Shown here piece by piece: positions 1 through 53,097 of a stretch of 53,097 nucleotides of DNA. A model generated the notes under the pieces. It was not told the origin of the DNA. It saw only the letters and a list, made by a program, of their open reading frames with translations, and made no database searches. Position 1 is the stretch's first letter, and each line of letters starts with the position of its first letter. The stretch covers positions 1 through 53,097 of the forward strand of contig JACPNN010000006.1 of the NCBI GenBank assembly GCA_016185435.1, given 5' to 3'. This DNA is from Candidatus Aenigmatarchaeota archaeon. GTDB taxonomy: Archaea; Aenigmatarchaeota; Aenigmatarchaeia; QMZP01. The translations under genes were made by a program, and so were the position numbers.

Positions 1-140
1 GGCACCACTCCCAGCAAAACCGGCAGGATTAAGTTTATATCTCCCAAAGATGAATACCATCTTGGGAGTAGGCTCATTCTACTCCCCATCCTAATCACCC
101 TCTTAATATTGTTGTCGAGGGATAATTTTTAGACACGCTC
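1..140 (-). mobile_element. Insertion sequence end (transposase-start side), partial
   Basis: Read on the minus strand this segment begins at 140 with GAGCGTGTCTAA, the same 12 bases that open the element at 52958 on the plus strand, so the two look like terminal inverted repeats of one IS. Inward of the repeat are two stem-loops (41-68, arms CTCCCAAAGATG/CATCTTGGGAG; 66-84, arms GAGTAG/CTACTC) and then, on the minus strand, an ATATAAAC promoter-like box. That is the layout expected at the 5' end of a transposase gene, where subterminal hairpins can damp read-through from outside. No start codon or transposase domain is visible, so the family is unknown. The unique chromosome begins at 141, 16 bases before the next gene. 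Confidence 0.55.
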
Positions 141-156
141 ACTATACAGTATTTTA

Positions 157-906
157 ATGGTTGTCGAGACACTCAGAAAGATTGGATTGACGGAGAGCGA
201 AATAAAGGTGTATCTCACCTTGCTAGATTTAGGATCATCAGCAACTGGACAGATTATACGAAAATCAGGATTGCACTCTTCTAGAACATATGAATGCCTC
301 GAAAAACTGCAGTTGAAGGGTTTGGTTTCTTTTGTGGTAAAAGCCAATAAAAAATATTTCGAAGCAGCAAGTCCTGAAAGGATCATGGATTTTATGAATG
401 AGAGACAAGAGGAAATAGAAATAGTCAAAAAGGAAGTGAAGGATATAATTCCTGAACTTAACGCAAGAAAGAAATTTGGAAAACCAGTTCAAGAAGCGAC
501 TATATACTCAGGCTACAAAGGAATGAAATCGATATTGGAAAATATGCTCGAGGAGCTAAAAAGTGGCGGAGAATACTATGTTTTTGGGGCTGATGGTGGT
601 ATGAGAGACGTATTAGGCTTCTATTTCAAAGTATATCAGAAGAAAAAATACAAATACAACATTAGAAGCAAGGTAATTTTTGGAGAAAGGGCTAGGAACA
701 CACAGCTGCTAAAAGAATACATAGGTGAAGCAAAGTTCGTTGCTGCTGAATATTCCAGCCCTACTGATACCTTTATTTACGGGGATAATATAGTTCTATT
801 TATTTGGAATGAGAAACCCCCTTTTGCTGTGCTAATCAGAAATAGGTCGACAGCAGAAAGTTATAAAAATTATTTCCATCTATTATGGAAAGCCGCCAAT
901 AGCTGA
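157..906 (+). CDS. TrmB-family transcriptional regulator
   Basis: This 249-residue protein has an N-terminal winged-helix domain (about residues 1-75; GLTESEIKVYLTLLDLG, then a recognition-helix stretch with SSRTYECLEKLQLKG) and a C-terminal sensor-like domain (about 105-245), the architecture of archaeal TrmB regulators, which in characterised cases bind sugars and control transport or metabolic genes. The ligand cannot be read from the sequence. The ATG lies only 16 bases after the IS end at 140, so the native promoter has probably been displaced and expression may now depend on the element. Base composition is more AT-rich than the following core genes. The next gene starts 31 bases downstream. 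Confidence 0.85.
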   Translation: MVVETLRKIGLTESEIKVYLTLLDLGSSATGQIIRKSGLHSSRTYECLEKLQLKGLVSFVVKANKKYFEAASPERIMDFMNERQEEIEIVKKEVKDIIPELNARKKFGKPVQEATIYSGYKGMKSILENMLEELKSGGEYYVFGADGGMRDVLGFYFKVYQKKKYKYNIRSKVIFGERARNTQLLKEYIGEAKFVAAEYSSPTDTFIYGDNIVLFIWNEKPPFAVLIRNRSTAESYKNYFHLLWKAANS

Positions 907-937
907 GTATTTGTTCTAATCTGACAAATAGGATAAT

Positions 938-1141
938 ATGAAACAATTCCTCGTCCAGTGCACCCATTGCAAAAGGCTGAAAACAATAATCATCAGCAGG
1001 CCTGAAATCTATGGCACAAAGACGAAATGCTATTACTGTAACAAAGGCTTCACAGTAAACAGGGAAAGCCTTGTGAGGCAAGTAGATTATGGGGAGCGTG
1101 TGAAAGAAAAGGACTACAAAGACGCAGGCTTCAGTATTTAA
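938..1141 (+). CDS. Small zinc-ribbon protein
   Basis: A 67-residue protein with two CxxC knuckles, CTHC at residues 8-11 and CYYC at 31-34, spaced as in a single zinc ribbon, followed by a basic and acidic tail. It follows the TrmB gene and precedes thymidylate kinase by 22 bases, so it may be co-transcribed with either. Many archaea encode such single-ribbon proteins near replication and translation genes. Nucleic-acid binding is a reasonable guess, but no specific family is recognised. Confidence 0.6.
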   Translation: MKQFLVQCTHCKRLKTIIISRPEIYGTKTKCYYCNKGFTVNRESLVRQVDYGERVKEKDYKDAGFSI

Positions 1142-1163
1142 TTTTCAACTATATCTATTCAAT

Positions 1164-1754
1164 ATGCAGGGCAAATTCATTGTCTTTGAAGGCATAGACG
1201 GGGCTGGGCTGTCGACACAGTCCATGAGGCTGAGGGAGCATCTGGCATCAAAAGGCCTGAAGACTGTCCTCACAAAGGAGCAGACTGACAGCCTGATAGG
1301 AGGGCTGATCAAATCGTGTTTGAGGAAGGAATGGATCACTGATGCGCTAACCCTGCAGCTCCTTTTCGCAGCCGACAGGCAGCACCACCTGAAGACAGAG
1401 ATAGAGCCGGCTCTCAGGAAAGGGAAGCATATTATATGCGACAGGTATGTGCTCTCCACGTTGGCTTATGGGGGCCTGGACATGGATATGAAATTTTTTA
1501 AGAAAATAAACTCCAAATTCAGGAAACCTGATATAGTATTCATAATAGATATACAGCCTGAGGTCAGCCTGAAGAGAATCGCTGAAAACAGGCACCATAT
1601 AGAGCTTTTCGAACAGAAGGAAAAACTGGAAAATGTGAGGAAGAATTATCTTTCGCTGAAAAATTATTATCCCAACACGCACATAATAGAAGGTGACAGG
1701 AAGATAGATGAGGTTTTTGGCCAGATTAAGGCCATTGTTGACAGGAATTTGTGA
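1164..1754 (+). CDS. tmk: Thymidylate kinase (dTMP kinase), altered P-loop
   Basis: A 196-residue cytosolic enzyme expected to phosphorylate dTMP to dTDP. The frame fits the family: N-terminal P-loop strand FIVFEGIDGAGLSTQ (residues 5-19), the dTMP-binding DRYVLSTLAYGG motif near residue 93, a RIAENR segment near 138 and a C-terminal helix. Length is typical (about 195-215). The oddity is in the P-loop: the family consensus is GxDGxGKST, but residue 16 is Leu (codon CTG) where the phosphate-binding Lys is expected. The dTMP-binding parts look intact. It may be a lineage-specific variant, a non-ATP-hydrolysing protein or a sequencing error; the first seems most likely because the rest is well kept. 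GINS follows 40 bases downstream. Confidence 0.88.
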   Translation: MQGKFIVFEGIDGAGLSTQSMRLREHLASKGLKTVLTKEQTDSLIGGLIKSCLRKEWITDALTLQLLFAADRQHHLKTEIEPALRKGKHIICDRYVLSTLAYGGLDMDMKFFKKINSKFRKPDIVFIIDIQPEVSLKRIAENRHHIELFEQKEKLENVRKNYLSLKNYYPNTHIIEGDRKIDEVFGQIKAIVDRNL

Positions 1755-1794
1755 AACCGGCAATTAACTTAAGCCTTGCTTACAAAAGTTATGC

Positions 1795-2307
1795 ATGCTT
1801 ACATTCGAAGGATTGAGAAAACTGTTCTCGGATGAAAAGGCCAGCAGCAAGCTTGTTTTTTTGCCTGATAACTTCTTTGAGGAGGTGAAGGAATACCTTG
1901 ACAGCAAGAGCAAGATGGCCGCGCAGGAGGATGCATGGGAGCTCACGGAAGCAAGGAACATTCTGGAAGGCCTGTTGTCGACGCGGGAGAGGAAGATTGC
2001 AGCTCTTGCGCTGTATGCGGCAAGGGATAATGTGGAGATAGAGAACATACATCCTGCCGAAAAGGCTTTTTTTGATGAGATAGTCCAGGCATGCAGGGAA
2101 TACGGCCAGAAAAGAAAGGAGCTGGTTGAATCAAAACCCCTGATGCTGGCCTTTGTTGCCTTTCTTGAGCCTCTTGAGACCTTTGTCGGCATTGATATGC
2201 TCAACTATGGCCCCTTTTCGAAAGGCGATTTGGCCACAATTCCCGAGGAGAATGCCAGGCTTCTGATAGAAAGGGGGGCAGCGAAGGAAATAGGAAGGAA
2301 GGAGTGA
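1795..2307 (+). CDS. GINS subunit (archaeal Gins51/Gins15 type)
   Basis: A 170-residue subunit of the GINS complex, which joins MCM and GAN/RecJ in the archaeal replicative helicase assembly. The N-terminal part is helical (A domain, about 1-115). The C-terminal B domain (about 118-165) holds FVGIDMLNYGPFSKGD followed by IPEENARLLIERGAAKEI, the recognisable end of archaeal GINS proteins. A-then-B order indicates the Gins15/51 type rather than Gins23. The ATG at 1795 is chosen because the overlapping ATG at 1791 is out of frame. The gene sits between tmk and the L44e operon, a common kind of archaeal replication/translation neighbourhood. Confidence 0.85.
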   Translation: MLTFEGLRKLFSDEKASSKLVFLPDNFFEEVKEYLDSKSKMAAQEDAWELTEARNILEGLLSTRERKIAALALYAARDNVEIENIHPAEKAFFDEIVQACREYGQKRKELVESKPLMLAFVAFLEPLETFVGIDMLNYGPFSKGDLATIPEENARLLIERGAAKEIGRKE

Positions 2308-2402
2308 GCCTCCCTCAAATGTTATCGGAATTGAGCAGGGGTACGTGTTTAGCCCTGCAGCCTCATAGAGCAGGGAAATGTTGCATCATGATATGAGATC
2401 AC

Positions 2403-2410
2403 ATATAAAT
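2403..2410 (+). promoter_or_regulatory. TATA box of the L44e-S27e operon
   Basis: ATATAAAT lies about 42 bases before the L44e start. With the usual archaeal TATA-to-start spacing of about 26 bases, transcription would begin near 2433 and leave a leader of roughly 16 bases. The 2308-2402 stretch upstream contains no gene that I can see. Confidence 0.6.
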
Positions 2411-2448
2411 ACCTTTCCATGTCAATGTGTAGTATAAGTCAGGGTGTT

Positions 2449-2739
2449 ATGAAATTCCCAAAAGCCATAAACACATATTGCCCATACTGCAGGAAGCATG
2501 GCCAGCATGCAGTCAAGGTGGTGAAGAAAAGAGCTAGGAGTAGTGCCCATCCCACCAGCCAGAGCCAGAGGAGATTTGAGAGAAAGATAGCGGGCTATGG
2601 CGGCTTCCCGAGGCCCAACCCCAAGGGGGAAGGGAAGGCGACAAAAAAGCTTGACATAAGGCTTCTCTGCAAGACCTGCAGCAAGATGCACACAAAGAGA
2701 GGCTTCAGGGTGAAAAAGTTTGAATTGGTTGAAGTGTGA
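2449..2739 (+). CDS. rpl44e: Ribosomal protein L44e (eL42)
   Basis: A large-subunit ribosomal protein with the zinc-ribbon layout of the family: CPYC near the N-terminus (residues 11-14), a basic middle, then CKTC near residue 74. The protein begins [14 protein letters not shown], which matches the family start, so the ATG at 2449 is preferred over the in-frame ATG at 2419, which lies upstream of the predicted transcription start. S27e starts 3 bases after the stop codon; L44e-S27e-aIF2-alpha order is widely conserved in archaea. The usual downstream Nop10 gene is not seen here. Confidence 0.95.
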
Positions 2740-2742
2740 TTA

Positions 2743-2913
2743 ATGATGGCAAACAAATTCCTCCAGGTGAAATGCAAGCAATGCAAGAACGAGCAGGTGA
2801 TATTCGAGAGGCCTGCAAACGTGGTAAGATGCAATGTCTGCGATGAGATACTTGCAGTTCCGACAGGGGCAAAGGGGATAATAGACGCCAAGGTTCTCGG
2901 AGTGATGAAGTAG
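2743..2913 (+). CDS. rps27e: Ribosomal protein S27e
   Basis: A 56-residue small-subunit ribosomal protein. It shows the S27e zinc ribbon, CKQC at residues 11-14 and CNVC at 30-33, followed by the family ending with PTGAKGIIDAKVLGVM. Two ATG codons occur back to back at 2743 and 2746; either may be used. It is translationally coupled to L44e, whose stop codon lies three bases upstream, and is followed by aIF2-alpha, which has its own TATA box. Confidence 0.95.
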   Translation: MMANKFLQVKCKQCKNEQVIFERPANVVRCNVCDEILAVPTGAKGIIDAKVLGVMK

Positions 2914-2948
2914 GTATATCGGCATTCTGGATTCAGTCTGCTGTCCCC

Positions 2949-2958
2949 ATATTTAAAT
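2949..2958 (+). promoter_or_regulatory. TATA box of aIF2-alpha
   Basis: ATATTTAAAT with its centre near 2954 is 21 bases before the ATG at 2975 and 27 before the in-frame ATG at 2981. This supports a leaderless transcript and makes 2981 a possible true start. Confidence 0.55.
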
Positions 2959-2974
2959 CCTGATTAAAGAATTA

Positions 2975-3736
2975 ATGGCTATGAGAAAGCAGGGGATGCC
3001 GCAGAGGGGAGAGGTTGTCATCTGCAGGATATGCAAGATGCACCCGAATTCAGCTTTTGCAGAACTTATCGAGTATGGCAACAGGCAGGGAATGATACAT
3101 GTTTCTGAAGTGGCCAAAAGATGGGTGAGGGACATAAGGGAATTCCTTAAGGAAAACCAGTATGTTGTATGCAAGATATTGAATGTGAGCAGTGAAGGCA
3201 TAACGCTCTCAGTCAAAAGGGTTGACAGCAAGGAAGCTGCCAGAAGGCTGAAACAATTTAACAGGGAGAAGAAGGCTGAAAAGCTGCTGGATCTTGCCGC
3301 CAAAAAGTTTGGGATGACGCTTGACCAGGCCTATGAGGAAGCTGGCAATGAAATGATTGATGCATTCGGAAGCCTTGACAAAGCCTTTGAGATGGCCGCA
3401 AAGAACCCTGAGATTTTCGAGAACAGGGGGATGGATAAAAAATGGACGGGAGTGATAGAAGAGATAGCCAAAAAAAGCTTTGCCGAAAAGGAATATGTAG
3501 TGAAAATGCAGATGGGGGTTGCGAGCTATGCCCCCAATGGGATAGAGCTTATAAAGAAAGCTCTTTCAGGGGCGAAAGAATATGAAGTGAAGTATATCGC
3601 AGGCGGAAGATATATGGTGATAGGAAGGGGAAAAAACTTCAGGGAAATAGAAGCCGGCATGCTTGGCTTTGCAAATTCTGTGGAAAAGGATATAGGGAAG
3701 AATGGAGAGGTAAGCTACGAGATTCTTAAGGGCTGA
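2975..3736 (+). CDS. eif2a: Translation initiation factor aIF2 alpha subunit
   Basis: A 253-residue subunit of the heterotrimeric factor that delivers initiator tRNA. An S1 RNA-binding domain covers about residues 8-85 (ending with GITLSVKRV), followed by a helical middle domain (about 90-165) and a C-terminal alpha-beta domain (about 170-250) that contacts the gamma subunit. Length is close to the archaeal norm of about 260-275. The N-terminus MAMRKQGMPQRGEVV offers two starts, 2975 and 2981. It follows S27e as in many archaea. Confidence 0.95.
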   Translation: MAMRKQGMPQRGEVVICRICKMHPNSAFAELIEYGNRQGMIHVSEVAKRWVRDIREFLKENQYVVCKILNVSSEGITLSVKRVDSKEAARRLKQFNREKKAEKLLDLAAKKFGMTLDQAYEEAGNEMIDAFGSLDKAFEMAAKNPEIFENRGMDKKWTGVIEEIAKKSFAEKEYVVKMQMGVASYAPNGIELIKKALSGAKEYEVKYIAGGRYMVIGRGKNFREIEAGMLGFANSVEKDIGKNGEVSYEILKG

Positions 3737-3791
3737 TTGTTCCCAAAGCGATACCATAAGGCCCTGAGATTACTGGCACTGAACCGCCCCC

Positions 3792-3800
3792 TTTTAAATC
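3792..3800 (+). promoter_or_regulatory. TATA box of srp54
   Basis: TTTTAAATC centred near 3796 is 26 bases before the ATG at 3822. This is the main argument for choosing 3822 over the upstream ATG at 3807. Confidence 0.5.
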
Positions 3801-3821
3801 CTTTGCATGGCTATTAACTGT

Positions 3822-5150
3822 ATGGTGCTGCAGAATTTTGGCCAGGGCTTGAAGGAGCTCTTCAGGAAAATAGCAGGCATGCCTGTAGTGGATGAGAACG
3901 CAATAGAGAGCATCATAAAAGAGATGCAAAGGCTGCTGCTGCAGTCTGATGTTGACGTCTTACTAGTCAGCCAGCTGTCGAAGGAGATCAGGCAAAAGAT
4001 GCTCGAATCAAAACTTCCTGCAGGAATCAGCATGAGGGATTATTTCACAAAGACGCTTTATTCCGAGATTGTGGGCCTGCTTGGAAGAGAGAAAGCAGTA
4101 ATAGAGCTCAAGAGGCAGAAAATATTGCTTGTCGGCCTTTTCGGCTCAGGAAAGACCACTACAGCAGGAAAACTGGCCGGCTGGTTCAGGGCCAAAGGCC
4201 TTAGCGCAGCGCTTGTGGCATGCGACACTTTCAGGCCGGCGGCCAAAGAGCAGCTCAGGCAGATTGGGCAGAAGATAAATGTGCATGTTTATGCTGACGG
4301 CAAAACACCTGCAGAGATAGCCAAAAAGGCAATAGAAGCATCAAAGGAAGACATACTCATATTCGACTCTGCAGGGAGGGATGCCCTTGACCAGGATCTT
4401 GCGAAAGAGTTGAAAGAGCTGGCCATGCAGATTGAAGCTGATGAGATACTTCTCGTCCTGCCAGCGGATATGGGGCAGGTAGCCAGAAAGCAGGCCGGGG
4501 AATTCAGGAAGCTTGTCAATATAACAGGCATAATTGTCACAAAGCTGGATGGAACGGCAAAGGGGGGCGCTGCTTTGGCCGCAGCAGCTGTGACAGGAAG
4601 CGCAGTCAAATTCATAGGCCTTGGGGAGCACATCGGGGACTTTGAGCTCTTCGAGCCCGAGAGGTTTGTGGGAAGGCTTATAGGCTATGGCGACATCAAA
4701 AGGCTTCTTGAAAAGGCGAAGGAAGCGGGAATAGAAGAGGGGAAGGCAGAAAAAATGCTTGAAGGCAACCTGACAATGAATGATTTCCTGGACCAGCTTG
4801 AGGCCATGCAGAAGATGGGAAGCCTTCAGAAGATAACTGAAATGATACCGGGCTTCAGCAATGTGAAGCTTCCTGCCGGCTACTTGGACGTGCAGGAGGA
4901 GAAGATGAAGAAATGGAAATATGTTATACAGAGCATGACAAAAGGCGAGAGAGAGAATCCGGAAATTATCAGGGCAGGCAGAATAGCCAGAATTTCAAAA
5001 GGCTCAGGGGCCAGCCAGCAGGATGTGAGGGAGCTTCTTAAAAACTATAAGCAGACACAGAAGCTGCTCGGGATGGCGAAAGGGAAGAAAGCCCTCAAAA
5101 GAGGGCCTCTGGCATCCCTTGCGAAGCAGTTTGGGATAAACATGGGCTAG
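3822..5150 (+). CDS. srp54: Signal recognition particle 54 kDa protein (SRP54)
   Basis: The SRP GTPase that binds signal sequences and docks ribosomes to the membrane through FtsY. An N domain (about residues 1-85) precedes the G domain with P-loop GLFGSGKTT, DTFRPAA, DSAGRDALDQDL (where many relatives have DTAGR) and TKLDGTAKGG. The C-terminal M domain (about 290-440) includes ITEMIPGF and the RNA-binding stretch ERENPEII with ISKGSGASQQDVRELL. The 442-residue length is typical. Start 3822 gives MVLQNFGQGL, like the family N-terminus, and fits the TATA spacing. Confidence 0.97.
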   Translation: MVLQNFGQGLKELFRKIAGMPVVDENAIESIIKEMQRLLLQSDVDVLLVSQLSKEIRQKMLESKLPAGISMRDYFTKTLYSEIVGLLGREKAVIELKRQKILLVGLFGSGKTTTAGKLAGWFRAKGLSAALVACDTFRPAAKEQLRQIGQKINVHVYADGKTPAEIAKKAIEASKEDILIFDSAGRDALDQDLAKELKELAMQIEADEILLVLPADMGQVARKQAGEFRKLVNITGIIVTKLDGTAKGGAALAAAAVTGSAVKFIGLGEHIGDFELFEPERFVGRLIGYGDIKRLLEKAKEAGIEEGKAEKMLEGNLTMNDFLDQLEAMQKMGSLQKITEMIPGFSNVKLPAGYLDVQEEKMKKWKYVIQSMTKGERENPEIIRAGRIARISKGSGASQQDVRELLKNYKQTQKLLGMAKGKKALKRGPLASLAKQFGINMG

Positions 5151-5209
5151 TTGCATCTGTTGTTTGGCATTCAAAAGATGTTTATAAAACACAGAATCAA
5201 GAAGATTGC

Positions 5210-5536
5210 ATGCCGGATCAGCAGCTTGTGAATCAGATTCAATTGTACCAGCAGCAGCTGCAGCTTCTGGCGGCCCAGAAGGAAACCCTGGGCTTGCAGC
5301 TGGTGGAAATCGAAAAGGCCTTGAAAGAGCTGGAAAAAAACAAGCCGAAAGAGGTGTATAAGGCCGCAGGGGCCATCCTGATAAAAATTGGCGCGGATGA
5401 GGTGAAAAAGGAAATGGAGGAAAAAAAGGATTTCATGAGCTCGAAGTTAAGCTCACTTGAAAAAAACGAGGCGAAGATAAAGCAGAAAATGGAAGAGATA
5501 AAATCCAAAATTGATGTAAGCGGCAAGAATGCATGA
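5210..5536 (+). CDS. pfdB: Prefoldin beta subunit
   Basis: A 108-residue chaperone subunit. Two long coiled-coil helices (about residues 1-45 and 70-105) flank a short beta-hairpin region around KEVYKAAGAILIKIGADEV, the arrangement of archaeal prefoldin beta, which assembles with alpha into a hexamer that holds unfolded proteins. A TTTATAAAAC box at 5180-5189 is 25 bases before the ATG, so the mRNA is probably leaderless. The alpha subunit is not in this window. Confidence 0.92.
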   Translation: MPDQQLVNQIQLYQQQLQLLAAQKETLGLQLVEIEKALKELEKNKPKEVYKAAGAILIKIGADEVKKEMEEKKDFMSSKLSSLEKNEAKIKQKMEEIKSKIDVSGKNA

Positions 5537-5605
5537 TAAAGGGATAGTGAAGAATGCTATAAAAAGTGTTGATGTATAACGGTTAATAATTATCCTGTAA
5601 TGAAA

Positions 5606-5622
5606 CCGGAAATAATTTCCGG
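5606..5622 (+). promoter_or_regulatory. Inverted repeat upstream of the UPF0147 promoter
   Basis: CCGGAAAT-A-ATTTCCGG is a perfect 8-bp dyad about 12 bases before the TTATATAT box at 5634-5641. Its position just upstream of the TATA/BRE region suits an activator or repressor site; it could also end the preceding transcript as a short hairpin. No regulator is identified. Confidence 0.45.
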
Positions 5623-5690
5623 AAATGCAGAAATTATATATACCTCCTCGAACCATAATATTGTATTATATACTTTGCCGGATGATGTGG

Positions 5691-5936
5691 ATGGAAATGA
5701 TGAATGACAATATATCTGAGCTGCTTGAAGAGCTTCTTAAGCAGGGCGGCCTTCCCAGAAATGTGAGGGACAGGCTTGAAGAGACATTAAAAGTCCTTGG
5801 AAGATCCAATTCAATAGAAGAGAAGGTTTCCAACATCTCGTCAATCCTTGATGAGGCCTCCTGTGATCCTAACCTGAGCCCGTCGACAAGGACATACATC
5901 TGGAATGTCATCTCAACACTGGAATACCTTCGCTGA
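5691..5936 (+). CDS. UPF0147 family protein
   Basis: An all-helical protein of about 81 residues belonging to the small archaeal UPF0147 family of unknown function. Recognisable parts are ELLEELLKQGGLPRNVRDRLEE, a middle helix with SIEEKVSNISSILDEASCDPNLSP and the C-terminal RTYIWNVISTLE. In-frame ATGs occur at 5682, 5685, 5691, 5697 and 5700; 5691 is a compromise based on usual family length and the TATA box at 5634. The operator-like dyad at 5606-5622 suggests it is regulated separately from prefoldin. Its position before sepF is noted but may not be functional. Confidence 0.75.
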   Translation: MEMMNDNISELLEELLKQGGLPRNVRDRLEETLKVLGRSNSIEEKVSNISSILDEASCDPNLSPSTRTYIWNVISTLEYLR

Positions 5937-6039
5937 AATCCCGCTTCTGATTCCTGCAACTTTTTACTAAGCAACAGGGGTAATTTGGCCCAGCCAGCCA
6001 TATGCCAGATTTAAAAACCTTGCCTGCATATAATACTGC

Positions 6040-6378
6040 ATGGGATTAAATTTCTTTTCGAGGAAAGAGTCGAACGACCAGGATGATTTCATAGAAGTGG
6101 ACACCCTCGGTTTGCAGGAGAGGTCTTCAGGAGCAATAGGCGTCAAGGTGGAGAAGCTGAACGAGTTCGAGGACACAGAGAGGATCCTTAAGGCCGTCAG
6201 GACAGGCCATATCGTCTTCCTCAAGATAAAGGGCCTGAAGGAGAAGGATATCGGAGAGTTAAAGAGATGTGTGGACAAGCTGAAGAAGACAATTGTGGCC
6301 AATAATGGGGATATAGTCGGGATAGAGCAGGACTGGCTTGTTCTGACACCGGAGTTTGCCAGGGTTGTCAGGGATTGA
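6040..6378 (+). CDS. sepF: SepF-like cell division protein
   Basis: A 112-residue protein with the SepF core (about residues 35-110): VRTGHIVFLKIKGLKEKDIGELKRCVDKLK then VANNGDIVGIEQDWLVLTP. In archaea that use FtsZ, SepF anchors the ring to the membrane; the N-terminus MGLNFFSRKE is short and amphipathic, as expected for the membrane-targeting segment. A GATTTAAAAACC box at 6009-6019 is 26 bases before the ATG, so a leaderless mRNA is likely. FtsZ itself is not in the window. Confidence 0.88.
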   Translation: MGLNFFSRKESNDQDDFIEVDTLGLQERSSGAIGVKVEKLNEFEDTERILKAVRTGHIVFLKIKGLKEKDIGELKRCVDKLKKTIVANNGDIVGIEQDWLVLTPEFARVVRD

Positions 6379-6408
6379 AAATCGCTATCTTATTAGGATT
6401 TTATTCTC

Positions 6409-8307
6409 CTATCGCAATCTGACAGATTCCAGGTTGTTCGGCACCAGCGTCTCTGCCCTGAAGACCTTGTGGACGTCTCTTGCAAGCTCAAAACACTTCT
6501 TCTCCTCGCCGTGGTTGAAGATGACCCTTTCAGGCTTGGAAGCTATATTGTACAGGTAGCCCATAAGCTGGTTCCTGCCCGAGTGGCCGCTCAGGCCTTT
6601 TATCGTCTCTATCTGCAGCTTTATTTCAAGGGTTCTTGTCCTGCCCTCAGAGGATTTTATTGGAAGCTCCCTCCATCCCCTCTGTATCTTTCCTCCGAGG
6701 GTAAACTCCCCCTGGTATCCCACAAAAAGAAGCAGGTTCTTTTCATTTGGGGCCAGGCCCTTCAGGTATTCTACTGAGGGGCCTCCTATAAGCATACCTG
6801 AGGTGGCAAGGATTATGCATGGCTCTGTCGAGTCGATTATCCCGTCCCTGTCTTTTGGCGAAACCCTGTGGAAGATGTCGGAAAGGAAAGGGTTTTCCCC
6901 GTAATGGAATATCTTCTTCTGCATGTAGCTGGAAAGATATTCCGGATATGCTGTATGTATAGCTGTTGCATCCCATATCATGCCCTCAAGATAAACGGGA
7001 CAGTCAAATTGCTTTTCTGCATGGCCATTCGCAAGGATGGCCATTATCTCCTGGCCCCTTCCGACACCGAAGACAGGTATCAGGACCTTGCCGCCATTGG
7101 CTATTGTCCTTCCTATGATATCGAAAAAGCTGGCCTCTATCTCCCTCCTGTTGGGGACTATGTCGTCTGCTGAGCCGTATGTTGACTCCATGATGAGCGT
7201 CTCGATCCTCTGGAAATCCTTGTAGGCGGGGTCGAAAAGCCTGGATACGCCGAACTTGAAATCGGCCCCATAGACGAGGTTGTGCAGGCCATCTCCTATA
7301 TGCAGGTGGACCATGCTGCTGCCCAAAAGGTGGCCGGCCGGCTGGAATGTGAGCCTTAAGTCAGAGGTAATATCAGACACTTCTCCATATTCAAGGGTTA
7401 TGGAGTGCTTGACTGCTTTTTCAACAGACTTCTTTGTGTATTTAATCTCTCTGCCCTCTCTTTGGTTTACATCCAGAAAGTCCATGCAGAGCAGGACCAT
7501 AAGGTCGCGGGTTGGAGGGGTGCAATATAACGGCCCTTTGTATCCCAGTTCGTACAGGTAGGGTATGAGGCCTGAATGGTCAAGATGGGCATGGCTCAGT
7601 ATGACAGCATCAAGTTTTTCTATGCTGAATTCAGGGGCGTCAAAGTATGGTATGGCATCCTTGCCGCCGGCGCCAACATTCACGCCGCAGTCCATCATGA
7701 CCGTGGAGTATTGTGTCTGCAAAAGCAGGCAGCTCCTGCCGACTTGCCTGAAGCCTCCCAGGGCGACCAGCCTGACCCATTCCTTTCTCCTGTCATCGCC
7801 TGATGCCTGGGGTGTGTTAATGAACTGCCCCACCCTGTTCAAAAATGTCTTGCGATAGTCAATCTCGGAGTGAAGAAGATTCCTCACAGCGCGGACTATT
7901 TTAGACTCTATCGCTGGAGCCCTTTCAATTTTAGGCAGCCAGCATGTCTTATCCCTTATCATCCTGTATGTCATGCCTGCCTTGCCTATCACCAGCCCGG
8001 GCTTCTTTGCCTCTATAACAACTTTGCCAAGCTCTGGCTCGAAATATATGGCCGCAATCTGCGCCTCTTTAGGGACGATGTCTTCAATTATCTTCTTTGT
8101 TTCCTCCTCGCCCTCGACAATGGTGAGATCAGGCCTGATCTCAATTCTCTTTTTCAGATCCCGCACAATATCTTTTATGAAATCCTCGCTTGTTCTGAAG
8201 AATTCCTTGTTCTTCGTATACAGGACTATCTCTGACCCTTCGAATTTGACCTCTGTTATTTCCGCATCTGCCGGAAGCCTCGTCTCTAGTTCTTTCAGAA
8301 TAGACAT
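6409..8307 (-). CDS. fttA: FttA/aCPSF1 transcription termination ribonuclease
   Basis: A 632-residue KH-metallo-beta-lactamase-beta-CASP nuclease. In other archaea this enzyme cleaves nascent RNA after U-rich tracts and ends transcription. N-terminal KH domains cover about residues 1-145 (GLVIGKAGMTYRMIRD is a KH GXXG loop region). The MBL domain starts near 180 and carries HAHLDHSG at 239-246. The beta-CASP insert and the final motifs (GLSGHSGRNQL, and HGEEKKC near the end) complete the active site. Length matches the family (about 630-640). It converges with sepF and lies 50 bases downstream of psmB on the same strand. Confidence 0.97.
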   Translation of the reverse strand: MSILKELETRLPADAEITEVKFEGSEIVLYTKNKEFFRTSEDFIKDIVRDLKKRIEIRPDLTIVEGEEETKKIIEDIVPKEAQIAAIYFEPELGKVVIEAKKPGLVIGKAGMTYRMIRDKTCWLPKIERAPAIESKIVRAVRNLLHSEIDYRKTFLNRVGQFINTPQASGDDRRKEWVRLVALGGFRQVGRSCLLLQTQYSTVMMDCGVNVGAGGKDAIPYFDAPEFSIEKLDAVILSHAHLDHSGLIPYLYELGYKGPLYCTPPTRDLMVLLCMDFLDVNQREGREIKYTKKSVEKAVKHSITLEYGEVSDITSDLRLTFQPAGHLLGSSMVHLHIGDGLHNLVYGADFKFGVSRLFDPAYKDFQRIETLIMESTYGSADDIVPNRREIEASFFDIIGRTIANGGKVLIPVFGVGRGQEIMAILANGHAEKQFDCPVYLEGMIWDATAIHTAYPEYLSSYMQKKIFHYGENPFLSDIFHRVSPKDRDGIIDSTEPCIILATSGMLIGGPSVEYLKGLAPNEKNLLLFVGYQGEFTLGGKIQRGWRELPIKSSEGRTRTLEIKLQIETIKGLSGHSGRNQLMGYLYNIASKPERVIFNHGEEKKCFELARDVHKVFRAETLVPNNLESVRLR

Positions 8308-8357
8308 ACAATGCCTTGGAAATTTGACATCATGCTGGTAAAATTCAAATTATTGAC

Positions 8358-9002
8358 CTATTTCAAGGCCTCTTCAACTTCCTTTTCAGGGAGTCTCCTG
8401 AAGCCATTTTTATCTATCACAACAACATCTATCCCTGAGCCGCCGCTGGCAATGTCCCTCTGGATTGCAGCCCTTACAGATCTTGCTGCTGTTTTTTTGC
8501 CTTCCTCTGATGATAGCCCTTTCTTGTATTGCTCTTCAAGAACTCCGAAGGCCATTGGGGATCCTGAGCCTGATGAGAAGTATTCGTCCTCCTCCTGTAT
8601 GCTTCCTGAGGGGTCGAATGAGTAAAGCCTGGGCCTGGAGTCGAAGCCGCCGACTATCAGCTGCACATAGTATGGGTAATATCTCCTGCCGTACAGGATA
8701 TTGGCCACAAGGTTTGCGGCTGCCTTTATAGGCACTCTCCTTTCCTCCTGCAGCTCCTGCAGCTTCAGCTCTGCCTTCACTACCTTCTCAAGATGCTGCG
8801 CGTCTCCGACAAGGCCTGCTATTGTCATTCCTATATACTCGTTTATCTGCAGTATTTTTTCAGCTTTCTTGCCTGCGACCAGATATCCCATTGTCACTTT
8901 CCTTTCTGCCGCTAAAACTATCCCATCCCTGCATACAAGCCCGACCGTTGTAGTCCCGGTTTTCCTCAGGCCTTTAGGCATATTTTCAAGCATATCAATC
9001 AA
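8358..9002 (-). CDS. psmB: 20S proteasome beta subunit
   Basis: The catalytic subunit of the archaeal proteasome. A propeptide of 16 residues ends in Gly before the sequence TTTVGLVCRDG, so autocleavage would expose Thr17 as the nucleophile. Lys near 35 (RKV) and the SGSGSPMAFGVLEEQY and GSGIDVVVIDK segments are family hallmarks. Two more in-frame ATGs (residues 4 and 8) could shorten the propeptide. A TTTATAAAC box at 9040-9049 serves it on the minus strand. The alpha subunit and PAN are not nearby. Confidence 0.96.
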   Translation of the reverse strand: MIDMLENMPKGLRKTGTTTVGLVCRDGIVLAAERKVTMGYLVAGKKAEKILQINEYIGMTIAGLVGDAQHLEKVVKAELKLQELQEERRVPIKAAANLVANILYGRRYYPYYVQLIVGGFDSRPRLYSFDPSGSIQEEDEYFSSGSGSPMAFGVLEEQYKKGLSSEEGKKTAARSVRAAIQRDIASGGSGIDVVVIDKNGFRRLPEKEVEEALK

Positions 9003-9111
9003 GAATATCAGAACAAGATTGTTTTAATTAGCTCAGCAGATTTATAAACATATCTTCGGCGTTCTTCTTGCCGGCAGGATGGAAAGCCCGGTTTTGCATT
9101 CCAAAATCAAC

Positions 9112-9122
9112 CTATTTAAAAG
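9112..9122 (+). promoter_or_regulatory. TATA box of the DUF1512 gene
   Basis: CTATTTAAAAG centred near 9117 would start transcription near 9143, ahead of the ATG at 9164. This argues against the longer open frame starting at 9068, which would lie upstream of its own promoter. Confidence 0.5.
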
Positions 9123-9163
9123 GCGGATGGCAAATAATCACAGGCTTTTACTTCAAAAAAAAG

Positions 9164-10378
9164 ATGATTATGTACTTGGCGCAGTTCGGCAGCGGGGCAG
9201 GGCAGGGAGGCGGGGACATACTTGGGGCCATAATACCTTCTGCAATGTTCCTGCTCCTGTTCTTCTATCCAAGAATCGCTTTCAGCCTGCAGATGATGCC
9301 TGCCCTTTCAAGAGTGGCGGATGACCTTGACGCGTTAAGCAGAAAGGGCAGAAAGATTGTTCTCAGGGAGATCTCTGCCAAACCTGACAGGAAAACAGAG
9401 GAGTCTTTGGACAGGTTTTTTGAATTCTTCACCATCATGCCTGTCGACCTTGACAGTTTCGGAATAATAAGGAAGATAGAGCATGTGATTCAGCAGCAGA
9501 AGCAGAGGTTTGACTTATTCTCATCCCATCTTGTCCCCAAGGCAGATGCTGAAAAGAAAGCAAATATCACTATGGGGCTGGCCGGGGGAATAAGCCTTTA
9601 CGGCCTCTCGAAGATGGTGAGGCATTTTGTGGAGATGACCCGCAAGACCAAAAGCTTCTATTTTGCAATGGCATTGCAGATGCAGCTGCCGATGATAGAG
9701 AAGGCTGCCAAGGCTCTTTACAGGGGCACGAAAGCGCTTTCGAGGGGATGGCCGATAGGGGATGGGATAGGGCCATTGGTTGTCGCAAGGATGATGGGAA
9801 ACAGCAAGACAAAGCTGGTTGAGGAAGACACCATAATGGCCAGGAAAAAATTGAAAGGCAGGAATGTTTATCTGATAAAGGCCAAAGGGCCTGGCGGCAG
9901 GCTGGGAAGGCCCGGCAAGGCTTTAGAGTCGCTTTCGAAAAAAATACAAATCGACAAGATAATAACAGTGGATGCTGCGGGAAAGCTTGAGGGGGAGAAG
10001 ACCGGCACGCTTGCAGAAGGCATAGGAGTTGCGATGGGAGGCATAGGAGTGGAGAAAAGCTATATAGAAGATGTTGCTGTGCAGAACAGGATACCTTTTG
10101 ATGCAGTCGTGGTTAAAATGAGCCATGAGCAGGCTATCTCTCCCATGAGAAAACGGATAAAGGATTCCATCCCGAAAGTTATTGAAAGCATAGAAAGGAT
10201 GGCAGATGAGACAAAGAAGCATGATGCCAATATCGCAATAATTGGCGTCGGGAATACATCCGGTGTTGGGAATTCGATATCTGAAGCGGAAAAGGCCTTC
10301 AAGTGGATTGACACATATGAGAAGAGGTATAAAGAGAGGATGAAGAATCAGAAAAAAAAGAAGCGCTTTAGGCTATGA
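9164..10378 (+). CDS. DUF1512 family protein
   Basis: A 404-residue archaeal protein of the DUF1512 family, function unknown. Residues about 20-40 form one hydrophobic segment (IPSAMFLLLFFYPRIAF), suggesting an N-terminal membrane anchor with a large cytosolic part. The C-terminal two thirds contain GPGGRLGRPGKALESL, TVDAAGKLEGEKTG, a Gly-rich stretch (GIGVAMGGIGVEK) and GVGNTSGVGNSI, which look like nucleotide- or phosphate-binding loops, although no known fold is claimed. The C-terminus is very basic. It is divergent from psmB and followed 46 bases later by endonuclease Q. Confidence 0.8.
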   Translation: MIMYLAQFGSGAGQGGGDILGAIIPSAMFLLLFFYPRIAFSLQMMPALSRVADDLDALSRKGRKIVLREISAKPDRKTEESLDRFFEFFTIMPVDLDSFGIIRKIEHVIQQQKQRFDLFSSHLVPKADAEKKANITMGLAGGISLYGLSKMVRHFVEMTRKTKSFYFAMALQMQLPMIEKAAKALYRGTKALSRGWPIGDGIGPLVVARMMGNSKTKLVEEDTIMARKKLKGRNVYLIKAKGPGGRLGRPGKALESLSKKIQIDKIITVDAAGKLEGEKTGTLAEGIGVAMGGIGVEKSYIEDVAVQNRIPFDAVVVKMSHEQAISPMRKRIKDSIPKVIESIERMADETKKHDANIAIIGVGNTSGVGNSISEAEKAFKWIDTYEKRYKERMKNQKKKKRFRL

Positions 10379-10423
10379 CTTTTGCCTGATTCTATTATAA
10401 ACCTTGGAAACAATATCTGGCCT

Positions 10424-11689
10424 ATGAGGCTGATTGCCGATCTGCATATACATTCCAGATTTAGCAGGGGCTGCAGCAAGGATATTACCCTCAAGAATCT
10501 TGAACGCTACTCGAGAATGAAAGGCGTAGATATGCTCGGGACAGGCGATTTCACTCACCCCGTATGGTTCTCGGAGCTCAGAAAAGAGCTGACGGAAGAG
10601 GACGGCATACTGAAATCAGGGACAGGCTTCAGTTTCATGCTGCAGGTGGAGATATCCAACATATACAAGCAGGGCGGGAAGGTAAGGAGAATACACAATA
10701 TCATCCTTGCTCCGGGTTTCGAGACAGCCGGGCAGATAAATGACTGGCTTTTGAAGAAAGGCAGGCTTGATTATGACGGCAGGCCGATCTTTGGCTTTGA
10801 CTGCATGGAGCTTGTCGACGGCCTCTTTTCCATATCCAGGGATATAGCTGTAATCCCCGCCCATGTATGGACGCCCCATTTCGGGCTGTTTGGATCGCTT
10901 TCAGGCTTTGATTCGCTGGAAGAGTGCTTTGGGGACCGCTCAAAAAATATCTTTGCTGTTGAGACAGGACTCAGCAGCACGCCTTCGATGAACTGGAGGG
11001 TTGAGGATTTGGATGGCATTTCCCTTGTTTCTTTTTCGGATGCACATTCCCATTATCCCTGGAGACTGGGCAGGGAGGCCTGCATCTTTGATATTGAAAG
11101 GCCGACCTATCACAGGATTGTGGAAGCGATAAGGGAAAGGGACAGAAAAGCGTTTACAGGCACGATAGAGTTTTTCCCCGAAGAGGGAAAATACCATTAC
11201 GACGGGCATAGGGATTGTGGCGTGTGCCTGAAGCCTGAGGAATCAGAAAAATTGAACGGCATATGCCCTAAATGCAAAAGGAAGATGACTCTGGGCGTAT
11301 TGAACAGGATAGAGGAACTGGCTTCCAGGGAAGAGGGTTTTAGGCATGAAGGGTCATTGTATTTCAAATCCCTCATACCCCTGTCTGAAATTATAGCGCA
11401 TGCCAAGGGTTGCCAGCCGTTTTCAAAGAAGGCGTGGGAGACATACTCTCAGCTCATAAAGTCCTTTGGGACTGAATACCGGGTTTTATTGGATGCGGAT
11501 TTGGAATCCCTGAAAAATGCAGCAGACGGGCATGTGGCAAAGGCCATAACTGATGTCAGGGAAGGCAGGGTGAGCTTCAGGCCGGGCTATGACGGCCTTT
11601 ACGGCCTGCCTGATATCAGAAGGAAAGAAGCCTTGCCGCAGAAAAGGCAGAAAGCAGATAAGGTTCAGAGAAGCATTTCTGACTTTTGA
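10424..11689 (+). CDS. endoQ: Endonuclease Q (PHP-type DNA repair nuclease) with PIP box
   Basis: A 421-residue PHP-superfamily protein. The first PHP motif is DLHIHSRFS (His8, His10); later metal-site residues include GTGDFTHP, VIPAHVWTP and SFSDAHSH. A zinc ribbon lies at Cys265, 268, 281 and 284. This architecture matches endonuclease Q, which nicks DNA 5' of deaminated bases and abasic sites. The last seven residues, QRSISDF (415-421), fit the PCNA-interacting QxxIxxF pattern, in line with reports that EndoQ works with PCNA. The ATG at 10424 is chosen because a TATTATAAAC box at 10393-10402 is 26 bases upstream and the longer frame begins with TTG. Confidence 0.88.
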   Translation: MRLIADLHIHSRFSRGCSKDITLKNLERYSRMKGVDMLGTGDFTHPVWFSELRKELTEEDGILKSGTGFSFMLQVEISNIYKQGGKVRRIHNIILAPGFETAGQINDWLLKKGRLDYDGRPIFGFDCMELVDGLFSISRDIAVIPAHVWTPHFGLFGSLSGFDSLEECFGDRSKNIFAVETGLSSTPSMNWRVEDLDGISLVSFSDAHSHYPWRLGREACIFDIERPTYHRIVEAIRERDRKAFTGTIEFFPEEGKYHYDGHRDCGVCLKPEESEKLNGICPKCKRKMTLGVLNRIEELASREEGFRHEGSLYFKSLIPLSEIIAHAKGCQPFSKKAWETYSQLIKSFGTEYRVLLDADLESLKNAADGHVAKAITDVREGRVSFRPGYDGLYGLPDIRRKEALPQKRQKADKVQRSISDF

Positions 11690-11698
11690 CGTTCCTAA

Positions 11699-12547
11699 TC
11701 AGCTCTCAAACTTTCTGTTGCTTATCTTCACTACAAGGCCTTTCTCGACAAGATAGTTGTAGTCAGCCCTGACCTCAATAACCCTTTCGACAAGGTTTTC
11801 GCTAGCAGTTGTTGTCAGCAGGCAGACAAACTGGTTGTTTCTGCCCTTTGTCAGGTCAAGCTCCAGGGTGGTGCCGCAGTCAGATCTCATTGTGCTGTCC
11901 AGCCTCAGATATACGCTTACCTGCTGCCAGCTGCTCTTATCATAGCATGAGGTCCTGCAGACAGTTCCCCCTCCTGTGTTGTCCACAGAAACCTTTATCG
12001 GAAAGCTGACCTGGCCATTGGAAATGCTCAGCGGGTTCTTGGCCTCCACTGAAAGGGCCACGGGCCCGGAGGTTGAAGTCGAGCTTGACTGCAGGCTTTC
12101 CACAGCCTTTATCCTCCGCATTTCAGAGGCAGGGGCTATATTGATTGACCTTGCCGCTGTCGAGTAATATGTGTATTCAACCCGTATTACGGGTTTATAG
12201 ACAGTTGCAAGGCCTTCAGGCACAGCAGGCGCCCTGTAAGTTATGGAGCAGCTTCTGAATGAGCCGGGCGCTATAACGCTTTCGGCCAGGCTGGAACAAC
12301 TGCCCTGCCTCACATGCCATTCATCAGGGTTAATATTCAGCATCTGCACGCTTCTTATTCTTCCGGGAACGCTTCCTGTGTTGGTAATCTTGAGCTGGAG
12401 TTGGATATCTTCTCCTGACAGCACTATCTGCTCATCGGATTCGAAAACATCTATTATCAGGCCCGATGAGCCGGATTCTGAAGGCTGTATGCAGCCTGAC
12501 AGCAGAAGGGCGGGCAGTATTAGCACAAGGATTTCTCTTCCCATCAT
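11699..12547 (-). CDS. Lipoprotein with beta-sandwich domains (paralogue 1 of 3)
   Basis: A 282-residue exported protein. The N-terminus has a hydrophobic signal ending in the lipobox-like LLLSGC, so Cys19 is probably lipid-modified and the protein anchored outside the membrane. The rest looks like two CARDB/Ig-like beta-sandwich domains (about 30-130 and 155-280; phrases such as LQLKITNTGSVPGRI and FPIKVSVDNTGGGTVC). It is the last of three same-strand genes with the same plan (paralogues at 12591-13508 and 13586-14494), pointing to tandem duplication. Function unknown; a structural or pilus-associated surface role is a guess from the nearby pseudopilin. Confidence 0.72.
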   Translation of the reverse strand: MMGREILVLILPALLLSGCIQPSESGSSGLIIDVFESDEQIVLSGEDIQLQLKITNTGSVPGRIRSVQMLNINPDEWHVRQGSCSSLAESVIAPGSFRSCSITYRAPAVPEGLATVYKPVIRVEYTYYSTAARSINIAPASEMRRIKAVESLQSSSTSTSGPVALSVEAKNPLSISNGQVSFPIKVSVDNTGGGTVCRTSCYDKSSWQQVSVYLRLDSTMRSDCGTTLELDLTKGRNNQFVCLLTTTASENLVERVIEVRADYNYLVEKGLVVKISNRKFES

Positions 12548-12590
12548 ATATATTGTATCTGCAGTAGAAATAATTGCTTTCTCTCTTTTC

Positions 12591-13508
12591 CTACTGTCCT
12601 TTGCCCAGAACCCTTATTGAAGCCTCTTTCTCAGCCCTGTACTTGTAAGACAGCTCTATTTCAACCAGGACCGTTGTCCTTGACCCCGGATTGGGGTTTG
12701 AGCCGGCCCTTACTTCGCATGTTATCTGTGCGCTTTTCCCTCTCCAAAGGTCAACTGCCCCTGATGTGCACTCGTCAAAAGCGGCGCCTGAATTGGTCAA
12801 TGAGAGCTGGCTGGGAAGCCTCAGCCTCATCTGGACAGGGAAATCCCTGTCATCTCCCGGATTGCTGTCAACCAGCGTGCCGCCCTGCTCCCACTGGGTG
12901 TTTGTTATTTCTATTGAAAGCGAAAATGTGTCGTCATTGCCTGATGTTGCGATGTCAGCGGCCTTTATTTCGACAGAAAGGGGTCCTCCGGTTGTGTCTT
13001 TGGTGCCGACATTCAGGCCCCTTCCCTGCAGCTTCAGCCTCCTCAGCTCGTCAAGGTCTACGAGCTCTATTGACTTGACGATTTTTGTCGTGTAATCATA
13101 TTCAACAAGCGCTCTCGGGTGGAATGTAAACTCGCTGCCTCTCTGCAGGTTTTGGGCAACTCCCTTGAATCTTGCTGTTTTGGCCCCTCCTGGGGTGTTC
13201 TGCTCGATGTCCACAGGCACGAGCCTTCCCAGGGGCGCCGCTGATGGCGAAAGCTGCCACAAAGCCGGGTCTATTCCTGATATCTTCGCTATCACGTTTT
13301 CTGCAGGCCTTCTGCCTGTATTCTCAACGCGGACATCGAAGGAGACCCTTTGCCCTGAATCGACTGTATCGAAATCGGAATCAAAGGCATTAATGACGAC
13401 CCCTGCGCCTGGAGTGGCCTTGTCTGAGGGCCCAAGGCAGCCTGAGATTAATACTATTGCAAGAATAGGTAAGATGAGCATCCTTCTTGATTTTCTTTGT
13501 TCTGGCAT
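12591..13508 (-). CDS. Lipoprotein with beta-sandwich domains (paralogue 2 of 3)
   Basis: A 305-residue protein with a basic start (MPEQRKSRR), a hydrophobic signal and the lipobox VLISGC at about residue 23. Two predicted beta-sandwich regions follow, with SFDVRVENTGRRPAENV and LSIEITNTQWEQGG resembling the strands that open CARDB-type domains, and a C-terminal VLVEIELSYKYRAE that parallels the end of its neighbours. The shared layout with paralogues 1 and 3 is clear although sequence identity is low, implying old duplications. Gaps of 43 and 77 bases to the flanking paralogues suit an operon. Confidence 0.72.
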   Translation of the reverse strand: MPEQRKSRRMLILPILAIVLISGCLGPSDKATPGAGVVINAFDSDFDTVDSGQRVSFDVRVENTGRRPAENVIAKISGIDPALWQLSPSAAPLGRLVPVDIEQNTPGGAKTARFKGVAQNLQRGSEFTFHPRALVEYDYTTKIVKSIELVDLDELRRLKLQGRGLNVGTKDTTGGPLSVEIKAADIATSGNDDTFSLSIEITNTQWEQGGTLVDSNPGDDRDFPVQMRLRLPSQLSLTNSGAAFDECTSGAVDLWRGKSAQITCEVRAGSNPNPGSRTTVLVEIELSYKYRAEKEASIRVLGKGQ

Positions 13509-13585
13509 CGCAACCTACTTTATATTATAGGTCAGGCGCCCATTTATATCTTTGAAAAATGGCCGTTGCAGGATTGTATTTGCAC

Positions 13586-14494
13586 TTACATCTTAGGCTT
13601 GACTTTCACTATCACGCTGCTCCTGAATTCATAAATGTAGTCCAGGGTCACTGTTATGAATTCAGTGAACTCTATCCTGCCCTGGGCCTCAGGAACCTTT
13701 ATGGCGCATGCAAAATTAGGGGTCTCCTTTTGTATGAATTTTATTATTCTTTCTTCTTCGCCCTCCTTTGATATGCAGGTATAGAGAGCAGTGGCGAGGC
13801 CATTGCCGTCTGATGACTCAATCTTGATATTGCCTTTGACTGGTATGGCTGTGTCCTTTGGAAAGCCCTGGCCACTGTTTTTTATGTTGAACGTAAGAAT
13901 GGTATTTCCAATTCCGGCAGGAACCGGCTGCACATCATCAACTATCACACGCGGCTTCAGGGGGCCTTCGCCCAATACGACATCTGATGCCTGCTTTCTG
14001 AACCTGCCCTCTTCAAGCCTCCTTTGGTACTCATTCTCATCTATGAAGCTTATGGTTGTCCTTGATGAGGTCTTGTAGGGATAAAGCACCCTTATCTTCA
14101 CCCCGTCTTTGGGACACGTTGTCTCAAGCCTCACAGTGTCCTGGGCCTTCAATGTCCAGCTTGCTTCCTTGACTTCCTTGCCCAGAAGGTCATATGGCCC
14201 CTGGGACGCTGAGCCTTCAAGATTCAGCAGGCCGGGGCAGTAGTCAAACAGCTCCACATGGATGCCTTTGACTGGGGCGTTTAGCCTGTTTTCCACATAT
14301 GCTATTATTTTGGTCGTCTGTTCAGGGGCGATTTCAGAAGGGATAGCCTCAAGGCTTTTGATGACGATGACATCGTCTGTGTATTGTGTTTCGCATGCCG
14401 TCAGGCCGGGGACGCAGACGCCTGAATCGAGACAGCCTGATATCAGGATTACTGGCATTATTAACAAGATTAGATGCCTGCAGGAGGGTGGCAT
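13586..14494 (-). CDS. Lipoprotein with beta-sandwich domains (paralogue 3 of 3)
   Basis: A 302-residue protein, first of the three-gene lipoprotein run. The signal sequence ends in VILISGC (Cys about 21) and is followed by a Cys-bearing segment (VCVPGLTACET). Predicted beta-sandwich domains include AYVENRLNAPVKGIHVEL and LTFNIKNSGQGFPKD; the end FITVTLDYIYEFRSSVIVKV matches the C-terminal pattern of the other two. Its start is 36 bases from the divergent pseudopilin start, and a TATA-like box on the minus strand near 14517 would give a leaderless mRNA. Confidence 0.72.
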   Translation of the reverse strand: MPPSCRHLILLIMPVILISGCLDSGVCVPGLTACETQYTDDVIVIKSLEAIPSEIAPEQTTKIIAYVENRLNAPVKGIHVELFDYCPGLLNLEGSASQGPYDLLGKEVKEASWTLKAQDTVRLETTCPKDGVKIRVLYPYKTSSRTTISFIDENEYQRRLEEGRFRKQASDVVLGEGPLKPRVIVDDVQPVPAGIGNTILTFNIKNSGQGFPKDTAIPVKGNIKIESSDGNGLATALYTCISKEGEEERIIKFIQKETPNFACAIKVPEAQGRIEFTEFITVTLDYIYEFRSSVIVKVKPKM

Positions 14495-14530
14495 AATTAA
14501 ATATGGCCGCTGAAATTTATATTGAAGGAT
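14495..14530. promoter_or_regulatory. Overlapping divergent promoters, lipoprotein run and pseudopilin
   Basis: The 36-base gap holds AATTAAATA near 14500, 26-30 bases before the pseudopilin ATG at 14531, and AATATAAATT (minus strand, near 14517), about 24 bases before the lipoprotein ATG at 14494. Because the boxes interleave, transcription in the two directions probably competes or is co-regulated. Confidence 0.45.
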
Positions 14531-15019
14531 ATGAAAAATGCCAAGGGCCAGATGCTGCTAGAATTTGTAATCGCAGCGCTGATTTTCTTCGGCATCCTCT
14601 TCTTCATTATAAGCCTTCTGAACACCAATGTCAGCAGATACAGCCTCTCGGCTGTGGCAGACAGCCTGGAGTCAAAGGCTGTAAGGGTATCAGAGATGCT
14701 TTTGTCGGAAGGCATGTGGGATAACGGAACTTACTCTCCCGGACTTGTAGCCGGAAGGAATGTGATTGACTATGGCAAGCTTGGCCGGTTCAGGGAATTG
14801 TGTGAAAACAATTACACATATGTCCAGCTGCTGCTCGGCCTGACAACGCAGGGCATGGCAGGGAAAAACGCCAAAGATTTCTACATAAGCATAGATGATG
14901 ACAGAAAAAATGTCATGGAGTGCGGAGGTAAACAGAGGCCTGCGACATCTGCCAACATAAGGCGGTATGCGCTTTCCCAGAACAACACCATTGTTTCGCT
15001 GGATATTTTTGTCTGGTAA
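14531..15019 (+). CDS. Pseudopilin with class III signal peptide
   Basis: A 162-residue protein with MKNAKGQMLLEFVIAALIFF at its start: a short basic leader, a KG/Q cleavage site and a Glu-containing hydrophobic helix, the class III (type IV prepilin-like) signal processed by archaeal prepilin peptidases. The remainder is a soluble domain with no recognised family. The in-frame TTG at 14522 is rejected in favour of ATG 14531. It is divergent from the three lipoprotein genes, and a possible assembly ATPase lies at 46812-48452. Confidence 0.75.
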   Translation: MKNAKGQMLLEFVIAALIFFGILFFIISLLNTNVSRYSLSAVADSLESKAVRVSEMLLSEGMWDNGTYSPGLVAGRNVIDYGKLGRFRELCENNYTYVQLLLGLTTQGMAGKNAKDFYISIDDDRKNVMECGGKQRPATSANIRRYALSQNNTIVSLDIFVW

Positions 15020-15063
15020 CCAGTTAGGCAGACATATAAGTCAAAAAAAGGTATTTTGTAATA

Positions 15064-16530
15064 ATGGTAGCTGAATATAAAATCTATATTGCAGGGAAAT
15101 GGACAGAATCGGAGTCCGGCGAAACCTTTGAAAGCCTTAACCCTGCTACCGGGAAAACTATCGGCAGCTTCCAGAAGGGTTCCAGGGAAGACACCAGAAA
15201 AGCTATAGAGTCTGCTGAAAATTCTTTTGACGGATGGAGAAAAATGCCGCCTCCCAAAAGGGGGGAAATTCTGCTGAGGGCTTCCCGGCTTCTTAGGGAA
15301 AACAAGGAAAGGCTGGCAGGCCTGGTGACGCTGGAGATGGGCAAGGTTTTGGCCGAGGCAAGGGGCGATGTCCAGGAGGCAATAGATGTGGCTGAATACA
15401 TGGCAGCCGAAGGCAGAAGGCTGTTCGGCCATACGACGACCAGCGAGCTGAGAAGCAAGTTTGCCATGACGATAAGGATGCCGCTCGGTGTTGTGGGCCT
15501 CATAACCCCCTGGAATTTCCCGGTTGCAATCCCTGCCTGGAAAATAATGCCTGCGCTCATATGTGGCAATGCGGTTGTCCTGAAGCCGTCAAGCGACACG
15601 CCTTTGTGTGCGACAGAGTTTGTCAGAATTCTTGAGAAGGCAGGGGTTCCGAAAGGCGTGCTCAACCTTGTCACGGGAACTCCTGATGGGGTGGGAAAGG
15701 AGATTGTGACGAATAGGAAAGTCAGGGGCGTCAGCTTCACTGGAAGCAGGGAGACAGGGGAATGGATTGCAAAAAATGCGGGCATAAAGAGGGTGGGTCT
15801 GGAGCTTGGAGGCAAGAATGGCATCATTGTGATGCCTGATGCTGATTTGGAGCTGGCGATTGACGGCATAATCTGGGGAGGCTATGGAACGACAGGGCAG
15901 AGATGTACTGCTTGTAGCAGGGTGATTGCACATGAAAAGATTGCTGGGAAAGTGGAAAGGAAGCTTCTGTCAAGGGTCAGGAGACTGAGAGTTGGTGATG
16001 GAAAATTGAAAACAACTGATGTCGGGCCTTTGATCAACAGGCATGCAGTGGAAAAGGTTCACGGGTATGTGGCAATAGGCAGGGATGAGGGGGCAAGGCT
16101 TCTGGCGGGCGGAGAGATTATAAACAGGCAGGGATTCTTCTACAGGCCGACATTATTTTCGGATGTGGCGGCTGACATGAGGATAGCCCAGGAGGAGATA
16201 TTTGGGCCCGTTGTGGGCATTATTGAGGCAAAAAATATTGACCATGCCATTGATATTATGAATTCTGTCAGGTATGGGCTGAGCTCGGCCATCTACACAA
16301 ACAATGTGGAATGGGCATTTGCAGCCATACAGAACATAGAGGCAGGCATAACATATGTGAACGCCAGCACCATAGGCGCTGAGGTCCATCTTCCCTTCGG
16401 CGGGATGAAGGAGACAGGCAATGGGACGAGAGAAGCTGGTATAGAGGGGATAAATGAGTTTTCAGAGATAAAAGCGGTATATATAGACTACAGCGGGAAG
16501 CTCCAGAGGGCGCAGATAGATGCTGGCTGA
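15064..16530 (+). CDS. NAD(P)-dependent aldehyde dehydrogenase
   Basis: A 488-residue ALDH-superfamily enzyme that would oxidise an aldehyde to its acid. Catalytic residues are in place: Asn151 in TPWNFP, Glu247 in LELGGK and nucleophile Cys281 in GQRCTACSR. The coenzyme-binding FTGSRETG and the EEIFGPVV motif are also clear. Full length is typical. The substrate cannot be deduced; the sequence resembles the broad lactaldehyde/semialdehyde group. A TATA-like ACATATAAG lies near 15031. NAD(P)H-hydrate dehydratase follows 44 bases later, which may be coincidental. Confidence 0.92.
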   Translation: MVAEYKIYIAGKWTESESGETFESLNPATGKTIGSFQKGSREDTRKAIESAENSFDGWRKMPPPKRGEILLRASRLLRENKERLAGLVTLEMGKVLAEARGDVQEAIDVAEYMAAEGRRLFGHTTTSELRSKFAMTIRMPLGVVGLITPWNFPVAIPAWKIMPALICGNAVVLKPSSDTPLCATEFVRILEKAGVPKGVLNLVTGTPDGVGKEIVTNRKVRGVSFTGSRETGEWIAKNAGIKRVGLELGGKNGIIVMPDADLELAIDGIIWGGYGTTGQRCTACSRVIAHEKIAGKVERKLLSRVRRLRVGDGKLKTTDVGPLINRHAVEKVHGYVAIGRDEGARLLAGGEIINRQGFFYRPTLFSDVAADMRIAQEEIFGPVVGIIEAKNIDHAIDIMNSVRYGLSSAIYTNNVEWAFAAIQNIEAGITYVNASTIGAEVHLPFGGMKETGNGTREAGIEGINEFSEIKAVYIDYSGKLQRAQIDAG

Positions 16531-16573
16531 TGAGCGGCAGGGGTTTTTATTCCCCGCATAACCAAACCTTCTT

Positions 16574-17419
16574 ATGAAGATAGTTTCTGCAAAGGATGCG
16601 GCCAGGCTTTATGCTCCCAGGCCGGAATGGGGCAAGAAAGGCGATTTCGGGAGGCTGCTGTGCATAGGCGGAAGCGATTATTATCCGACTGCCCCTGCTC
16701 TTGTTTCTTTATCTGCAATGAAGGCGGGGGCTGACTGGTCATATATCCTTGCGCCTGAGAGGTCTTCCAATATCTGCTCTTCCCTCTCGCCAAATATGAT
16801 GTCATACCCGCTGAAAGGCAGTTTTTTGAAAGCCAAGCATGCCGGTTTCATTCTCAGCTTTCTGGAAAAATATGATGCTGCGGTCATTGGGAATGGCCTG
16901 GGAAGGAAAAAGGAGACACAGGAAGCTGTCAGGAAAATTTTGGGAAAAACATCCCTGCCCTTTGTCATAGATGCGGATGCCATACATGCGGTTGCGCGTG
17001 ATGCAGGAATTCTGAATGAAAGGTGCCTGCTTACTCCCCATTCAAATGAGTTTTTTGCGCTGGCTGGTGAAAAGGCGGAAAATGAGATCAGGCAGAGGAT
17101 AGATATTGTATCTGGATATGCAGAAAAGCATGGCTGCACCATCCTCCTGAAAGGGCATATAGATGTGATATCGGATGGCAGAAGGGTAGCAATTAACAAA
17201 ACAGGCTGCCCTCAGATGGCGAAGGCCGGGACAGGCGACGTGCTTGCAGGCATTGCAGGCGCTCTTCTGGCAAGGCATGCCAAACCTTTTGATGCAGCCT
17301 GCAGTGCGGCATATCTGAACGGCCTTGCCGGGGAGATTGCAGGAAAGAGATATGGGGAATCATTGCTCGCTTCCGATGTCATCGGTTGCATTCATGAAGC
17401 GCTGAAAATGCTGCAATAA
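16574..17419 (+). CDS. nnrD: ADP-dependent NAD(P)H-hydrate dehydratase
   Basis: A 281-residue ribokinase-fold enzyme that repairs hydrated NAD(P)H. Family signatures are GDFGRLLCIGGS near residue 25, AVIGNGLGRKKETQ, LLTPHSNEF near 155 and the catalytic GTGDVLAGIAGALLA near 220. The N-terminal epimerase domain (NnrE) often fused to it is absent, so this is the stand-alone dehydratase. It converges with the sugar-nucleotide dehydratase gene, with only 9 bases between stop codons. Confidence 0.92.
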   Translation: MKIVSAKDAARLYAPRPEWGKKGDFGRLLCIGGSDYYPTAPALVSLSAMKAGADWSYILAPERSSNICSSLSPNMMSYPLKGSFLKAKHAGFILSFLEKYDAAVIGNGLGRKKETQEAVRKILGKTSLPFVIDADAIHAVARDAGILNERCLLTPHSNEFFALAGEKAENEIRQRIDIVSGYAEKHGCTILLKGHIDVISDGRRVAINKTGCPQMAKAGTGDVLAGIAGALLARHAKPFDAACSAAYLNGLAGEIAGKRYGESLLASDVIGCIHEALKMLQ

Positions 17420-17428
17420 ACAGGGCAA

Positions 17429-18385
17429 TCATATTCTCTCTCTCCACCAGTCCAGCAGATCCTCCATCGTCTTGTCGAATGGTATTTCAGGCTTCCAGCC
17501 CGTGGCTTTCTCGAATTTGGAGCAGTCTCCGAGAAGTATTGGAACGTCAGAAGGCCTCAGCCTTTTTGGATCTGTTTTCACCTGGATATCCTTTGCCCTG
17601 CTCAGTTTCAGCAGGGTATCGAGAACTGATTTTATCTTCCTGCTTTTTCCGCAGCATATGTTGTAAACTTCCCCGTATTTGCATTTCTGGACTGCCAGGA
17701 GATATGCCTTGACGATATCCCTCACATCAGTGAAATCCCTTTCAGCATCAAGGTTCCCGACATATATGGCAGGCTCCTTTTTTTTCTTCTCTATCTCTGC
17801 AATCTGCCTGGCAAAATTTGAAGTGACGAAAACCTCGCCTCTTCTGGGGCCTGTGTGGTTGAAGGCTCTTGTGACGATTGCTTTCATGCCGTATGACATG
17901 CAATACTGTATTGTCAGCCTGTCCTGGGCGACTTTGGATACCCCATAAGGCGATAGCGGCCTCAATTCATTTGTTTCCTTGATGGGAACCTCGTTCTTCT
18001 GCACTAGCCCGTATTCTTCGCTGCTTCCAGCTACCTGAATAATCGTATTTGTCTTGGATTTCCTCACAGCCTCGAGGACATTAAGGCTGCCTATTATGTT
18101 GGTTACAAGGGTTTCTTCAGGCGCGTGCCAGCTTGTCGGCACAAAGCTCTGGGCTGCGAGATGAAATATGTAGTCAGGCTCGGCTTTTTCTATGGCGCTC
18201 TCTGTGGAATGCGCATCCCTCAGATCAGCCTCGATCAGGGTTATCTTATCCTTTATGTGGTCGATATTGTCTGTCTTGCTCCTCCACCTGACTGTGCCAT
18301 AGACTTCTATGCCTTCCTTTAAGAGCAGCTCGGCAAGGTGGGATCCCACAAAGCCTGTTATGCCTGTTATCAAAGCCCGTTGCAT
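17429..18385 (-). CDS. gmd: GDP-mannose 4,6-dehydratase-like sugar nucleotide dehydratase
   Basis: A 318-residue extended short-chain dehydrogenase. The Rossmann motif GITGFVGSH sits at residues 8-16; the catalytic SSEEYG and YGVSK motifs are near 125 and 150, and AFNHTGPRR and DVRDIVKAY follow as in GDP-mannose dehydratases. It would supply 4-keto-6-deoxy sugars for surface glycans, fitting the N-glycosylation genes about 12 kb away. Other NDP-sugar epimerases/dehydratases are an alternative. A CTTATAAAC element at 18411-18420, read on the minus strand, is the likely promoter. Confidence 0.8.
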   Translation of the reverse strand: MQRALITGITGFVGSHLAELLLKEGIEVYGTVRWRSKTDNIDHIKDKITLIEADLRDAHSTESAIEKAEPDYIFHLAAQSFVPTSWHAPEETLVTNIIGSLNVLEAVRKSKTNTIIQVAGSSEEYGLVQKNEVPIKETNELRPLSPYGVSKVAQDRLTIQYCMSYGMKAIVTRAFNHTGPRRGEVFVTSNFARQIAEIEKKKKEPAIYVGNLDAERDFTDVRDIVKAYLLAVQKCKYGEVYNICCGKSRKIKSVLDTLLKLSRAKDIQVKTDPKRLRPSDVPILLGDCSKFEKATGWKPEIPFDKTMEDLLDWWRERI

Positions 18386-18455
18386 AATACTAACGATTTT
18401 GATTCCTAAGCCTTATAAACCTTTGAAGCCTTGGGGGAATATGCCTGCCTGAAAA

Positions 18456-18995
18456 TTAGGCTGCGGCCGCTGGCGCGGCAGTCGTAGCTGCCTTTGTTGC
18501 TGCGGCAGCTTTTTTCGCCTCTTTCTCGGCCTCTTTTGCCTTTATTATCTGCTCGTACTGTTTGCTTTCAGCCTCTGTTATGGCGCCCTTTCCAACCGTC
18601 ACGCCCATGCTTCTGGCTGTGCCAACTATCTGCTTTACATATGGCTCCTCGTCAGAGCCGAACTTCATCATGGATATTTTTTTCGCCTGCTCCGTGCTGA
18701 GGTCCCCGATCCTTATCAGGCCCGCCAGGCCAGCGCCTTTCTCTGCCCCGATCTCCTTCCTGATAAGGGCTGCGGCTGGCGGTGTTCCAATCTCTATCTC
18801 CCATTTCTTCGTCTTGGCGTCTACAAGTATTGTCACAGGGACCTGCATGCCGGCAAGGTGTCTGGTCTTCTCGTTTATCTCTGATATCAGCTGGCCGATA
18901 TTGACCTTCAGCGGGGCCAGAGTGGGGCCTAAAGGCGGGGCCGGCGTGGCTTTGCCGGCTTCTATCAGCACCTTGACTTCTTTCTTTTCTGCCAT
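18456..18995 (-). CDS. rpl11: Ribosomal protein L11
   Basis: A 179-residue component of the GTPase-associated centre of the large subunit. The start MAEKKEVKVLIEAGKATPAPPLGP and the RNA-binding C-terminal domain (QIVGTARSMGVTV) are diagnostic. The last 35 residues are an Ala/Lys-rich extension beyond the usual archaeal length (about 160), a low-complexity tail. It is the third gene of a minus-strand SecE-Spt5-L11 run, the ancient secE-nusG-rplK order, facing the L1-L10-L12 operon. Confidence 0.96.
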   Translation of the reverse strand: MAEKKEVKVLIEAGKATPAPPLGPTLAPLKVNIGQLISEINEKTRHLAGMQVPVTILVDAKTKKWEIEIGTPPAAALIRKEIGAEKGAGLAGLIRIGDLSTEQAKKISMMKFGSDEEPYVKQIVGTARSMGVTVGKGAITEAESKQYEQIIKAKEAEKEAKKAAAATKAATTAAPAAAA

Positions 18996-19083
18996 AGCGA
19001 TCAGAATGTATTATAATTTGGGCGATAGGTATTTAAGCCAAAATCAAGCCTTACTTGGTGTTTGAAAATTGATAAAACAGGTC

Positions 19084-19548
19084 CTATTGAACAGCCTCAG
19101 CCTTCTTTCCCTCCGTGGCCTTCTTGACGACCTTCACGAACTCAAGGGCTATTGTCACCGGAATCGGGGTGGCGGCCTCGAGCAGCTCTACTGTTATCTC
19201 GTCCTTTGTCTTGCTCTGCCTTGATACCCTTCCCTTTTCCCCTTTGAATGGCCCCCCGATTATCTCGATTATGTCCCCGATCTCAACATGTATCCTCTCC
19301 TTCTTGTAGTCAAGGAAGTGCTTGACCTCGTCTATCTTTATCGGCTTGTCTATCAGGCCTTTTATGTGCATCATCCCTGCTATGGCCTTCTGCACGGCTC
19401 CGAGATCGCCTTCGAGAAATATGTATCCCTTTATCTCTCCGGGGTGGAAGACGGATTTCACATTGATATGCTCTGCCCTTATCCTTGTGGATATAAGATC
19501 GACTACAATGTCCTCTCTGCCTGTCGTAGTTCTCAGAGAATAAAGCAT
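19084..19548 (-). CDS. spt5: Transcription elongation factor Spt5 (NusG homologue)
   Basis: A 154-residue factor that clamps RNA polymerase together with Spt4. The NGN domain spans about residues 1-82 (LYSLRTTTGREDIVVDLI to PIKIDEVKHFL), and the KOW domain about 90-145 with GDIIEIIGGPFKGEKGRVS. Length is normal. It follows SecE on the minus strand with a 40-base gap and precedes L11, so all three may form an operon, although a TTAAAATAAAA box at 19566-19576 could give it a promoter of its own. Confidence 0.95.
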   Translation of the reverse strand: MLYSLRTTTGREDIVVDLISTRIRAEHINVKSVFHPGEIKGYIFLEGDLGAVQKAIAGMMHIKGLIDKPIKIDEVKHFLDYKKERIHVEIGDIIEIIGGPFKGEKGRVSRQSKTKDEITVELLEAATPIPVTIALEFVKVVKKATEGKKAEAVQ

Positions 19549-19588
19549 ACTACCATATTGAGCCGGTTAAAATAAAAACTCATAGCCA

Positions 19589-19765
19589 TCATATCCCAAT
19601 GAATATAAAGGCCATGAAGATGATGAAGCCTATGCCGCCTATTACAATTATGCCTATTGATGAGATCTTTGCGGACACAAGGAATTCCTCCTTGTCGGGC
19701 TTCCTTGCTATCTGCAAAACCCTCCTGTATTCCCTCAGCTTGGTGGCGATATCTAGTTTTATCAT
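19589..19765 (-). CDS. secE: Preprotein translocase subunit SecE (Sec61 gamma)
   Basis: A 58-residue single-spanning membrane protein. An amphipathic segment (residues 1-30, with REYRRVLQIARKPDKEEF) is followed by one transmembrane helix rich in Ile, Gly and Phe (about 35-58), exactly the archaeal SecE plan. The gene is too short for usual length cut-offs but is supported by its place directly upstream of Spt5 and L11. It would stabilise SecY in the protein-conducting channel. Confidence 0.9.
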   Translation of the reverse strand: MIKLDIATKLREYRRVLQIARKPDKEEFLVSAKISSIGIIVIGGIGFIIFMAFIFIGI

Positions 19766-19826
19766 AAGTCAGTACAGCCATTTGAAAGATATTTTTGAAT
19801 GAATATAAGCTTCATACGGGAAACCC

Positions 19827-19906
19827 ATTTAAATACCTTTCCCTCCAATACCATAAGTATCCCTCTGGGATGATACCGTCATACCGCTTCGGCGGGAGGT
19901 AAGAAT
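19827..19906 (+). promoter_or_regulatory. Promoter and structured leader of the L1-L10-L12 operon
   Basis: CATTTAAAT at 19827-19835 predicts a transcript start near 19857 and a leader of about 50 bases, long for this window. The leader holds a small stem (ATGA/TCAT, 19870-19882) and a perfect CCGC-TTCG-GCGG tetraloop hairpin (19884-19895) whose last base overlaps the Shine-Dalgarno GGAGGT (19895-19900). This would suit autogenous repression by L1, as known for other archaeal L1 operons; here that is inference from the structure. Confidence 0.5.
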
Positions 19907-20572
19907 ATGGCAAAAGAGATAGAGAAAGAGAAGAAATCTGTCAACTATATTGATTCCATAAGGCTGGCCAGGCAGAGCTCCATGAAGAGGAATTTCTCAC
20001 AGACATTCGACCTTATTGTCAACCTTAAGAGCATAGACCTCAAAAAGCCTGAGAACAGGTGGAACATTGAGGTGCAGCTCCCTGAAGGGAGGGGGAAGGA
20101 GCCCAGGATGGCATTCTTTGGCGATAATATTATTGAGGAGGCAAAAGCGCTTGGATATACATCCTTCACCAAGACGGAAATTGAGAAGCTTGCCGGCAAC
20201 AAGAAGGAGATAAAAAGGCTGGCCAAGGAGCATGACATCTTCCTCGCTGAAACGACGCTTATGCCTTTGATAGGGAAAACCCTGGGAACAGTCCTTGGGC
20301 CCAGAAATAAGCTTCCAAAGCCTATACCCCCAAAAGTCAGGCTGCAGCCTTTCATAGAGGCTGCGAGGAAGTCAGTGAGGGTTTCGCTGAAAGAGGCGCC
20401 TGTGATCCAGGTTCCTGTGGCCTCGGAATCGATGGCAGACGAGCAGATTCTGAGAAACCTTGAGGCGGTATATGCAGCTGTCAGGGACAGGCTCCCGAAA
20501 GGGAGGCAGAACATAAGGAATATGCTCCTGAAGCTCACGATGGGCAGGCCTGTGAGGCTGGAGGTCAAGTGA
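19907..20572 (+). CDS. rpl1: Ribosomal protein L1
   Basis: A 221-residue large-subunit protein that forms the mobile L1 stalk. The pattern NLKSIDLKKPENRWNIEVQLPEGRG near the N-terminus, LGPRNKLPKPIP near 125 and the C-terminal return of the split first domain (LKLTMGRPVRLE) identify it. Translation uses a strong GGAGGT six bases before the ATG, unlike the leaderless genes nearby. L10 begins one base after its stop codon, so the two are tightly coupled. Confidence 0.97.
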   Translation: MAKEIEKEKKSVNYIDSIRLARQSSMKRNFSQTFDLIVNLKSIDLKKPENRWNIEVQLPEGRGKEPRMAFFGDNIIEEAKALGYTSFTKTEIEKLAGNKKEIKRLAKEHDIFLAETTLMPLIGKTLGTVLGPRNKLPKPIPPKVRLQPFIEAARKSVRVSLKEAPVIQVPVASESMADEQILRNLEAVYAAVRDRLPKGRQNIRNMLLKLTMGRPVRLEVK

Positions 20573-20573
20573 T

Positions 20574-21410
20574 ATGGTGTCTGAACTGAAGAAAGAGGCT
20601 TTGAAGAAGCTGGCTGAAGATCTGGCGGGATATTCAGCCGTGGGCGTAGTGGATATGAAAGGCCTGCCAGCAAGGCAGCTGCAGGAGATAAGGCGCAAGC
20701 TGAAAGGGAAGGCTGTCATAAGGATGTACAAGAAGAATCTGATACTGCTTGCCCTGGAAAAGCACAAGGACAGGGGCATGGACAGGCTGGAAAAAAATAT
20801 AGGCCAGATGCCGGCTTTGCTGTTCAGCAATGAGAACCCCTTCAGGCTTGCGAGGATAATAGAGTCGTCAAAATCAAAGGCCTTGGCGAAGGCAGGGGAC
20901 ATAGCCCCCGGCGACATCTCTGTCGGGGAGGGATTGACAGACCTGCCTGCGGGCCCGGCTATCGGAGAGCTTCAGAGGGCCAAGATTCCTGCCGGGGTCG
21001 AGGCAGGAAAGATCAAGATTCTGAAGGATACCATTGTTGCGAGGAAGGGGGAGGCAATAAATGAGGCCATTGCAAATGTTCTGGCAAAGCTGAGCATAAA
21101 GCCGATGGAGATAGGGCTCAATGTGGTCGCTGCATGGGAGAATAGGCAGATATACGCAAAGGATGTGCTGTTTAAGCCTCAGGAAGCATATCTGGAAGAA
21201 GTCAGGCACGCATACCTGCAGGCGTTCAATCTCAGCGTGCATTCAGAATATTTCACAAAAGACAATATGGCCTACTTCCTCGGAAAAGCGAATAAAGAGG
21301 CATTATCCCTGGCAGTCAGTGCTGAACTCTATGAAAAGGAAATAATTGGCATGCTGCTGGCAAAGGCTGAAAAGCAGGCCGAAGCCGTCTCCAAGGCGGC
21401 AAGGATATAA
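20574..21410 (+). CDS. rpl10: Ribosomal protein L10 (P0)
   Basis: A 278-residue base of the ribosomal stalk. The rRNA-binding N-terminal domain (about 1-110) includes [21 protein letters not shown] and RMYKKNLI; the archaeal insertion domain follows ([25 protein letters not shown]), and the C-terminal helical spine has repeated hydrophobic patches that would bind L12 dimers. It lacks the charged acidic tail peptide that ends many archaeal P0 proteins, stopping soon after the helices. L12 starts 35 bases later with its own GGAGG. Confidence 0.95.
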
Positions 21411-21445
21411 AGACTGACGATAGCTTAAAAAAAGGAGGCAAAGAT

Positions 21446-21733
21446 ATGGAACTCGTATACGCAAGCCTGATCTTGCACAGCATCAAACAGCCTGTCAGCG
21501 AGGAAAACATAAAGAAGATAATGCAGGCTGCAGGTGCAACTCCGGACGGGGCCAAAATAAAGGCTTTGGTTGCTGCCCTGGAAGGCGTCAATATAGACGA
21601 AGCCATGAAACAGGCAGTAATGGCACAAGCAGCGCCAGCAGCACCGGTAGCTGAGGCAAAGAAGGAAGAGGAAAAGAAAGACGAGCAGGCTCAGGAGCAG
21701 GCAGTGGCAGGCCTTGGAAGCCTTTTCGGATAG
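21446..21733 (+). CDS. rpl12: Ribosomal protein L12 (P1-like)
   Basis: A 95-residue stalk protein. The N-terminal dimerisation domain begins [12 protein letters not shown]; an Ala/Pro-rich hinge and a charged [10 protein letters not shown] stretch precede the C-terminal GLGSLFG, the signature end that recruits translational GTPases. GGAGG at 21434-21438 gives a well-placed ribosome-binding site. It ends the L1-L10-L12 operon and is followed at once by a stem-loop. Confidence 0.96.
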
Positions 21734-21781
21734 GGCTGATTCTGGTTTCCGGAAGGGATCAGAGACTTCTACTATCAGCCC
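21733..21781 (+). terminator. Stem-loop after the L1-L10-L12 operon
   Basis: GGGCTGAT (21733-21740) pairs with ATCAGCCC (21774-21781), enclosing a palindromic TTCCGGAA. It starts at the last base of the L12 stop codon. No strong U-tract follows, so a 3'-end stabilising structure is as likely as termination. Confidence 0.4.
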
Positions 21782-21842
21782 TGTCTGCAGGCATTCGGAG
21801 GGTAGCAGTTATTTATGTGGAGTTTGACAGAATTCATATAAT

Positions 21843-22529
21843 ATGGAGCGTGTAAAGACAGGCATTCCCGGCCTAGATGACCTCCTCAACGGAGGCATCC
21901 CCAAAAACCAGCTTGTTCTTGTGACAGGCACCAGCGGCACTGGAAAGACTATCATGTGCACGCAGTTCATTTACAATGGCGTCACGATGTTCAAGGAGAA
22001 TGGCGTCTATCTGAGCTTCGAGGAGCCTGATTATTACCTGAAGGAGAATGTGAAAAGTTTTGGGTGGGACCTGGACAAACTGGAAAAGGCAGGGAAGTTC
22101 AGTTTCATCAAGTATGATCCCTACAACGTTGAAGATGTTCTAAACATCCTGGAGTCGACTATAAAGGAAATCGGCGCCAAGAGGATTGCTATAGACTCCA
22201 TTTCCGCCCTGGGGCTGTATGTGAGGGATAAGGCAGAGCTGAGGCGCCTTATATTCAATGTGGCCATGATATTAAGGAGGCTGGAATGCACCTCGATGCT
22301 GGTATCGGAAATTGTATACGGCAGCAAGGGCATCAGCAGGTATGGCGTTGAAGAGTTTGTCTCGGATGCCGTGATAGTCATGTATTACGAAAGATTCCAG
22401 AGCAGTTTTTTGAGGGCCATGCAGCTGTGGAAGCTGAGAGGGAGCCAGCACTCTGAAAAACTGCATCCATATAAAATAGATGAAAACGGCATGACTGTGC
22501 TTTCGGATCAGGAGGCATTTATTGTGTAA
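21843..22529 (+). CDS. KaiC/RadA-like RecA-superfamily ATPase
   Basis: A 228-residue single-domain KaiC-like ATPase. It opens with the family phrase TGIPGLDDLLNGGIP; Walker A is GTSGTGKT (29-36), a Walker B-like RIAIDSISALG lies near 120, and WKLRGSQHSEKLHPYKI near the end is typical of archaeal KaiC-domain proteins, many with unknown signalling roles. There is no second domain and no output domain. Its last 22 bases overlap the end of the convergent gene at 22508-22825. Confidence 0.85.
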   Translation: MERVKTGIPGLDDLLNGGIPKNQLVLVTGTSGTGKTIMCTQFIYNGVTMFKENGVYLSFEEPDYYLKENVKSFGWDLDKLEKAGKFSFIKYDPYNVEDVLNILESTIKEIGAKRIAIDSISALGLYVRDKAELRRLIFNVAMILRRLECTSMLVSEIVYGSKGISRYGVEEFVSDAVIVMYYERFQSSFLRAMQLWKLRGSQHSEKLHPYKIDENGMTVLSDQEAFIV

Positions 22530-22825
22530 TCTTTTCTGGCTTCCTTTGTTTTCCAGATGAACAGGAAGGTAGCAGTAGCAACATACAGCATCTGGATAAG
22601 GCTGGCTTCTGATTCCATTGAAGCGGCATGATAGCTTGTTTTCAGGCCGGCTTTCACCCACCCCAAAGCCTGAACGCTTTCGGTCTCTTTGTAGCCCAGA
22701 AGGCAGACCTCGTCTATATGCTGGCCTGAAAGCTGGATTATATGGACTGCCTCATGGAGCGCAATAGAGCTTGCTATTATCAGCAGTGCTGCGAAAGGAT
22801 ATAATATAATTTTATTCATAATCAT
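22508..22825 (-). CDS. Small membrane protein with HExxH motif
   Basis: A 105-residue protein with two predicted membrane helices (about 5-23 and 72-92). At the end of the first helix is HEAVH (24-28), the metal-binding pattern of zinc metalloproteases such as the M50 site-2 group, where HExxH also sits in a membrane helix. The partner aspartate motif of M50 enzymes is not seen, so it may be a minimal or inactive relative. It shares a TTTAAA element near 22854 with the divergent aIF5B gene. No specific family is recognised. Confidence 0.55.
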   Translation of the reverse strand: MIMNKIILYPFAALLIIASSIALHEAVHIIQLSGQHIDEVCLLGYKETESVQALGWVKAGLKTSYHAASMESEASLIQMLYVATATFLFIWKTKEARKDYTINAS

Positions 22826-22911
22826 CAGGTAGTAAATAATAGATTAAAACTTTAAATATCTTTCATATTGACTTTGAAAGAGTAACAAATTTCTTTTATT
22901 TCAGGATATAA

Positions 22912-24669
22912 ATGCCGATTTCAAAGCATTTAGTGAATATGAAAAACATAAGGTCGCCCATAATATCCGTCCTAGGCCATGTGGACCACGGCAAAACATC
23001 GCTTCTGGATTCCGTCAGGGGAACTGCCATAGCGAAATCAGAGCCAGGGGCGATAACCCAGCATATTTCGGCAAGCTATGTGCCTTCTGATGTCATCGGA
23101 AAGATCTCCAAAAAGCTGCTGGAGAAGTTCAATATTGAGATGATAGTTCCTGGTTTGTTGTTTATCGATTCGCCGGGGCACGAGGCCTTCACAACGCTGA
23201 GGAAGAGAGGTGGTTCGATAGCTGATTTGGCAATTCTTGTGATTGACATTTTTGAGGGTTTCATGCCGCAGACAGACGAAAGCCTTAATATCCTGAAGCA
23301 GTTTAAGACGCCATTTGTCGTTGCGGCCACAAAGATAGATAAGATCGCAGGCTGGACTGCAAACTATGATGCGAGCTTCCTGGAAAGCTTCGAGCTGCAG
23401 AGCCCCAAAGCCCAGGAAAGATTAGAGGGCATGCTATATACGCTGGTCGGCCAGCTCAGCGAAAGGGGTTTTGAGGGGGACAGGTATGACAGGATATCGG
23501 ATTTCACAAAAAGGGTTGCCTTCATACCTGTATCAAGCCATACAAGGGAAGGCATTTCAGATCTGCTCATGATGCTTGCCGGAATCAGCCAGCGCTACCT
23601 TCAGGGAAGGCTGGAGGCAAAGGGAGGAGGAGGAAAAGGAACGATACTTGAAGTGAAGGAATACAAGGGTTTGGGGATAACTCTGGATGTGATAATATAT
23701 GAGGGCACGGTGAAGAGGGGCGATTATCTGGCAATGGGCGGGAAAACGCCTATAGTTTCAAAAATCAAGGCCCTGCTTGAGCCAAAGGCTTTGAATGACA
23801 TGAGGGCGGAGAAGGAATTTGAACAGATAGAATCAGCTACAGCAGCTGCAGGGGTAAAGATTGCCGGCCCGGGCCTAGGAGGAGCCGTCGCAGGCATGCC
23901 TGTCAGGATTGTCTCGAGCAAAAAGGAGGTTGAGCAGGCGGTCAGGGATGTGAAAGCAGAGGTGGAGGAAGTCGAAATAGCCACCTCCAAAGACGGCGTT
24001 ATCCTGAAAGCGGACACCTTGGGGAGCCTTGAAGCCCTGATAAAAAGCCTCCGGCCTCTGGTTCCGATAAGAAAGGCAGAGGTCGGGAGGATAAATAAAT
24101 ATGATGTTCTGGAGTCAAGCAAGCTCTCCAGGCCTGTGATATTTTCATTCTGCGTCAGATGCGATGATGAAATTCAGAAGATTGCCGCTGACAACAAGGT
24201 GAAGATATTCGGAAGTGATGTGATTTACAAACTGATTGAGGAATACAAGGAGTGGGAAATCAGGCAGAAGGCATTGAAAGAGGCTGAGTGGCTGAAAAAT
24301 ATAGTGAGACCTGCAAAGCTTAAAGTGCTGCGCGGCTATGTTTTCAGGCAATCCAAGCCTGCAATATTCGGCGTTGAGATAATAGCTGGAAGCCTCAGGT
24401 CAGGCTGCACCCTGTCGAAGAAGGGCGTGATAGTGGGCAAGGTCAAGGAAATGCAGCAGGCAGGGGAAAATATACAGGAGGCAAAGACGGGCATGAAGAT
24501 CGCGATATCAGTTTCGGATGCTGTTTTTGGAAGGGATGTTCATGAAAATGATGTGCTGCATGTTTATCTTTCTCCTGAGGATATTATTAGATTGGGAAAA
24601 ATTGAGGGCCTGCTGACTGATGAGGAGAAGCTGCTGGTTGCCGAGATCAAAGCCGGCAAGCAAGATTAA
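22912..24669 (+). CDS. infB: Translation initiation factor aIF5B (IF-2 homologue)
   Basis: A 585-residue GTPase promoting subunit joining. The G domain carries GHVDHGKT (P-loop, about 22-29), DSPGHEAF and TKIDKIAGW; domain II follows with GLGITLDVIIYEGTVKRGD, then the long linker helix and domain IV with VLRGYVFRQSKPAIFGVEI. Archaeal 5B proteins lack the eukaryotic N-terminal extension, as here. The start could also be the ATG at 22939 (MKNIRSPIISVLGHVDHG). PAP2 phosphatase follows 20 bases later. Confidence 0.96.
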   Translation: MPISKHLVNMKNIRSPIISVLGHVDHGKTSLLDSVRGTAIAKSEPGAITQHISASYVPSDVIGKISKKLLEKFNIEMIVPGLLFIDSPGHEAFTTLRKRGGSIADLAILVIDIFEGFMPQTDESLNILKQFKTPFVVAATKIDKIAGWTANYDASFLESFELQSPKAQERLEGMLYTLVGQLSERGFEGDRYDRISDFTKRVAFIPVSSHTREGISDLLMMLAGISQRYLQGRLEAKGGGGKGTILEVKEYKGLGITLDVIIYEGTVKRGDYLAMGGKTPIVSKIKALLEPKALNDMRAEKEFEQIESATAAAGVKIAGPGLGGAVAGMPVRIVSSKKEVEQAVRDVKAEVEEVEIATSKDGVILKADTLGSLEALIKSLRPLVPIRKAEVGRINKYDVLESSKLSRPVIFSFCVRCDDEIQKIAADNKVKIFGSDVIYKLIEEYKEWEIRQKALKEAEWLKNIVRPAKLKVLRGYVFRQSKPAIFGVEIIAGSLRSGCTLSKKGVIVGKVKEMQQAGENIQEAKTGMKIAISVSDAVFGRDVHENDVLHVYLSPEDIIRLGKIEGLLTDEEKLLVAEIKAGKQD

Positions 24670-24689
24670 TAGAGGGGCTAATTATAGTT

Positions 24690-25196
24690 ATGGAAGGTTT
24701 CTGGGGTTTGGTGACTGAGGCAGGCTCCCCTGAAACCTTTTTTGTCCTGTCTGCATTGTCCCTGATGCTCGTGCTGCTTTTTGGGGAAAAAATGGAAAAG
24801 GGAAAAAGATATTTTCTTATCCTCTTTCCCCTTGCTATTTTTTCAGCAGCCATAGCCACTGAGATGCTCAAGAATGTGTTTGCGGTTGAAAGGCCATGCA
24901 TTCCGTGCTCTTCCGGCATCAGCGATTGCAATATCTACTGCCCTGAAGGGTACAGCTTCCCGTCCGGGCATGCAAGCGTGGGCTTTGCGGCGGCTGCTTC
25001 AATTCTTTGCGTCTATAGAAAAAATGAGAATCTGGTTCTGCTGTCTATACCGCTGCTTATATCAGTCTCAAGGGTTGCTTTGGGGGTGCACACCTTTTCC
25101 GATATTCTTGGCGGCGCTTTGATTGGAATTGCAATTCCTGCTATTTTGCACTCTTTTCTTTCTTCTTCTGGCATAAGCAAGGCAATCAGCAAATAG
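24690..25196 (+). CDS. PAP2-family membrane phosphatase
   Basis: A 168-residue multi-pass protein with the three phosphatidic acid phosphatase motifs: KNVFAVERP (motif 1), PSGHA (motif 2, near 91) and SRVALGVHTFSDILGG (motif 3). It would dephosphorylate a lipid phosphate or polyprenyl pyrophosphate on the membrane; recycling of the dolichyl-type carrier used by the N-glycosylation genes is plausible but unproven. A Cys-rich loop between motifs 1 and 2 (CIPCSSGISDCNIYC) is unusual and may form disulfides on the outer face. Confidence 0.88.
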   Translation: MEGFWGLVTEAGSPETFFVLSALSLMLVLLFGEKMEKGKRYFLILFPLAIFSAAIATEMLKNVFAVERPCIPCSSGISDCNIYCPEGYSFPSGHASVGFAAAASILCVYRKNENLVLLSIPLLISVSRVALGVHTFSDILGGALIGIAIPAILHSFLSSSGISKAISK

Positions 25197-25292
25197 GGGT
25201 GCTCTGCTGTTGATTTTCAAAAGAGCAGTTGGCCTTGGCAGGCTTTGGCCTCCTTGCAAAACGTTAAGTATTTAAGTAAGAAAGTAAAATAG

Positions 25293-25309
25293 TTGTACAG
25301 GTGATACAA
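25293..25309 (+). promoter_or_regulatory. Operator-like inverted repeat over the antitoxin RBS
   Basis: TTGTA (25293-25297) and TACAA (25305-25309) flank the Shine-Dalgarno AGGTGAT (25299-25305) directly before the antitoxin ATG. AbrB-type antitoxins usually repress their own operons, and this site would allow it at DNA or mRNA level. A TATTTAAG box lies upstream near 25269. Confidence 0.4.
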
Positions 25310-25557
25310 TGAAAGAAAAGGAAGTTCAGTTGACCACAACCTCGCCAAAAGGCCAGGTAGTGATACCGCAGGAAATAAGGGAAGAAATGGGCATAGAGAC
25401 AGGGACAAAATTCGCAGTTTACGGCAGGGGAGACACTATTCTATTCAAAAGAATAGAGCTGCCTACGGCAAAGGATTTCGAGAAGCTTGCCTCTTTCGGA
25501 AGAACCTTTGCCAGGAAGAAGGGCATAAAGGAAAAAGACGTGCTAGAGGATGACTAG
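25309..25557 (+). CDS. vapB: AbrB/SpoVT-type antitoxin
   Basis: An 82-residue protein with a swapped-hairpin AbrB DNA-binding domain (about 5-50: TTTSPKGQVVIPQEIREEMG then GTKFAVYGRGDTILFKR) and a short C-terminal helix (about 53-80) that would wrap around the toxin. It overlaps the PIN toxin gene by 8 bases, the standard antitoxin-first arrangement, and has its own TATA box, RBS and operator-like repeat. Confidence 0.88.
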   Translation: MKEKEVQLTTTSPKGQVVIPQEIREEMGIETGTKFAVYGRGDTILFKRIELPTAKDFEKLASFGRTFARKKGIKEKDVLEDD

Positions 25558-25951
25558 GGCAGTTCTGGACACGAACATAATCATCTCCTCAATCTTCTGG
25601 AAAGGCAAGCCGTATGAAGTTGTAAGGAGAGGCATACTTGGAGAGTTCAAGATAGTCATTTCTCCCGAAATCCTGGATGAAGTGGCCGAGAAGCTGAGAA
25701 ACAAATTCCAGCTTCCGGAAGAAGCGATTCAGGAGTTAATGGACATTCTGCTCACATATTCTCATGTTGTCCAGCCATCAAGCAAATTTGATGTGGTAAG
25801 GGACAAAAGCGACAACAAGATAATAGAGTGCGCTTTTGACGGACAGGCAAATTATATAGTCACAGGCGACCCCGACCTGCTCGCCCTGAAGGAGTTCCGC
25901 TGGATAAAAATTGTGACAGCGAAGGAGTTTCTGACATCCTCCCCACCATAA
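25550..25951 (+). CDS. vapC: PIN-domain toxin (VapC-like ribonuclease)
   Basis: A 133-residue PIN-domain nuclease of the COG1569 type. Acidic metal-binding residues are visible: Asp in LDTNI near the N-terminus, Glu in PEILDEV near 45, Asp in KSDNKIIECA near 88 and Asp in VTGDPDLL near 105. Such toxins cleave RNA until bound by their antitoxin. The start overlaps the antitoxin gene. T-rich tracts at 25974-25979 and 26005-26011 after the stop codon may serve as termination signals. Confidence 0.9.
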   Translation: MTRAVLDTNIIISSIFWKGKPYEVVRRGILGEFKIVISPEILDEVAEKLRNKFQLPEEAIQELMDILLTYSHVVQPSSKFDVVRDKSDNKIIECAFDGQANYIVTGDPDLLALKEFRWIKIVTAKEFLTSSPP

Positions 25952-26050
25952 AGGGTGGGAAGCTTTAATGAACTTTTTTGGCGCAGGTTGTCGTACACAG
26001 TGATTTTTTTGTCAGCGGTTTCCCAGCTAAAGCTGGAAGGTTTACAGAAT

Positions 26051-26863
26051 CTAAACCATCTCCATAAGCCTCTCTATCCTTCTCTCTACCGGAGGGTGCG
26101 TGTTGAACAGCCCGACAAACCATTCTCCTCTGAAAGGGTTCACTATCCACAAATGGGATGTGGCCAGATTTCCGTTCATAGAAGCTTCCTGGGAATGCTG
26201 CGATATTTTTCTGAGGGCATTGGCCAGAGATCTGGGCTTTCTTGTGAGGAGGGCTCCTGTATAGTCGGCCATATACTCCCTCTGCCTGCTTATGGCAAGC
26301 CTCACTATTGTTGCTGCCAGTGGGGCCAGAAAGACGATTAGTATAAGCCCTGCTATTCCTCCTCCTCTTTCCCTGTTGCCCCCTGAAAACATGCCGAAAT
26401 AGGCCATCTGGGATATGAAAGCTATGGCGCCCCCGAGGGTGGCTGCAATTGTGGCCACAAGGACATCCTTGTTCTTGATATGCGAAATTTCATGGGCCAG
26501 CACGCCTTCAATCTCATCGTCCTCCAGTTCGAGTATGCCTTTGGTGACCGCCACAGACGCATGGCTGACATCCCTTCCTGTGGCGAGGGCATTGGGCACA
26601 GGGTTGTCGATTACATATAGCTGCGGCTTGGGTATCTTTGCATTGAATGCCATCTTTTCCAGAATCTTGTTTATCCTCTTTTCGTCATATGGTTTGGCAG
26701 AATACCATTTAAGGACCATCTTATCGCTGTACCAGTAGCTGAAGCCGTTTATGATGAGCGCAAGAATCAGGGCTATTGCCAGCCCTGTCCCCTGGGCGAG
26801 AAGCCACCCTATTCCAAGCAGTATCCCTGTCATGGTCCCGAAGAGCGCTATTGTCTTGAACAT
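26051..26863 (-). CDS. htpX: HtpX-type membrane zinc metalloprotease
   Basis: A 270-residue M48-family protease for membrane protein quality control. Two N-terminal helices (about 5-25 and 27-45) are followed by the active site HEISH (124-128) and the third zinc ligand Glu196 in REYMADYTG, with another hydrophobic pair between them. The C-terminus FNTHPPVERRIERL is the family ending. A GTATTTAAAAGG box at 26885-26896 implies a leaderless start, and an inverted repeat covers the start codon. Confidence 0.95.
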   Translation of the reverse strand: MFKTIALFGTMTGILLGIGWLLAQGTGLAIALILALIINGFSYWYSDKMVLKWYSAKPYDEKRINKILEKMAFNAKIPKPQLYVIDNPVPNALATGRDVSHASVAVTKGILELEDDEIEGVLAHEISHIKNKDVLVATIAATLGGAIAFISQMAYFGMFSGGNRERGGGIAGLILIVFLAPLAATIVRLAISRQREYMADYTGALLTRKPRSLANALRKISQHSQEASMNGNLATSHLWIVNPFRGEWFVGLFNTHPPVERRIERLMEMV

Positions 26864-26880
26864 GCAAAGATTATTTGCAT
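26862..26880 (-). promoter_or_regulatory. Inverted repeat at the htpX start
   Basis: ATGCAAA-GATTA-TTTGCAT lies between the TATA box (26885-26896) and the start codon (26861-26863), overlapping the expected transcription start. A repressor bound here would block initiation, which would suit a stress-inducible protease. The regulator is unknown. Confidence 0.4.
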
Positions 26881-26940
26881 ATCTGTATTTAAAAGGCGTG
26901 CAGGGCCTGTAATTATCGCACAGCTGAAACCGATTGTGTG

Positions 26941-27426
26941 TTATAAGCAGCCTTTTTCCCTCAGAAGCTTTGCTATGCCGGTGGCAATTTCCTTCGGCCT
27001 CCTGTCTGTCCCGTCGAATTCATAAACTTCCAGCCCTGCCTGAACGGCCTCGAATTTGGCCATCTCCATTATTTCCGCCTCTATGTTCTCCTCTATCTTC
27101 TTTTTAGGCCATCCTCTTTTTTTCATCCGCTCTATCAGTGCCTTTGTGCTGCATCTCAAAATTATAACAATGTCAGGGTTCAGGCAGTGGGAGTAATGAG
27201 ATTCTATAATAAGGTTTTTCTCAGTCTTACTGATTTTCCTGATTTCCTTTTTTAGTTTTTCCATATCGACCACTTTGCACTTTCTCCTCCTGTCATAGCT
27301 TGAAAAAAGGTTTTCCCTTCCTGCCAGAAGGTTCAGGCTTATGGCTTTTATATGGAGCAGTTCAGCCAATTCCTTTGAAACTGCTGTTTTGCCGGCACAT
27401 GGGGTGCCTGTTATTGCGATTATCAT
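26941..27426 (-). CDS. AK6/Fap7-type adenylate kinase
   Basis: A 161-residue P-loop kinase. Walker A is GTPCAGKT (7-14), slightly unusual in having Cys where the family mostly has Gly. The lid-region phrase RGWPKKKIEENIEAEI (about 109-124) marks the AK6/hCINAP branch, which in eukaryotes and archaea acts in small-subunit ribosome maturation as well as AMP/ADP conversion. It is divergent from RNase Z, so RNA maturation functions cluster here. Confidence 0.88.
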   Translation of the reverse strand: MIIAITGTPCAGKTAVSKELAELLHIKAISLNLLAGRENLFSSYDRRRKCKVVDMEKLKKEIRKISKTEKNLIIESHYSHCLNPDIVIILRCSTKALIERMKKRGWPKKKIEENIEAEIMEMAKFEAVQAGLEVYEFDGTDRRPKEIATGIAKLLREKGCL

Positions 27427-27504
27427 ATGGTTATTTTATATCCCGGGAATATATGGGTCTATCCGGCATCAGTCCAATTTAAGCAATGGGCGGAAAATAG
27501 TTGT

Positions 27505-28431
27505 ATGACAGACCTGGTATTCCTCGGCACCGGTTCGGGCATACCCACAAAATACAGGAACCACCCTGCCATATGGCTGAGGCACGAGGGTGAACACTTC
27601 CTCTTCGATTGCGGCGAGGGGACCCAGAGGCAGTTGATATCTGCCGGCCTGAGTTTCATGAGGATAAGAAGCATCTTCATAACCCACTGGCACGCAGACC
27701 ATTGGGCAGGCCTGATAGGTCTGCTCCAGACGATGAACATGGAGAACAGGAAAGAAGAGCTGCATATTTACGGCCCTGATGCTGAAAGGTTTATCTCTGA
27801 CATACTTGATCTGGATTACTGGGGCGTGGGATTCGATATAGTGCCAGAGGATGTGCCGGCAGAAGGCGATGGCATCCATTCTGTCCTGAAGACTGATGAG
27901 TATGAGATCCTTTCAACGCCTGTCGAGCACAGCGTGCCTGCCGTAGCTTACTGCTTCAGGGAATCTGACAAATGGAACGTGGACATAGATAAGGCAACAA
28001 GGCTCTATGGCCTGAAGGAGGGCAGGCTTGTGGGAAAACTGAAGGAAAAGGGAGAGATAAAGCTTGGCCCGAAAACCATAAGACTTGAGGATGTTGGAAT
28101 TCTGAAAAGCGGCATAAAGATAGTGTACAGCGGGGACACCGCCCCGTGCAGGAATCTGGAAAGGCTGGCAAAGGATTGCGACCTCCTTATACATGAAGCG
28201 ACATTTGAGGAGATGCAGGAAAACAGGATGCATGCAGGGGCCAAGGATGCGGCCCAGATAGCAAAAAAGGCCAATGCTAAGCTGCTTATATTGACCCATT
28301 TCTCCAGGCGTTACGCAAGCACAAAGCCGCTTCTTGACGAGGCGAAGAAGGTTTTCCCCGGCACCATTGCTGCGGAAGATTACATGCTCATCTCCCTTTC
28401 AAAGGGAAAAATTGCTGTCAGGAGGGTTTGA
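27505..28431 (+). CDS. rnz: Ribonuclease Z (tRNA 3' endonuclease)
   Basis: A 308-residue short-form RNase Z that trims tRNA 3' trailers. The metallo-beta-lactamase core shows HWHADHWAG (61-69), EHS near 145, SGDTAPC near 213 and LILTHFSRRY near 265. Start 27505 (MTDLVFLGTGSGIPTKYRN) matches the family N-terminus; the longer frame from 27427 lacks conservation. None of the window's tRNA genes encodes CCA, so the product would be ready for CCA addition. Confidence 0.95.
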   Translation: MTDLVFLGTGSGIPTKYRNHPAIWLRHEGEHFLFDCGEGTQRQLISAGLSFMRIRSIFITHWHADHWAGLIGLLQTMNMENRKEELHIYGPDAERFISDILDLDYWGVGFDIVPEDVPAEGDGIHSVLKTDEYEILSTPVEHSVPAVAYCFRESDKWNVDIDKATRLYGLKEGRLVGKLKEKGEIKLGPKTIRLEDVGILKSGIKIVYSGDTAPCRNLERLAKDCDLLIHEATFEEMQENRMHAGAKDAAQIAKKANAKLLILTHFSRRYASTKPLLDEAKKVFPGTIAAEDYMLISLSKGKIAVRRV

Positions 28432-28525
28432 TATTGGCTATCTGTTTGAGTTGAGGAGGGTTATACGATAATTTTCTTCTTTTATAGAGACAGTAGGATT
28501 TAAAATTTTCTGCTAAAATTAAACA

Positions 28526-29203
28526 ATGAATAATTCAGATTTGAGAAGAATAAAAATAAGAGGGAGGGATATTCAGGGCGTTAATCTTAGAGAAAAAATT
28601 AAGGAAATGTCTAAAGGAAAAATAGGTTTTGTTAGAAATCGTAAAGATAGAAATTTAGTTGAAATTATTTGCAAGCTAGATCATGCTGAAGAAATAAAAA
28701 AAAATTTAGATATTTGGAAAGAGAGAATGAAGGATTTCATAAAAATAGATAGCATAGACATTGTCGAGAATTTTTTCGATAAGGACGACTTTAAAGAAGG
28801 TGAGTTTGAGATAAAAAGAGAAGATGATCTGCAAGAAATGGTATGGGCATTGAGAGGTGCAGGAAAAGTATTCAGTGATCTTGAAAAACAGAGAGTGATA
28901 GGACTTATAGAAGGTGTTAAAATGGAAATTAACAGAATATCAGATTGGCTGGCAGGATTATCGCCAAATAAAAGCAATGATAAGTTCGATCCGAAAAGCC
29001 TAAGCAATTTCCTCATGCAGCACCCTATACCATTTGAAGCAAAAGAAACATTCGATAAACTAATCGGTTTGGAAGATTTTTGCAGTAAAACTAACAACTT
29101 AATCAGTCAAAATTCAAAAATATCAAAAGAAGAAATAAACATTGTACTGAAGAATATAGACACGATAAGAGAAAGTCTCGATAGTTTGAAGGAGTTTTTA
29201 TAA
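28526..29203 (+). CDS. Acylphosphatase-like domain fused to helical domain (cassette gene 1)
   Basis: A 225-residue protein of unknown role. Residues about 8-82 follow the acylphosphatase pattern: IRGRDIQGVNLRE corresponds to the GRVQGVGFR loop with the phosphate-binding Arg kept (Arg22), and GFVRNRKDRNLVEII to the GWVRNxxDG segment with the catalytic Asn kept. The rest (about 100-225) is helical with no recognised family. The DNA is strikingly AT-rich compared with its neighbours, implying transfer. A GGATTTAAAATT box near 28495 is the likely promoter. The next gene starts at the very next base, so the two are a unit. Confidence 0.65.
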   Translation: MNNSDLRRIKIRGRDIQGVNLREKIKEMSKGKIGFVRNRKDRNLVEIICKLDHAEEIKKNLDIWKERMKDFIKIDSIDIVENFFDKDDFKEGEFEIKREDDLQEMVWALRGAGKVFSDLEKQRVIGLIEGVKMEINRISDWLAGLSPNKSNDKFDPKSLSNFLMQHPIPFEAKETFDKLIGLEDFCSKTNNLISQNSKISKEEINIVLKNIDTIRESLDSLKEFL

Positions 29204-29722
29204 ATGCTAAGAGCAAATTATAAATTGATGGAAGAGAAAGAGAGGTTAAATCTATTGTATTCAATATTCAAACTTATCGCAAAAAAAGATATAGACATGT
29301 CTTCCTTCAATGATAGATTAAAACTTCAAAAGATTACGTATATTATAATCTCTGCTGGAATCAACCTTGATTACAAATTTGGATGGCATTTAAGAGGCCC
29401 TTATTCTTCTCTTCTAGCCAGCGATGGATTTATGCTATCAAATAATTCTCAGTCATATATCGATGTTGGATATAGAATACCGGAATACTGCCAAAAAAAA
29501 ATAGAAGAAGTTAGAGAAAATTTTGGCAGCGATTTAAGTGACACAAGTGACACCAATATGATGGAACTCTATTCTTCTATATTATACATAGTGAATAGAG
29601 GTGAAAAAATATCCGATGAAAAAATAATTCAATATGTAAAAAATAGAAAACCATGGTTTGATGAGCAAACAATAAAAAAAGCATTAGATAAGATTAGAGA
29701 CTCTAAAATATTTAGCATTTAA
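29204..29722 (+). CDS. YwgA/Panacea-like protein (cassette gene 2)
   Basis: A 172-residue protein beginning immediately after the preceding stop codon. Residues about 35-70, DRLKLQKITYIIISAG followed by FGWHLRGPYSSLLASD, match the pattern of YwgA-type and SocA/GepA (Panacea) proteins, where KLQKLxYLxxxxG and the GPYSxxL turn are the hallmarks. Panacea domains serve as antitoxins or proteolysis adaptors in several toxin-antitoxin systems; YwgA proteins are uncharacterised. The remainder is helical (GEKISDEKIIQYVKNRKPWF). AT-rich like gene 1. Assignment is by pattern only. Confidence 0.6.
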   Translation: MLRANYKLMEEKERLNLLYSIFKLIAKKDIDMSSFNDRLKLQKITYIIISAGINLDYKFGWHLRGPYSSLLASDGFMLSNNSQSYIDVGYRIPEYCQKKIEEVRENFGSDLSDTSDTNMMELYSSILYIVNRGEKISDEKIIQYVKNRKPWFDEQTIKKALDKIRDSKIFSI

Positions 29723-29792
29723 TTCGTTCAAGACCTGTCTGTAAAAGAAACGGTTCTAAATCAATCATCTGCGCGCCTGTTTTGATGAGCGC

Positions 29793-30953
29793 CTATGCGG
29801 CCTTATTTCTCTTGGCTATCTTCTCCACTTCCCTGTCGAAATCTCCCACAAATTTTTTCCAGTCAAACCTCTTCACGTTATGGAAATTCTCCCCGCCCAT
29901 TTTCTTTGCCAAGGAAACATCCCTGGCTATTTTTTCCATGGCCGCAGCGAATGGCCGCGGCCTGGCAGGGACAAGAAATCCTGTCCTGCCGTCAATGATG
30001 CTCTCCAGCGGGCCTCCCTCCGCGACGCTGATGACCGGTTTCTTGTACAGGCCTGCTTCAACCGGTATCATACCCCAGTCCTCGTTCATGCCGCAGAACA
30101 GGACGCAATAGCAGCTTTCGTACAGGGCCTTCATTTCCTTGTCTGAAACATTTGTTCTTATCTCGATATTGTCATTTCCTTTCGCAAGGGATTCGATGAA
30201 ATTGAAATGCTTCCTGTTCCTGCCTGACAATCCGCCGGCCAATATGAGTTTGAAGTTGCCGCTGTCTCGCGCCTTGAACAGCTTGAAGGCGTCTATTGCA
30301 AGCTCATGCCTCTTGTAATAGGCGAATCTGCTCGGATACAAAAAATAGTTCCTGAATTCGCCATCAATGCCCTTTTTCAGAAAATCCGCCCCGGGATAAG
30401 ATACGGTTATATTTTTATTTCCAATCAATTGCCCGTCCAAAACCCGCCTCCTCACATTTTTGCTTATGCATATGGCGCTGCTGAAATGCTTCCATGCGGC
30501 CTTTTCCAGCAGCTTGTAAAAAAAGATGGACAGCCTGTAGATTTGCCTGGAAATTGGATTTTTCTCCTTAAGCTTGTGCCTGTATATGGCTGTATCATGG
30601 GCTGCTCTCAGAGGGGTAAGGCAGATGCATAAGGCAGGCTTGGAATGGTTTCTTATGGTTATAAGCTCGCCTATGCCGGCAGAAGAGACAACAAAGGCAT
30701 CGAATGGCGAGAGATCCAGCTTGCACAAGATGAGGTGCAGGCCGAATGACAGCCCCCTGAACAGCTCTCCGATGATGGGCAATCTTGTCAATTGGATGAT
30801 TTTGAATTTTTTGAAATCCTCATACGTGTTTTCTTGCCTGTAGTGGCTTGTGAAAAGGGTGATGTCATGCCTGGATTTTTTTAGCAGCTCGAGAAGTATC
30901 CTTTCCCCGCCGCCCTTCAGATGTATCCAGGGGTGATAGATGGCAACTTTCAT
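29793..30953 (-). CDS. GT4-family glycosyltransferase
   Basis: A 386-residue GT-B fold transferase. The N-terminus MKVAIYHPWIHLKGGGERI with its Gly-rich acceptor loop, the middle ISKNVRRRVLDG and the C-terminal donor-site signature (EDWGMIPVEAGLYKKPVISVAEGGPLESI) identify group 1/GT4. It would add a hexose from a nucleotide sugar to a lipid-linked glycan on the cytosolic face. The ATG at 30953 is preferred to 30959 because it starts the conserved region and fits a minus-strand TATA near 30977. It opens the glycosylation cluster and is divergent from the GT39-like gene. Confidence 0.88.
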   Translation of the reverse strand: MKVAIYHPWIHLKGGGERILLELLKKSRHDITLFTSHYRQENTYEDFKKFKIIQLTRLPIIGELFRGLSFGLHLILCKLDLSPFDAFVVSSAGIGELITIRNHSKPALCICLTPLRAAHDTAIYRHKLKEKNPISRQIYRLSIFFYKLLEKAAWKHFSSAICISKNVRRRVLDGQLIGNKNITVSYPGADFLKKGIDGEFRNYFLYPSRFAYYKRHELAIDAFKLFKARDSGNFKLILAGGLSGRNRKHFNFIESLAKGNDNIEIRTNVSDKEMKALYESCYCVLFCGMNEDWGMIPVEAGLYKKPVISVAEGGPLESIIDGRTGFLVPARPRPFAAAMEKIARDVSLAKKMGGENFHNVKRFDWKKFVGDFDREVEKIAKRNKAA

Positions 30954-31019
30954 AGTCATTATACAGGATACAGCTATTTATGCCGAAACATTTATCTGCC
31001 TTTCCCTCATTATGTGGAT

Positions 31020-32363
31020 ATGAAACACAGGGAAAAAAGGATATTGTTGGCATCTGTCGCAGTCATCTGCCTGGCAAGGATTGCCAGCGTATTTTTCAGC
31101 CAGGGGATAATTTATGATGAGCTCTCTTACATGGGGATAGCAAGGAGCCTCAATGAAGGCGCTGGATACGGCTATGTCTCGGATCCTGGAAGGGATGGCT
31201 GGAGGCCGCCTTTATGGCCCTTTTTGCTCTCATTGTGGCTGCTTGTGTCGGGCTCTGCCATAGAATCGGGCAGGCTTTTGTCAGCATTCCTTGGGATAGG
31301 GGGCGTTGCAGCCATTTATTTTCTGGGCAAGAAAATATATGGGGAGAAAGTTGGGTTGTATTCATCATTATTTCTTGCCGTCAACCCTTCCCACTGGTTC
31401 TTTTCCACCAAAGCGCTTGTTGAGCCACTGCTGCTTTTCCTTGAGATTTTGTTTGTCCTGGCATTGTGGCTTTCGCTAAGGGACAGCAGGTATCTCATCC
31501 CGGCTGTCATGCTTCTCCCGCTTCTGTTCATGGTAAAATACACCTCTGTCCTTTTCTGGCTGTTTTTTTGCTTATTCCTGCTGGTTAAAAAGCGGGACTG
31601 GCTTGCAGACAAGAACCTGTGGATAGGGGCTGTTCTTGGCTTATTGATAATGTCTCCCTGGATATTTCTGAATACGGGCAGGTTTGGATCTGCGTTAGGC
31701 CCTGCAAGCTGGAGCCTGGAGCAGGTTGGCTTTTCAAAATCAGTTGACTTGTTCTATCTTTTCACACTGCACCTCCAGCTGGCTGCCCTTTTGCCTTTTT
31801 CGCTCATCGGCCTCTACATGATCTGGAAGAAAAGAACAGAAAGCAGCAGGCTTTTTCTTTTCCTGGCCGCGCTTTTGATATTAGTCTTCATTGTGGGGAT
31901 GTCAGCCATTGAGGTCAAAAGGGAGAGGTACATTATGCCGGTAATACCGCCAATGACAATAGCGGCTGCATACTTTTTTGGCAATTTCAGGCATCCGGGA
32001 GTGAAAAGCTGGCATGTCCCGGTGCTTGCCGCATTAATAATTGCAGGCGGAGTGGCTGCTTTCCTTTACGGCTCCTTCAGCTATCCTAGTGCGGAGAGAT
32101 TCATCTCCATGGAAAAGGCAGGCCACTTCCTTTCCGAAAACTGCTCAGGCAAAAAGGTGTATGGGGAATATCCCTATGTCTTCTGGTTTACGCGCCAGAG
32201 GGCCTACCAGCTTTCAGAGCTCGGCCGGGATGAAAAAAATATCTGCGTCCTTTTTGACGGATATGTCTACAGCAGCCAGGAGGAAAAAAGGAATGATATG
32301 GAAAGGCTGAAGGATTTTGATGCTGTTTTCCAGTCGAATGACGTGAGGGTGTTTTCGGGATAG
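31020..32363 (+). CDS. ArnT/GT39-like membrane glycosyltransferase
   Basis: A 447-residue protein with about ten hydrophobic segments. After the first helix comes IIYDELSYMGIARSLNEG, the conserved Asp-Glu loop of GT39/ArnT-type transferases that use polyprenyl-phosphate sugars on the outer face; WRPPLWPFLLSLW follows. The short soluble C-terminus contains the final helices and a small domain. Start 31020 is taken because the upstream part of the long frame lies in the divergent promoter region. The role in surface glycan assembly is inferred from neighbouring AglB and GT4 genes. Confidence 0.8.
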   Translation: MKHREKRILLASVAVICLARIASVFFSQGIIYDELSYMGIARSLNEGAGYGYVSDPGRDGWRPPLWPFLLSLWLLVSGSAIESGRLLSAFLGIGGVAAIYFLGKKIYGEKVGLYSSLFLAVNPSHWFFSTKALVEPLLLFLEILFVLALWLSLRDSRYLIPAVMLLPLLFMVKYTSVLFWLFFCLFLLVKKRDWLADKNLWIGAVLGLLIMSPWIFLNTGRFGSALGPASWSLEQVGFSKSVDLFYLFTLHLQLAALLPFSLIGLYMIWKKRTESSRLFLFLAALLILVFIVGMSAIEVKRERYIMPVIPPMTIAAAYFFGNFRHPGVKSWHVPVLAALIIAGGVAAFLYGSFSYPSAERFISMEKAGHFLSENCSGKKVYGEYPYVFWFTRQRAYQLSELGRDEKNICVLFDGYVYSSQEEKRNDMERLKDFDAVFQSNDVRVFSG

Positions 32364-32380
32364 GAATCTTCAGCAGGAAT

Positions 32381-34705
32381 CTAATTAAGAATCCTGAATA
32401 TTTTTATCATGCTTCTCGGAAAAGCGCCGGGCACGGCGCTTGACTCATAAACCTTCTCGACAGGCAGGCCATGGCCGTCCATGAACATGAGGCTCGAGAA
32501 TACAGTGTTTTCCGCGACAGACGGGACGAGAAACACCCCTATGTCCGATAAAGCGACGCAGCCGTTTGCCGACTCATTGGAAACATGTATGATGCCGCTG
32601 TTTGTGCAGACATCTGTGATTGTCCCCTGCGGTATGTACTGGCCGTCGCCTTTGGAAGCCAGGAATCTTATCGGCCCCCTGAAGCTGTCTCCTGTGATAG
32701 GAAGCCAGATGTGCCTGTACAGGCCGTCACCAAAAGGCCCTGCGGAGAATTCGATTATTGTGGTGTTATCCCTGGAAAACTGGTTTGTCCTCTGGAAAGA
32801 CATCATGCCCACTATCTGCGTCCCCCTGCTTGATATCTTGGATATTGCCCCGTACTTTCCCGGAAGCGTGTAATCCATAAAGATATAGCTTACATTCCTT
32901 TCCTTCAGCCATGTGAAATTGGCCCATTCTGACGGGCTGGCCGCGAACCAGTCAGCCACCTCTTCCCTGAAGCCCCAGCCGCCGTCTGTCACGCTTGGCC
33001 TCTCCCCTCTTGTCTGGAACCAGTAGCCGAAGTCCCACCAGCTGAGGAAATTGGAATTCGCTGGCGTTTGCTTAGCCATGAATTCAAAGGCCTCGTACCA
33101 TGGCTGGTTTTTGGCAAATATGTACTCGCCTTTCTCGCCAACTTTTATGCATTTCTCGCCGCCCTGCAGCAGGCCAGGGATGCAGACTGACGGCCCTTCC
33201 ATGTGGCCGTATGCGTAGCCGTTCGCGGCATTGATTGTTATTGCCAGAAATGAAAGCAGGAGGGCTGAAAATACAGGCGCCAGGCGGAGATACTGATTTC
33301 TTGCTTCAGATTTTTGGGAATAATTGACCAAGGTTTTGACAATCCATGCGATGAAGAAGCCTGCCACAAGGGCAGCGGCCGGGCCGGTGAATATTATAAG
33401 CCTTATGAATATGAGGACGCTGTATGCAGATGACAAAAGCCATATGGCAGGAAGGAACAGGAGGTAATCCCTTTTCCTGAAAAATATGTAGGCCATAATA
33501 AGCAGCCCGGGGAATACAAGGGTCCATGGGGAAAGGACGGGCGCCAGAAAGTCGAATATTGGCCCTAAAATTGAGAGAAGGGGCGGGGATTTGCTGAGAA
33601 AATCAATATAATTGAATGAGTTCTTTGCAAAAGAGAGGCTGTTCCTGTTGGCAACCTCGTCCAGGCTTCCTGGCTGGCTTTCAGCTACCGTGGACAGTTC
33701 TACACCGGGCCTGTAGGATATCAGCCCGAAAACCTTCATTACTGGATTAGGCACATCGATGAATAAGCTGAGGGCTGAAAGGGCTACTGTGCCTGCGATC
33801 ATGATTGATACAGCAAGATATGGCAGATATTCTCTTTTTACAAGATTGTACTTCTCTGCGGCAAATCTGGCGATTAAAATGAAGATTGTCGCCAGGGCAA
33901 AAAGGCCGCCTGTTTCTGTTGGCTGGATCTTGTTCAGCGTGAGATTCGTAAGGATTATAGCCGCAGCTACCATAATGCCAAAGCCTGCAGCCAGCTCCCT
34001 TGATGCTTTATCAATTATCGCCAGCAAAAATGTGAAGGCTGAAAGGAGCAGCAAAACGAAATCCGCGCCGCCCCATGCAAGGTGCATGACTGCCAGATTC
34101 AGCCCTGCCAGAGCGCCGTAAACCATGCTTTTCCTCCAGTCGCCGCTCCTGTATGCCCTGACGAAAAAATAAATGCAGAGCATCCAGAAAATGACTGCGG
34201 TGCCTTCCTTCTCGAAGTTGCCTGCTGCAGTCCTGTTTATGAAAGCCGCTGACGCTGCTGCAATCAGGGAAGCGAACATTCCGGCAAGCCTGCTCCTGAA
34301 GATCTCCTTCCCGATAAAGAAGATAATAAAGACTGCTATGGCCCCGCCAATGGCAGGCCAGAGGATTGCCCAATGGAGATAGTTTAGCTTGAGGCCCAGG
34401 GAAGAGAATATGGAATAAATTATTGCAGGCAGATAATACGTCATTGGAGGGTCAAATTTAGGCTCAACCCCGTAAGGCGCATTCCTCATGATATCGATAT
34501 CGGGGAGCCTGAAATTGTGGTTCAGGTAGTATTCGCTCATCCTGTATATGTAAAAGTCGTCCAGTCCCTGCAGTTCCCCGAAGCGCGAAGGAAAGCTTCT
34601 TACCCAGAATGCAAATAGCAACAGGATAATTGCGGCTATTATATGCCAGTTGTCTGCCATCTTTTTTGGCAGTGCTTCAAATTTCGCCGAAGGTATGGTG
34701 ACCAT
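32381..34705 (-). CDS. aglB: Oligosaccharyltransferase AglB (STT3)
   Basis: A 774-residue membrane enzyme that transfers a lipid-linked glycan to Asn in N-x-S/T sequons. Metal-site residues are in the first external loop (LDDFYIY, Asp49-Asp50); AGNFEKEG (161-168) stands where STT3 proteins usually have a D-rich motif, and TVAESQP (339-345) corresponds to the flexible EL5 loop. After about 13 membrane helices the soluble domain begins with WWDFGYW (556-562), the STT3 signature. It converges with the GT39-like gene (17-base gap) and shares a promoter region with the AglH-like gene. Confidence 0.94.
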   Translation of the reverse strand: MVTIPSAKFEALPKKMADNWHIIAAIILLLFAFWVRSFPSRFGELQGLDDFYIYRMSEYYLNHNFRLPDIDIMRNAPYGVEPKFDPPMTYYLPAIIYSIFSSLGLKLNYLHWAILWPAIGGAIAVFIIFFIGKEIFRSRLAGMFASLIAAASAAFINRTAAGNFEKEGTAVIFWMLCIYFFVRAYRSGDWRKSMVYGALAGLNLAVMHLAWGGADFVLLLLSAFTFLLAIIDKASRELAAGFGIMVAAAIILTNLTLNKIQPTETGGLFALATIFILIARFAAEKYNLVKREYLPYLAVSIMIAGTVALSALSLFIDVPNPVMKVFGLISYRPGVELSTVAESQPGSLDEVANRNSLSFAKNSFNYIDFLSKSPPLLSILGPIFDFLAPVLSPWTLVFPGLLIMAYIFFRKRDYLLFLPAIWLLSSAYSVLIFIRLIIFTGPAAALVAGFFIAWIVKTLVNYSQKSEARNQYLRLAPVFSALLLSFLAITINAANGYAYGHMEGPSVCIPGLLQGGEKCIKVGEKGEYIFAKNQPWYEAFEFMAKQTPANSNFLSWWDFGYWFQTRGERPSVTDGGWGFREEVADWFAASPSEWANFTWLKERNVSYIFMDYTLPGKYGAISKISSRGTQIVGMMSFQRTNQFSRDNTTIIEFSAGPFGDGLYRHIWLPITGDSFRGPIRFLASKGDGQYIPQGTITDVCTNSGIIHVSNESANGCVALSDIGVFLVPSVAENTVFSSLMFMDGHGLPVEKVYESSAVPGAFPRSMIKIFRILN

Positions 34706-34726
34706 AGCCTAACATTGCATCTGATT

Positions 34727-34732
34727 TTTAAA
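34727..34732. promoter_or_regulatory. Symmetric TATA box shared by aglB and aglH-like genes
   Basis: TTTAAA at 34727-34732 lies in the middle of the exactly 50-base gap between divergent starts 34705 and 34756, about 25-27 bases from each, so one palindromic box could direct leaderless transcription both ways. A second TTATATAA element at 34745-34752 could serve aglB alone. Confidence 0.5.
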
Positions 34733-34755
34733 TTTCAAGGGCGGTTATATAATCC

Positions 34756-35772
34756 ATGTCAGACATAAATATAGAGACTTTCGCCTCCTTAAGTACATTT
34801 TCCGCAGCCTTTGCTCTTTCCCTGTTTCTGACCGGTTTCTGGATATTGATTGCGAGAAGAGCAGGCTTAGTGGCGAAGGATATGAACAAGTACAGGCAGG
34901 AAAAGCCTGTAGCAGAATCAGGCGGCATTGCTGTCATAATCAGCTTCACTTTTTCCATCCTTCTGTATATTTTCTTCAAGACATTCGTTTTACCCGCTGA
35001 AAATCATCTTGTTTTCATATTTTCCATGCTGATTTCGATTCTGCTTGCGGGGATGATAGGCTTTGTGGATGACATACTGGGCTGGAAAATAGGCCTCAGG
35101 CAATGGCAAAAACCTTTGCTGACAATCCCGATTGCAATACCGCTCATAGTTGTGAACGCCGGGGAAAGCTCTGTATCCCTCCCGATAATAGGCCATACAG
35201 ATTTGGGCATTCTGTACCCGCTTCTTGTGATTCCCGCAGGGATAGTTGGCGCTGCAAATGGGTTCAATATGCTGGCCGGCTATAACATGCTCGAAGGCGG
35301 GCTGGGGGCAATAATTCTTTCGACCATGGGGATTGTTGCGCTGAGGGACAATTCGCTGTGGGTTGCTGTCCTTGCCTTTTCAGGGGTTGCGGCCTTGCTC
35401 GGCTTTCTCTTTTACAACAGATATCCGGCAAAAGTTTTCCCGGGGGACAGCCTGACATATTTTTGCGGGGCGCTTATTGCGATAATTGCCATTCTCGGGA
35501 ACATGGAAAAAACAGCAATCATACTCTTCGCGCCTTTTTTCATCGAGTTTGCCCTGAAGGCAAGATCGAGGTTCAGGGCTGAAACATTCGGGAGGCCCGA
35601 TGAGAACAATTGCCTTTCTGCGCCTTCAAAGAAAGTTTATTCCCTGGCCCATGCTGTATTGAGGTATTTCCCTGCAATATTCGGCAGGAAGGCAAGGGAG
35701 ATGGATGTCGTGGCCTCTATCTTCCTGCTCCAGCTTCTTTTTTCGATAATTGCGCTGATGGCCGCCGGTTGA
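34756..35772 (+). CDS. aglH: AglH/GPT-like polyprenyl-phosphate sugar-1-phosphate transferase
   Basis: A 338-residue, roughly ten-helix member of the GT4/MraY-WecA-GPT family that starts lipid-linked glycan synthesis by moving a GlcNAc- or similar phosphate onto dolichyl phosphate. Signature loops: KPVAESGGIAV (near 50), GFVDDILGWK (the DD pair near 102), NGFNMLAGYNMLEGG (near 175) and FPGDSLTYFCG (near 235). The GNFNM-type loop and length match archaeal AglH/eukaryotic GPT better than bacterial MraY. It is divergent from aglB, consistent with one N-glycosylation pathway. Confidence 0.86.
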   Translation: MSDINIETFASLSTFSAAFALSLFLTGFWILIARRAGLVAKDMNKYRQEKPVAESGGIAVIISFTFSILLYIFFKTFVLPAENHLVFIFSMLISILLAGMIGFVDDILGWKIGLRQWQKPLLTIPIAIPLIVVNAGESSVSLPIIGHTDLGILYPLLVIPAGIVGAANGFNMLAGYNMLEGGLGAIILSTMGIVALRDNSLWVAVLAFSGVAALLGFLFYNRYPAKVFPGDSLTYFCGALIAIIAILGNMEKTAIILFAPFFIEFALKARSRFRAETFGRPDENNCLSAPSKKVYSLAHAVLRYFPAIFGRKAREMDVVASIFLLQLLFSIIALMAAG

Positions 35773-35829
35773 GCAGCATGCGAATGGCCGGAATGCAGTT
35801 ATATAAGGCAGCCTTTTCCATATTCTGGT

Positions 35830-36948
35830 ATGAAAATTGTGGAGGCGGCCAGGCCTTCCATTGTGCTCAATTATGATGACAGCCTGAGGCATGCGGTAGG
35901 CCAGATGATCCTGAGGAAAAGGCCGGATGCCATTGTTGTCAAGCAGGGCGGTTATGAGGGCATGGTTTTTTCCAATGCGCTTCTGAAAAGGAGTATGGTA
36001 AATCCTGACAGGATAAAAATAGGGAAGCTTGCCGTGAAAGTCCCCCTTTTCGCAGCGGAAGCGGACATTGAATATTGCATAAACTCGATGATTGTCAACG
36101 ACTATAAGGCAATACCGATTTGCCACAGGGATGATTTCATGGAAGCTGACGCCATTTCCATACTGAATGCGCTTAAAGGGCACAGGATGTTCAAAGGCAA
36201 AAAAGCGTCTGATGTCATGAAGCCGCCGATAACGATTGAATATGACAGGCCTGCTGCATCTGCCATCAAGATTCTCCTGGGGAGAAATATTTCGAGGCTT
36301 GTGGTGACAAGAGGCGATAAGATAGAAGGGCTTCTGGAAAGCCTGCACCTTCTTTCCGCAGATATAAGTAAGGAGAGGCCGAAAGAGCTGCTTGTTGAAA
36401 AAGAGCGGATAAGATCTTTTGCCATCACATCCATGTTCGAAAGGAATGCCGCGATTGTGGACATGGATGAGAGCATTCCGAATGTAATAGAGATGATCGG
36501 AAGGAAAGCGGCGGGCTCTGTAATTGTTTCAGATGATGGGCGCAGGCCGATAGGAATAATAACGCCAAAGGCCCTGCTCTCTCTTCTGGTAGAAAAGCCG
36601 GGAGGAATTAAGATAAGCGTGTCCGGGCTGGAGGAGGAAAGTGAGACAAGGGATATTATCGGGAGATATGCTGTTTCATATTCAAGGAAGCTTGAAAAAA
36701 TATCAAAGCTGGACTACATATCCGTGCATGTGGAGAGGCATCATAAGGAGGGCGGCGGAACAAAATATTCGCTGAAAGGCAGGCTTTCATGCGGCCTTGG
36801 GTTTTTCCATTCAAGCGTGTATTCATGGAATGCCCAGGATGCGGTTTCGAGGTTCTTTGAGGTGCTTGAAAAGGAAATAATGAAAAAGAGGGGGAGAAAG
36901 GCTGACATGTCAAAAGCTGAGGGGTTCAGAAGAAGGCACAGGGCATAG
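35830..36948 (+). CDS. Four CBS domains fused to an HPF-like domain
   Basis: A 372-residue protein. Residues about 1-115 and 125-255 each look like a CBS pair (FVFS-type turns at EGMVFSNAL, KAIPICHRDD, SRLVVTRGDKIEGLL, GSVIVSDDGRRPIGIITPKALLSL). Residues about 260-350 (KISVSGLEEES, KLEKISKLDYISVHVERHHK, then YSLKGRLSC and AVSRFFEVLEKEI) follow the beta-alpha-beta-beta-beta-alpha order of S30AE/HPF ribosome hibernation factors. CBS modules sense adenine nucleotides, so the protein could dock on ribosomes according to energy state; this is inference. TTATATAA near 35802 gives a leaderless start. Confidence 0.72.
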   Translation: MKIVEAARPSIVLNYDDSLRHAVGQMILRKRPDAIVVKQGGYEGMVFSNALLKRSMVNPDRIKIGKLAVKVPLFAAEADIEYCINSMIVNDYKAIPICHRDDFMEADAISILNALKGHRMFKGKKASDVMKPPITIEYDRPAASAIKILLGRNISRLVVTRGDKIEGLLESLHLLSADISKERPKELLVEKERIRSFAITSMFERNAAIVDMDESIPNVIEMIGRKAAGSVIVSDDGRRPIGIITPKALLSLLVEKPGGIKISVSGLEEESETRDIIGRYAVSYSRKLEKISKLDYISVHVERHHKEGGGTKYSLKGRLSCGLGFFHSSVYSWNAQDAVSRFFEVLEKEIMKKRGRKADMSKAEGFRRRHRA

Positions 36949-37047
36949 CCTTCCATGGACTTATTCCCATTGGGGGACGATGCCTTAATCAGCACTCTTC
37001 CGATTTATATTTGACGGCCGCCATATATCAACACAAATTGCATTCAT

Positions 37048-37704
37048 ATGAAAACAGGTGACGGGCTTCCTTCGACAGCAGGCTATATAGTGGTCGGCAT
37101 ATTGTTTGCCCTCTCCCTCAATTTTGGCCTGGGCATAGCGCTTGACACGGATTTGCCCATAGTGGCCGTCCAAAGCTGCTCTATGGTGCATCAGATGGAC
37201 GCCGCCTCAAAATTCTTTGTGATGCTCGAGCAGGAGGCCACAAAAAATGCTGCCAGATGCCAGAATATGAATGCCATTATACCAGATGACGCCTTTAAAT
37301 CATCGCCTCTTTCGGGAGGCTTTGACATGGGCGACTTGCTTATCCTCAGCGGATATGGCAAAGCAGATTTTAAAGAAGGGGATGTGATTGTCTTCACGCC
37401 TTCGGTCCCGTGCGGCCAGGGGCAGGCCAAAGTCCCCATAGTGCACCGGATAATTTCGATTAACAGTGATGGAAGCTTCCAGACGCAGGGAGACGCGAAC
37501 AGGGGGCAGCTGGCCTGCGAGAAAAGTATACAGCCCGGCCAGATTCATGGCAAAGCGATTTTCATAGTCCCTTATCTGGGATGGATAAAGATATTTGCCG
37601 CAGAGGTGGTTTGGCCCAACATTTTATTGTCGCTGGCCATTGCTGCGGCCCTTTATATATTATGGAAGGCCACTAATCTGGGGGAGAAGCTGAAACACAT
37701 TTAA
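37048..37704 (+). CDS. sec11: Archaeal signal peptidase I (Sec11-like)
   Basis: A 218-residue membrane serine protease that removes Sec signal peptides. The first helix (about 11-31) leads to the catalytic site: Ser45 in QSCSMVH, His133 in PIVHRI (His in place of bacterial Lys, as in archaea and the ER) and Asp149 in TQGDANRG. A C-terminal membrane helix (about 185-208) anchors the other end. Residues 50-95 form an insertion with extra Cys residues, larger than in minimal relatives. TFS follows 39 bases downstream. Confidence 0.9.
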   Translation: MKTGDGLPSTAGYIVVGILFALSLNFGLGIALDTDLPIVAVQSCSMVHQMDAASKFFVMLEQEATKNAARCQNMNAIIPDDAFKSSPLSGGFDMGDLLILSGYGKADFKEGDVIVFTPSVPCGQGQAKVPIVHRIISINSDGSFQTQGDANRGQLACEKSIQPGQIHGKAIFIVPYLGWIKIFAAEVVWPNILLSLAIAAALYILWKATNLGEKLKHI

Positions 37705-37743
37705 ATACATGCCCGGCAGAAAGGAATGTTATATAATTCAGGT

Positions 37744-38067
37744 ATGGATTTTTGCAATAAGTGCGGCTCAGTGCTCGTGATGAAAGAAGACAAGGGAAAG
37801 CAAATTCTAGTGTGCAGAAAATGCGGGAACAAGAAGCAGCATTTCAAGCACATGGCCATTATAGAAAAGCAGCAGAAAAAGCCTCTTGATGATGTGGTTG
37901 TGGTTGACAGAAGCGAAGAAACCCTGCCGACTACAAAGGCTCCATGCCCGAAATGCTCCCATACTGAAGCTGCCTGGTGGGTAAGGCAGATGAGGTCTGC
38001 TGACGAGCCGCCGACAGTCTTTTACCGCTGCACAAGATGCAGGCACAGCTGGAGAGAGTACGGCTGA
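37744..38067 (+). CDS. tfs: Transcription factor S (TFS, TFIIS/RPB9-like)
   Basis: A 107-residue RNA polymerase cleavage factor. The N-terminal ribbon has CNKC and CRKC (residues 4-7 and about 22-25); the C-terminal ribbon has CPKC and CTRC with the acidic tip RSADEPP, whose Asp-Glu pair drives backtracked RNA cleavage. WWVRQ and HSWREY are family phrases. Start 37744 (MDFCNKCG) is chosen over the longer frame. CATTTAAATAC at 37698-37708 is a candidate promoter. Confidence 0.95.
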   Translation: MDFCNKCGSVLVMKEDKGKQILVCRKCGNKKQHFKHMAIIEKQQKKPLDDVVVVDRSEETLPTTKAPCPKCSHTEAAWWVRQMRSADEPPTVFYRCTRCRHSWREYG

Positions 38068-38107
38068 CTTTAAGGGATGGAATGGCACAGAGGATATGCC
38101 GCCTTAA

Positions 38108-38254
38108 TGTGGCTTAGGGGAAATTGTTATTTTAAGGGCATGGCGAAGCCTCTTTGTTGTTTTGCGTCCATATTTACCGCCAAAAGTATGTCCTCAGTGC
38201 AAAAGCCCTTATCGGGATAGGCCACGAAAGGATAAAAATCCTGATAAGAAGTGA
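38108..38254 (+). pseudogene. Remnant of a zinc-ribbon protein
   Basis: An open frame without a start codon ends with LRPYLPPKVCPQCKSPYRD then RPRK and a basic tail before TGA at 38252. The PxVCPxCKSPYxxRPRK ending is typical of small archaeal zinc-ribbon proteins, but the expected N-terminal Met and first CxxC are missing; an ATG in another frame at 38140 (MAKPLCC) suggests a frameshift. It sits between TFS and the AT-rich methyltransferase and may have been broken when the latter arrived. Confidence 0.4.
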
Positions 38255-38259
38255 TACTT

Positions 38260-39021
38260 ATGGAATTAAACAGAATAATCTGTGGCGATGTGTTAGAAGA
38301 AATGAAAAGAATACCTTCAAATTCTATACATCTTGCGATAACATCACCGCCTTATAATGTCGGAAAGAATTACGATAATCATAATGATAAAATGAATTAT
38401 AAGGAATATCTTGATTGGTTAATGAATGTATGGAGAGAAACCAAAAGGGTTCTTGTCTCTGGTGGCAGATTTGCCATGAATATCGCTCCCACAGGTATTA
38501 AGGATTTCACACCAATACACCATGATTTTACAAATCAATTAAGAGAAATTAACATGATATTTAGAACAGAAATAATATGGTATAAGCAAACCATGCTTAA
38601 ACGAACAGCTTGGGGGAGTTTCAAAAGCCCAGCAAACCCACATATAGTGCCTTCATGGGAATATATTTTAATATTCTCAAAAGATAAACCGGGATTACAA
38701 GGAGATGAAAAAAATGCTGATATTTCTAAAGAAGAATTTATGAAATTTACTGATGGTGTATGGTATATATCACCAGAGACTCAGAGAAACGGACATCCTG
38801 CTCCATTTCCAGAAGAATTAATTTACCGCCTTATTAAATTCTATTCTTATAAAGGAAATGCTGTTTTGGATATGTTTGGTGGGACAGGAACAGTTGCAGT
38901 AGTTTCTCATAAAACTGGAAGAAATTTTATCCACATTGATATTTCTTCTGAATATTGCAAAACTGCACAGCAGAGGCTTGATAAGATAAAAAATCAGCAT
39001 AAAATTAATCAATATGCATAA
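38260..39021 (+). CDS. Beta-class DNA methyltransferase (N4-cytosine or N6-adenine)
   Basis: A 253-residue site-specific methyltransferase. The catalytic motif TSPPYN comes first (near residue 28) and the AdoMet-binding motif DMFGGTGT comes near the C-terminus (about 210), the motif order of beta-class enzymes. TSPPY favours N4-cytosine but N6-adenine is possible. No restriction endonuclease is seen next to it, so it looks solitary. The gene is clearly more AT-rich than its neighbours. ATG 38260 is chosen over GTG 38251. Confidence 0.9.
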   Translation: MELNRIICGDVLEEMKRIPSNSIHLAITSPPYNVGKNYDNHNDKMNYKEYLDWLMNVWRETKRVLVSGGRFAMNIAPTGIKDFTPIHHDFTNQLREINMIFRTEIIWYKQTMLKRTAWGSFKSPANPHIVPSWEYILIFSKDKPGLQGDEKNADISKEEFMKFTDGVWYISPETQRNGHPAPFPEELIYRLIKFYSYKGNAVLDMFGGTGTVAVVSHKTGRNFIHIDISSEYCKTAQQRLDKIKNQHKINQYA

Positions 39022-39039
39022 TTATTTTTCCCATTTTAT

Positions 39040-39276
39040 ATGTCCATTAATATCATTTTTCTCATAGACACTAAGAATTTCAGAACAGAATTTAAGGAGT
39101 TTGTATATGACCATTTCTCCTATCTGAAGGAATACTGCAAGAGAAACAATTCTGAGGGCGGGTTCTCTGATGACAAGAGGTTGTGCGGATGGAAAATCTG
39201 GCAGAAAAGAGAAGACAGGATTGACTTGGCTTTGATGGGCAAGGGTATCTGGCATAATTTGATGTGGATGGGATAG
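39040..39276 (+). CDS. Small hypothetical protein
   Basis: An unrecognised 78-residue frame 18 bases after the methyltransferase. It has mixed charged and aromatic content (CGWKIWQKREDRIDLALM) and no membrane segment or motif. It is AT-rich at the start and nearer window composition at the end. It might be a fragment carried with the methyltransferase; a minus-strand frame overlaps it and neither is well supported. Confidence 0.3.
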   Translation: MSINIIFLIDTKNFRTEFKEFVYDHFSYLKEYCKRNNSEGGFSDDKRLCGWKIWQKREDRIDLALMGKGIWHNLMWMG

Positions 39277-39357
39277 ATACAGATTACTTTTGTCCAACAG
39301 CTTTTTCACATCATAACCTTTATATTTCTGCTCACATTAAGTAGTATCCTGATAGGT

Positions 39358-39615
39358 ATGGGGAGCATTAAGGCAACAGCGATAAAAGTCCTGACGAATG
39401 AGATTTTTTCCAAAAATAAAGGCAAGTTTAGCGAAAAGTTTGATGAAAACAAGAAGGCTTTAGGAGAAGTGCTGCAGATCCGCTCGAAGAGGGTAAGAAA
39501 CTCTATTGCAGGCTATATAACCCGCCTGGCGAAAAACTCAAAAAAAGTATATCCGAAGTACAGGCCCAGGCAGGACACGCAGGACATAAAAAGGAAAAGG
39601 ATTCAGAGGCGATAG
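39358..39615 (+). CDS. rps17e: Ribosomal protein S17e
   Basis: An 85-residue small-subunit protein. The order MGSIKATAIKVLTNEIF, then KFSEKFDENKKALGEVLQI and SKRVRNSIAGYITRL is the S17e domain; a basic tail of about 25 residues (ending DIKRKRIQRR) extends past the usual 60-70 residue core. The TATA-like CTTTATAT near 39319 is the probable promoter. Confidence 0.92.
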   Translation: MGSIKATAIKVLTNEIFSKNKGKFSEKFDENKKALGEVLQIRSKRVRNSIAGYITRLAKNSKKVYPKYRPRQDTQDIKRKRIQRR

Positions 39616-39673
39616 AAACCGAAATTACATAAATGACGTTTTCAAATTTGGCATGTTCAGCAACCGGATGCTA

Positions 39674-39747
39674 TGGGGCGAGAGGGATTTGAACCCCCGA
39701 CACATCGGTCTTCAGCCGATTGCTCTCCCGGACTGAGCTACCGCCCC
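39674..39747 (-). tRNA. tRNA-Phe (GAA)
   Basis: The minus strand folds into a complete cloverleaf: acceptor GGGGCGG/TCGCCCC, D stem GCTC/GAGC, anticodon stem ATCGG/CCGAT with loop CTGAAGA (anticodon GAA), T stem GGGGG/CCCTC with TTCAAAT loop, discriminator A. It has 74 bases, no intron and no encoded CCA. GATATAAAAGG at 39773-39783 is its upstream TATA box. Confidence 0.95.
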
Positions 39748-39789
39748 GGATTCGAGTATTTTTGCCCTCAGGGATATAAAAGGCTGAAC

Positions 39790-40908
39790 CTATCTCCAAA
39801 GAACAAATTTCATCCTTGCCAGGGTGCCATTGAGCAGCACATATCTCTCTGTGGGCACAATTTTTATGGCACTGGAATAGAATCTGCCGTACCCTCCTGT
39901 GTAATGCTCCATTACTTCGGAATCGGAAAGGGTCCTGTTATACAGCCTCACTTCGTCTATTGTCCCGTTGAAATATCCGCTATTGTTCCAGCTCGCCCTG
40001 CCAAGCATCAGGCTGCTTGCAGTGGGCGTATACCCGCCGGCAAATGCCTGTGCATCCAGCAAGGCACCATTCTTATATGTTCTGATAGCTGCGCCGTCAT
40101 AAGTTGCTGCAAGATGATACCACTTATCGATAGATAAATTCGAAAAGCCCGTGTACGCTTCTGCTGAAGGCTGCTGTGCGAAGCTTATGGAAGAGGCTCC
40201 TCCGCTGTTCAGCCTGATTATCCAGCCATTGTAGATTCCGCCGTATTTGGAGAGCGGATATGCTTCAGAGACAGGATATTTCCTGACTTTCATCCAGAGC
40301 TCTATGCTAAGATGGTCAGGGCTGAGGGTCGGGCTGTCATTCACACTGATATAATCGTCAGCGCCGTCAAATTCAATTCCATTGAATGCATATCCTTTCA
40401 CCCTTTGCGGCGGCGAGCAGGGGGCAGTGCAATTGAGAGCCCCATTGTTGCTGTTTGGAGAAATGTCATACGCTGTGTCGCCCCCGGATTCCTCAAAATT
40501 CCATCCGGCGGCGATCGTGGACAGGTTTGCCGGCAAATGGATCAGCGGAAGGCTTTCACTGTCAAGGAGGGTGAAGAAGAATTCGTTATTTCCAACAGCC
40601 AGTATAGACTTTGTTGTGTTGTAATTCAGCATCAGAAAATTGGAGATCTTGGCCTGTGAAAGGATGTTTTCCTGTTCCGCAAGGCCTATTGATTTCACAT
40701 TGGCTGATGTCCAGTTTTCCGGATTGCCTTTGAATCTGACAAGCAAGTCCGCTGTTTTTGTTGCCCTCAGTTCCATATCGTTCAGCTCTATCCTTTCATA
40801 AGCCTGCTGGCTGGCATTGGTAAGCACGAAGAGTATTATTATGATCGCCGAAAAAAACACAGTGACTGAAAAAATAAAGTCCAGAGAAAATACCTGCCCC
40901 TTTGCCAT
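39790..40908 (-). CDS. LamG-domain pseudopilin with class III signal peptide
   Basis: A 372-residue surface protein. It opens MAKGQVFSLDFIFSVTVFF, a class III signal (KG/Q site followed by a hydrophobic helix with an early Asp), so it should be processed like a pilin. Residues about 130-345 form a LamG/concanavalin-like jelly roll: GWNFEESGGDTAYDISPNSNNG, FDGADDYISV, SIELWMKV, WYHLAATYDG and the closing NGTIDEVRLYNRTLSDSEV. This suggests a pilus-tip or minor subunit that binds glycans. ATG 40908 is used because the longer frame would run through tRNA-Asn. Confidence 0.82.
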   Translation of the reverse strand: MAKGQVFSLDFIFSVTVFFSAIIIILFVLTNASQQAYERIELNDMELRATKTADLLVRFKGNPENWTSANVKSIGLAEQENILSQAKISNFLMLNYNTTKSILAVGNNEFFFTLLDSESLPLIHLPANLSTIAAGWNFEESGGDTAYDISPNSNNGALNCTAPCSPPQRVKGYAFNGIEFDGADDYISVNDSPTLSPDHLSIELWMKVRKYPVSEAYPLSKYGGIYNGWIIRLNSGGASSISFAQQPSAEAYTGFSNLSIDKWYHLAATYDGAAIRTYKNGALLDAQAFAGGYTPTASSLMLGRASWNNSGYFNGTIDEVRLYNRTLSDSEVMEHYTGGYGRFYSSAIKIVPTERYVLLNGTLARMKFVLWR

Positions 40909-40977
40909 AATTATAATTAAGCTGCTGGAAGATATGTTTGATGCTGCAGTTTGGCCTGATGGGATTGGGGGATTAAA

Positions 40978-41050
40978 CGCCCAGGGCAGGGCTCGAACCT
41001 GCGACCACATGGTTAACAGCCATGTGCTCTACCTGCTGAGCTACCTGGGC
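40978..41050 (-). tRNA. tRNA-Asn (GTT)
   Basis: The minus strand gives acceptor GCCCAGG/CCTGGGC, D stem GCTC/GAGC, anticodon stem CATGG/CCATG with loop CTGTTAA (anticodon GTT), T stem GCAGG/CCTGC with TTCGAGC loop and discriminator G. It is 73 bases, without intron or CCA. The AT-rich CATATTTATATCC at 41075-41087 is the likely promoter. Confidence 0.95.
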
Positions 41051-41175
41051 AGGGCTTATCTATTGATTGCGTTGCATATTTATATCCAATTAACCTGAAA
41101 GCATCTGATCAATAATCTTGTATACTCTGGAAATAAGAATAAGTCTCCTTGATCGGCTTAAATTATTATCCGCTC

Positions 41176-41739
41176 TTATTTGAGCTCCCATTTTTTGCCA
41201 TTAACCACTGCCTGAACTGATGTTATGTTCCCCTGGAAAGTTATGCCTGTTCCGTCTATGGCTGCTGTGCCGGCAAAGCCTTTCATGGCAAGATTGCCGC
41301 TATCGGCTTTTATTTGCCTCTCAATATCGAAAGCGGCATCGGAGACCTTCAGGTCAGAAATGTAGAGGTGTGTGATCTGAAGGGGTTTGGAAAGGGGAAT
41401 TGTAATTCTAAGCTGGTTCTGGGAGGATTGAAGCTCGATTGAGGATTTGGGGAAACTGATGTTTATCTGCCCGTTGAAATTTTCGGCCGAAAAGTCCTCG
41501 GATGATATATTGACTGCTGAAAGCGGTCGGAAGCCGAGGGACTGATGATAAATAGATATTGTTATTGGTGTCTGGCTGCTCTGCGGTTTTGTGAACAGGC
41601 CTGTGAGCGTATCGGAACCTATCCAGTTGCTGAAGCCTGAGGATATGTCCGAGAATATCTCTCCCAGGCCTCCGACAAATATCAGTGACAGAAGAGCAAA
41701 AGCTACAAAGCTAGCAGCCAGAATGCGCCAGTCAAGCAT
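41176..41739 (-). CDS. Membrane-anchored protein of unknown function
   Basis: A 187-residue protein with one N-terminal hydrophobic helix (about residues 5-26) and an exported beta-rich remainder (ITISIYHQSLGFRPL, GQINISFPKSSIELQ, TFQGNITSVQAVVNG). No known domain is recognised. It shares a 37-base divergent promoter region with the CBS protein gene; an AT-rich box near 41765 suits a leaderless start. Confidence 0.55.
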   Translation of the reverse strand: MLDWRILAASFVAFALLSLIFVGGLGEIFSDISSGFSNWIGSDTLTGLFTKPQSSQTPITISIYHQSLGFRPLSAVNISSEDFSAENFNGQINISFPKSSIELQSSQNQLRITIPLSKPLQITHLYISDLKVSDAAFDIERQIKADSGNLAMKGFAGTAAIDGTGITFQGNITSVQAVVNGKKWELK

Positions 41740-41776
41740 ACTTATTTATTATGTACCTGCAAATTAATAATGCAGT

Positions 41777-42304
41777 ATGGTCAAGATAAAGGAAATAATG
41801 AAGAAGCATGTTGTAACGGCCTCCACTAGCGTGACCCTTTCGGATGCTGCCAAGATAATGACAAACAACAGGATAGGCTCTGTTGTGCTTGTTGAAAAAA
41901 ACAAAGCTGTGGGAATAGTGACTACAGAGGATATAACCCATGCTGTCGCGAAAGGGCTGGACATAAAGAAAACAAAGATGTCAGGAAGGGGGGAGAAAAA
42001 ATTTTTGACTGCCGGCCCGGAGGATGATTTATTAAAAGTAACCAGGATGATGGTGAAGGCAGGTATCAAAAGGGTCCCGATAGTTTCAGGGGACAAGCTT
42101 GTCGGAATAGTGACTGACAAGGAATTGCTTCTGACATCTCCGGAGCTTATCAATGTACTTTCGGAAAAACTCAAGGCAAGGATAGGCAGGGTTGCAAATC
42201 CGTACGAGGAAATATCAGGAATCTGCGAGGAGTGCGAAGACTATTCAGACAGCCTTGTGAATGTTTCCGGCAGGTGGATGTGCGAGGGATGCAGGCTTGA
42301 TTGA
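41777..42304 (+). CDS. CBS-pair protein with C-terminal zinc ribbon
   Basis: A 175-residue protein. A CBS pair fills residues 1-128 (IMKKHVVTASTSVTLSDAAKIM, IGSVVLVEKNKAVGIVTTEDI, IKRVPIVSGDKLVGIVTDKEL), and the C-terminus carries a ribbon with CEEC (about 155) and CEGC (about 170). CBS pairs usually bind AMP/ATP or similar; the ribbon may bind nucleic acid or protein. This fusion is common in archaea, but its targets are unknown. Confidence 0.85.
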   Translation: MVKIKEIMKKHVVTASTSVTLSDAAKIMTNNRIGSVVLVEKNKAVGIVTTEDITHAVAKGLDIKKTKMSGRGEKKFLTAGPEDDLLKVTRMMVKAGIKRVPIVSGDKLVGIVTDKELLLTSPELINVLSEKLKARIGRVANPYEEISGICEECEDYSDSLVNVSGRWMCEGCRLD

Positions 42305-42317
42305 GGCGGCCATAATC

Positions 42318-43223
42318 CTAATACTCGTACTCGGCAACAACCTTTCCTTCCCTGTCCTTTATTGTTGCCTTATCTCCATCATTGTTCCATATGGGCCTTC
42401 TTCCGCCGTTCCAGTACAGCTCGTCTTTTGTGTTGTTTCCGTCCCCTGAATATATCTTCGCCCTGCCTGCAAGCGCGAAGCCGTCAGGGAAGGCGAAGGC
42501 GTGGCTTGAGGAATCGGACAGGGTATATCCTGTCATGTCTGAAGCAAAGCCCTCTATAAGAACCCATTCGCCGTTCCAGCTCTCCTTTTTCCTGTCGTCG
42601 CCGGGGGCATCAGCCTGTATCGAAATAATCCTGATTGAAGCCGGTTGCTCCTTTTGCTGGCATTGCTCCATGAGAAGCGGTTTTGCATTGCTGGTCCCGC
42701 AGCTGTTCGCATCAGAGCATTCCCTTTTCCTGTTACCGTCTTTGCACTCTCCCCACGGGCTGCATTGCCAGTTTTCTGTGCATGGTGGCTGTGATTTATC
42801 ATCTGCTGCTGTTGTGGCCTTTGGGCCGCTGTCAATGCATTCGGGCTTGCAGTCTGTGCATGCGCCTGAGTCAGGAAGGCAGAAGTTGCGGCAGCTGGAC
42901 CTTGTGCCGTCAGGGCATACAATAACCGATTTCGGGCAGTTTATGGCTGAGCACTTGCCAGAAGCGTTCGAGCTGCTCCTGACGGGTTCTGCAGGAGGCT
43001 GTAATCCAGGAGTGATTGCTGTTGCATTAAGCCCGCTTTTGTTTTCAGGCGCCGCTGATGGGCCTGTATTTGTTCGGTTGGCAGGCATGTTAACGGTATC
43101 CCTTGCATCCGGAGCAAGTGTTTCCTGTTTGATTATGGAGCCGGTGGGCTTGTAGAAAGATGCGGTGTAAAGGAAAACAGCCAATGAGATAGCCACCAGA
43201 GCAGCAGCCATCTTGGAATTCAT
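42318..43223 (-). CDS. Secreted protein with thrombospondin-like and lamin-tail domains
   Basis: A 301-residue exported protein. A signal/anchor helix (about 5-22) is followed by a Ser/Pro/Asn linker, a Cys-rich region (KCSAINCPKSVIVCPDG, CTDCKPEC), a thrombospondin type 1-like piece (ENWQCSPWGECKDG, CSDANSCG) and a C-terminal lamin-tail domain (about 195-301; EWVLIEGFASDMTGYTLSD, IYSGDGNNTKDELYW, DKATIKDREGKVV). Such domain strings are seen on archaeal cell surfaces; a role in adhesion is a guess. Confidence 0.75.
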   Translation of the reverse strand: MNSKMAAALVAISLAVFLYTASFYKPTGSIIKQETLAPDARDTVNMPANRTNTGPSAAPENKSGLNATAITPGLQPPAEPVRSSSNASGKCSAINCPKSVIVCPDGTRSSCRNFCLPDSGACTDCKPECIDSGPKATTAADDKSQPPCTENWQCSPWGECKDGNRKRECSDANSCGTSNAKPLLMEQCQQKEQPASIRIISIQADAPGDDRKKESWNGEWVLIEGFASDMTGYTLSDSSSHAFAFPDGFALAGRAKIYSGDGNNTKDELYWNGGRRPIWNNDGDKATIKDREGKVVAEYEY

Positions 43224-43280
43224 CTTGTATATAAAAAGAATGTGATTTTAATAGTTAATCGGGGATAGAAACATATCATA

Positions 43281-43386
43281 GGTGACGAAGCAGGCAATAG
43301 GTTATCGAAACAGGTTGCAACCTGTTTCAGTCTCAGCGGCCTGCTTCAATATCCGATTGGTGACGAAACAGCCGTCCATATGTTTC
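43281..43386 (+). repeat. Nested inverted repeats upstream of tRNA-Arg
   Basis: The arms GAAGCAGGC (43287-43295) and GCCTGCTTC (43339-43347) enclose a perfect 22-base palindrome, GAAACAGGTTG/CAACCTGTTTC (43307-43328). A third stem, GAAACA (43365-43370) with TGTTTC (43381-43386), follows. GGTGACGAA occurs at 43281 and again at 43359, each opening a hairpin. No reading frame explains this; it may be a small RNA or mobile-repeat relic. Confidence 0.6.
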
Positions 43387-43434
43387 ATGCCCAGATGCTC
43401 CCGTAGCTCAGTAGGATAGAGCGGCTGCCTCCTA

Positions 43435-43459
43435 TGGTTGCATATGGCAATTGCGGGAA
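43435..43459 (+). other. tRNA-Arg intron 1 (anticodon loop, 37/38)
   Basis: A 25-base intron at the canonical position. TTGC (43438-43441) pairs with GCAA (43447-43450) to form the intron hairpin. The bulge-helix-bulge is relaxed: three of four central pairs form (positions 43429-43431 with 43455-43457). Bulges T-A/T and A-A/A place the cuts as given. Confidence 0.75.
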
Positions 43460-43481
43460 AGCAGTAGGCCGTGGGTTCGAT

Positions 43482-43612
43482 TACAGGCTTTCTTTCCAAA
43501 AGAAAGCCCGTACGGCAAAGAAAGGGATTACAGATGCCGTATGTATTCAGAGGGGTGTAGACCCGTAGAGGGGATACATCCCCTCTGGGGAAAGAAAGGG
43601 GTGTGCTGAAAA
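43482..43612 (+). other. tRNA-Arg intron 2 (T loop, 59/60), 131 bases
   Basis: A long non-canonical intron. A four-pair central helix forms between TTCG (43476-43479) and TGAA (43607-43610), flanked by three-base bulges ATT and AAT, which sets the splice sites. Inside are three hairpins: GGCTTTCTTT/AAAGAAAGCC (43486-43508), TACGGC/GCCGTA and AGAGGGGAT/ATCCCCTCT. No homing endonuclease or other coding region fits. Confidence 0.75.
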
Positions 43613-43655
43613 TCCCACCGGGAGCGTTTTTAAGGAGGGAGGCAATAGTTTGTAT

Positions 43656-44408
43656 ATGTCCAGAATTATAGCGATGGCAAGCGGCAAGGGCGGGGTGGGA
43701 AAAACGACACTCTGCGCCAGCATTGCCGCTGCCCTTGCTCAGTTCGGGAAATCCGTCATTGTGATTGACACAAACCTGACGACTGCCAATCTGGGGCTTC
43801 ATCTGGGCATGCCCTTTTACCCTGTCACCCTTCAGGATGTGCTCAAGAAAAGGGCAAGATTGAAGGATGCAATATATTACCACAATGCCGGTTTTGGCAT
43901 CATACCTGCAAGCATATCTGTCGAGCATGTGATGGTGCCGAAACAGAACGACATAATTGATGCTGCATATAAGGCCGCCTCTCTTGCGGATATCGTTCTC
44001 CTTGACAGCGCTGCCGGGCTGGGAAGAGAGGCCTCAGCTGCTTTGCAGGCTGCAGATGAGGTGCTAATTGTCACGAACCCTGAAATGCCGGCCATTACAG
44101 ATGCGCTAAAGCTTTCGAAGATTGCCCAGCAGTATGAAGTGAGGAGATTGGGCTACATCCTGAACCGTGTCAGGATGGAGAAGCACGAAATAAGCCGCAG
44201 GGAAATCCAGGAATTGCTGGAGCTGCCGTTTTTCGGCATAGTGCAGGAAGACAGAAGGGTGAAAGAGGCTATTGCGGCGCGAATGCCTGTTGTGCTCCAT
44301 CGGCCAAGGGCAAAAGTGTCAAGGCAGATTAAGGCTGTTGCGGCAAGGCTCGCGAATATGCAGTACAAGGAGACCCTGTCTGACATGTTTTTTGGCTGGT
44401 TCAGGTAA
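43656..44408 (+). CDS. minD: MinD/ParA-family ATPase
   Basis: A 250-residue deviant Walker A ATPase: SGKGGVGKTT near residue 9, VIDTNLTTANLG for the A' motif and LLDSAAGLG for Walker B. It keeps the GYILNRV and LPFFGIVQED segments of archaeal MinD proteins, which position cell division or surface machinery. The C-terminus ends in an amphipathic FFGWFR that may touch the membrane. ATG 43656 is preferred to TTG 43650. Confidence 0.9.
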   Translation: MSRIIAMASGKGGVGKTTLCASIAAALAQFGKSVIVIDTNLTTANLGLHLGMPFYPVTLQDVLKKRARLKDAIYYHNAGFGIIPASISVEHVMVPKQNDIIDAAYKAASLADIVLLDSAAGLGREASAALQAADEVLIVTNPEMPAITDALKLSKIAQQYEVRRLGYILNRVRMEKHEISRREIQELLELPFFGIVQEDRRVKEAIAARMPVVLHRPRAKVSRQIKAVAARLANMQYKETLSDMFFGWFR

Positions 44409-44477
44409 AATTTTTATACTTTAGCTGCATACTCTTAATTATCTTTTTGTCTGGCCTGGGGATGGAAAGTGATTGTT

Positions 44478-44579
44478 ATGGCAATGGTGTGTGTTGATTG
44501 CGGGGATGAGTATGAGGACTTCAGTCCACAGGTCACGTATTTCGTCTGTTTTGATTGTATTGCAGATGATGTTGAATAA
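44478..44579 (+). CDS. 33-residue zinc-ribbon microprotein
   Basis: A short frame, MAMVCVDCGDEYEDFSPQ continuing to a second knuckle, with CVDC at residues 5-8 and CFDC at 24-27 and a strongly acidic remainder. The paired CxxC motifs and uniform codon use support it as real despite its size. It lies 69 bases after minD with an AT-rich TTTTTATAC near 44412 upstream. Function unknown. The following 225 bases to glyS show no gene. Confidence 0.5.
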   Translation: MAMVCVDCGDEYEDFSPQVTYFVCFDCIADDVE

Positions 44580-44804
44580 TTAAAAACAAAGTGTAATATA
44601 TTATCCGTATGTGTTTAGCGCCTTTAACAGGCTCGCTTTCTATTGGTTTTTATGAATTTTGTCGGTACAGGATCAAACAACTGAAAAATCATTTTTGCAG
44701 CCTGATGATATCGCTTTCTGATTTCATTGGATTTTAGGTTATGATTTTATGCTTTCGCAATAATGATCGCAGTCTATCGCTTTCCATGAGCTAAACATGT
44801 ATCA

Positions 44805-46313
44805 TTATCCTTGTTTGGTTTCTACGATGGTTCCAAGCTTTCCCATGTCTTCACCCTCAAGGAAATGCTTCATAGTCAGGCTTAGGTCCCTGATATTCAC
44901 CCTTATCTGCCTCATTGTGTCCCTGTCCCTCAGGGTCACTGTATTGCTCTTCAGGGTATCATGGTCAATGGTTATGCCCGCAGGCACTCCAATCTCATCA
45001 ATTCTCCTGTATCTCCTTCCTATGCTCCCTCCATCGTCGTAAAATGCCTTGAAGCCGGCGGCCTCCAGCAGGCTCTTTATTTCTGCTGCCTTTTCAGGGA
45101 GGCCGTCCTTGTTTACCAGAGGAAACACTCCGGCGTCCATGGGGCTCAGGAGGCGGGGAAACCTTATTACAGTCCTCTCCTTCTCTTCCTCATATCCAAG
45201 CTCCAGAAGCATATAGATATTCCTGTCCACTCCCATGCTTATCTCCAGGACATGCGGCAATATGCCCTTGCCGTCGATATTGACATGCATGCTGGTTTTG
45301 CTTGTTTTTTCATGGCCGGCGAGATCGTGATCGGTCCTGTAATGGAGGCCTGCTATTTCTTTCCATCCTGTGCTTTCAAGGAATATTTCAATGTCCCAGT
45401 GATATTTGTTGTAGAACGCCCTCTCTTCCTCGGCAAGCTCCCTGAAGCGGAACTTCTCCTTCGGCAGCCTGAGGATGTCAAGATAGAACTGCTGCACCCT
45501 GGCCATATGATAGACGTAGAATTTTGGGAGGAATGACAGGGCTTCCTTTGCCTGGATTTCCTCTGTTTTCTGATTTCCCCTGTTTTTCACGGGAAACAGC
45601 TTCAGTTTGTAATTTGCAATGGAATCGAACCTTTCATGCGAGCCGATCATTTCGGGATCAAAGAATATCTGCAGCTCGGCCTGGGTAAACTCTCTCATCC
45701 TTATCAGGCCCTGCCTGGGGCTTATCTCGTTCCTGAATGCCCTGCCTACTATCGCCAGGCCCAATGGCAGCCTGCGCCTCATGACGTCGAAGCATGCCTT
45801 GAAGTTGACATATGCCCCCTGGGCTGTTTCAGGTATAAGGTAGGCCTTCTTTACATCGTTTCCGGTCCCGACATTGATGGGAAACATCATGTTGAGCGTG
45901 CCGACTTCAGAAAAGGCTCCTTTGCATTTGCTGCACTTTATCCCATGTTTTTTTATGATGGCCATCATCTCCCCTGCCTTCAGGCCTTCAAAGCTTTCTT
46001 TCAGGATGTCTTCAAGTATATGGTCGGCCCTTTCCGCATGGCCGCACTTGCTGCATCTTACTATCGGGTCGACAAAACTCTGCAGGTGGCCTGAGGCGGC
46101 AAAGACATTTTCAGGCATAATGAGGCTTGATTCTATCTCATGGAAGTTGTCATCCAGGCCAAGAAAATATCTCCTCCATAAGCTCTCAAAGCGCCTTTTG
46201 AGAAGAGAGCCAATCGGGCCGTAATCATAGAATCCTGAGATTCCCTGGTAAATGTCCGAGGACTTCCAGAAGAACCCCCTTCTCTTCGCCACCTCTATTA
46301 TGTCTGCTTTCAT
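44805..46313 (-). CDS. glyS: Glycyl-tRNA synthetase (class II)
   Basis: A 502-residue eukaryote/archaeal-type alpha2 enzyme. The N-terminal WKSSDIYQGISGFYDYGPIG is diagnostic; a zinc-binding insert (CSKC, then CSKC) follows; class II motif 2 is FRNEISPRQGLIRMREFTQ and motif 3 includes ISMGVDRNIYML. The anticodon-binding domain fills about 400-500. CTTATTTAAACC at 46332-46343 is 25 bases from the start codon on the minus strand, giving a leaderless mRNA. Confidence 0.97.
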   Translation of the reverse strand: MKADIIEVAKRRGFFWKSSDIYQGISGFYDYGPIGSLLKRRFESLWRRYFLGLDDNFHEIESSLIMPENVFAASGHLQSFVDPIVRCSKCGHAERADHILEDILKESFEGLKAGEMMAIIKKHGIKCSKCKGAFSEVGTLNMMFPINVGTGNDVKKAYLIPETAQGAYVNFKACFDVMRRRLPLGLAIVGRAFRNEISPRQGLIRMREFTQAELQIFFDPEMIGSHERFDSIANYKLKLFPVKNRGNQKTEEIQAKEALSFLPKFYVYHMARVQQFYLDILRLPKEKFRFRELAEEERAFYNKYHWDIEIFLESTGWKEIAGLHYRTDHDLAGHEKTSKTSMHVNIDGKGILPHVLEISMGVDRNIYMLLELGYEEEKERTVIRFPRLLSPMDAGVFPLVNKDGLPEKAAEIKSLLEAAGFKAFYDDGGSIGRRYRRIDEIGVPAGITIDHDTLKSNTVTLRDRDTMRQIRVNIRDLSLTMKHFLEGEDMGKLGTIVETKQG

Positions 46314-46406
46314 ATTTTATCTTGCAGGCTTCTTATTTAAACCAATCCCCGGCAATGCCGGCCTTTGGCAGGCAATTTATATCAGAAATGCCAAATATAT
46401 ATCAGT

Positions 46407-46811
46407 ATGATTGGCGAAGCCGATTTGGTTATTTCTGTGTGCATTGAGAAAAGCAAAAAATTCCTGCTTCTCAGGAGGGGCGCAGACCAGACAAGGCCTG
46501 GGATATGGGAATTTCCATCCGGCAGGACAAGGCAGGGCGAAAAGATAAAAAACACTGCTATAAGGCTTGCGAGGGAGCAGACGAACATCAAGCTTAAGGC
46601 TGCGGAGCAGGTCGGCATGGCGGAAAGCATTTCAGGGGCTGACCACATGGTTGTCCTGCATTTCTATTCAAAAACAAGGGGCGGAGCCATAAGGTTAAGC
46701 CAGCAGCATACAGATTACAGATGGGCGGACAGAAGGCAGATAAACGCTATGAGGCCTGGCAGGGACGCAAGCGAGGAATCCCTGGGTTTCTTTGATCTCA
46801 GGAAAAGGTAA
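46407..46811 (+). CDS. Nudix-fold protein with degenerate Nudix box
   Basis: A 134-residue protein with the Nudix layout (LVISVCIEKSKKFLLLRRG, then GIWEFPSGR). Against the box GX5EX7REUXEEXGU it keeps Gly39, Glu45, Arg53 and Glu57 but has Leu54 for the first Glu, Gln58 for the last and Asn60 for Gly. Loss of metal-binding acids suggests binding without hydrolysis or changed activity. ATG 46407 fits TATA-like CAATTTATATC at 46374-46384. It converges with the secretion ATPase with no gap. Confidence 0.7.
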   Translation: MIGEADLVISVCIEKSKKFLLLRRGADQTRPGIWEFPSGRTRQGEKIKNTAIRLAREQTNIKLKAAEQVGMAESISGADHMVVLHFYSKTRGGAIRLSQQHTDYRWADRRQINAMRPGRDASEESLGFFDLRKR

Positions 46812-48452
46812 TTAAGCCGCCTCCAGGATTCGTTTCGCCTCCGTGCTCCTTATAGGTATTTTGTTCAGCACTAATCGCATTATTGAGTCCTTATCCTTGT
46901 AATAAAGGTTGATCGCACTGGCTACTGCGAATAAATCAAAGGTCTCATTCTCATACAGCCATGAAAGAACCTTTTCCCTGTCATCAATTTCCTTCATGAG
47001 GGCATTGTATGAAATGCCGGTTTTGAATGATATCCTTCTGACGACCTCAGACTGCTGGATTGAGTCCCTGAACTCGTCTGTTGCCGGTATCCAGTAAAAC
47101 AGTTTGATTGTATGCGCCTTGCTTGTTTCGCTGTCCACTGACTGGATTTCAAAAATATTCTTCACCCTTCTGGCAGACTCGCCCTTTTCCTTGGCATTCG
47201 TCATTATGATCACATAGTCAAGGGCCTCTATCAGAGTCGGCGAGAGCTCTATTGGAGGGGTCGTAAGCCTTTTGATTATGTCATCCACGCTTGCCGCATG
47301 CATGGTTCCGAGGGAGGAATGGCCGCTGGCCATGCCTTGGAACATCACATAGGCCTCCTCTCCTCTTATCTCGCCGACAATTGCGTAGTCAGGCTTCATT
47401 CTGAAGCTCTCCTTGAGGAGGTCGAAAAGCGTTATCTCCCCATATCTTTTTCCGCCGGATTCGAGAAGCCCGAAGCCTGTCCTCGTGACAGCAGGGATCC
47501 AGTTTTTATGCGGGATGTTTATCTCCCTCGTGTCCTCTATGCTTATCACTTTTTTCTCAGGCCGTATGAAAATGCTGATGCTGTTCAGGAGGGCTGTTTT
47601 GCCTGTCGACGAGCCTCCGCAGATAAGCATGCTTGTTCCATGCTCGATGGCAAGCCAGAGGTATGCCATCATCTTTGTCGATGATGTGCCCATTTTAATG
47701 AGATCTGTCGGTGAAAACGGATTCTTCCTGAAGCGCCGGATGGAGAATGTGGGTCCTCTTGTGGTCACGTCCTTTGCCAGGCTGGCCTGCACCCTGCTCC
47801 CGTCCGGCAGGGAGCCGTCAAGCAATGGCAGGGCGTAGGAAACGTATTTGCCGCATTTTTCCGCAAGCTTTATGACAAAATTGTTCGCATACTCGGCATC
47901 ATGAAAATATATGTTTGTTTCCAGAGAGCCGAATCTCCTGTGGACAATGTACACAGGAAGCCCTATGCCTGGGCATCCTATATCCTCGACATTGGGATCA
48001 TGCATAATAGGCTCTATCTCATTCAGCCCGACAAAATCCCTGAAGATGTAGTACATTATTTTCCTATACTCGTTTCCGATAAAGGTTATGCTCTCATCTT
48101 CGACTATATCAGTAAGTTTCTCCTTCAGATAGTCGATTGATTGTTTTGTATCCCTGAATACTGAGGAGCTTACATCTATTTTTTCGGCCAGCCTGGTTTT
48201 TATGGCCTCAAGCTTGTTCTTTTCCGCCTCTGTCAGGCGGGGCTCGACAACGCTGTAAACAAGCTGTTTTTTTCCACTTTTCCATTCTATATGGGCATAC
48301 GCGAGCTTGAGAAGAAGGGGATATTTTATGTCGACAGCCTTTATGGAAGCGACTGGAGGAACGTCCACGATAAGCTTTGGCTCCCTGACCGAAAAGGCGG
48401 GCAAAGTCTTGCTATCCGTGACCGGTTTTTCCAGCATATATCTAATTTCCAT
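46812..48452 (-). CDS. Type II/IV secretion ATPase (PilB/VirB11/ArlI-like)
   Basis: A 546-residue assembly motor. An N-terminal domain (about 1-130) precedes the RecA-like core with ICGGSSTGKTALL (Walker A), IEDTREINIPH (Asp box), VGEIRGEEAYVMFQ (Walker B) and HSSLGTMHA (His box). It would power assembly of the class III signal-peptide pseudopilins encoded at 14531 and 39790. No TadC/PilC-like membrane partner is adjacent. ATG 48452 is chosen over 48524 because CAATTTATTTC at 48483-48493 (minus strand) suits it. Confidence 0.9.
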   Translation of the reverse strand: MEIRYMLEKPVTDSKTLPAFSVREPKLIVDVPPVASIKAVDIKYPLLLKLAYAHIEWKSGKKQLVYSVVEPRLTEAEKNKLEAIKTRLAEKIDVSSSVFRDTKQSIDYLKEKLTDIVEDESITFIGNEYRKIMYYIFRDFVGLNEIEPIMHDPNVEDIGCPGIGLPVYIVHRRFGSLETNIYFHDAEYANNFVIKLAEKCGKYVSYALPLLDGSLPDGSRVQASLAKDVTTRGPTFSIRRFRKNPFSPTDLIKMGTSSTKMMAYLWLAIEHGTSMLICGGSSTGKTALLNSISIFIRPEKKVISIEDTREINIPHKNWIPAVTRTGFGLLESGGKRYGEITLFDLLKESFRMKPDYAIVGEIRGEEAYVMFQGMASGHSSLGTMHAASVDDIIKRLTTPPIELSPTLIEALDYVIIMTNAKEKGESARRVKNIFEIQSVDSETSKAHTIKLFYWIPATDEFRDSIQQSEVVRRISFKTGISYNALMKEIDDREKVLSWLYENETFDLFAVASAINLYYKDKDSIMRLVLNKIPIRSTEAKRILEAA

Positions 48453-48610
48453 TGGAAGTAAATAAAGCCATGTCCTGAATCTGAAATAAATTGTGCTGCT
48501 GAAGGCCTTTTGGATGCAATTCATGTTGAATATTTGTCTTCTTTTAGCTGTCTGAGGCTCTGTTGTTCATTTTTTATGCATTTTATCTCTACCGGATTGT
48601 GAGAAGTTTT

Positions 48611-48722
48611 GAGCCTTTGGCTCGAAATTTGGGTCGAGCTACAGGTACATTACAGAGCGAGCTTCAAAATCCGTGTTATGTGCCTCAAAGGGTTCGACGA
48701 GTGTGGCGAGGAGAAAGTCGCC
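48611..48722 (+). repeat. Hairpin-rich segment in the 48453-48762 gap
   Basis: The 310-base space between the ATPase and the next gene has GAGCC-TTT-GGCTC (48611-48623), GCTCGA/TCGAGC (48620-48639, mutually exclusive with the first) and GGCGA/TCGCC (48705-48722). A 75-codon frame crosses it (48563-48790) but has no promoter and lies over the hairpins. It may be a non-coding RNA or dispersed repeat. Confidence 0.4.
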
Positions 48723-48762
48723 GAGCCGAACTTTTATATTCTCACAATTTTAACACTATTCT

Positions 48763-49029
48763 ATGGGAAATAGAAAATGGTATCGCATAGATGCTGTATT
48801 TGGCCACGGAGTAAACACAACTGTAGACCTTTATGTTTATGCACGAGACGCCCTAGCAGCTCTCACTACATACAAGCATTTCCCTGGAATAAAAAAACAT
48901 AAGTTTCCAAATATCATACAAATAACAGATGAAGAAGCACTTCAATTAGAACAAAAGATAATAGAAGAGTGCTATCCTCTCAGAAAAACAAAAAGTAATG
49001 GATATCTTCCCGGTTTTCTAGACTTGTAA
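48763..49029 (+). CDS. Small orphan protein with its own promoter
   Basis: An 88-residue protein of unknown family. It starts MGNRKWYRIDAVFGHG, then VDLYVYARDALAALTTYKHFPGIKKHKFP and a helical ITDEEALQLEQKIIEE, a plausible small alpha-beta domain with a basic patch. CTTTTATAT at 48731-48739 is 27 bases before the ATG, so a leaderless gene is well supported. Composition is AT-rich relative to its neighbours, which hints at transfer. Confidence 0.6.
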   Translation: MGNRKWYRIDAVFGHGVNTTVDLYVYARDALAALTTYKHFPGIKKHKFPNIIQITDEEALQLEQKIIEECYPLRKTKSNGYLPGFLDL

Positions 49030-49116
49030 ATTTTGTGAGTCTCGGCGATTGTGCATAATATTTGTCATGTGCTCTTTTGGAAAAGCTTTTTTTATCATTG
49101 TCCTTGATTTGCACAG

Positions 49117-49168
49117 TAACTTCATGTAGCCAGTCTGCCGCAAGCTGCAGCTGGACGGCCTGAAGTTA
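49117..49168 (-). terminator. Long stem-loop at the end of the MetE/MTHFR operon
   Basis: On the minus strand TAACTTCA (including the stop codon) pairs with TGAAGTTA 36 bases later; inside, CCAGCTGC pairs with GCAG-A-CTGG. It is the 3' boundary of the three-gene operon, either a termination aid or mRNA stabiliser. Confidence 0.4.
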
Positions 49169-50062
49169 AAACTGCCTATATACAGCTGCCAGCTTCCTGA
49201 GCATCTTGGCTGCCAGTGAAGTGTTGTATGCCATTATATGCTCCACATTGATGCCCAGCGGCATTTCAAGCCGCGAGCCGAAATCGAGGATATCCTCCAG
49301 GATCTCCTGGCAGATTTCCATGCTTTCCCGGGCCTTATCATGTGCGGCTGCAAGCCTCTGCTCGGCATGGTGCGGTATTTCAACTCCCAGCCATTTCAGA
49401 AAATATATGTCCTTGTCCGACGAGACTGGCGCCAGGCTGATGAAAAGCCTTTTAGCCTTTGTGCTCTTCCTTTTGCACAGCAAATGGTAATCCTTCAGCA
49501 GGTTTTTGAATGACCGGGATTCATAAAGAACCTGGCTTACAAAAAATTCAATGCCGTGGCCTGATTTTTTCAAAAGCCTCTCAGGCTCGTCAAGTCTTGT
49601 AGGTATTGTTATCCCGCCAAGCAGGATTTCCGGGCTGAAATGACGGGCAATGTCACAGAACTCTGTTACTGAAGGGCCGGGGTAGGTTTTTTTGCCGCTT
49701 TCGCCTCCGACTGCCACAATGTTTCCCATCCCTTTTTTCAGGGCATGCCCGATCCACAGCCTTTGCTCCTCCGGGCTTTCGTAGACAGTGCATCTGTTTA
49801 TCACGGCTTCAAAGCCGCAGGACTGAAGCGCGGAGCCATAGGATACGGGGTCCTCTTTTTCCATGTAGGCGATATTCCTTGGCCCGTTCCTGCTTTCATT
49901 CCTGATTTCCGGTATATTGATGGCATCGACATTTATGCCTTCCAGAATATCAGCTATTTCTTTTGATGCTTGAACAAGACCTCTGCCCTTTACAGGGGGG
50001 ACAACCTCGAAAAGCGCCGCATGCCCGTTGCCCAGGACTTTCTCCCTAAAGCTTTCCTTCAT
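49166..50062 (-). CDS. Methylenetetrahydrofolate reductase-like protein
   Basis: A 298-residue TIM-barrel of the MTHFR family, which makes methyl-tetrahydrofolate for methionine synthesis. The start FEVVPPVKGRG matches the F-E-x-x-P strand of MetF, NIVAVGGESGKKTYPG the GGDxP-type loop (here without the Asp-Pro), and FFVSQVLYE the conserved FxxTQ region (Ser for Thr). These changes suggest a divergent member, perhaps with another cofactor partner. It overlaps the MetE-C gene by 17 bases, so the two are co-translated. Confidence 0.78.
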   Translation of the reverse strand: MKESFREKVLGNGHAALFEVVPPVKGRGLVQASKEIADILEGINVDAINIPEIRNESRNGPRNIAYMEKEDPVSYGSALQSCGFEAVINRCTVYESPEEQRLWIGHALKKGMGNIVAVGGESGKKTYPGPSVTEFCDIARHFSPEILLGGITIPTRLDEPERLLKKSGHGIEFFVSQVLYESRSFKNLLKDYHLLCKRKSTKAKRLFISLAPVSSDKDIYFLKWLGVEIPHHAEQRLAAAHDKARESMEICQEILEDILDFGSRLEMPLGINVEHIMAYNTSLAAKMLRKLAAVYRQF

Positions 50063-51170
50063 AAGACATCCTGGCCAGTCCGGCCCCCTCAGCCATATTT
50101 CTGAGCTTGCTGAATGCTATGTCCCAGCTCCTTGTCCTGAGCCCGCAGTCAGGGTTCACAAATATCCTTTCCGGATCAAGGATTCTTGCCGCATAAAGTA
50201 TCCTGTCCCGTACAAGCTCCCGGGGCTCTATGAAATTGTTATGGACATCAATGACCCCGAGGCCGATCTCCCTGTTGTCATTGTACTCATTGAATAACTC
50301 CAGAGACGCATAGCCTTTCCTTCTCTCGTCATCCCTGTTGGCGAATTCCAGGGCAAATTGGGAGCATTTCTTCATCTCAAGGATGTGCGGAAACAGGCGC
50401 CTGTAGTCCGAAAAGCAGATATGCATGCTGAATTTGCAGTCCAGGCCCTTTACAGATTCATTGAAGGATTCCGCAAGTATTGGTATTTCGTTTGCGTGGG
50501 TGGCAGCAGCAGGCTCATCCACCTGAATGAAGCTGCATCCTGCGTCTATAAGGCCTTTGAACAGAGGCTGCATGACATTCTTTGCCAGATCGAGGGCGAA
50601 TGCCGATTTGGCTCTGTATCTTGCCTCCTTTGGATCAGACGAGGCTGAAAACTTCCTTGTGTAGAACTCATTGAAGGACCAGTCGGCAAGCGTGTAGGCG
50701 CCTGTCAGGGGCAGCTTGATGGGTTTTGATGCATTGTTCTTGGTAAAAAGAAATTCTTCCAGATGGTAATTTTTCTTCAGGGCGGGAGGGGATACCACAG
50801 CAGCCTTCTTGTAATACTTGCTGTCAAAGCTCCTTGTGTGCCCGTGAAACACAAACCCATTTATGTTTTCTATGGCTTCCTGGTACATCTCTGTCCTGAA
50901 CTGCTCCCCGCTGAAAACGATATCCAGTCCTGCCTTCTCGCAGAGCTTTATGGCAAAGAGGGACGAAAACTCTGTTATTCTTTTTCGTGATTCCGGGGTC
51001 AGCTCCTTTTTCAGAAGCTCTGCAAGAGCGGCGCTGTTTATTCCCAATATTTCAGACCATTTCCTGATGTCCTGATAGTCATGCTCTGCCAAAGCGTTAT
51101 TCTGAATCTTCTTCACCCTCCAGTTGGGCTTGGCCAGGCTGCCTATTTCCTGCGTCTGAAAGAGCTTCAT
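50046..51170 (-). CDS. MetE C-terminal-domain methionine synthase
   Basis: A 374-residue cobalamin-independent methionine synthase barrel. Zinc ligands of the family are kept: His and Cys in MHICFSDY, Glu in FALEFANRD and Cys in NPDCGLRTRSW. The start MKLFQTQEIGSLAKP and the FIQVDEPA strand are family marks. It corresponds to the catalytic half of bacterial MetE; the N-terminal half is encoded separately by the next gene upstream, with a 4-base ATGA overlap. The methyl donor is not certain: archaeal relatives may use corrinoid or pterin donors. Confidence 0.85.
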   Translation of the reverse strand: MKLFQTQEIGSLAKPNWRVKKIQNNALAEHDYQDIRKWSEILGINSAALAELLKKELTPESRKRITEFSSLFAIKLCEKAGLDIVFSGEQFRTEMYQEAIENINGFVFHGHTRSFDSKYYKKAAVVSPPALKKNYHLEEFLFTKNNASKPIKLPLTGAYTLADWSFNEFYTRKFSASSDPKEARYRAKSAFALDLAKNVMQPLFKGLIDAGCSFIQVDEPAAATHANEIPILAESFNESVKGLDCKFSMHICFSDYRRLFPHILEMKKCSQFALEFANRDDERRKGYASLELFNEYNDNREIGLGVIDVHNNFIEPRELVRDRILYAARILDPERIFVNPDCGLRTRSWDIAFSKLRNMAEGAGLARMSYEGKL

Positions 51171-52126
51171 GGATTTGCCAGCAGGCGGGCTGCCTCCTTC
51201 AATATGGACATTTTTTTGGCGGCGATGGAATAGGGCAGGAATTCGAGGTCGCAGTTTGGCGTGAGATAAAGCCTTTCAGGGTTCACTGATTCGGCAAAAG
51301 CTCTGGCCTGCCTGGCAATGTTTTCGGGGTCCTCAAGAAAGCTGGACCTCGAATCTATGCAGCCCAAGGAAACGGATTTCAGGCTTATGCCGAGATTCCT
51401 GATAGAGGTTTCTGTAAAATCTATGTCCAGGCCGGAAAAGGGCAGTTCTGGGATGAAATCGATTATATGGGTTATATCGCCAAAAAAGAGGTTGAGGGAA
51501 GTTCCGGCTTTCACCCCGTCAAACATCATCCGGTAGTTTTCAATAATGCCCTTCCGCCTGTTTTCGCCTGGCCTTGTTTCCGCATATGCCAGCGCAGGCT
51601 CGGAGAACCTTATGTAGTTTATGCCTAACTTTTCCAGTTCCTTTGCGACAGCGTTCAATATCACTGAAAACTCCTGCATCAGTTTCTGCCTGTCATGGTA
51701 ATAGCTGTCCTCGGACAGGACTGAAAAGGTGTATGGTCCGGGGAGGTTGATTATTTTTGGAAAATCTCCTTTCACCCATTCCTTGAACAGATACTTCTGG
51801 ATAAAAGGCCCGTTCAGGGCCAGCCTGCCTGTTATTACAGGCTGCCTGAAAAAGGTGTTGTTTTCAAAATATCTTGTCACTCCTCCCGCCTTCACGCCTC
51901 CGAGGCTCTCGGAAAAAGGCCTGAAGATGTCATCCCACAGGAGCATTCCGTCAGTTATAAAGCTGAACCCTTCCTTCCTCTGCATTTCTACCAGCTCTCT
52001 TGCATCCGCCTCAAAGGCCTTCCGGACATCTTCCTTTGAGCACCTTTTGTGAGCAAAATCCCTGGTGGCCTGTATAAGCTTCTCGCTTCTGGGGAATATG
52101 CCTGAGGCATGGAAACCGACATTCAT
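51167..52126 (-). CDS. MetE N-terminal-domain-like protein
   Basis: A 319-residue barrel resembling the N-terminal half of MetE: INYIRFSEPALAY, LNLFFGDITHIIDFIPELPF and DIDF, then SLGCIDSRSSF and the end LYLTPNCDLEFLP. The zinc-binding HxC is replaced (NLF), as in true MetE-N domains, so it should not bind zinc but may hold the folate tail. It leads the MetE-N/MetE-C/MTHFR operon; minus-strand ATTAATA near 52152 gives a leaderless start. The 52127-52198 gap has ATTCC-TAAA-GGAAT (52167-52180), a possible operator. Confidence 0.82.
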   Translation of the reverse strand: MNVGFHASGIFPRSEKLIQATRDFAHKRCSKEDVRKAFEADARELVEMQRKEGFSFITDGMLLWDDIFRPFSESLGGVKAGGVTRYFENNTFFRQPVITGRLALNGPFIQKYLFKEWVKGDFPKIINLPGPYTFSVLSEDSYYHDRQKLMQEFSVILNAVAKELEKLGINYIRFSEPALAYAETRPGENRRKGIIENYRMMFDGVKAGTSLNLFFGDITHIIDFIPELPFSGLDIDFTETSIRNLGISLKSVSLGCIDSRSSFLEDPENIARQARAFAESVNPERLYLTPNCDLEFLPYSIAAKKMSILKEAARLLANP

Positions 52127-52198
52127 AAGCTTCTATTGGTGAATCTGTATTAATGCCTTCCTAATGGATTATTCCTAAAGGAATTAAACAGAAGCAAT

Positions 52199-52372
52199 TT
52201 ATTTCCCGCCCTTTCTTATGGGTCTCAGCTGTTTGGCCTTGCATTTCCTGCACTTGACCTTGCCTGCCTTCACCTTGATGAGGTCTGCCCTTAATCTGGC
52301 GCCGCACTTCATGCAGATAAACACGCGGTTGAAGAGCCTGTTATCGGCCTCCGGGAATCTCTGCTTGACCAT
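52199..52372 (-). CDS. rpl40e: Ribosomal protein L40e
   Basis: A 57-residue large-subunit protein with the L40e ribbon: CMKC at residues 20-23 and CRKC at about 40-43, followed by the basic tail KQLRPIRKGGK. Start 52372 (MVKQRFPEADNRLFNRVFIC) matches the family; the longer frame enters the promoter. It shares a TTTAAA box at 52397-52402 with the divergent Cbf5-like gene. Confidence 0.93.
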   Translation of the reverse strand: MVKQRFPEADNRLFNRVFICMKCGARLRADLIKVKAGKVKCRKCKAKQLRPIRKGGK

Positions 52373-52396
52373 AATCAATATCTGATGGAGAAAGTA

Positions 52397-52402
52397 TTTA
52401 AA
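52397..52402. promoter_or_regulatory. Symmetric TATA box between L40e and cbf5
   Basis: TTTAAA lies 23-27 bases from both divergent starts (52372 and 52423), in a gap of exactly 50 bases, like the box at 34727-34732. One palindromic TATA element may serve both leaderless genes. Confidence 0.5.
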
Positions 52403-52422
52403 TTGACTTTGCAACGCGTCAT

Positions 52423-53097
52423 ATGGATGGGATTTTTATAGTCGACAAGCCGGTTGGAGTGACGTCAGGGGCGGCTGCAGGGATGGTGAGAAGATGCCTG
52501 AAAGCGGAAAAGAGCGGCCATGCGGGAAGCCTTGATAAGAATGCGTCAGGCATGCTTATTGTCGCAGTCGATAAAGGGGTGAAGCTCCTGCAGCCTCTCT
52601 CTTCTCTCGACAAGGTGTACCATGCCGCAGTTTCCATCCATGATGACAGGGATGAAGGCAGCATAAGGAAAGTTTTGGTGAGTTTTATTGGTGAAAACAT
52701 TCAAATCCCGCCAAAAAGATCTGCTGTTTCAAGGAAGAAAAGGGCAAGGAATGTCTATTCTCTGGCCCTTATCGGGGTGAAAGGCAGGAAGGTTCATGTC
52801 GAGATCCATTGCCAGTCAGGCTTTTATGTCAGGCGCTTTGCGGCGCAGCTGGGGGAGAAGCTGGGATGCAATTCCCACCTCTCGTCCCTGAGGAGGATTT
52901 CCATAGGCCCTTTTGGGGAAGCAGAGATGAGGGAAATAAATTTGATATCATCACAGGGAGCGTGTCTAATTATTCACCCACCAGCCATTCCCAGCCAGCC
53001 TGACTCTCAGATATATCTTAACCTGATAAGCGATGACCCTCAGTACGCTCCTCACATAAGTTGTTCTCCTCAGCCTCGTGTCCAATCTGTCCCCAAA
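52423..53097 (+). CDS. cbf5: Cbf5/TruB-like tRNA/rRNA pseudouridine synthase, broken at 3' end
   Basis: The frame stays open to the window end, but homology covers only about residues 1-175. DKPVGVTS, GHAGSLDKNASGML (catalytic Asp in SLD) and the Cbf5-like PPKRSAVSRKKRARNVYSL, GFYVRRFAAQLGEKLG and RRISIGPFGE are clear. In archaea Cbf5 is the catalytic protein of H/ACA RNPs and continues into a PUA domain of about 80 residues. Here the sequence switches at 52958 into the IS end, so the PUA part is missing or lies beyond the element. Codons after 52957 are IS sequence, not enzyme. Confidence 0.8.
   Translation, partial: MDGIFIVDKPVGVTSGAAAGMVRRCLKAEKSGHAGSLDKNASGMLIVAVDKGVKLLQPLSSLDKVYHAAVSIHDDRDEGSIRKVLVSFIGENIQIPPKRSAVSRKKRARNVYSLALIGVKGRKVHVEIHCQSGFYVRRFAAQLGEKLGCNSHLSSLRRISIGPFGEAEMREINLISSQGACLIIHPPAIPSQPDSQIYLNLISDDPQYAPHISCSPQPRVQSVPK
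52958..53097 (-). mobile_element. Insertion sequence end (transposase 3' side), partial
   Basis: Begins with the terminal repeat GAGCGTGTCTAA (52958-52969), matching the minus-strand end at 140. Like the left segment it is exactly 140 bases long, which suggests both contig ends stop one k-mer overlap into a repeated element. It interrupts the Cbf5-like gene after about 178 codons. Confidence 0.6.
52966..53097 (-). CDS. Transposase C-terminus (partial)
   Basis: Minus-strand frame open at the window edge, 43 residues ending in TAG inside the terminal repeat. It is Arg-rich with RRTTYVRSVLRVIAYQVK then LAGNGWW, compatible with the basic helical end of an IS transposase. The family cannot be named from this piece. 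Confidence 0.45.
   Translation of the reverse strand, partial: FGDRLDTRLRRTTYVRSVLRVIAYQVKIYLRVRLAGNGWWVNN

Follow-up and report, generated by a model that had tools for sequence, protein, structure and literature searches.

The window analyzed here, a 53,097-nt stretch of DNA from a Candidatus Aenigmatarchaeota archaeon, harbors a tRNA-Arg(CCT) gene (43397-43626, plus strand) that is interrupted by 131 nt within its T loop. This arrangement raises the questions of whether such a gene can still yield a working tRNA and from where the insert in the T loop may have originated.

The twice-split tRNA-Arg(CCT) gene

On the plus strand, exon 1 (nt 1-37 with the anticodon CCT, 43397-43434) is followed by a 25-nt intron at 37/38 (intron 1, 43435-43459), exon 2 (nt 38-59, 43460-43481, with the T-loop bases TTCGAT at its 3' end), a 131-nt intron in the T loop at 59/60 (intron 2, 43482-43612) and exon 3 (T60, the 3' strand of the T stem and the 3' strand of the acceptor stem, 43613-43625), with the discriminator base at 43626. 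These boundaries come from a splice test, supplemented by the fold for intron 1, by genome search and intron comparison for intron 2 and, for exon 1, by MinD synteny in relatives. The preliminary description had proposed a gene split twice at just these sites, with removal of the insert restoring a canonical T loop, and this was borne out by ARAGORN: only the doubly spliced form (43397-43434 + 43460-43481 + 43613-43625) was called as tRNA-Arg(cct), with a perfect cloverleaf, while the unspliced gene and the gene lacking intron 1 only received no call, and removal of intron 2 only led to a spurious Ser call. Excision of both introns leaves a canonical tRNA, as is the case for archaeal bulge-helix-bulge (BHB) tRNA introns. 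The folded gene also greatly exceeded dinucleotide shuffles in stability (z -7.0), and intron 2 plus the T stem gave a z of -5.7.

In the raw window sequence, tRNA-Arg(CCT) was missed by both ARAGORN and Rfam; the Rfam scan of the window matched two other tRNAs only and no described RNA family in the intron, and the whole-genome Rfam scan returned tRNA-Arg(CCT) as a weak partial match of 18.1 bits. A gene that is missed by both programs and holds a large insert in its T loop could be a pseudogene disrupted by a repeat element, but we consider this very improbable and have rejected it, given that the exons are perfect and give the doubly spliced cloverleaf, that the BHB helix covaries between genes (see below), that a search of the mature sequence against the assembly found no second CCT gene, and that AGG is the commonest Arg codon (116/187 in ten ORFs of the window). 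At the outset, an intact CCT gene at another locus had been put forward as the finding that would overturn the split gene, and the assembly yielded none. Since no other CCT gene was found and AGG is the main Arg codon, tRNA-Arg(CCT) should be needed, and we infer that it is a working gene whose precursor would be spliced at two BHB introns.

The 59/60 site, with the T stem GTGGG/CCCAC, forms a strict BHB motif. Its 5' half (43476-43482) consists of the helix strand TTCG (43476-43479) and the bulge ATT (43480-43482), with the cut after 43481, and its 3' half (43607-43613) of TGAA (43607-43610) and the bulge AAT (43611-43613), with the cut after 43612; the four-pair central helix, including one G-U pair, and the two three-base bulges are as originally described. 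The predicted exon join runs from ...GTGGGTTCGAT to TCCCACCGGGAGC, and a register shifted by 1 nt (intron at 43483-43613) gives the identical spliced product. The fold of the 37/38 site shows a relaxed BHB, with a UCCU/GGGA helix and bulges of 1 and 2 nt. When cut sites were set by one rule across all 21 genes with T-loop introns (see below), the helix partner began with T (TGAA, TGAC or TGGA) in 10/10 genes with TTCA exons; among genes with TTCG exons, seven had a partner beginning with C, three with A and one with T, CGAA being the usual one. By a hypergeometric count of C vs. T, the chance of all seven C falling among the eight TTCG genes is 8/31824, or about 2.5e-4. Because the helix covaries with the exon in 21 genes, these data support the 59/60 helix as a splicing signal independently of tRNA-Arg(CCT). 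As an intron, the 59/60 insert is real and of a known kind.

In the assembly (a 1.35 Mb draft in 23 contigs, 95% complete), the one PF01974 match lies in a 402-aa ORF, an EndA that aligns nearly full length with the ARMAN-2 epsilon2 EndA (4fz2, E 1.7e-92) and has kept the Tyr-Lys of the ARMAN-specific loop (ASL), a feature tied to broad substrate use (PMC12397907). In both organisms, a single three-unit EndA with this Tyr-Lys is found; a broad substrate range has been reported for the ARMAN-2 enzyme (PDB 4fz2; PMC12397907), which the host enzyme resembles in sequence. Judged by EndA only, the host would be placed near Micrarchaeota. The genome also contains one RtcB gene, so that both the endonuclease and the ligase for BHB introns are encoded. 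We postulate that the single epsilon2-type EndA most likely cuts out both introns, with RtcB joining the exons. The rtcB gene (L238; C9:72538-73878 in G000, the genome of the window, minus strand) itself carries an in-frame insert of 30 nt that includes a TAA stop, interrupts the metal motif (CMPDGH, then ISGTVFQKG and the stop, then WGYGFPIGG) and folds like a BHB intron, albeit a putative one; synthesis of the ligase may itself require that its mRNA be spliced. Elsewhere in the family, rtcB has one in-frame TAG in G003 and is split in pieces in G011, G013 and G014.

Downstream of the tRNA gene and outside the intron lies a conserved neighbor, a MinD/ParA-type ATPase gene (43650-44408, plus strand), and the tRNA-Arg(CCT)-MinD pair recurs within the family and beyond. 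As judged by eye, the orthologous tRNA-Arg(CCT) has a T-loop intron in seven family genomes (G002, with about 200 nt, G005, G006, G007, G008, G009 and G023) and lacks it in G004, G012, G013, G014 and G018. A search for the intron in related genomes, as the preliminary description had recommended, met with success for its position, in the seven orthologues, and not for its sequence: among 24 family genomes searched with the 131-nt intron, strong matches were found only in the window's own genome. By these comparisons, the intron position is common to the relatives and the intron sequence is not. Upstream of the tRNA gene, the opposite strand encodes a lamin-tail domain protein (PF00932, 42318-43223, minus) and a small protein with no Pfam match (41176-41739, minus).

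A repeat family in tRNA T loops

Copies of intron 2 with 80-91% identity over nearly the full length, together with many partial copies, occur in its own genome, and most of those viewed with their flanks lie in tRNA T loops. In an intron-aware scan, a T-loop intron of 80-391 nt was present in 21/31 high-confidence tRNA genes and absent from the other 10, a count to be taken as a lower bound and not as a full census given that the scan comprised targeted stretches of about 148 kb with its own score cut; three further genes with T-loop introns (regions C14:6624, C8:27245 and C4:78255) were seen by eye only. Long multi-hairpin T-loop introns, initially thought to be uncommon, are accordingly the majority state among the genes scanned in this genome. 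All 21 introns contain the hairpin module M1 discussed below, which in nearly all of them starts a few bases from the splice site, and the longer introns are built from shared blocks joined in tandem.

The introns resemble each other more than do the tRNAs that carry them. Those of Arg-CCT and Thr-TGT are 91% identical over 128 nt, as compared with 71% for the exons, and those of Thr-TGT and Gln-TTG are 97% identical over 130 nt; across different tRNA genes, intron copies are 80-97% identical and exons differ more. Near-identical introns are found, in other words, in tRNAs whose exons are no recent duplicates, as with the transposed introns of Thermoproteales. The earlier suggestion that the hairpins of intron 2 might mark a recent insertion can be retained with regard to insertion; a recent event unique to this gene has to be rejected, since many copies are present in its own genome and the repeat modules recur elsewhere in it. 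The family also occupies other tRNA intron sites, rRNA genes and sites between genes. Taken together, the T-loop introns resemble copies that a small mobile element has left as it spread.

Inserts are also present outside T loops. The 16S rRNA gene has inserts of about 97, 163 and 98 nt (L192, C2 of the window's genome), and 16S/23S inserts with modules of the M1 type lie on C2 near 40.2-40.6k, 44.3k, 55.8k and 56.3k. The 16S gene is broken into pieces on the minus strand (L192, G000:C2:40001-60000), and because three ORFs with LAGLIDADG_3 domains intervene between the pieces, large introns with homing endonucleases are likely there. A second type of intron resides in D loops, in Arg-TCT (C13:17904) and Leu-CAA (C16:69044) of the window's genome and in G004 (L207), with CCTTTTC..GTG ... 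AAAGCGTTCACGGAAAAGG shared by different genera of the class.

A covariance model (R1) built on the hairpin and the purine strand downstream of it gave about 40 strong matches in the own genome and weaker matches in 17 other genomes of the class. Among the R1 matches inspected, L210 (f10), L215 (f6) and L217 (f16) were T-loop introns with a matching pair of pyrimidine and purine strands, L208 and L216 were located just downstream of tRNA genes, and L214 looked like chance. Another T-loop intron, L038 (f9), with the pair TTCTTTCT/AAGAAAGA, was found via exon similarity and not via R1.

The Y-R'-R module

In intron 2, module M1 comprises three strands on the plus strand: Y (TTTCTTTCC, 43489-43497), which forms the 5' arm and loop of hairpin H1 (43486-43508); R' (43498-43508), the 3' arm of H1 and antiparallel complement of Y; and R (AAAGAAAGG, 43517-43525), the parallel complement of Y. 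By direct reading and by fold, a stem H2 (CGTACGGC / GCCGTATG, 43509-43543) encloses R and a conserved ATTACAGA. Further downstream, fold and genome search identified a second module, M2 (43548-43587), a hairpin CAGAGGGGTGTA...TACATCCCCTCTG that is found again in other copies.

Y/R pairs in T-loop introns include, besides TTTCTTTCC/AAAGAAAGG, the pairs TTTTCTTCC/AAAAGAAGG, TCTTTTTCC/AGAAAAAGG and TTCTTTTCC/AAGAAAAGG. The parallel match between Y and R is 8/8 in 25/28 modules with short linkers, covering several Y types, and 7/7 in one more. Distinct matching Y/R pairs numbered 10 vs. a shuffled mean of 3.3, and 17/100000 shuffles reached 10, in a comparison that took all hairpins with a downstream purine run, that is conservative in keeping antisense hairpins and in which related copies are not independent. 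Between the Arg-CCT and Thr-TGT introns, 6 of the 13 differences in 131 nt amount to one C:G.G layer displaced by a single position in all three of Y, R' and R (43492/43493, 43501/43502 and 43520/43521), and 2 more constitute a C-G to T-A swap at 43484/43510. Antiparallel pairing of R with Y was rejected, since for each Y type that discriminates between the two orientations the parallel match was the better one. Y and R' thus make up the hairpin, to which R is added as the parallel complement of Y, and the trio is kept by co-change; we surmise that it probably folds as a three-stranded unit. Counting against such a unit, the RNA minimum-energy fold of the Arg-CCT copy pairs Y with the tract at 43587-43597 and not with R'; pairing of Y with this distant purine tract (43587-43601) was itself dismissed, as the tract is unchanged in Thr-TGT where Y, R' and R change.

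M1 has the order of class II triplex motifs (ITxF, TM-ECO; PMC4666352), with Y, R' and a third purine strand on one strand, a stem of 8-10 nt (within the 6-15 nt of that motif) and a short first loop. It differs from them in being A/T-rich, in its second loop, which is about 8 nt here and longer in other copies (about 8-11 nt, or with an inserted hairpin) as compared with the 1-6 nt of the published search, and in its location in archaeal tRNA introns, the ITxF and TM-ECO motifs being bacterial. Class II purine-motif intrastrand triplexes are reported to be frequent in bacterial genomes and to form in DNA, not in RNA (Holder et al., PMC4666352), and for this reason DNA may be where the third strand acts, or it may have another meaning altogether. 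One such meaning would be that the parallel match reflects a mirror-image pair of protein-binding sites or is a by-product of copying within the family. Many modules are indeed close copies of one another, and the reported failure of these triplexes to form in RNA also fits; nevertheless, we regard this explanation as rather unlikely, because a matching R accompanies each of several Y types, changes at single positions in one strand have their counterpart in the other, and the match persists in other genera despite different linkers.

Spread and origin of the T-loop introns

Outside T loops, six copies have direct repeats of 14-42 bp on either side, two or more of them abutting the element exactly, as in MITEs. 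These are a 53-bp element between perfect, abutting 42-bp repeats (C9:4059-4111), an element with 14-bp repeats (C9:3943-4018), one between abutting 33-bp repeats of a tRNA 3' part (C4:67490-67635), one with 18-bp repeats (C22), one with 16-bp repeats (C17:143723-143934) and one with 36-bp repeats that are 86% identical (C17:33.6k). At G000:C9:3929-4153 (L223), a gene (MKYTIVAPVGDNI...) has two tandem elements at its 5' end, each after a copy of the gene start, and the gene stays intact because the 42-bp repeat carries the start codon. Based on the direct repeats flanking copies outside T loops, the family looks mobile. T-loop copies tested in the same way had no comparable repeat at the element ends; in intron 2, GATTACAG was tried as a target duplication around M1 (43479-43486 and 43526-43533) and was taken as chance, its 5' copy being absent in other members. 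Of the possible movers searched, reverse transcriptase (RVT_1) and Y1 transposase (Y1_Tnp) were not found in the genome and were rejected as such.

Our preferred reading, to which we assign a probability of roughly 0.8, is that tRNA-Arg(CCT) is a working gene with two introns and that its T-loop intron belongs to a non-autonomous dispersed repeat with a three-strand core, which would have spread at the DNA level to most T loops at 59/60. The spread most likely entailed target duplication, and the T loop would be a tolerated insertion site because splicing takes out the insert. A target duplication is missing from T-loop copies and the YGAAAA end from copies elsewhere, and the BHB ends may for this reason belong to older short T-loop introns into which the element was inserted. 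The main rival on origin accordingly holds that short 59/60 introns are old in the class and that the element was inserted later, merely lengthening them, with separate origins for the two. We place this close to, though a little under, an even chance: orthologues in G023, G007, G008 and G009 have short T-loop introns at the same place with no similarity to the repeat, and the missing YGAAAA end points the same way, but the M1 hairpin begins only a few bases from the splice site in nearly every one of the 21 introns and the modules recur in T-loop introns from other families of this class, indicating that element and site are closely tied.

Alternatively, the conserved T arm may have been a site of gene conversion or recombination, through which the introns would have spread instead of by transposition. 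Such a mechanism would account well for 21 genes with an intron at one position adjoining the conserved GGTTCRA box and for near-identical introns across different specificities, and large-scale tRNA intron transposition is described for Thermoproteales (Fujishima 2010, as cited in PMC4090602). It is, on balance, improbable in our view as the six outside copies with flanking direct repeats require insertion without T-arm homology. Going beyond the preferred reading of a dispersed repeat, one could envision a new class of mobile intron in which the three-stranded (Y:R'.R) fold would help the element to spread or to be excised; the element would insert with long target duplications and would survive in T loops via removal by the endonuclease. 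This remains tentative, and we would not favor it at present.

Close parallels are found among other intron-rich archaea. In Thermoproteales, tRNA intron transposition and non-canonical BHB introns have been described (Sugahara 2008; Fujishima 2010, as cited in PMC4090602 and PMC4033280), and both groups have multiple introns at non-canonical sites in many of their tRNA genes, with relaxed or strict BHB, and similar introns in tRNAs of different specificity. The present case, in contrast, concerns another lineage, with introns of 80-391 nt that have conserved modules and are concentrated at 59/60, and with the same repeat also between genes along with target duplications. Atabeyarchaeia and Freyarchaeia are alike in being intron-rich, with introns in >90% of tRNA genes, often at non-canonical positions, and an origin from a repeat element is not described in the excerpted text of that report (PMC11291895). 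Like MITE-type non-autonomous elements, the copies are short, dispersed and hairpin-forming with direct-repeat flanks, but here the repeats are long and variable (14-42 bp), copies serve as introns and no RVT_1/Y1_Tnp partner was found. In the literature searched, we found no description of a genome-wide family combining a co-varying three-strand module with target duplications outside T loops.

The gain and multiplication of archaeal tRNA introns has been argued for years, with no element caught in the act. Having the same repeat as a tRNA intron and, outside T loops, with target duplications makes intron gain by insertion directly testable, and introns derived from a repeat element provide a concrete model for the multiplication of archaeal tRNA introns. 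The co-varying parallel strand, for its part, offers a rare sign of selection on a three-stranded fold, and one that can be checked. Should the third strand act in RNA, a purine-motif RNA triple helix would exist in nature, although this kind of fold is considered unable to form.
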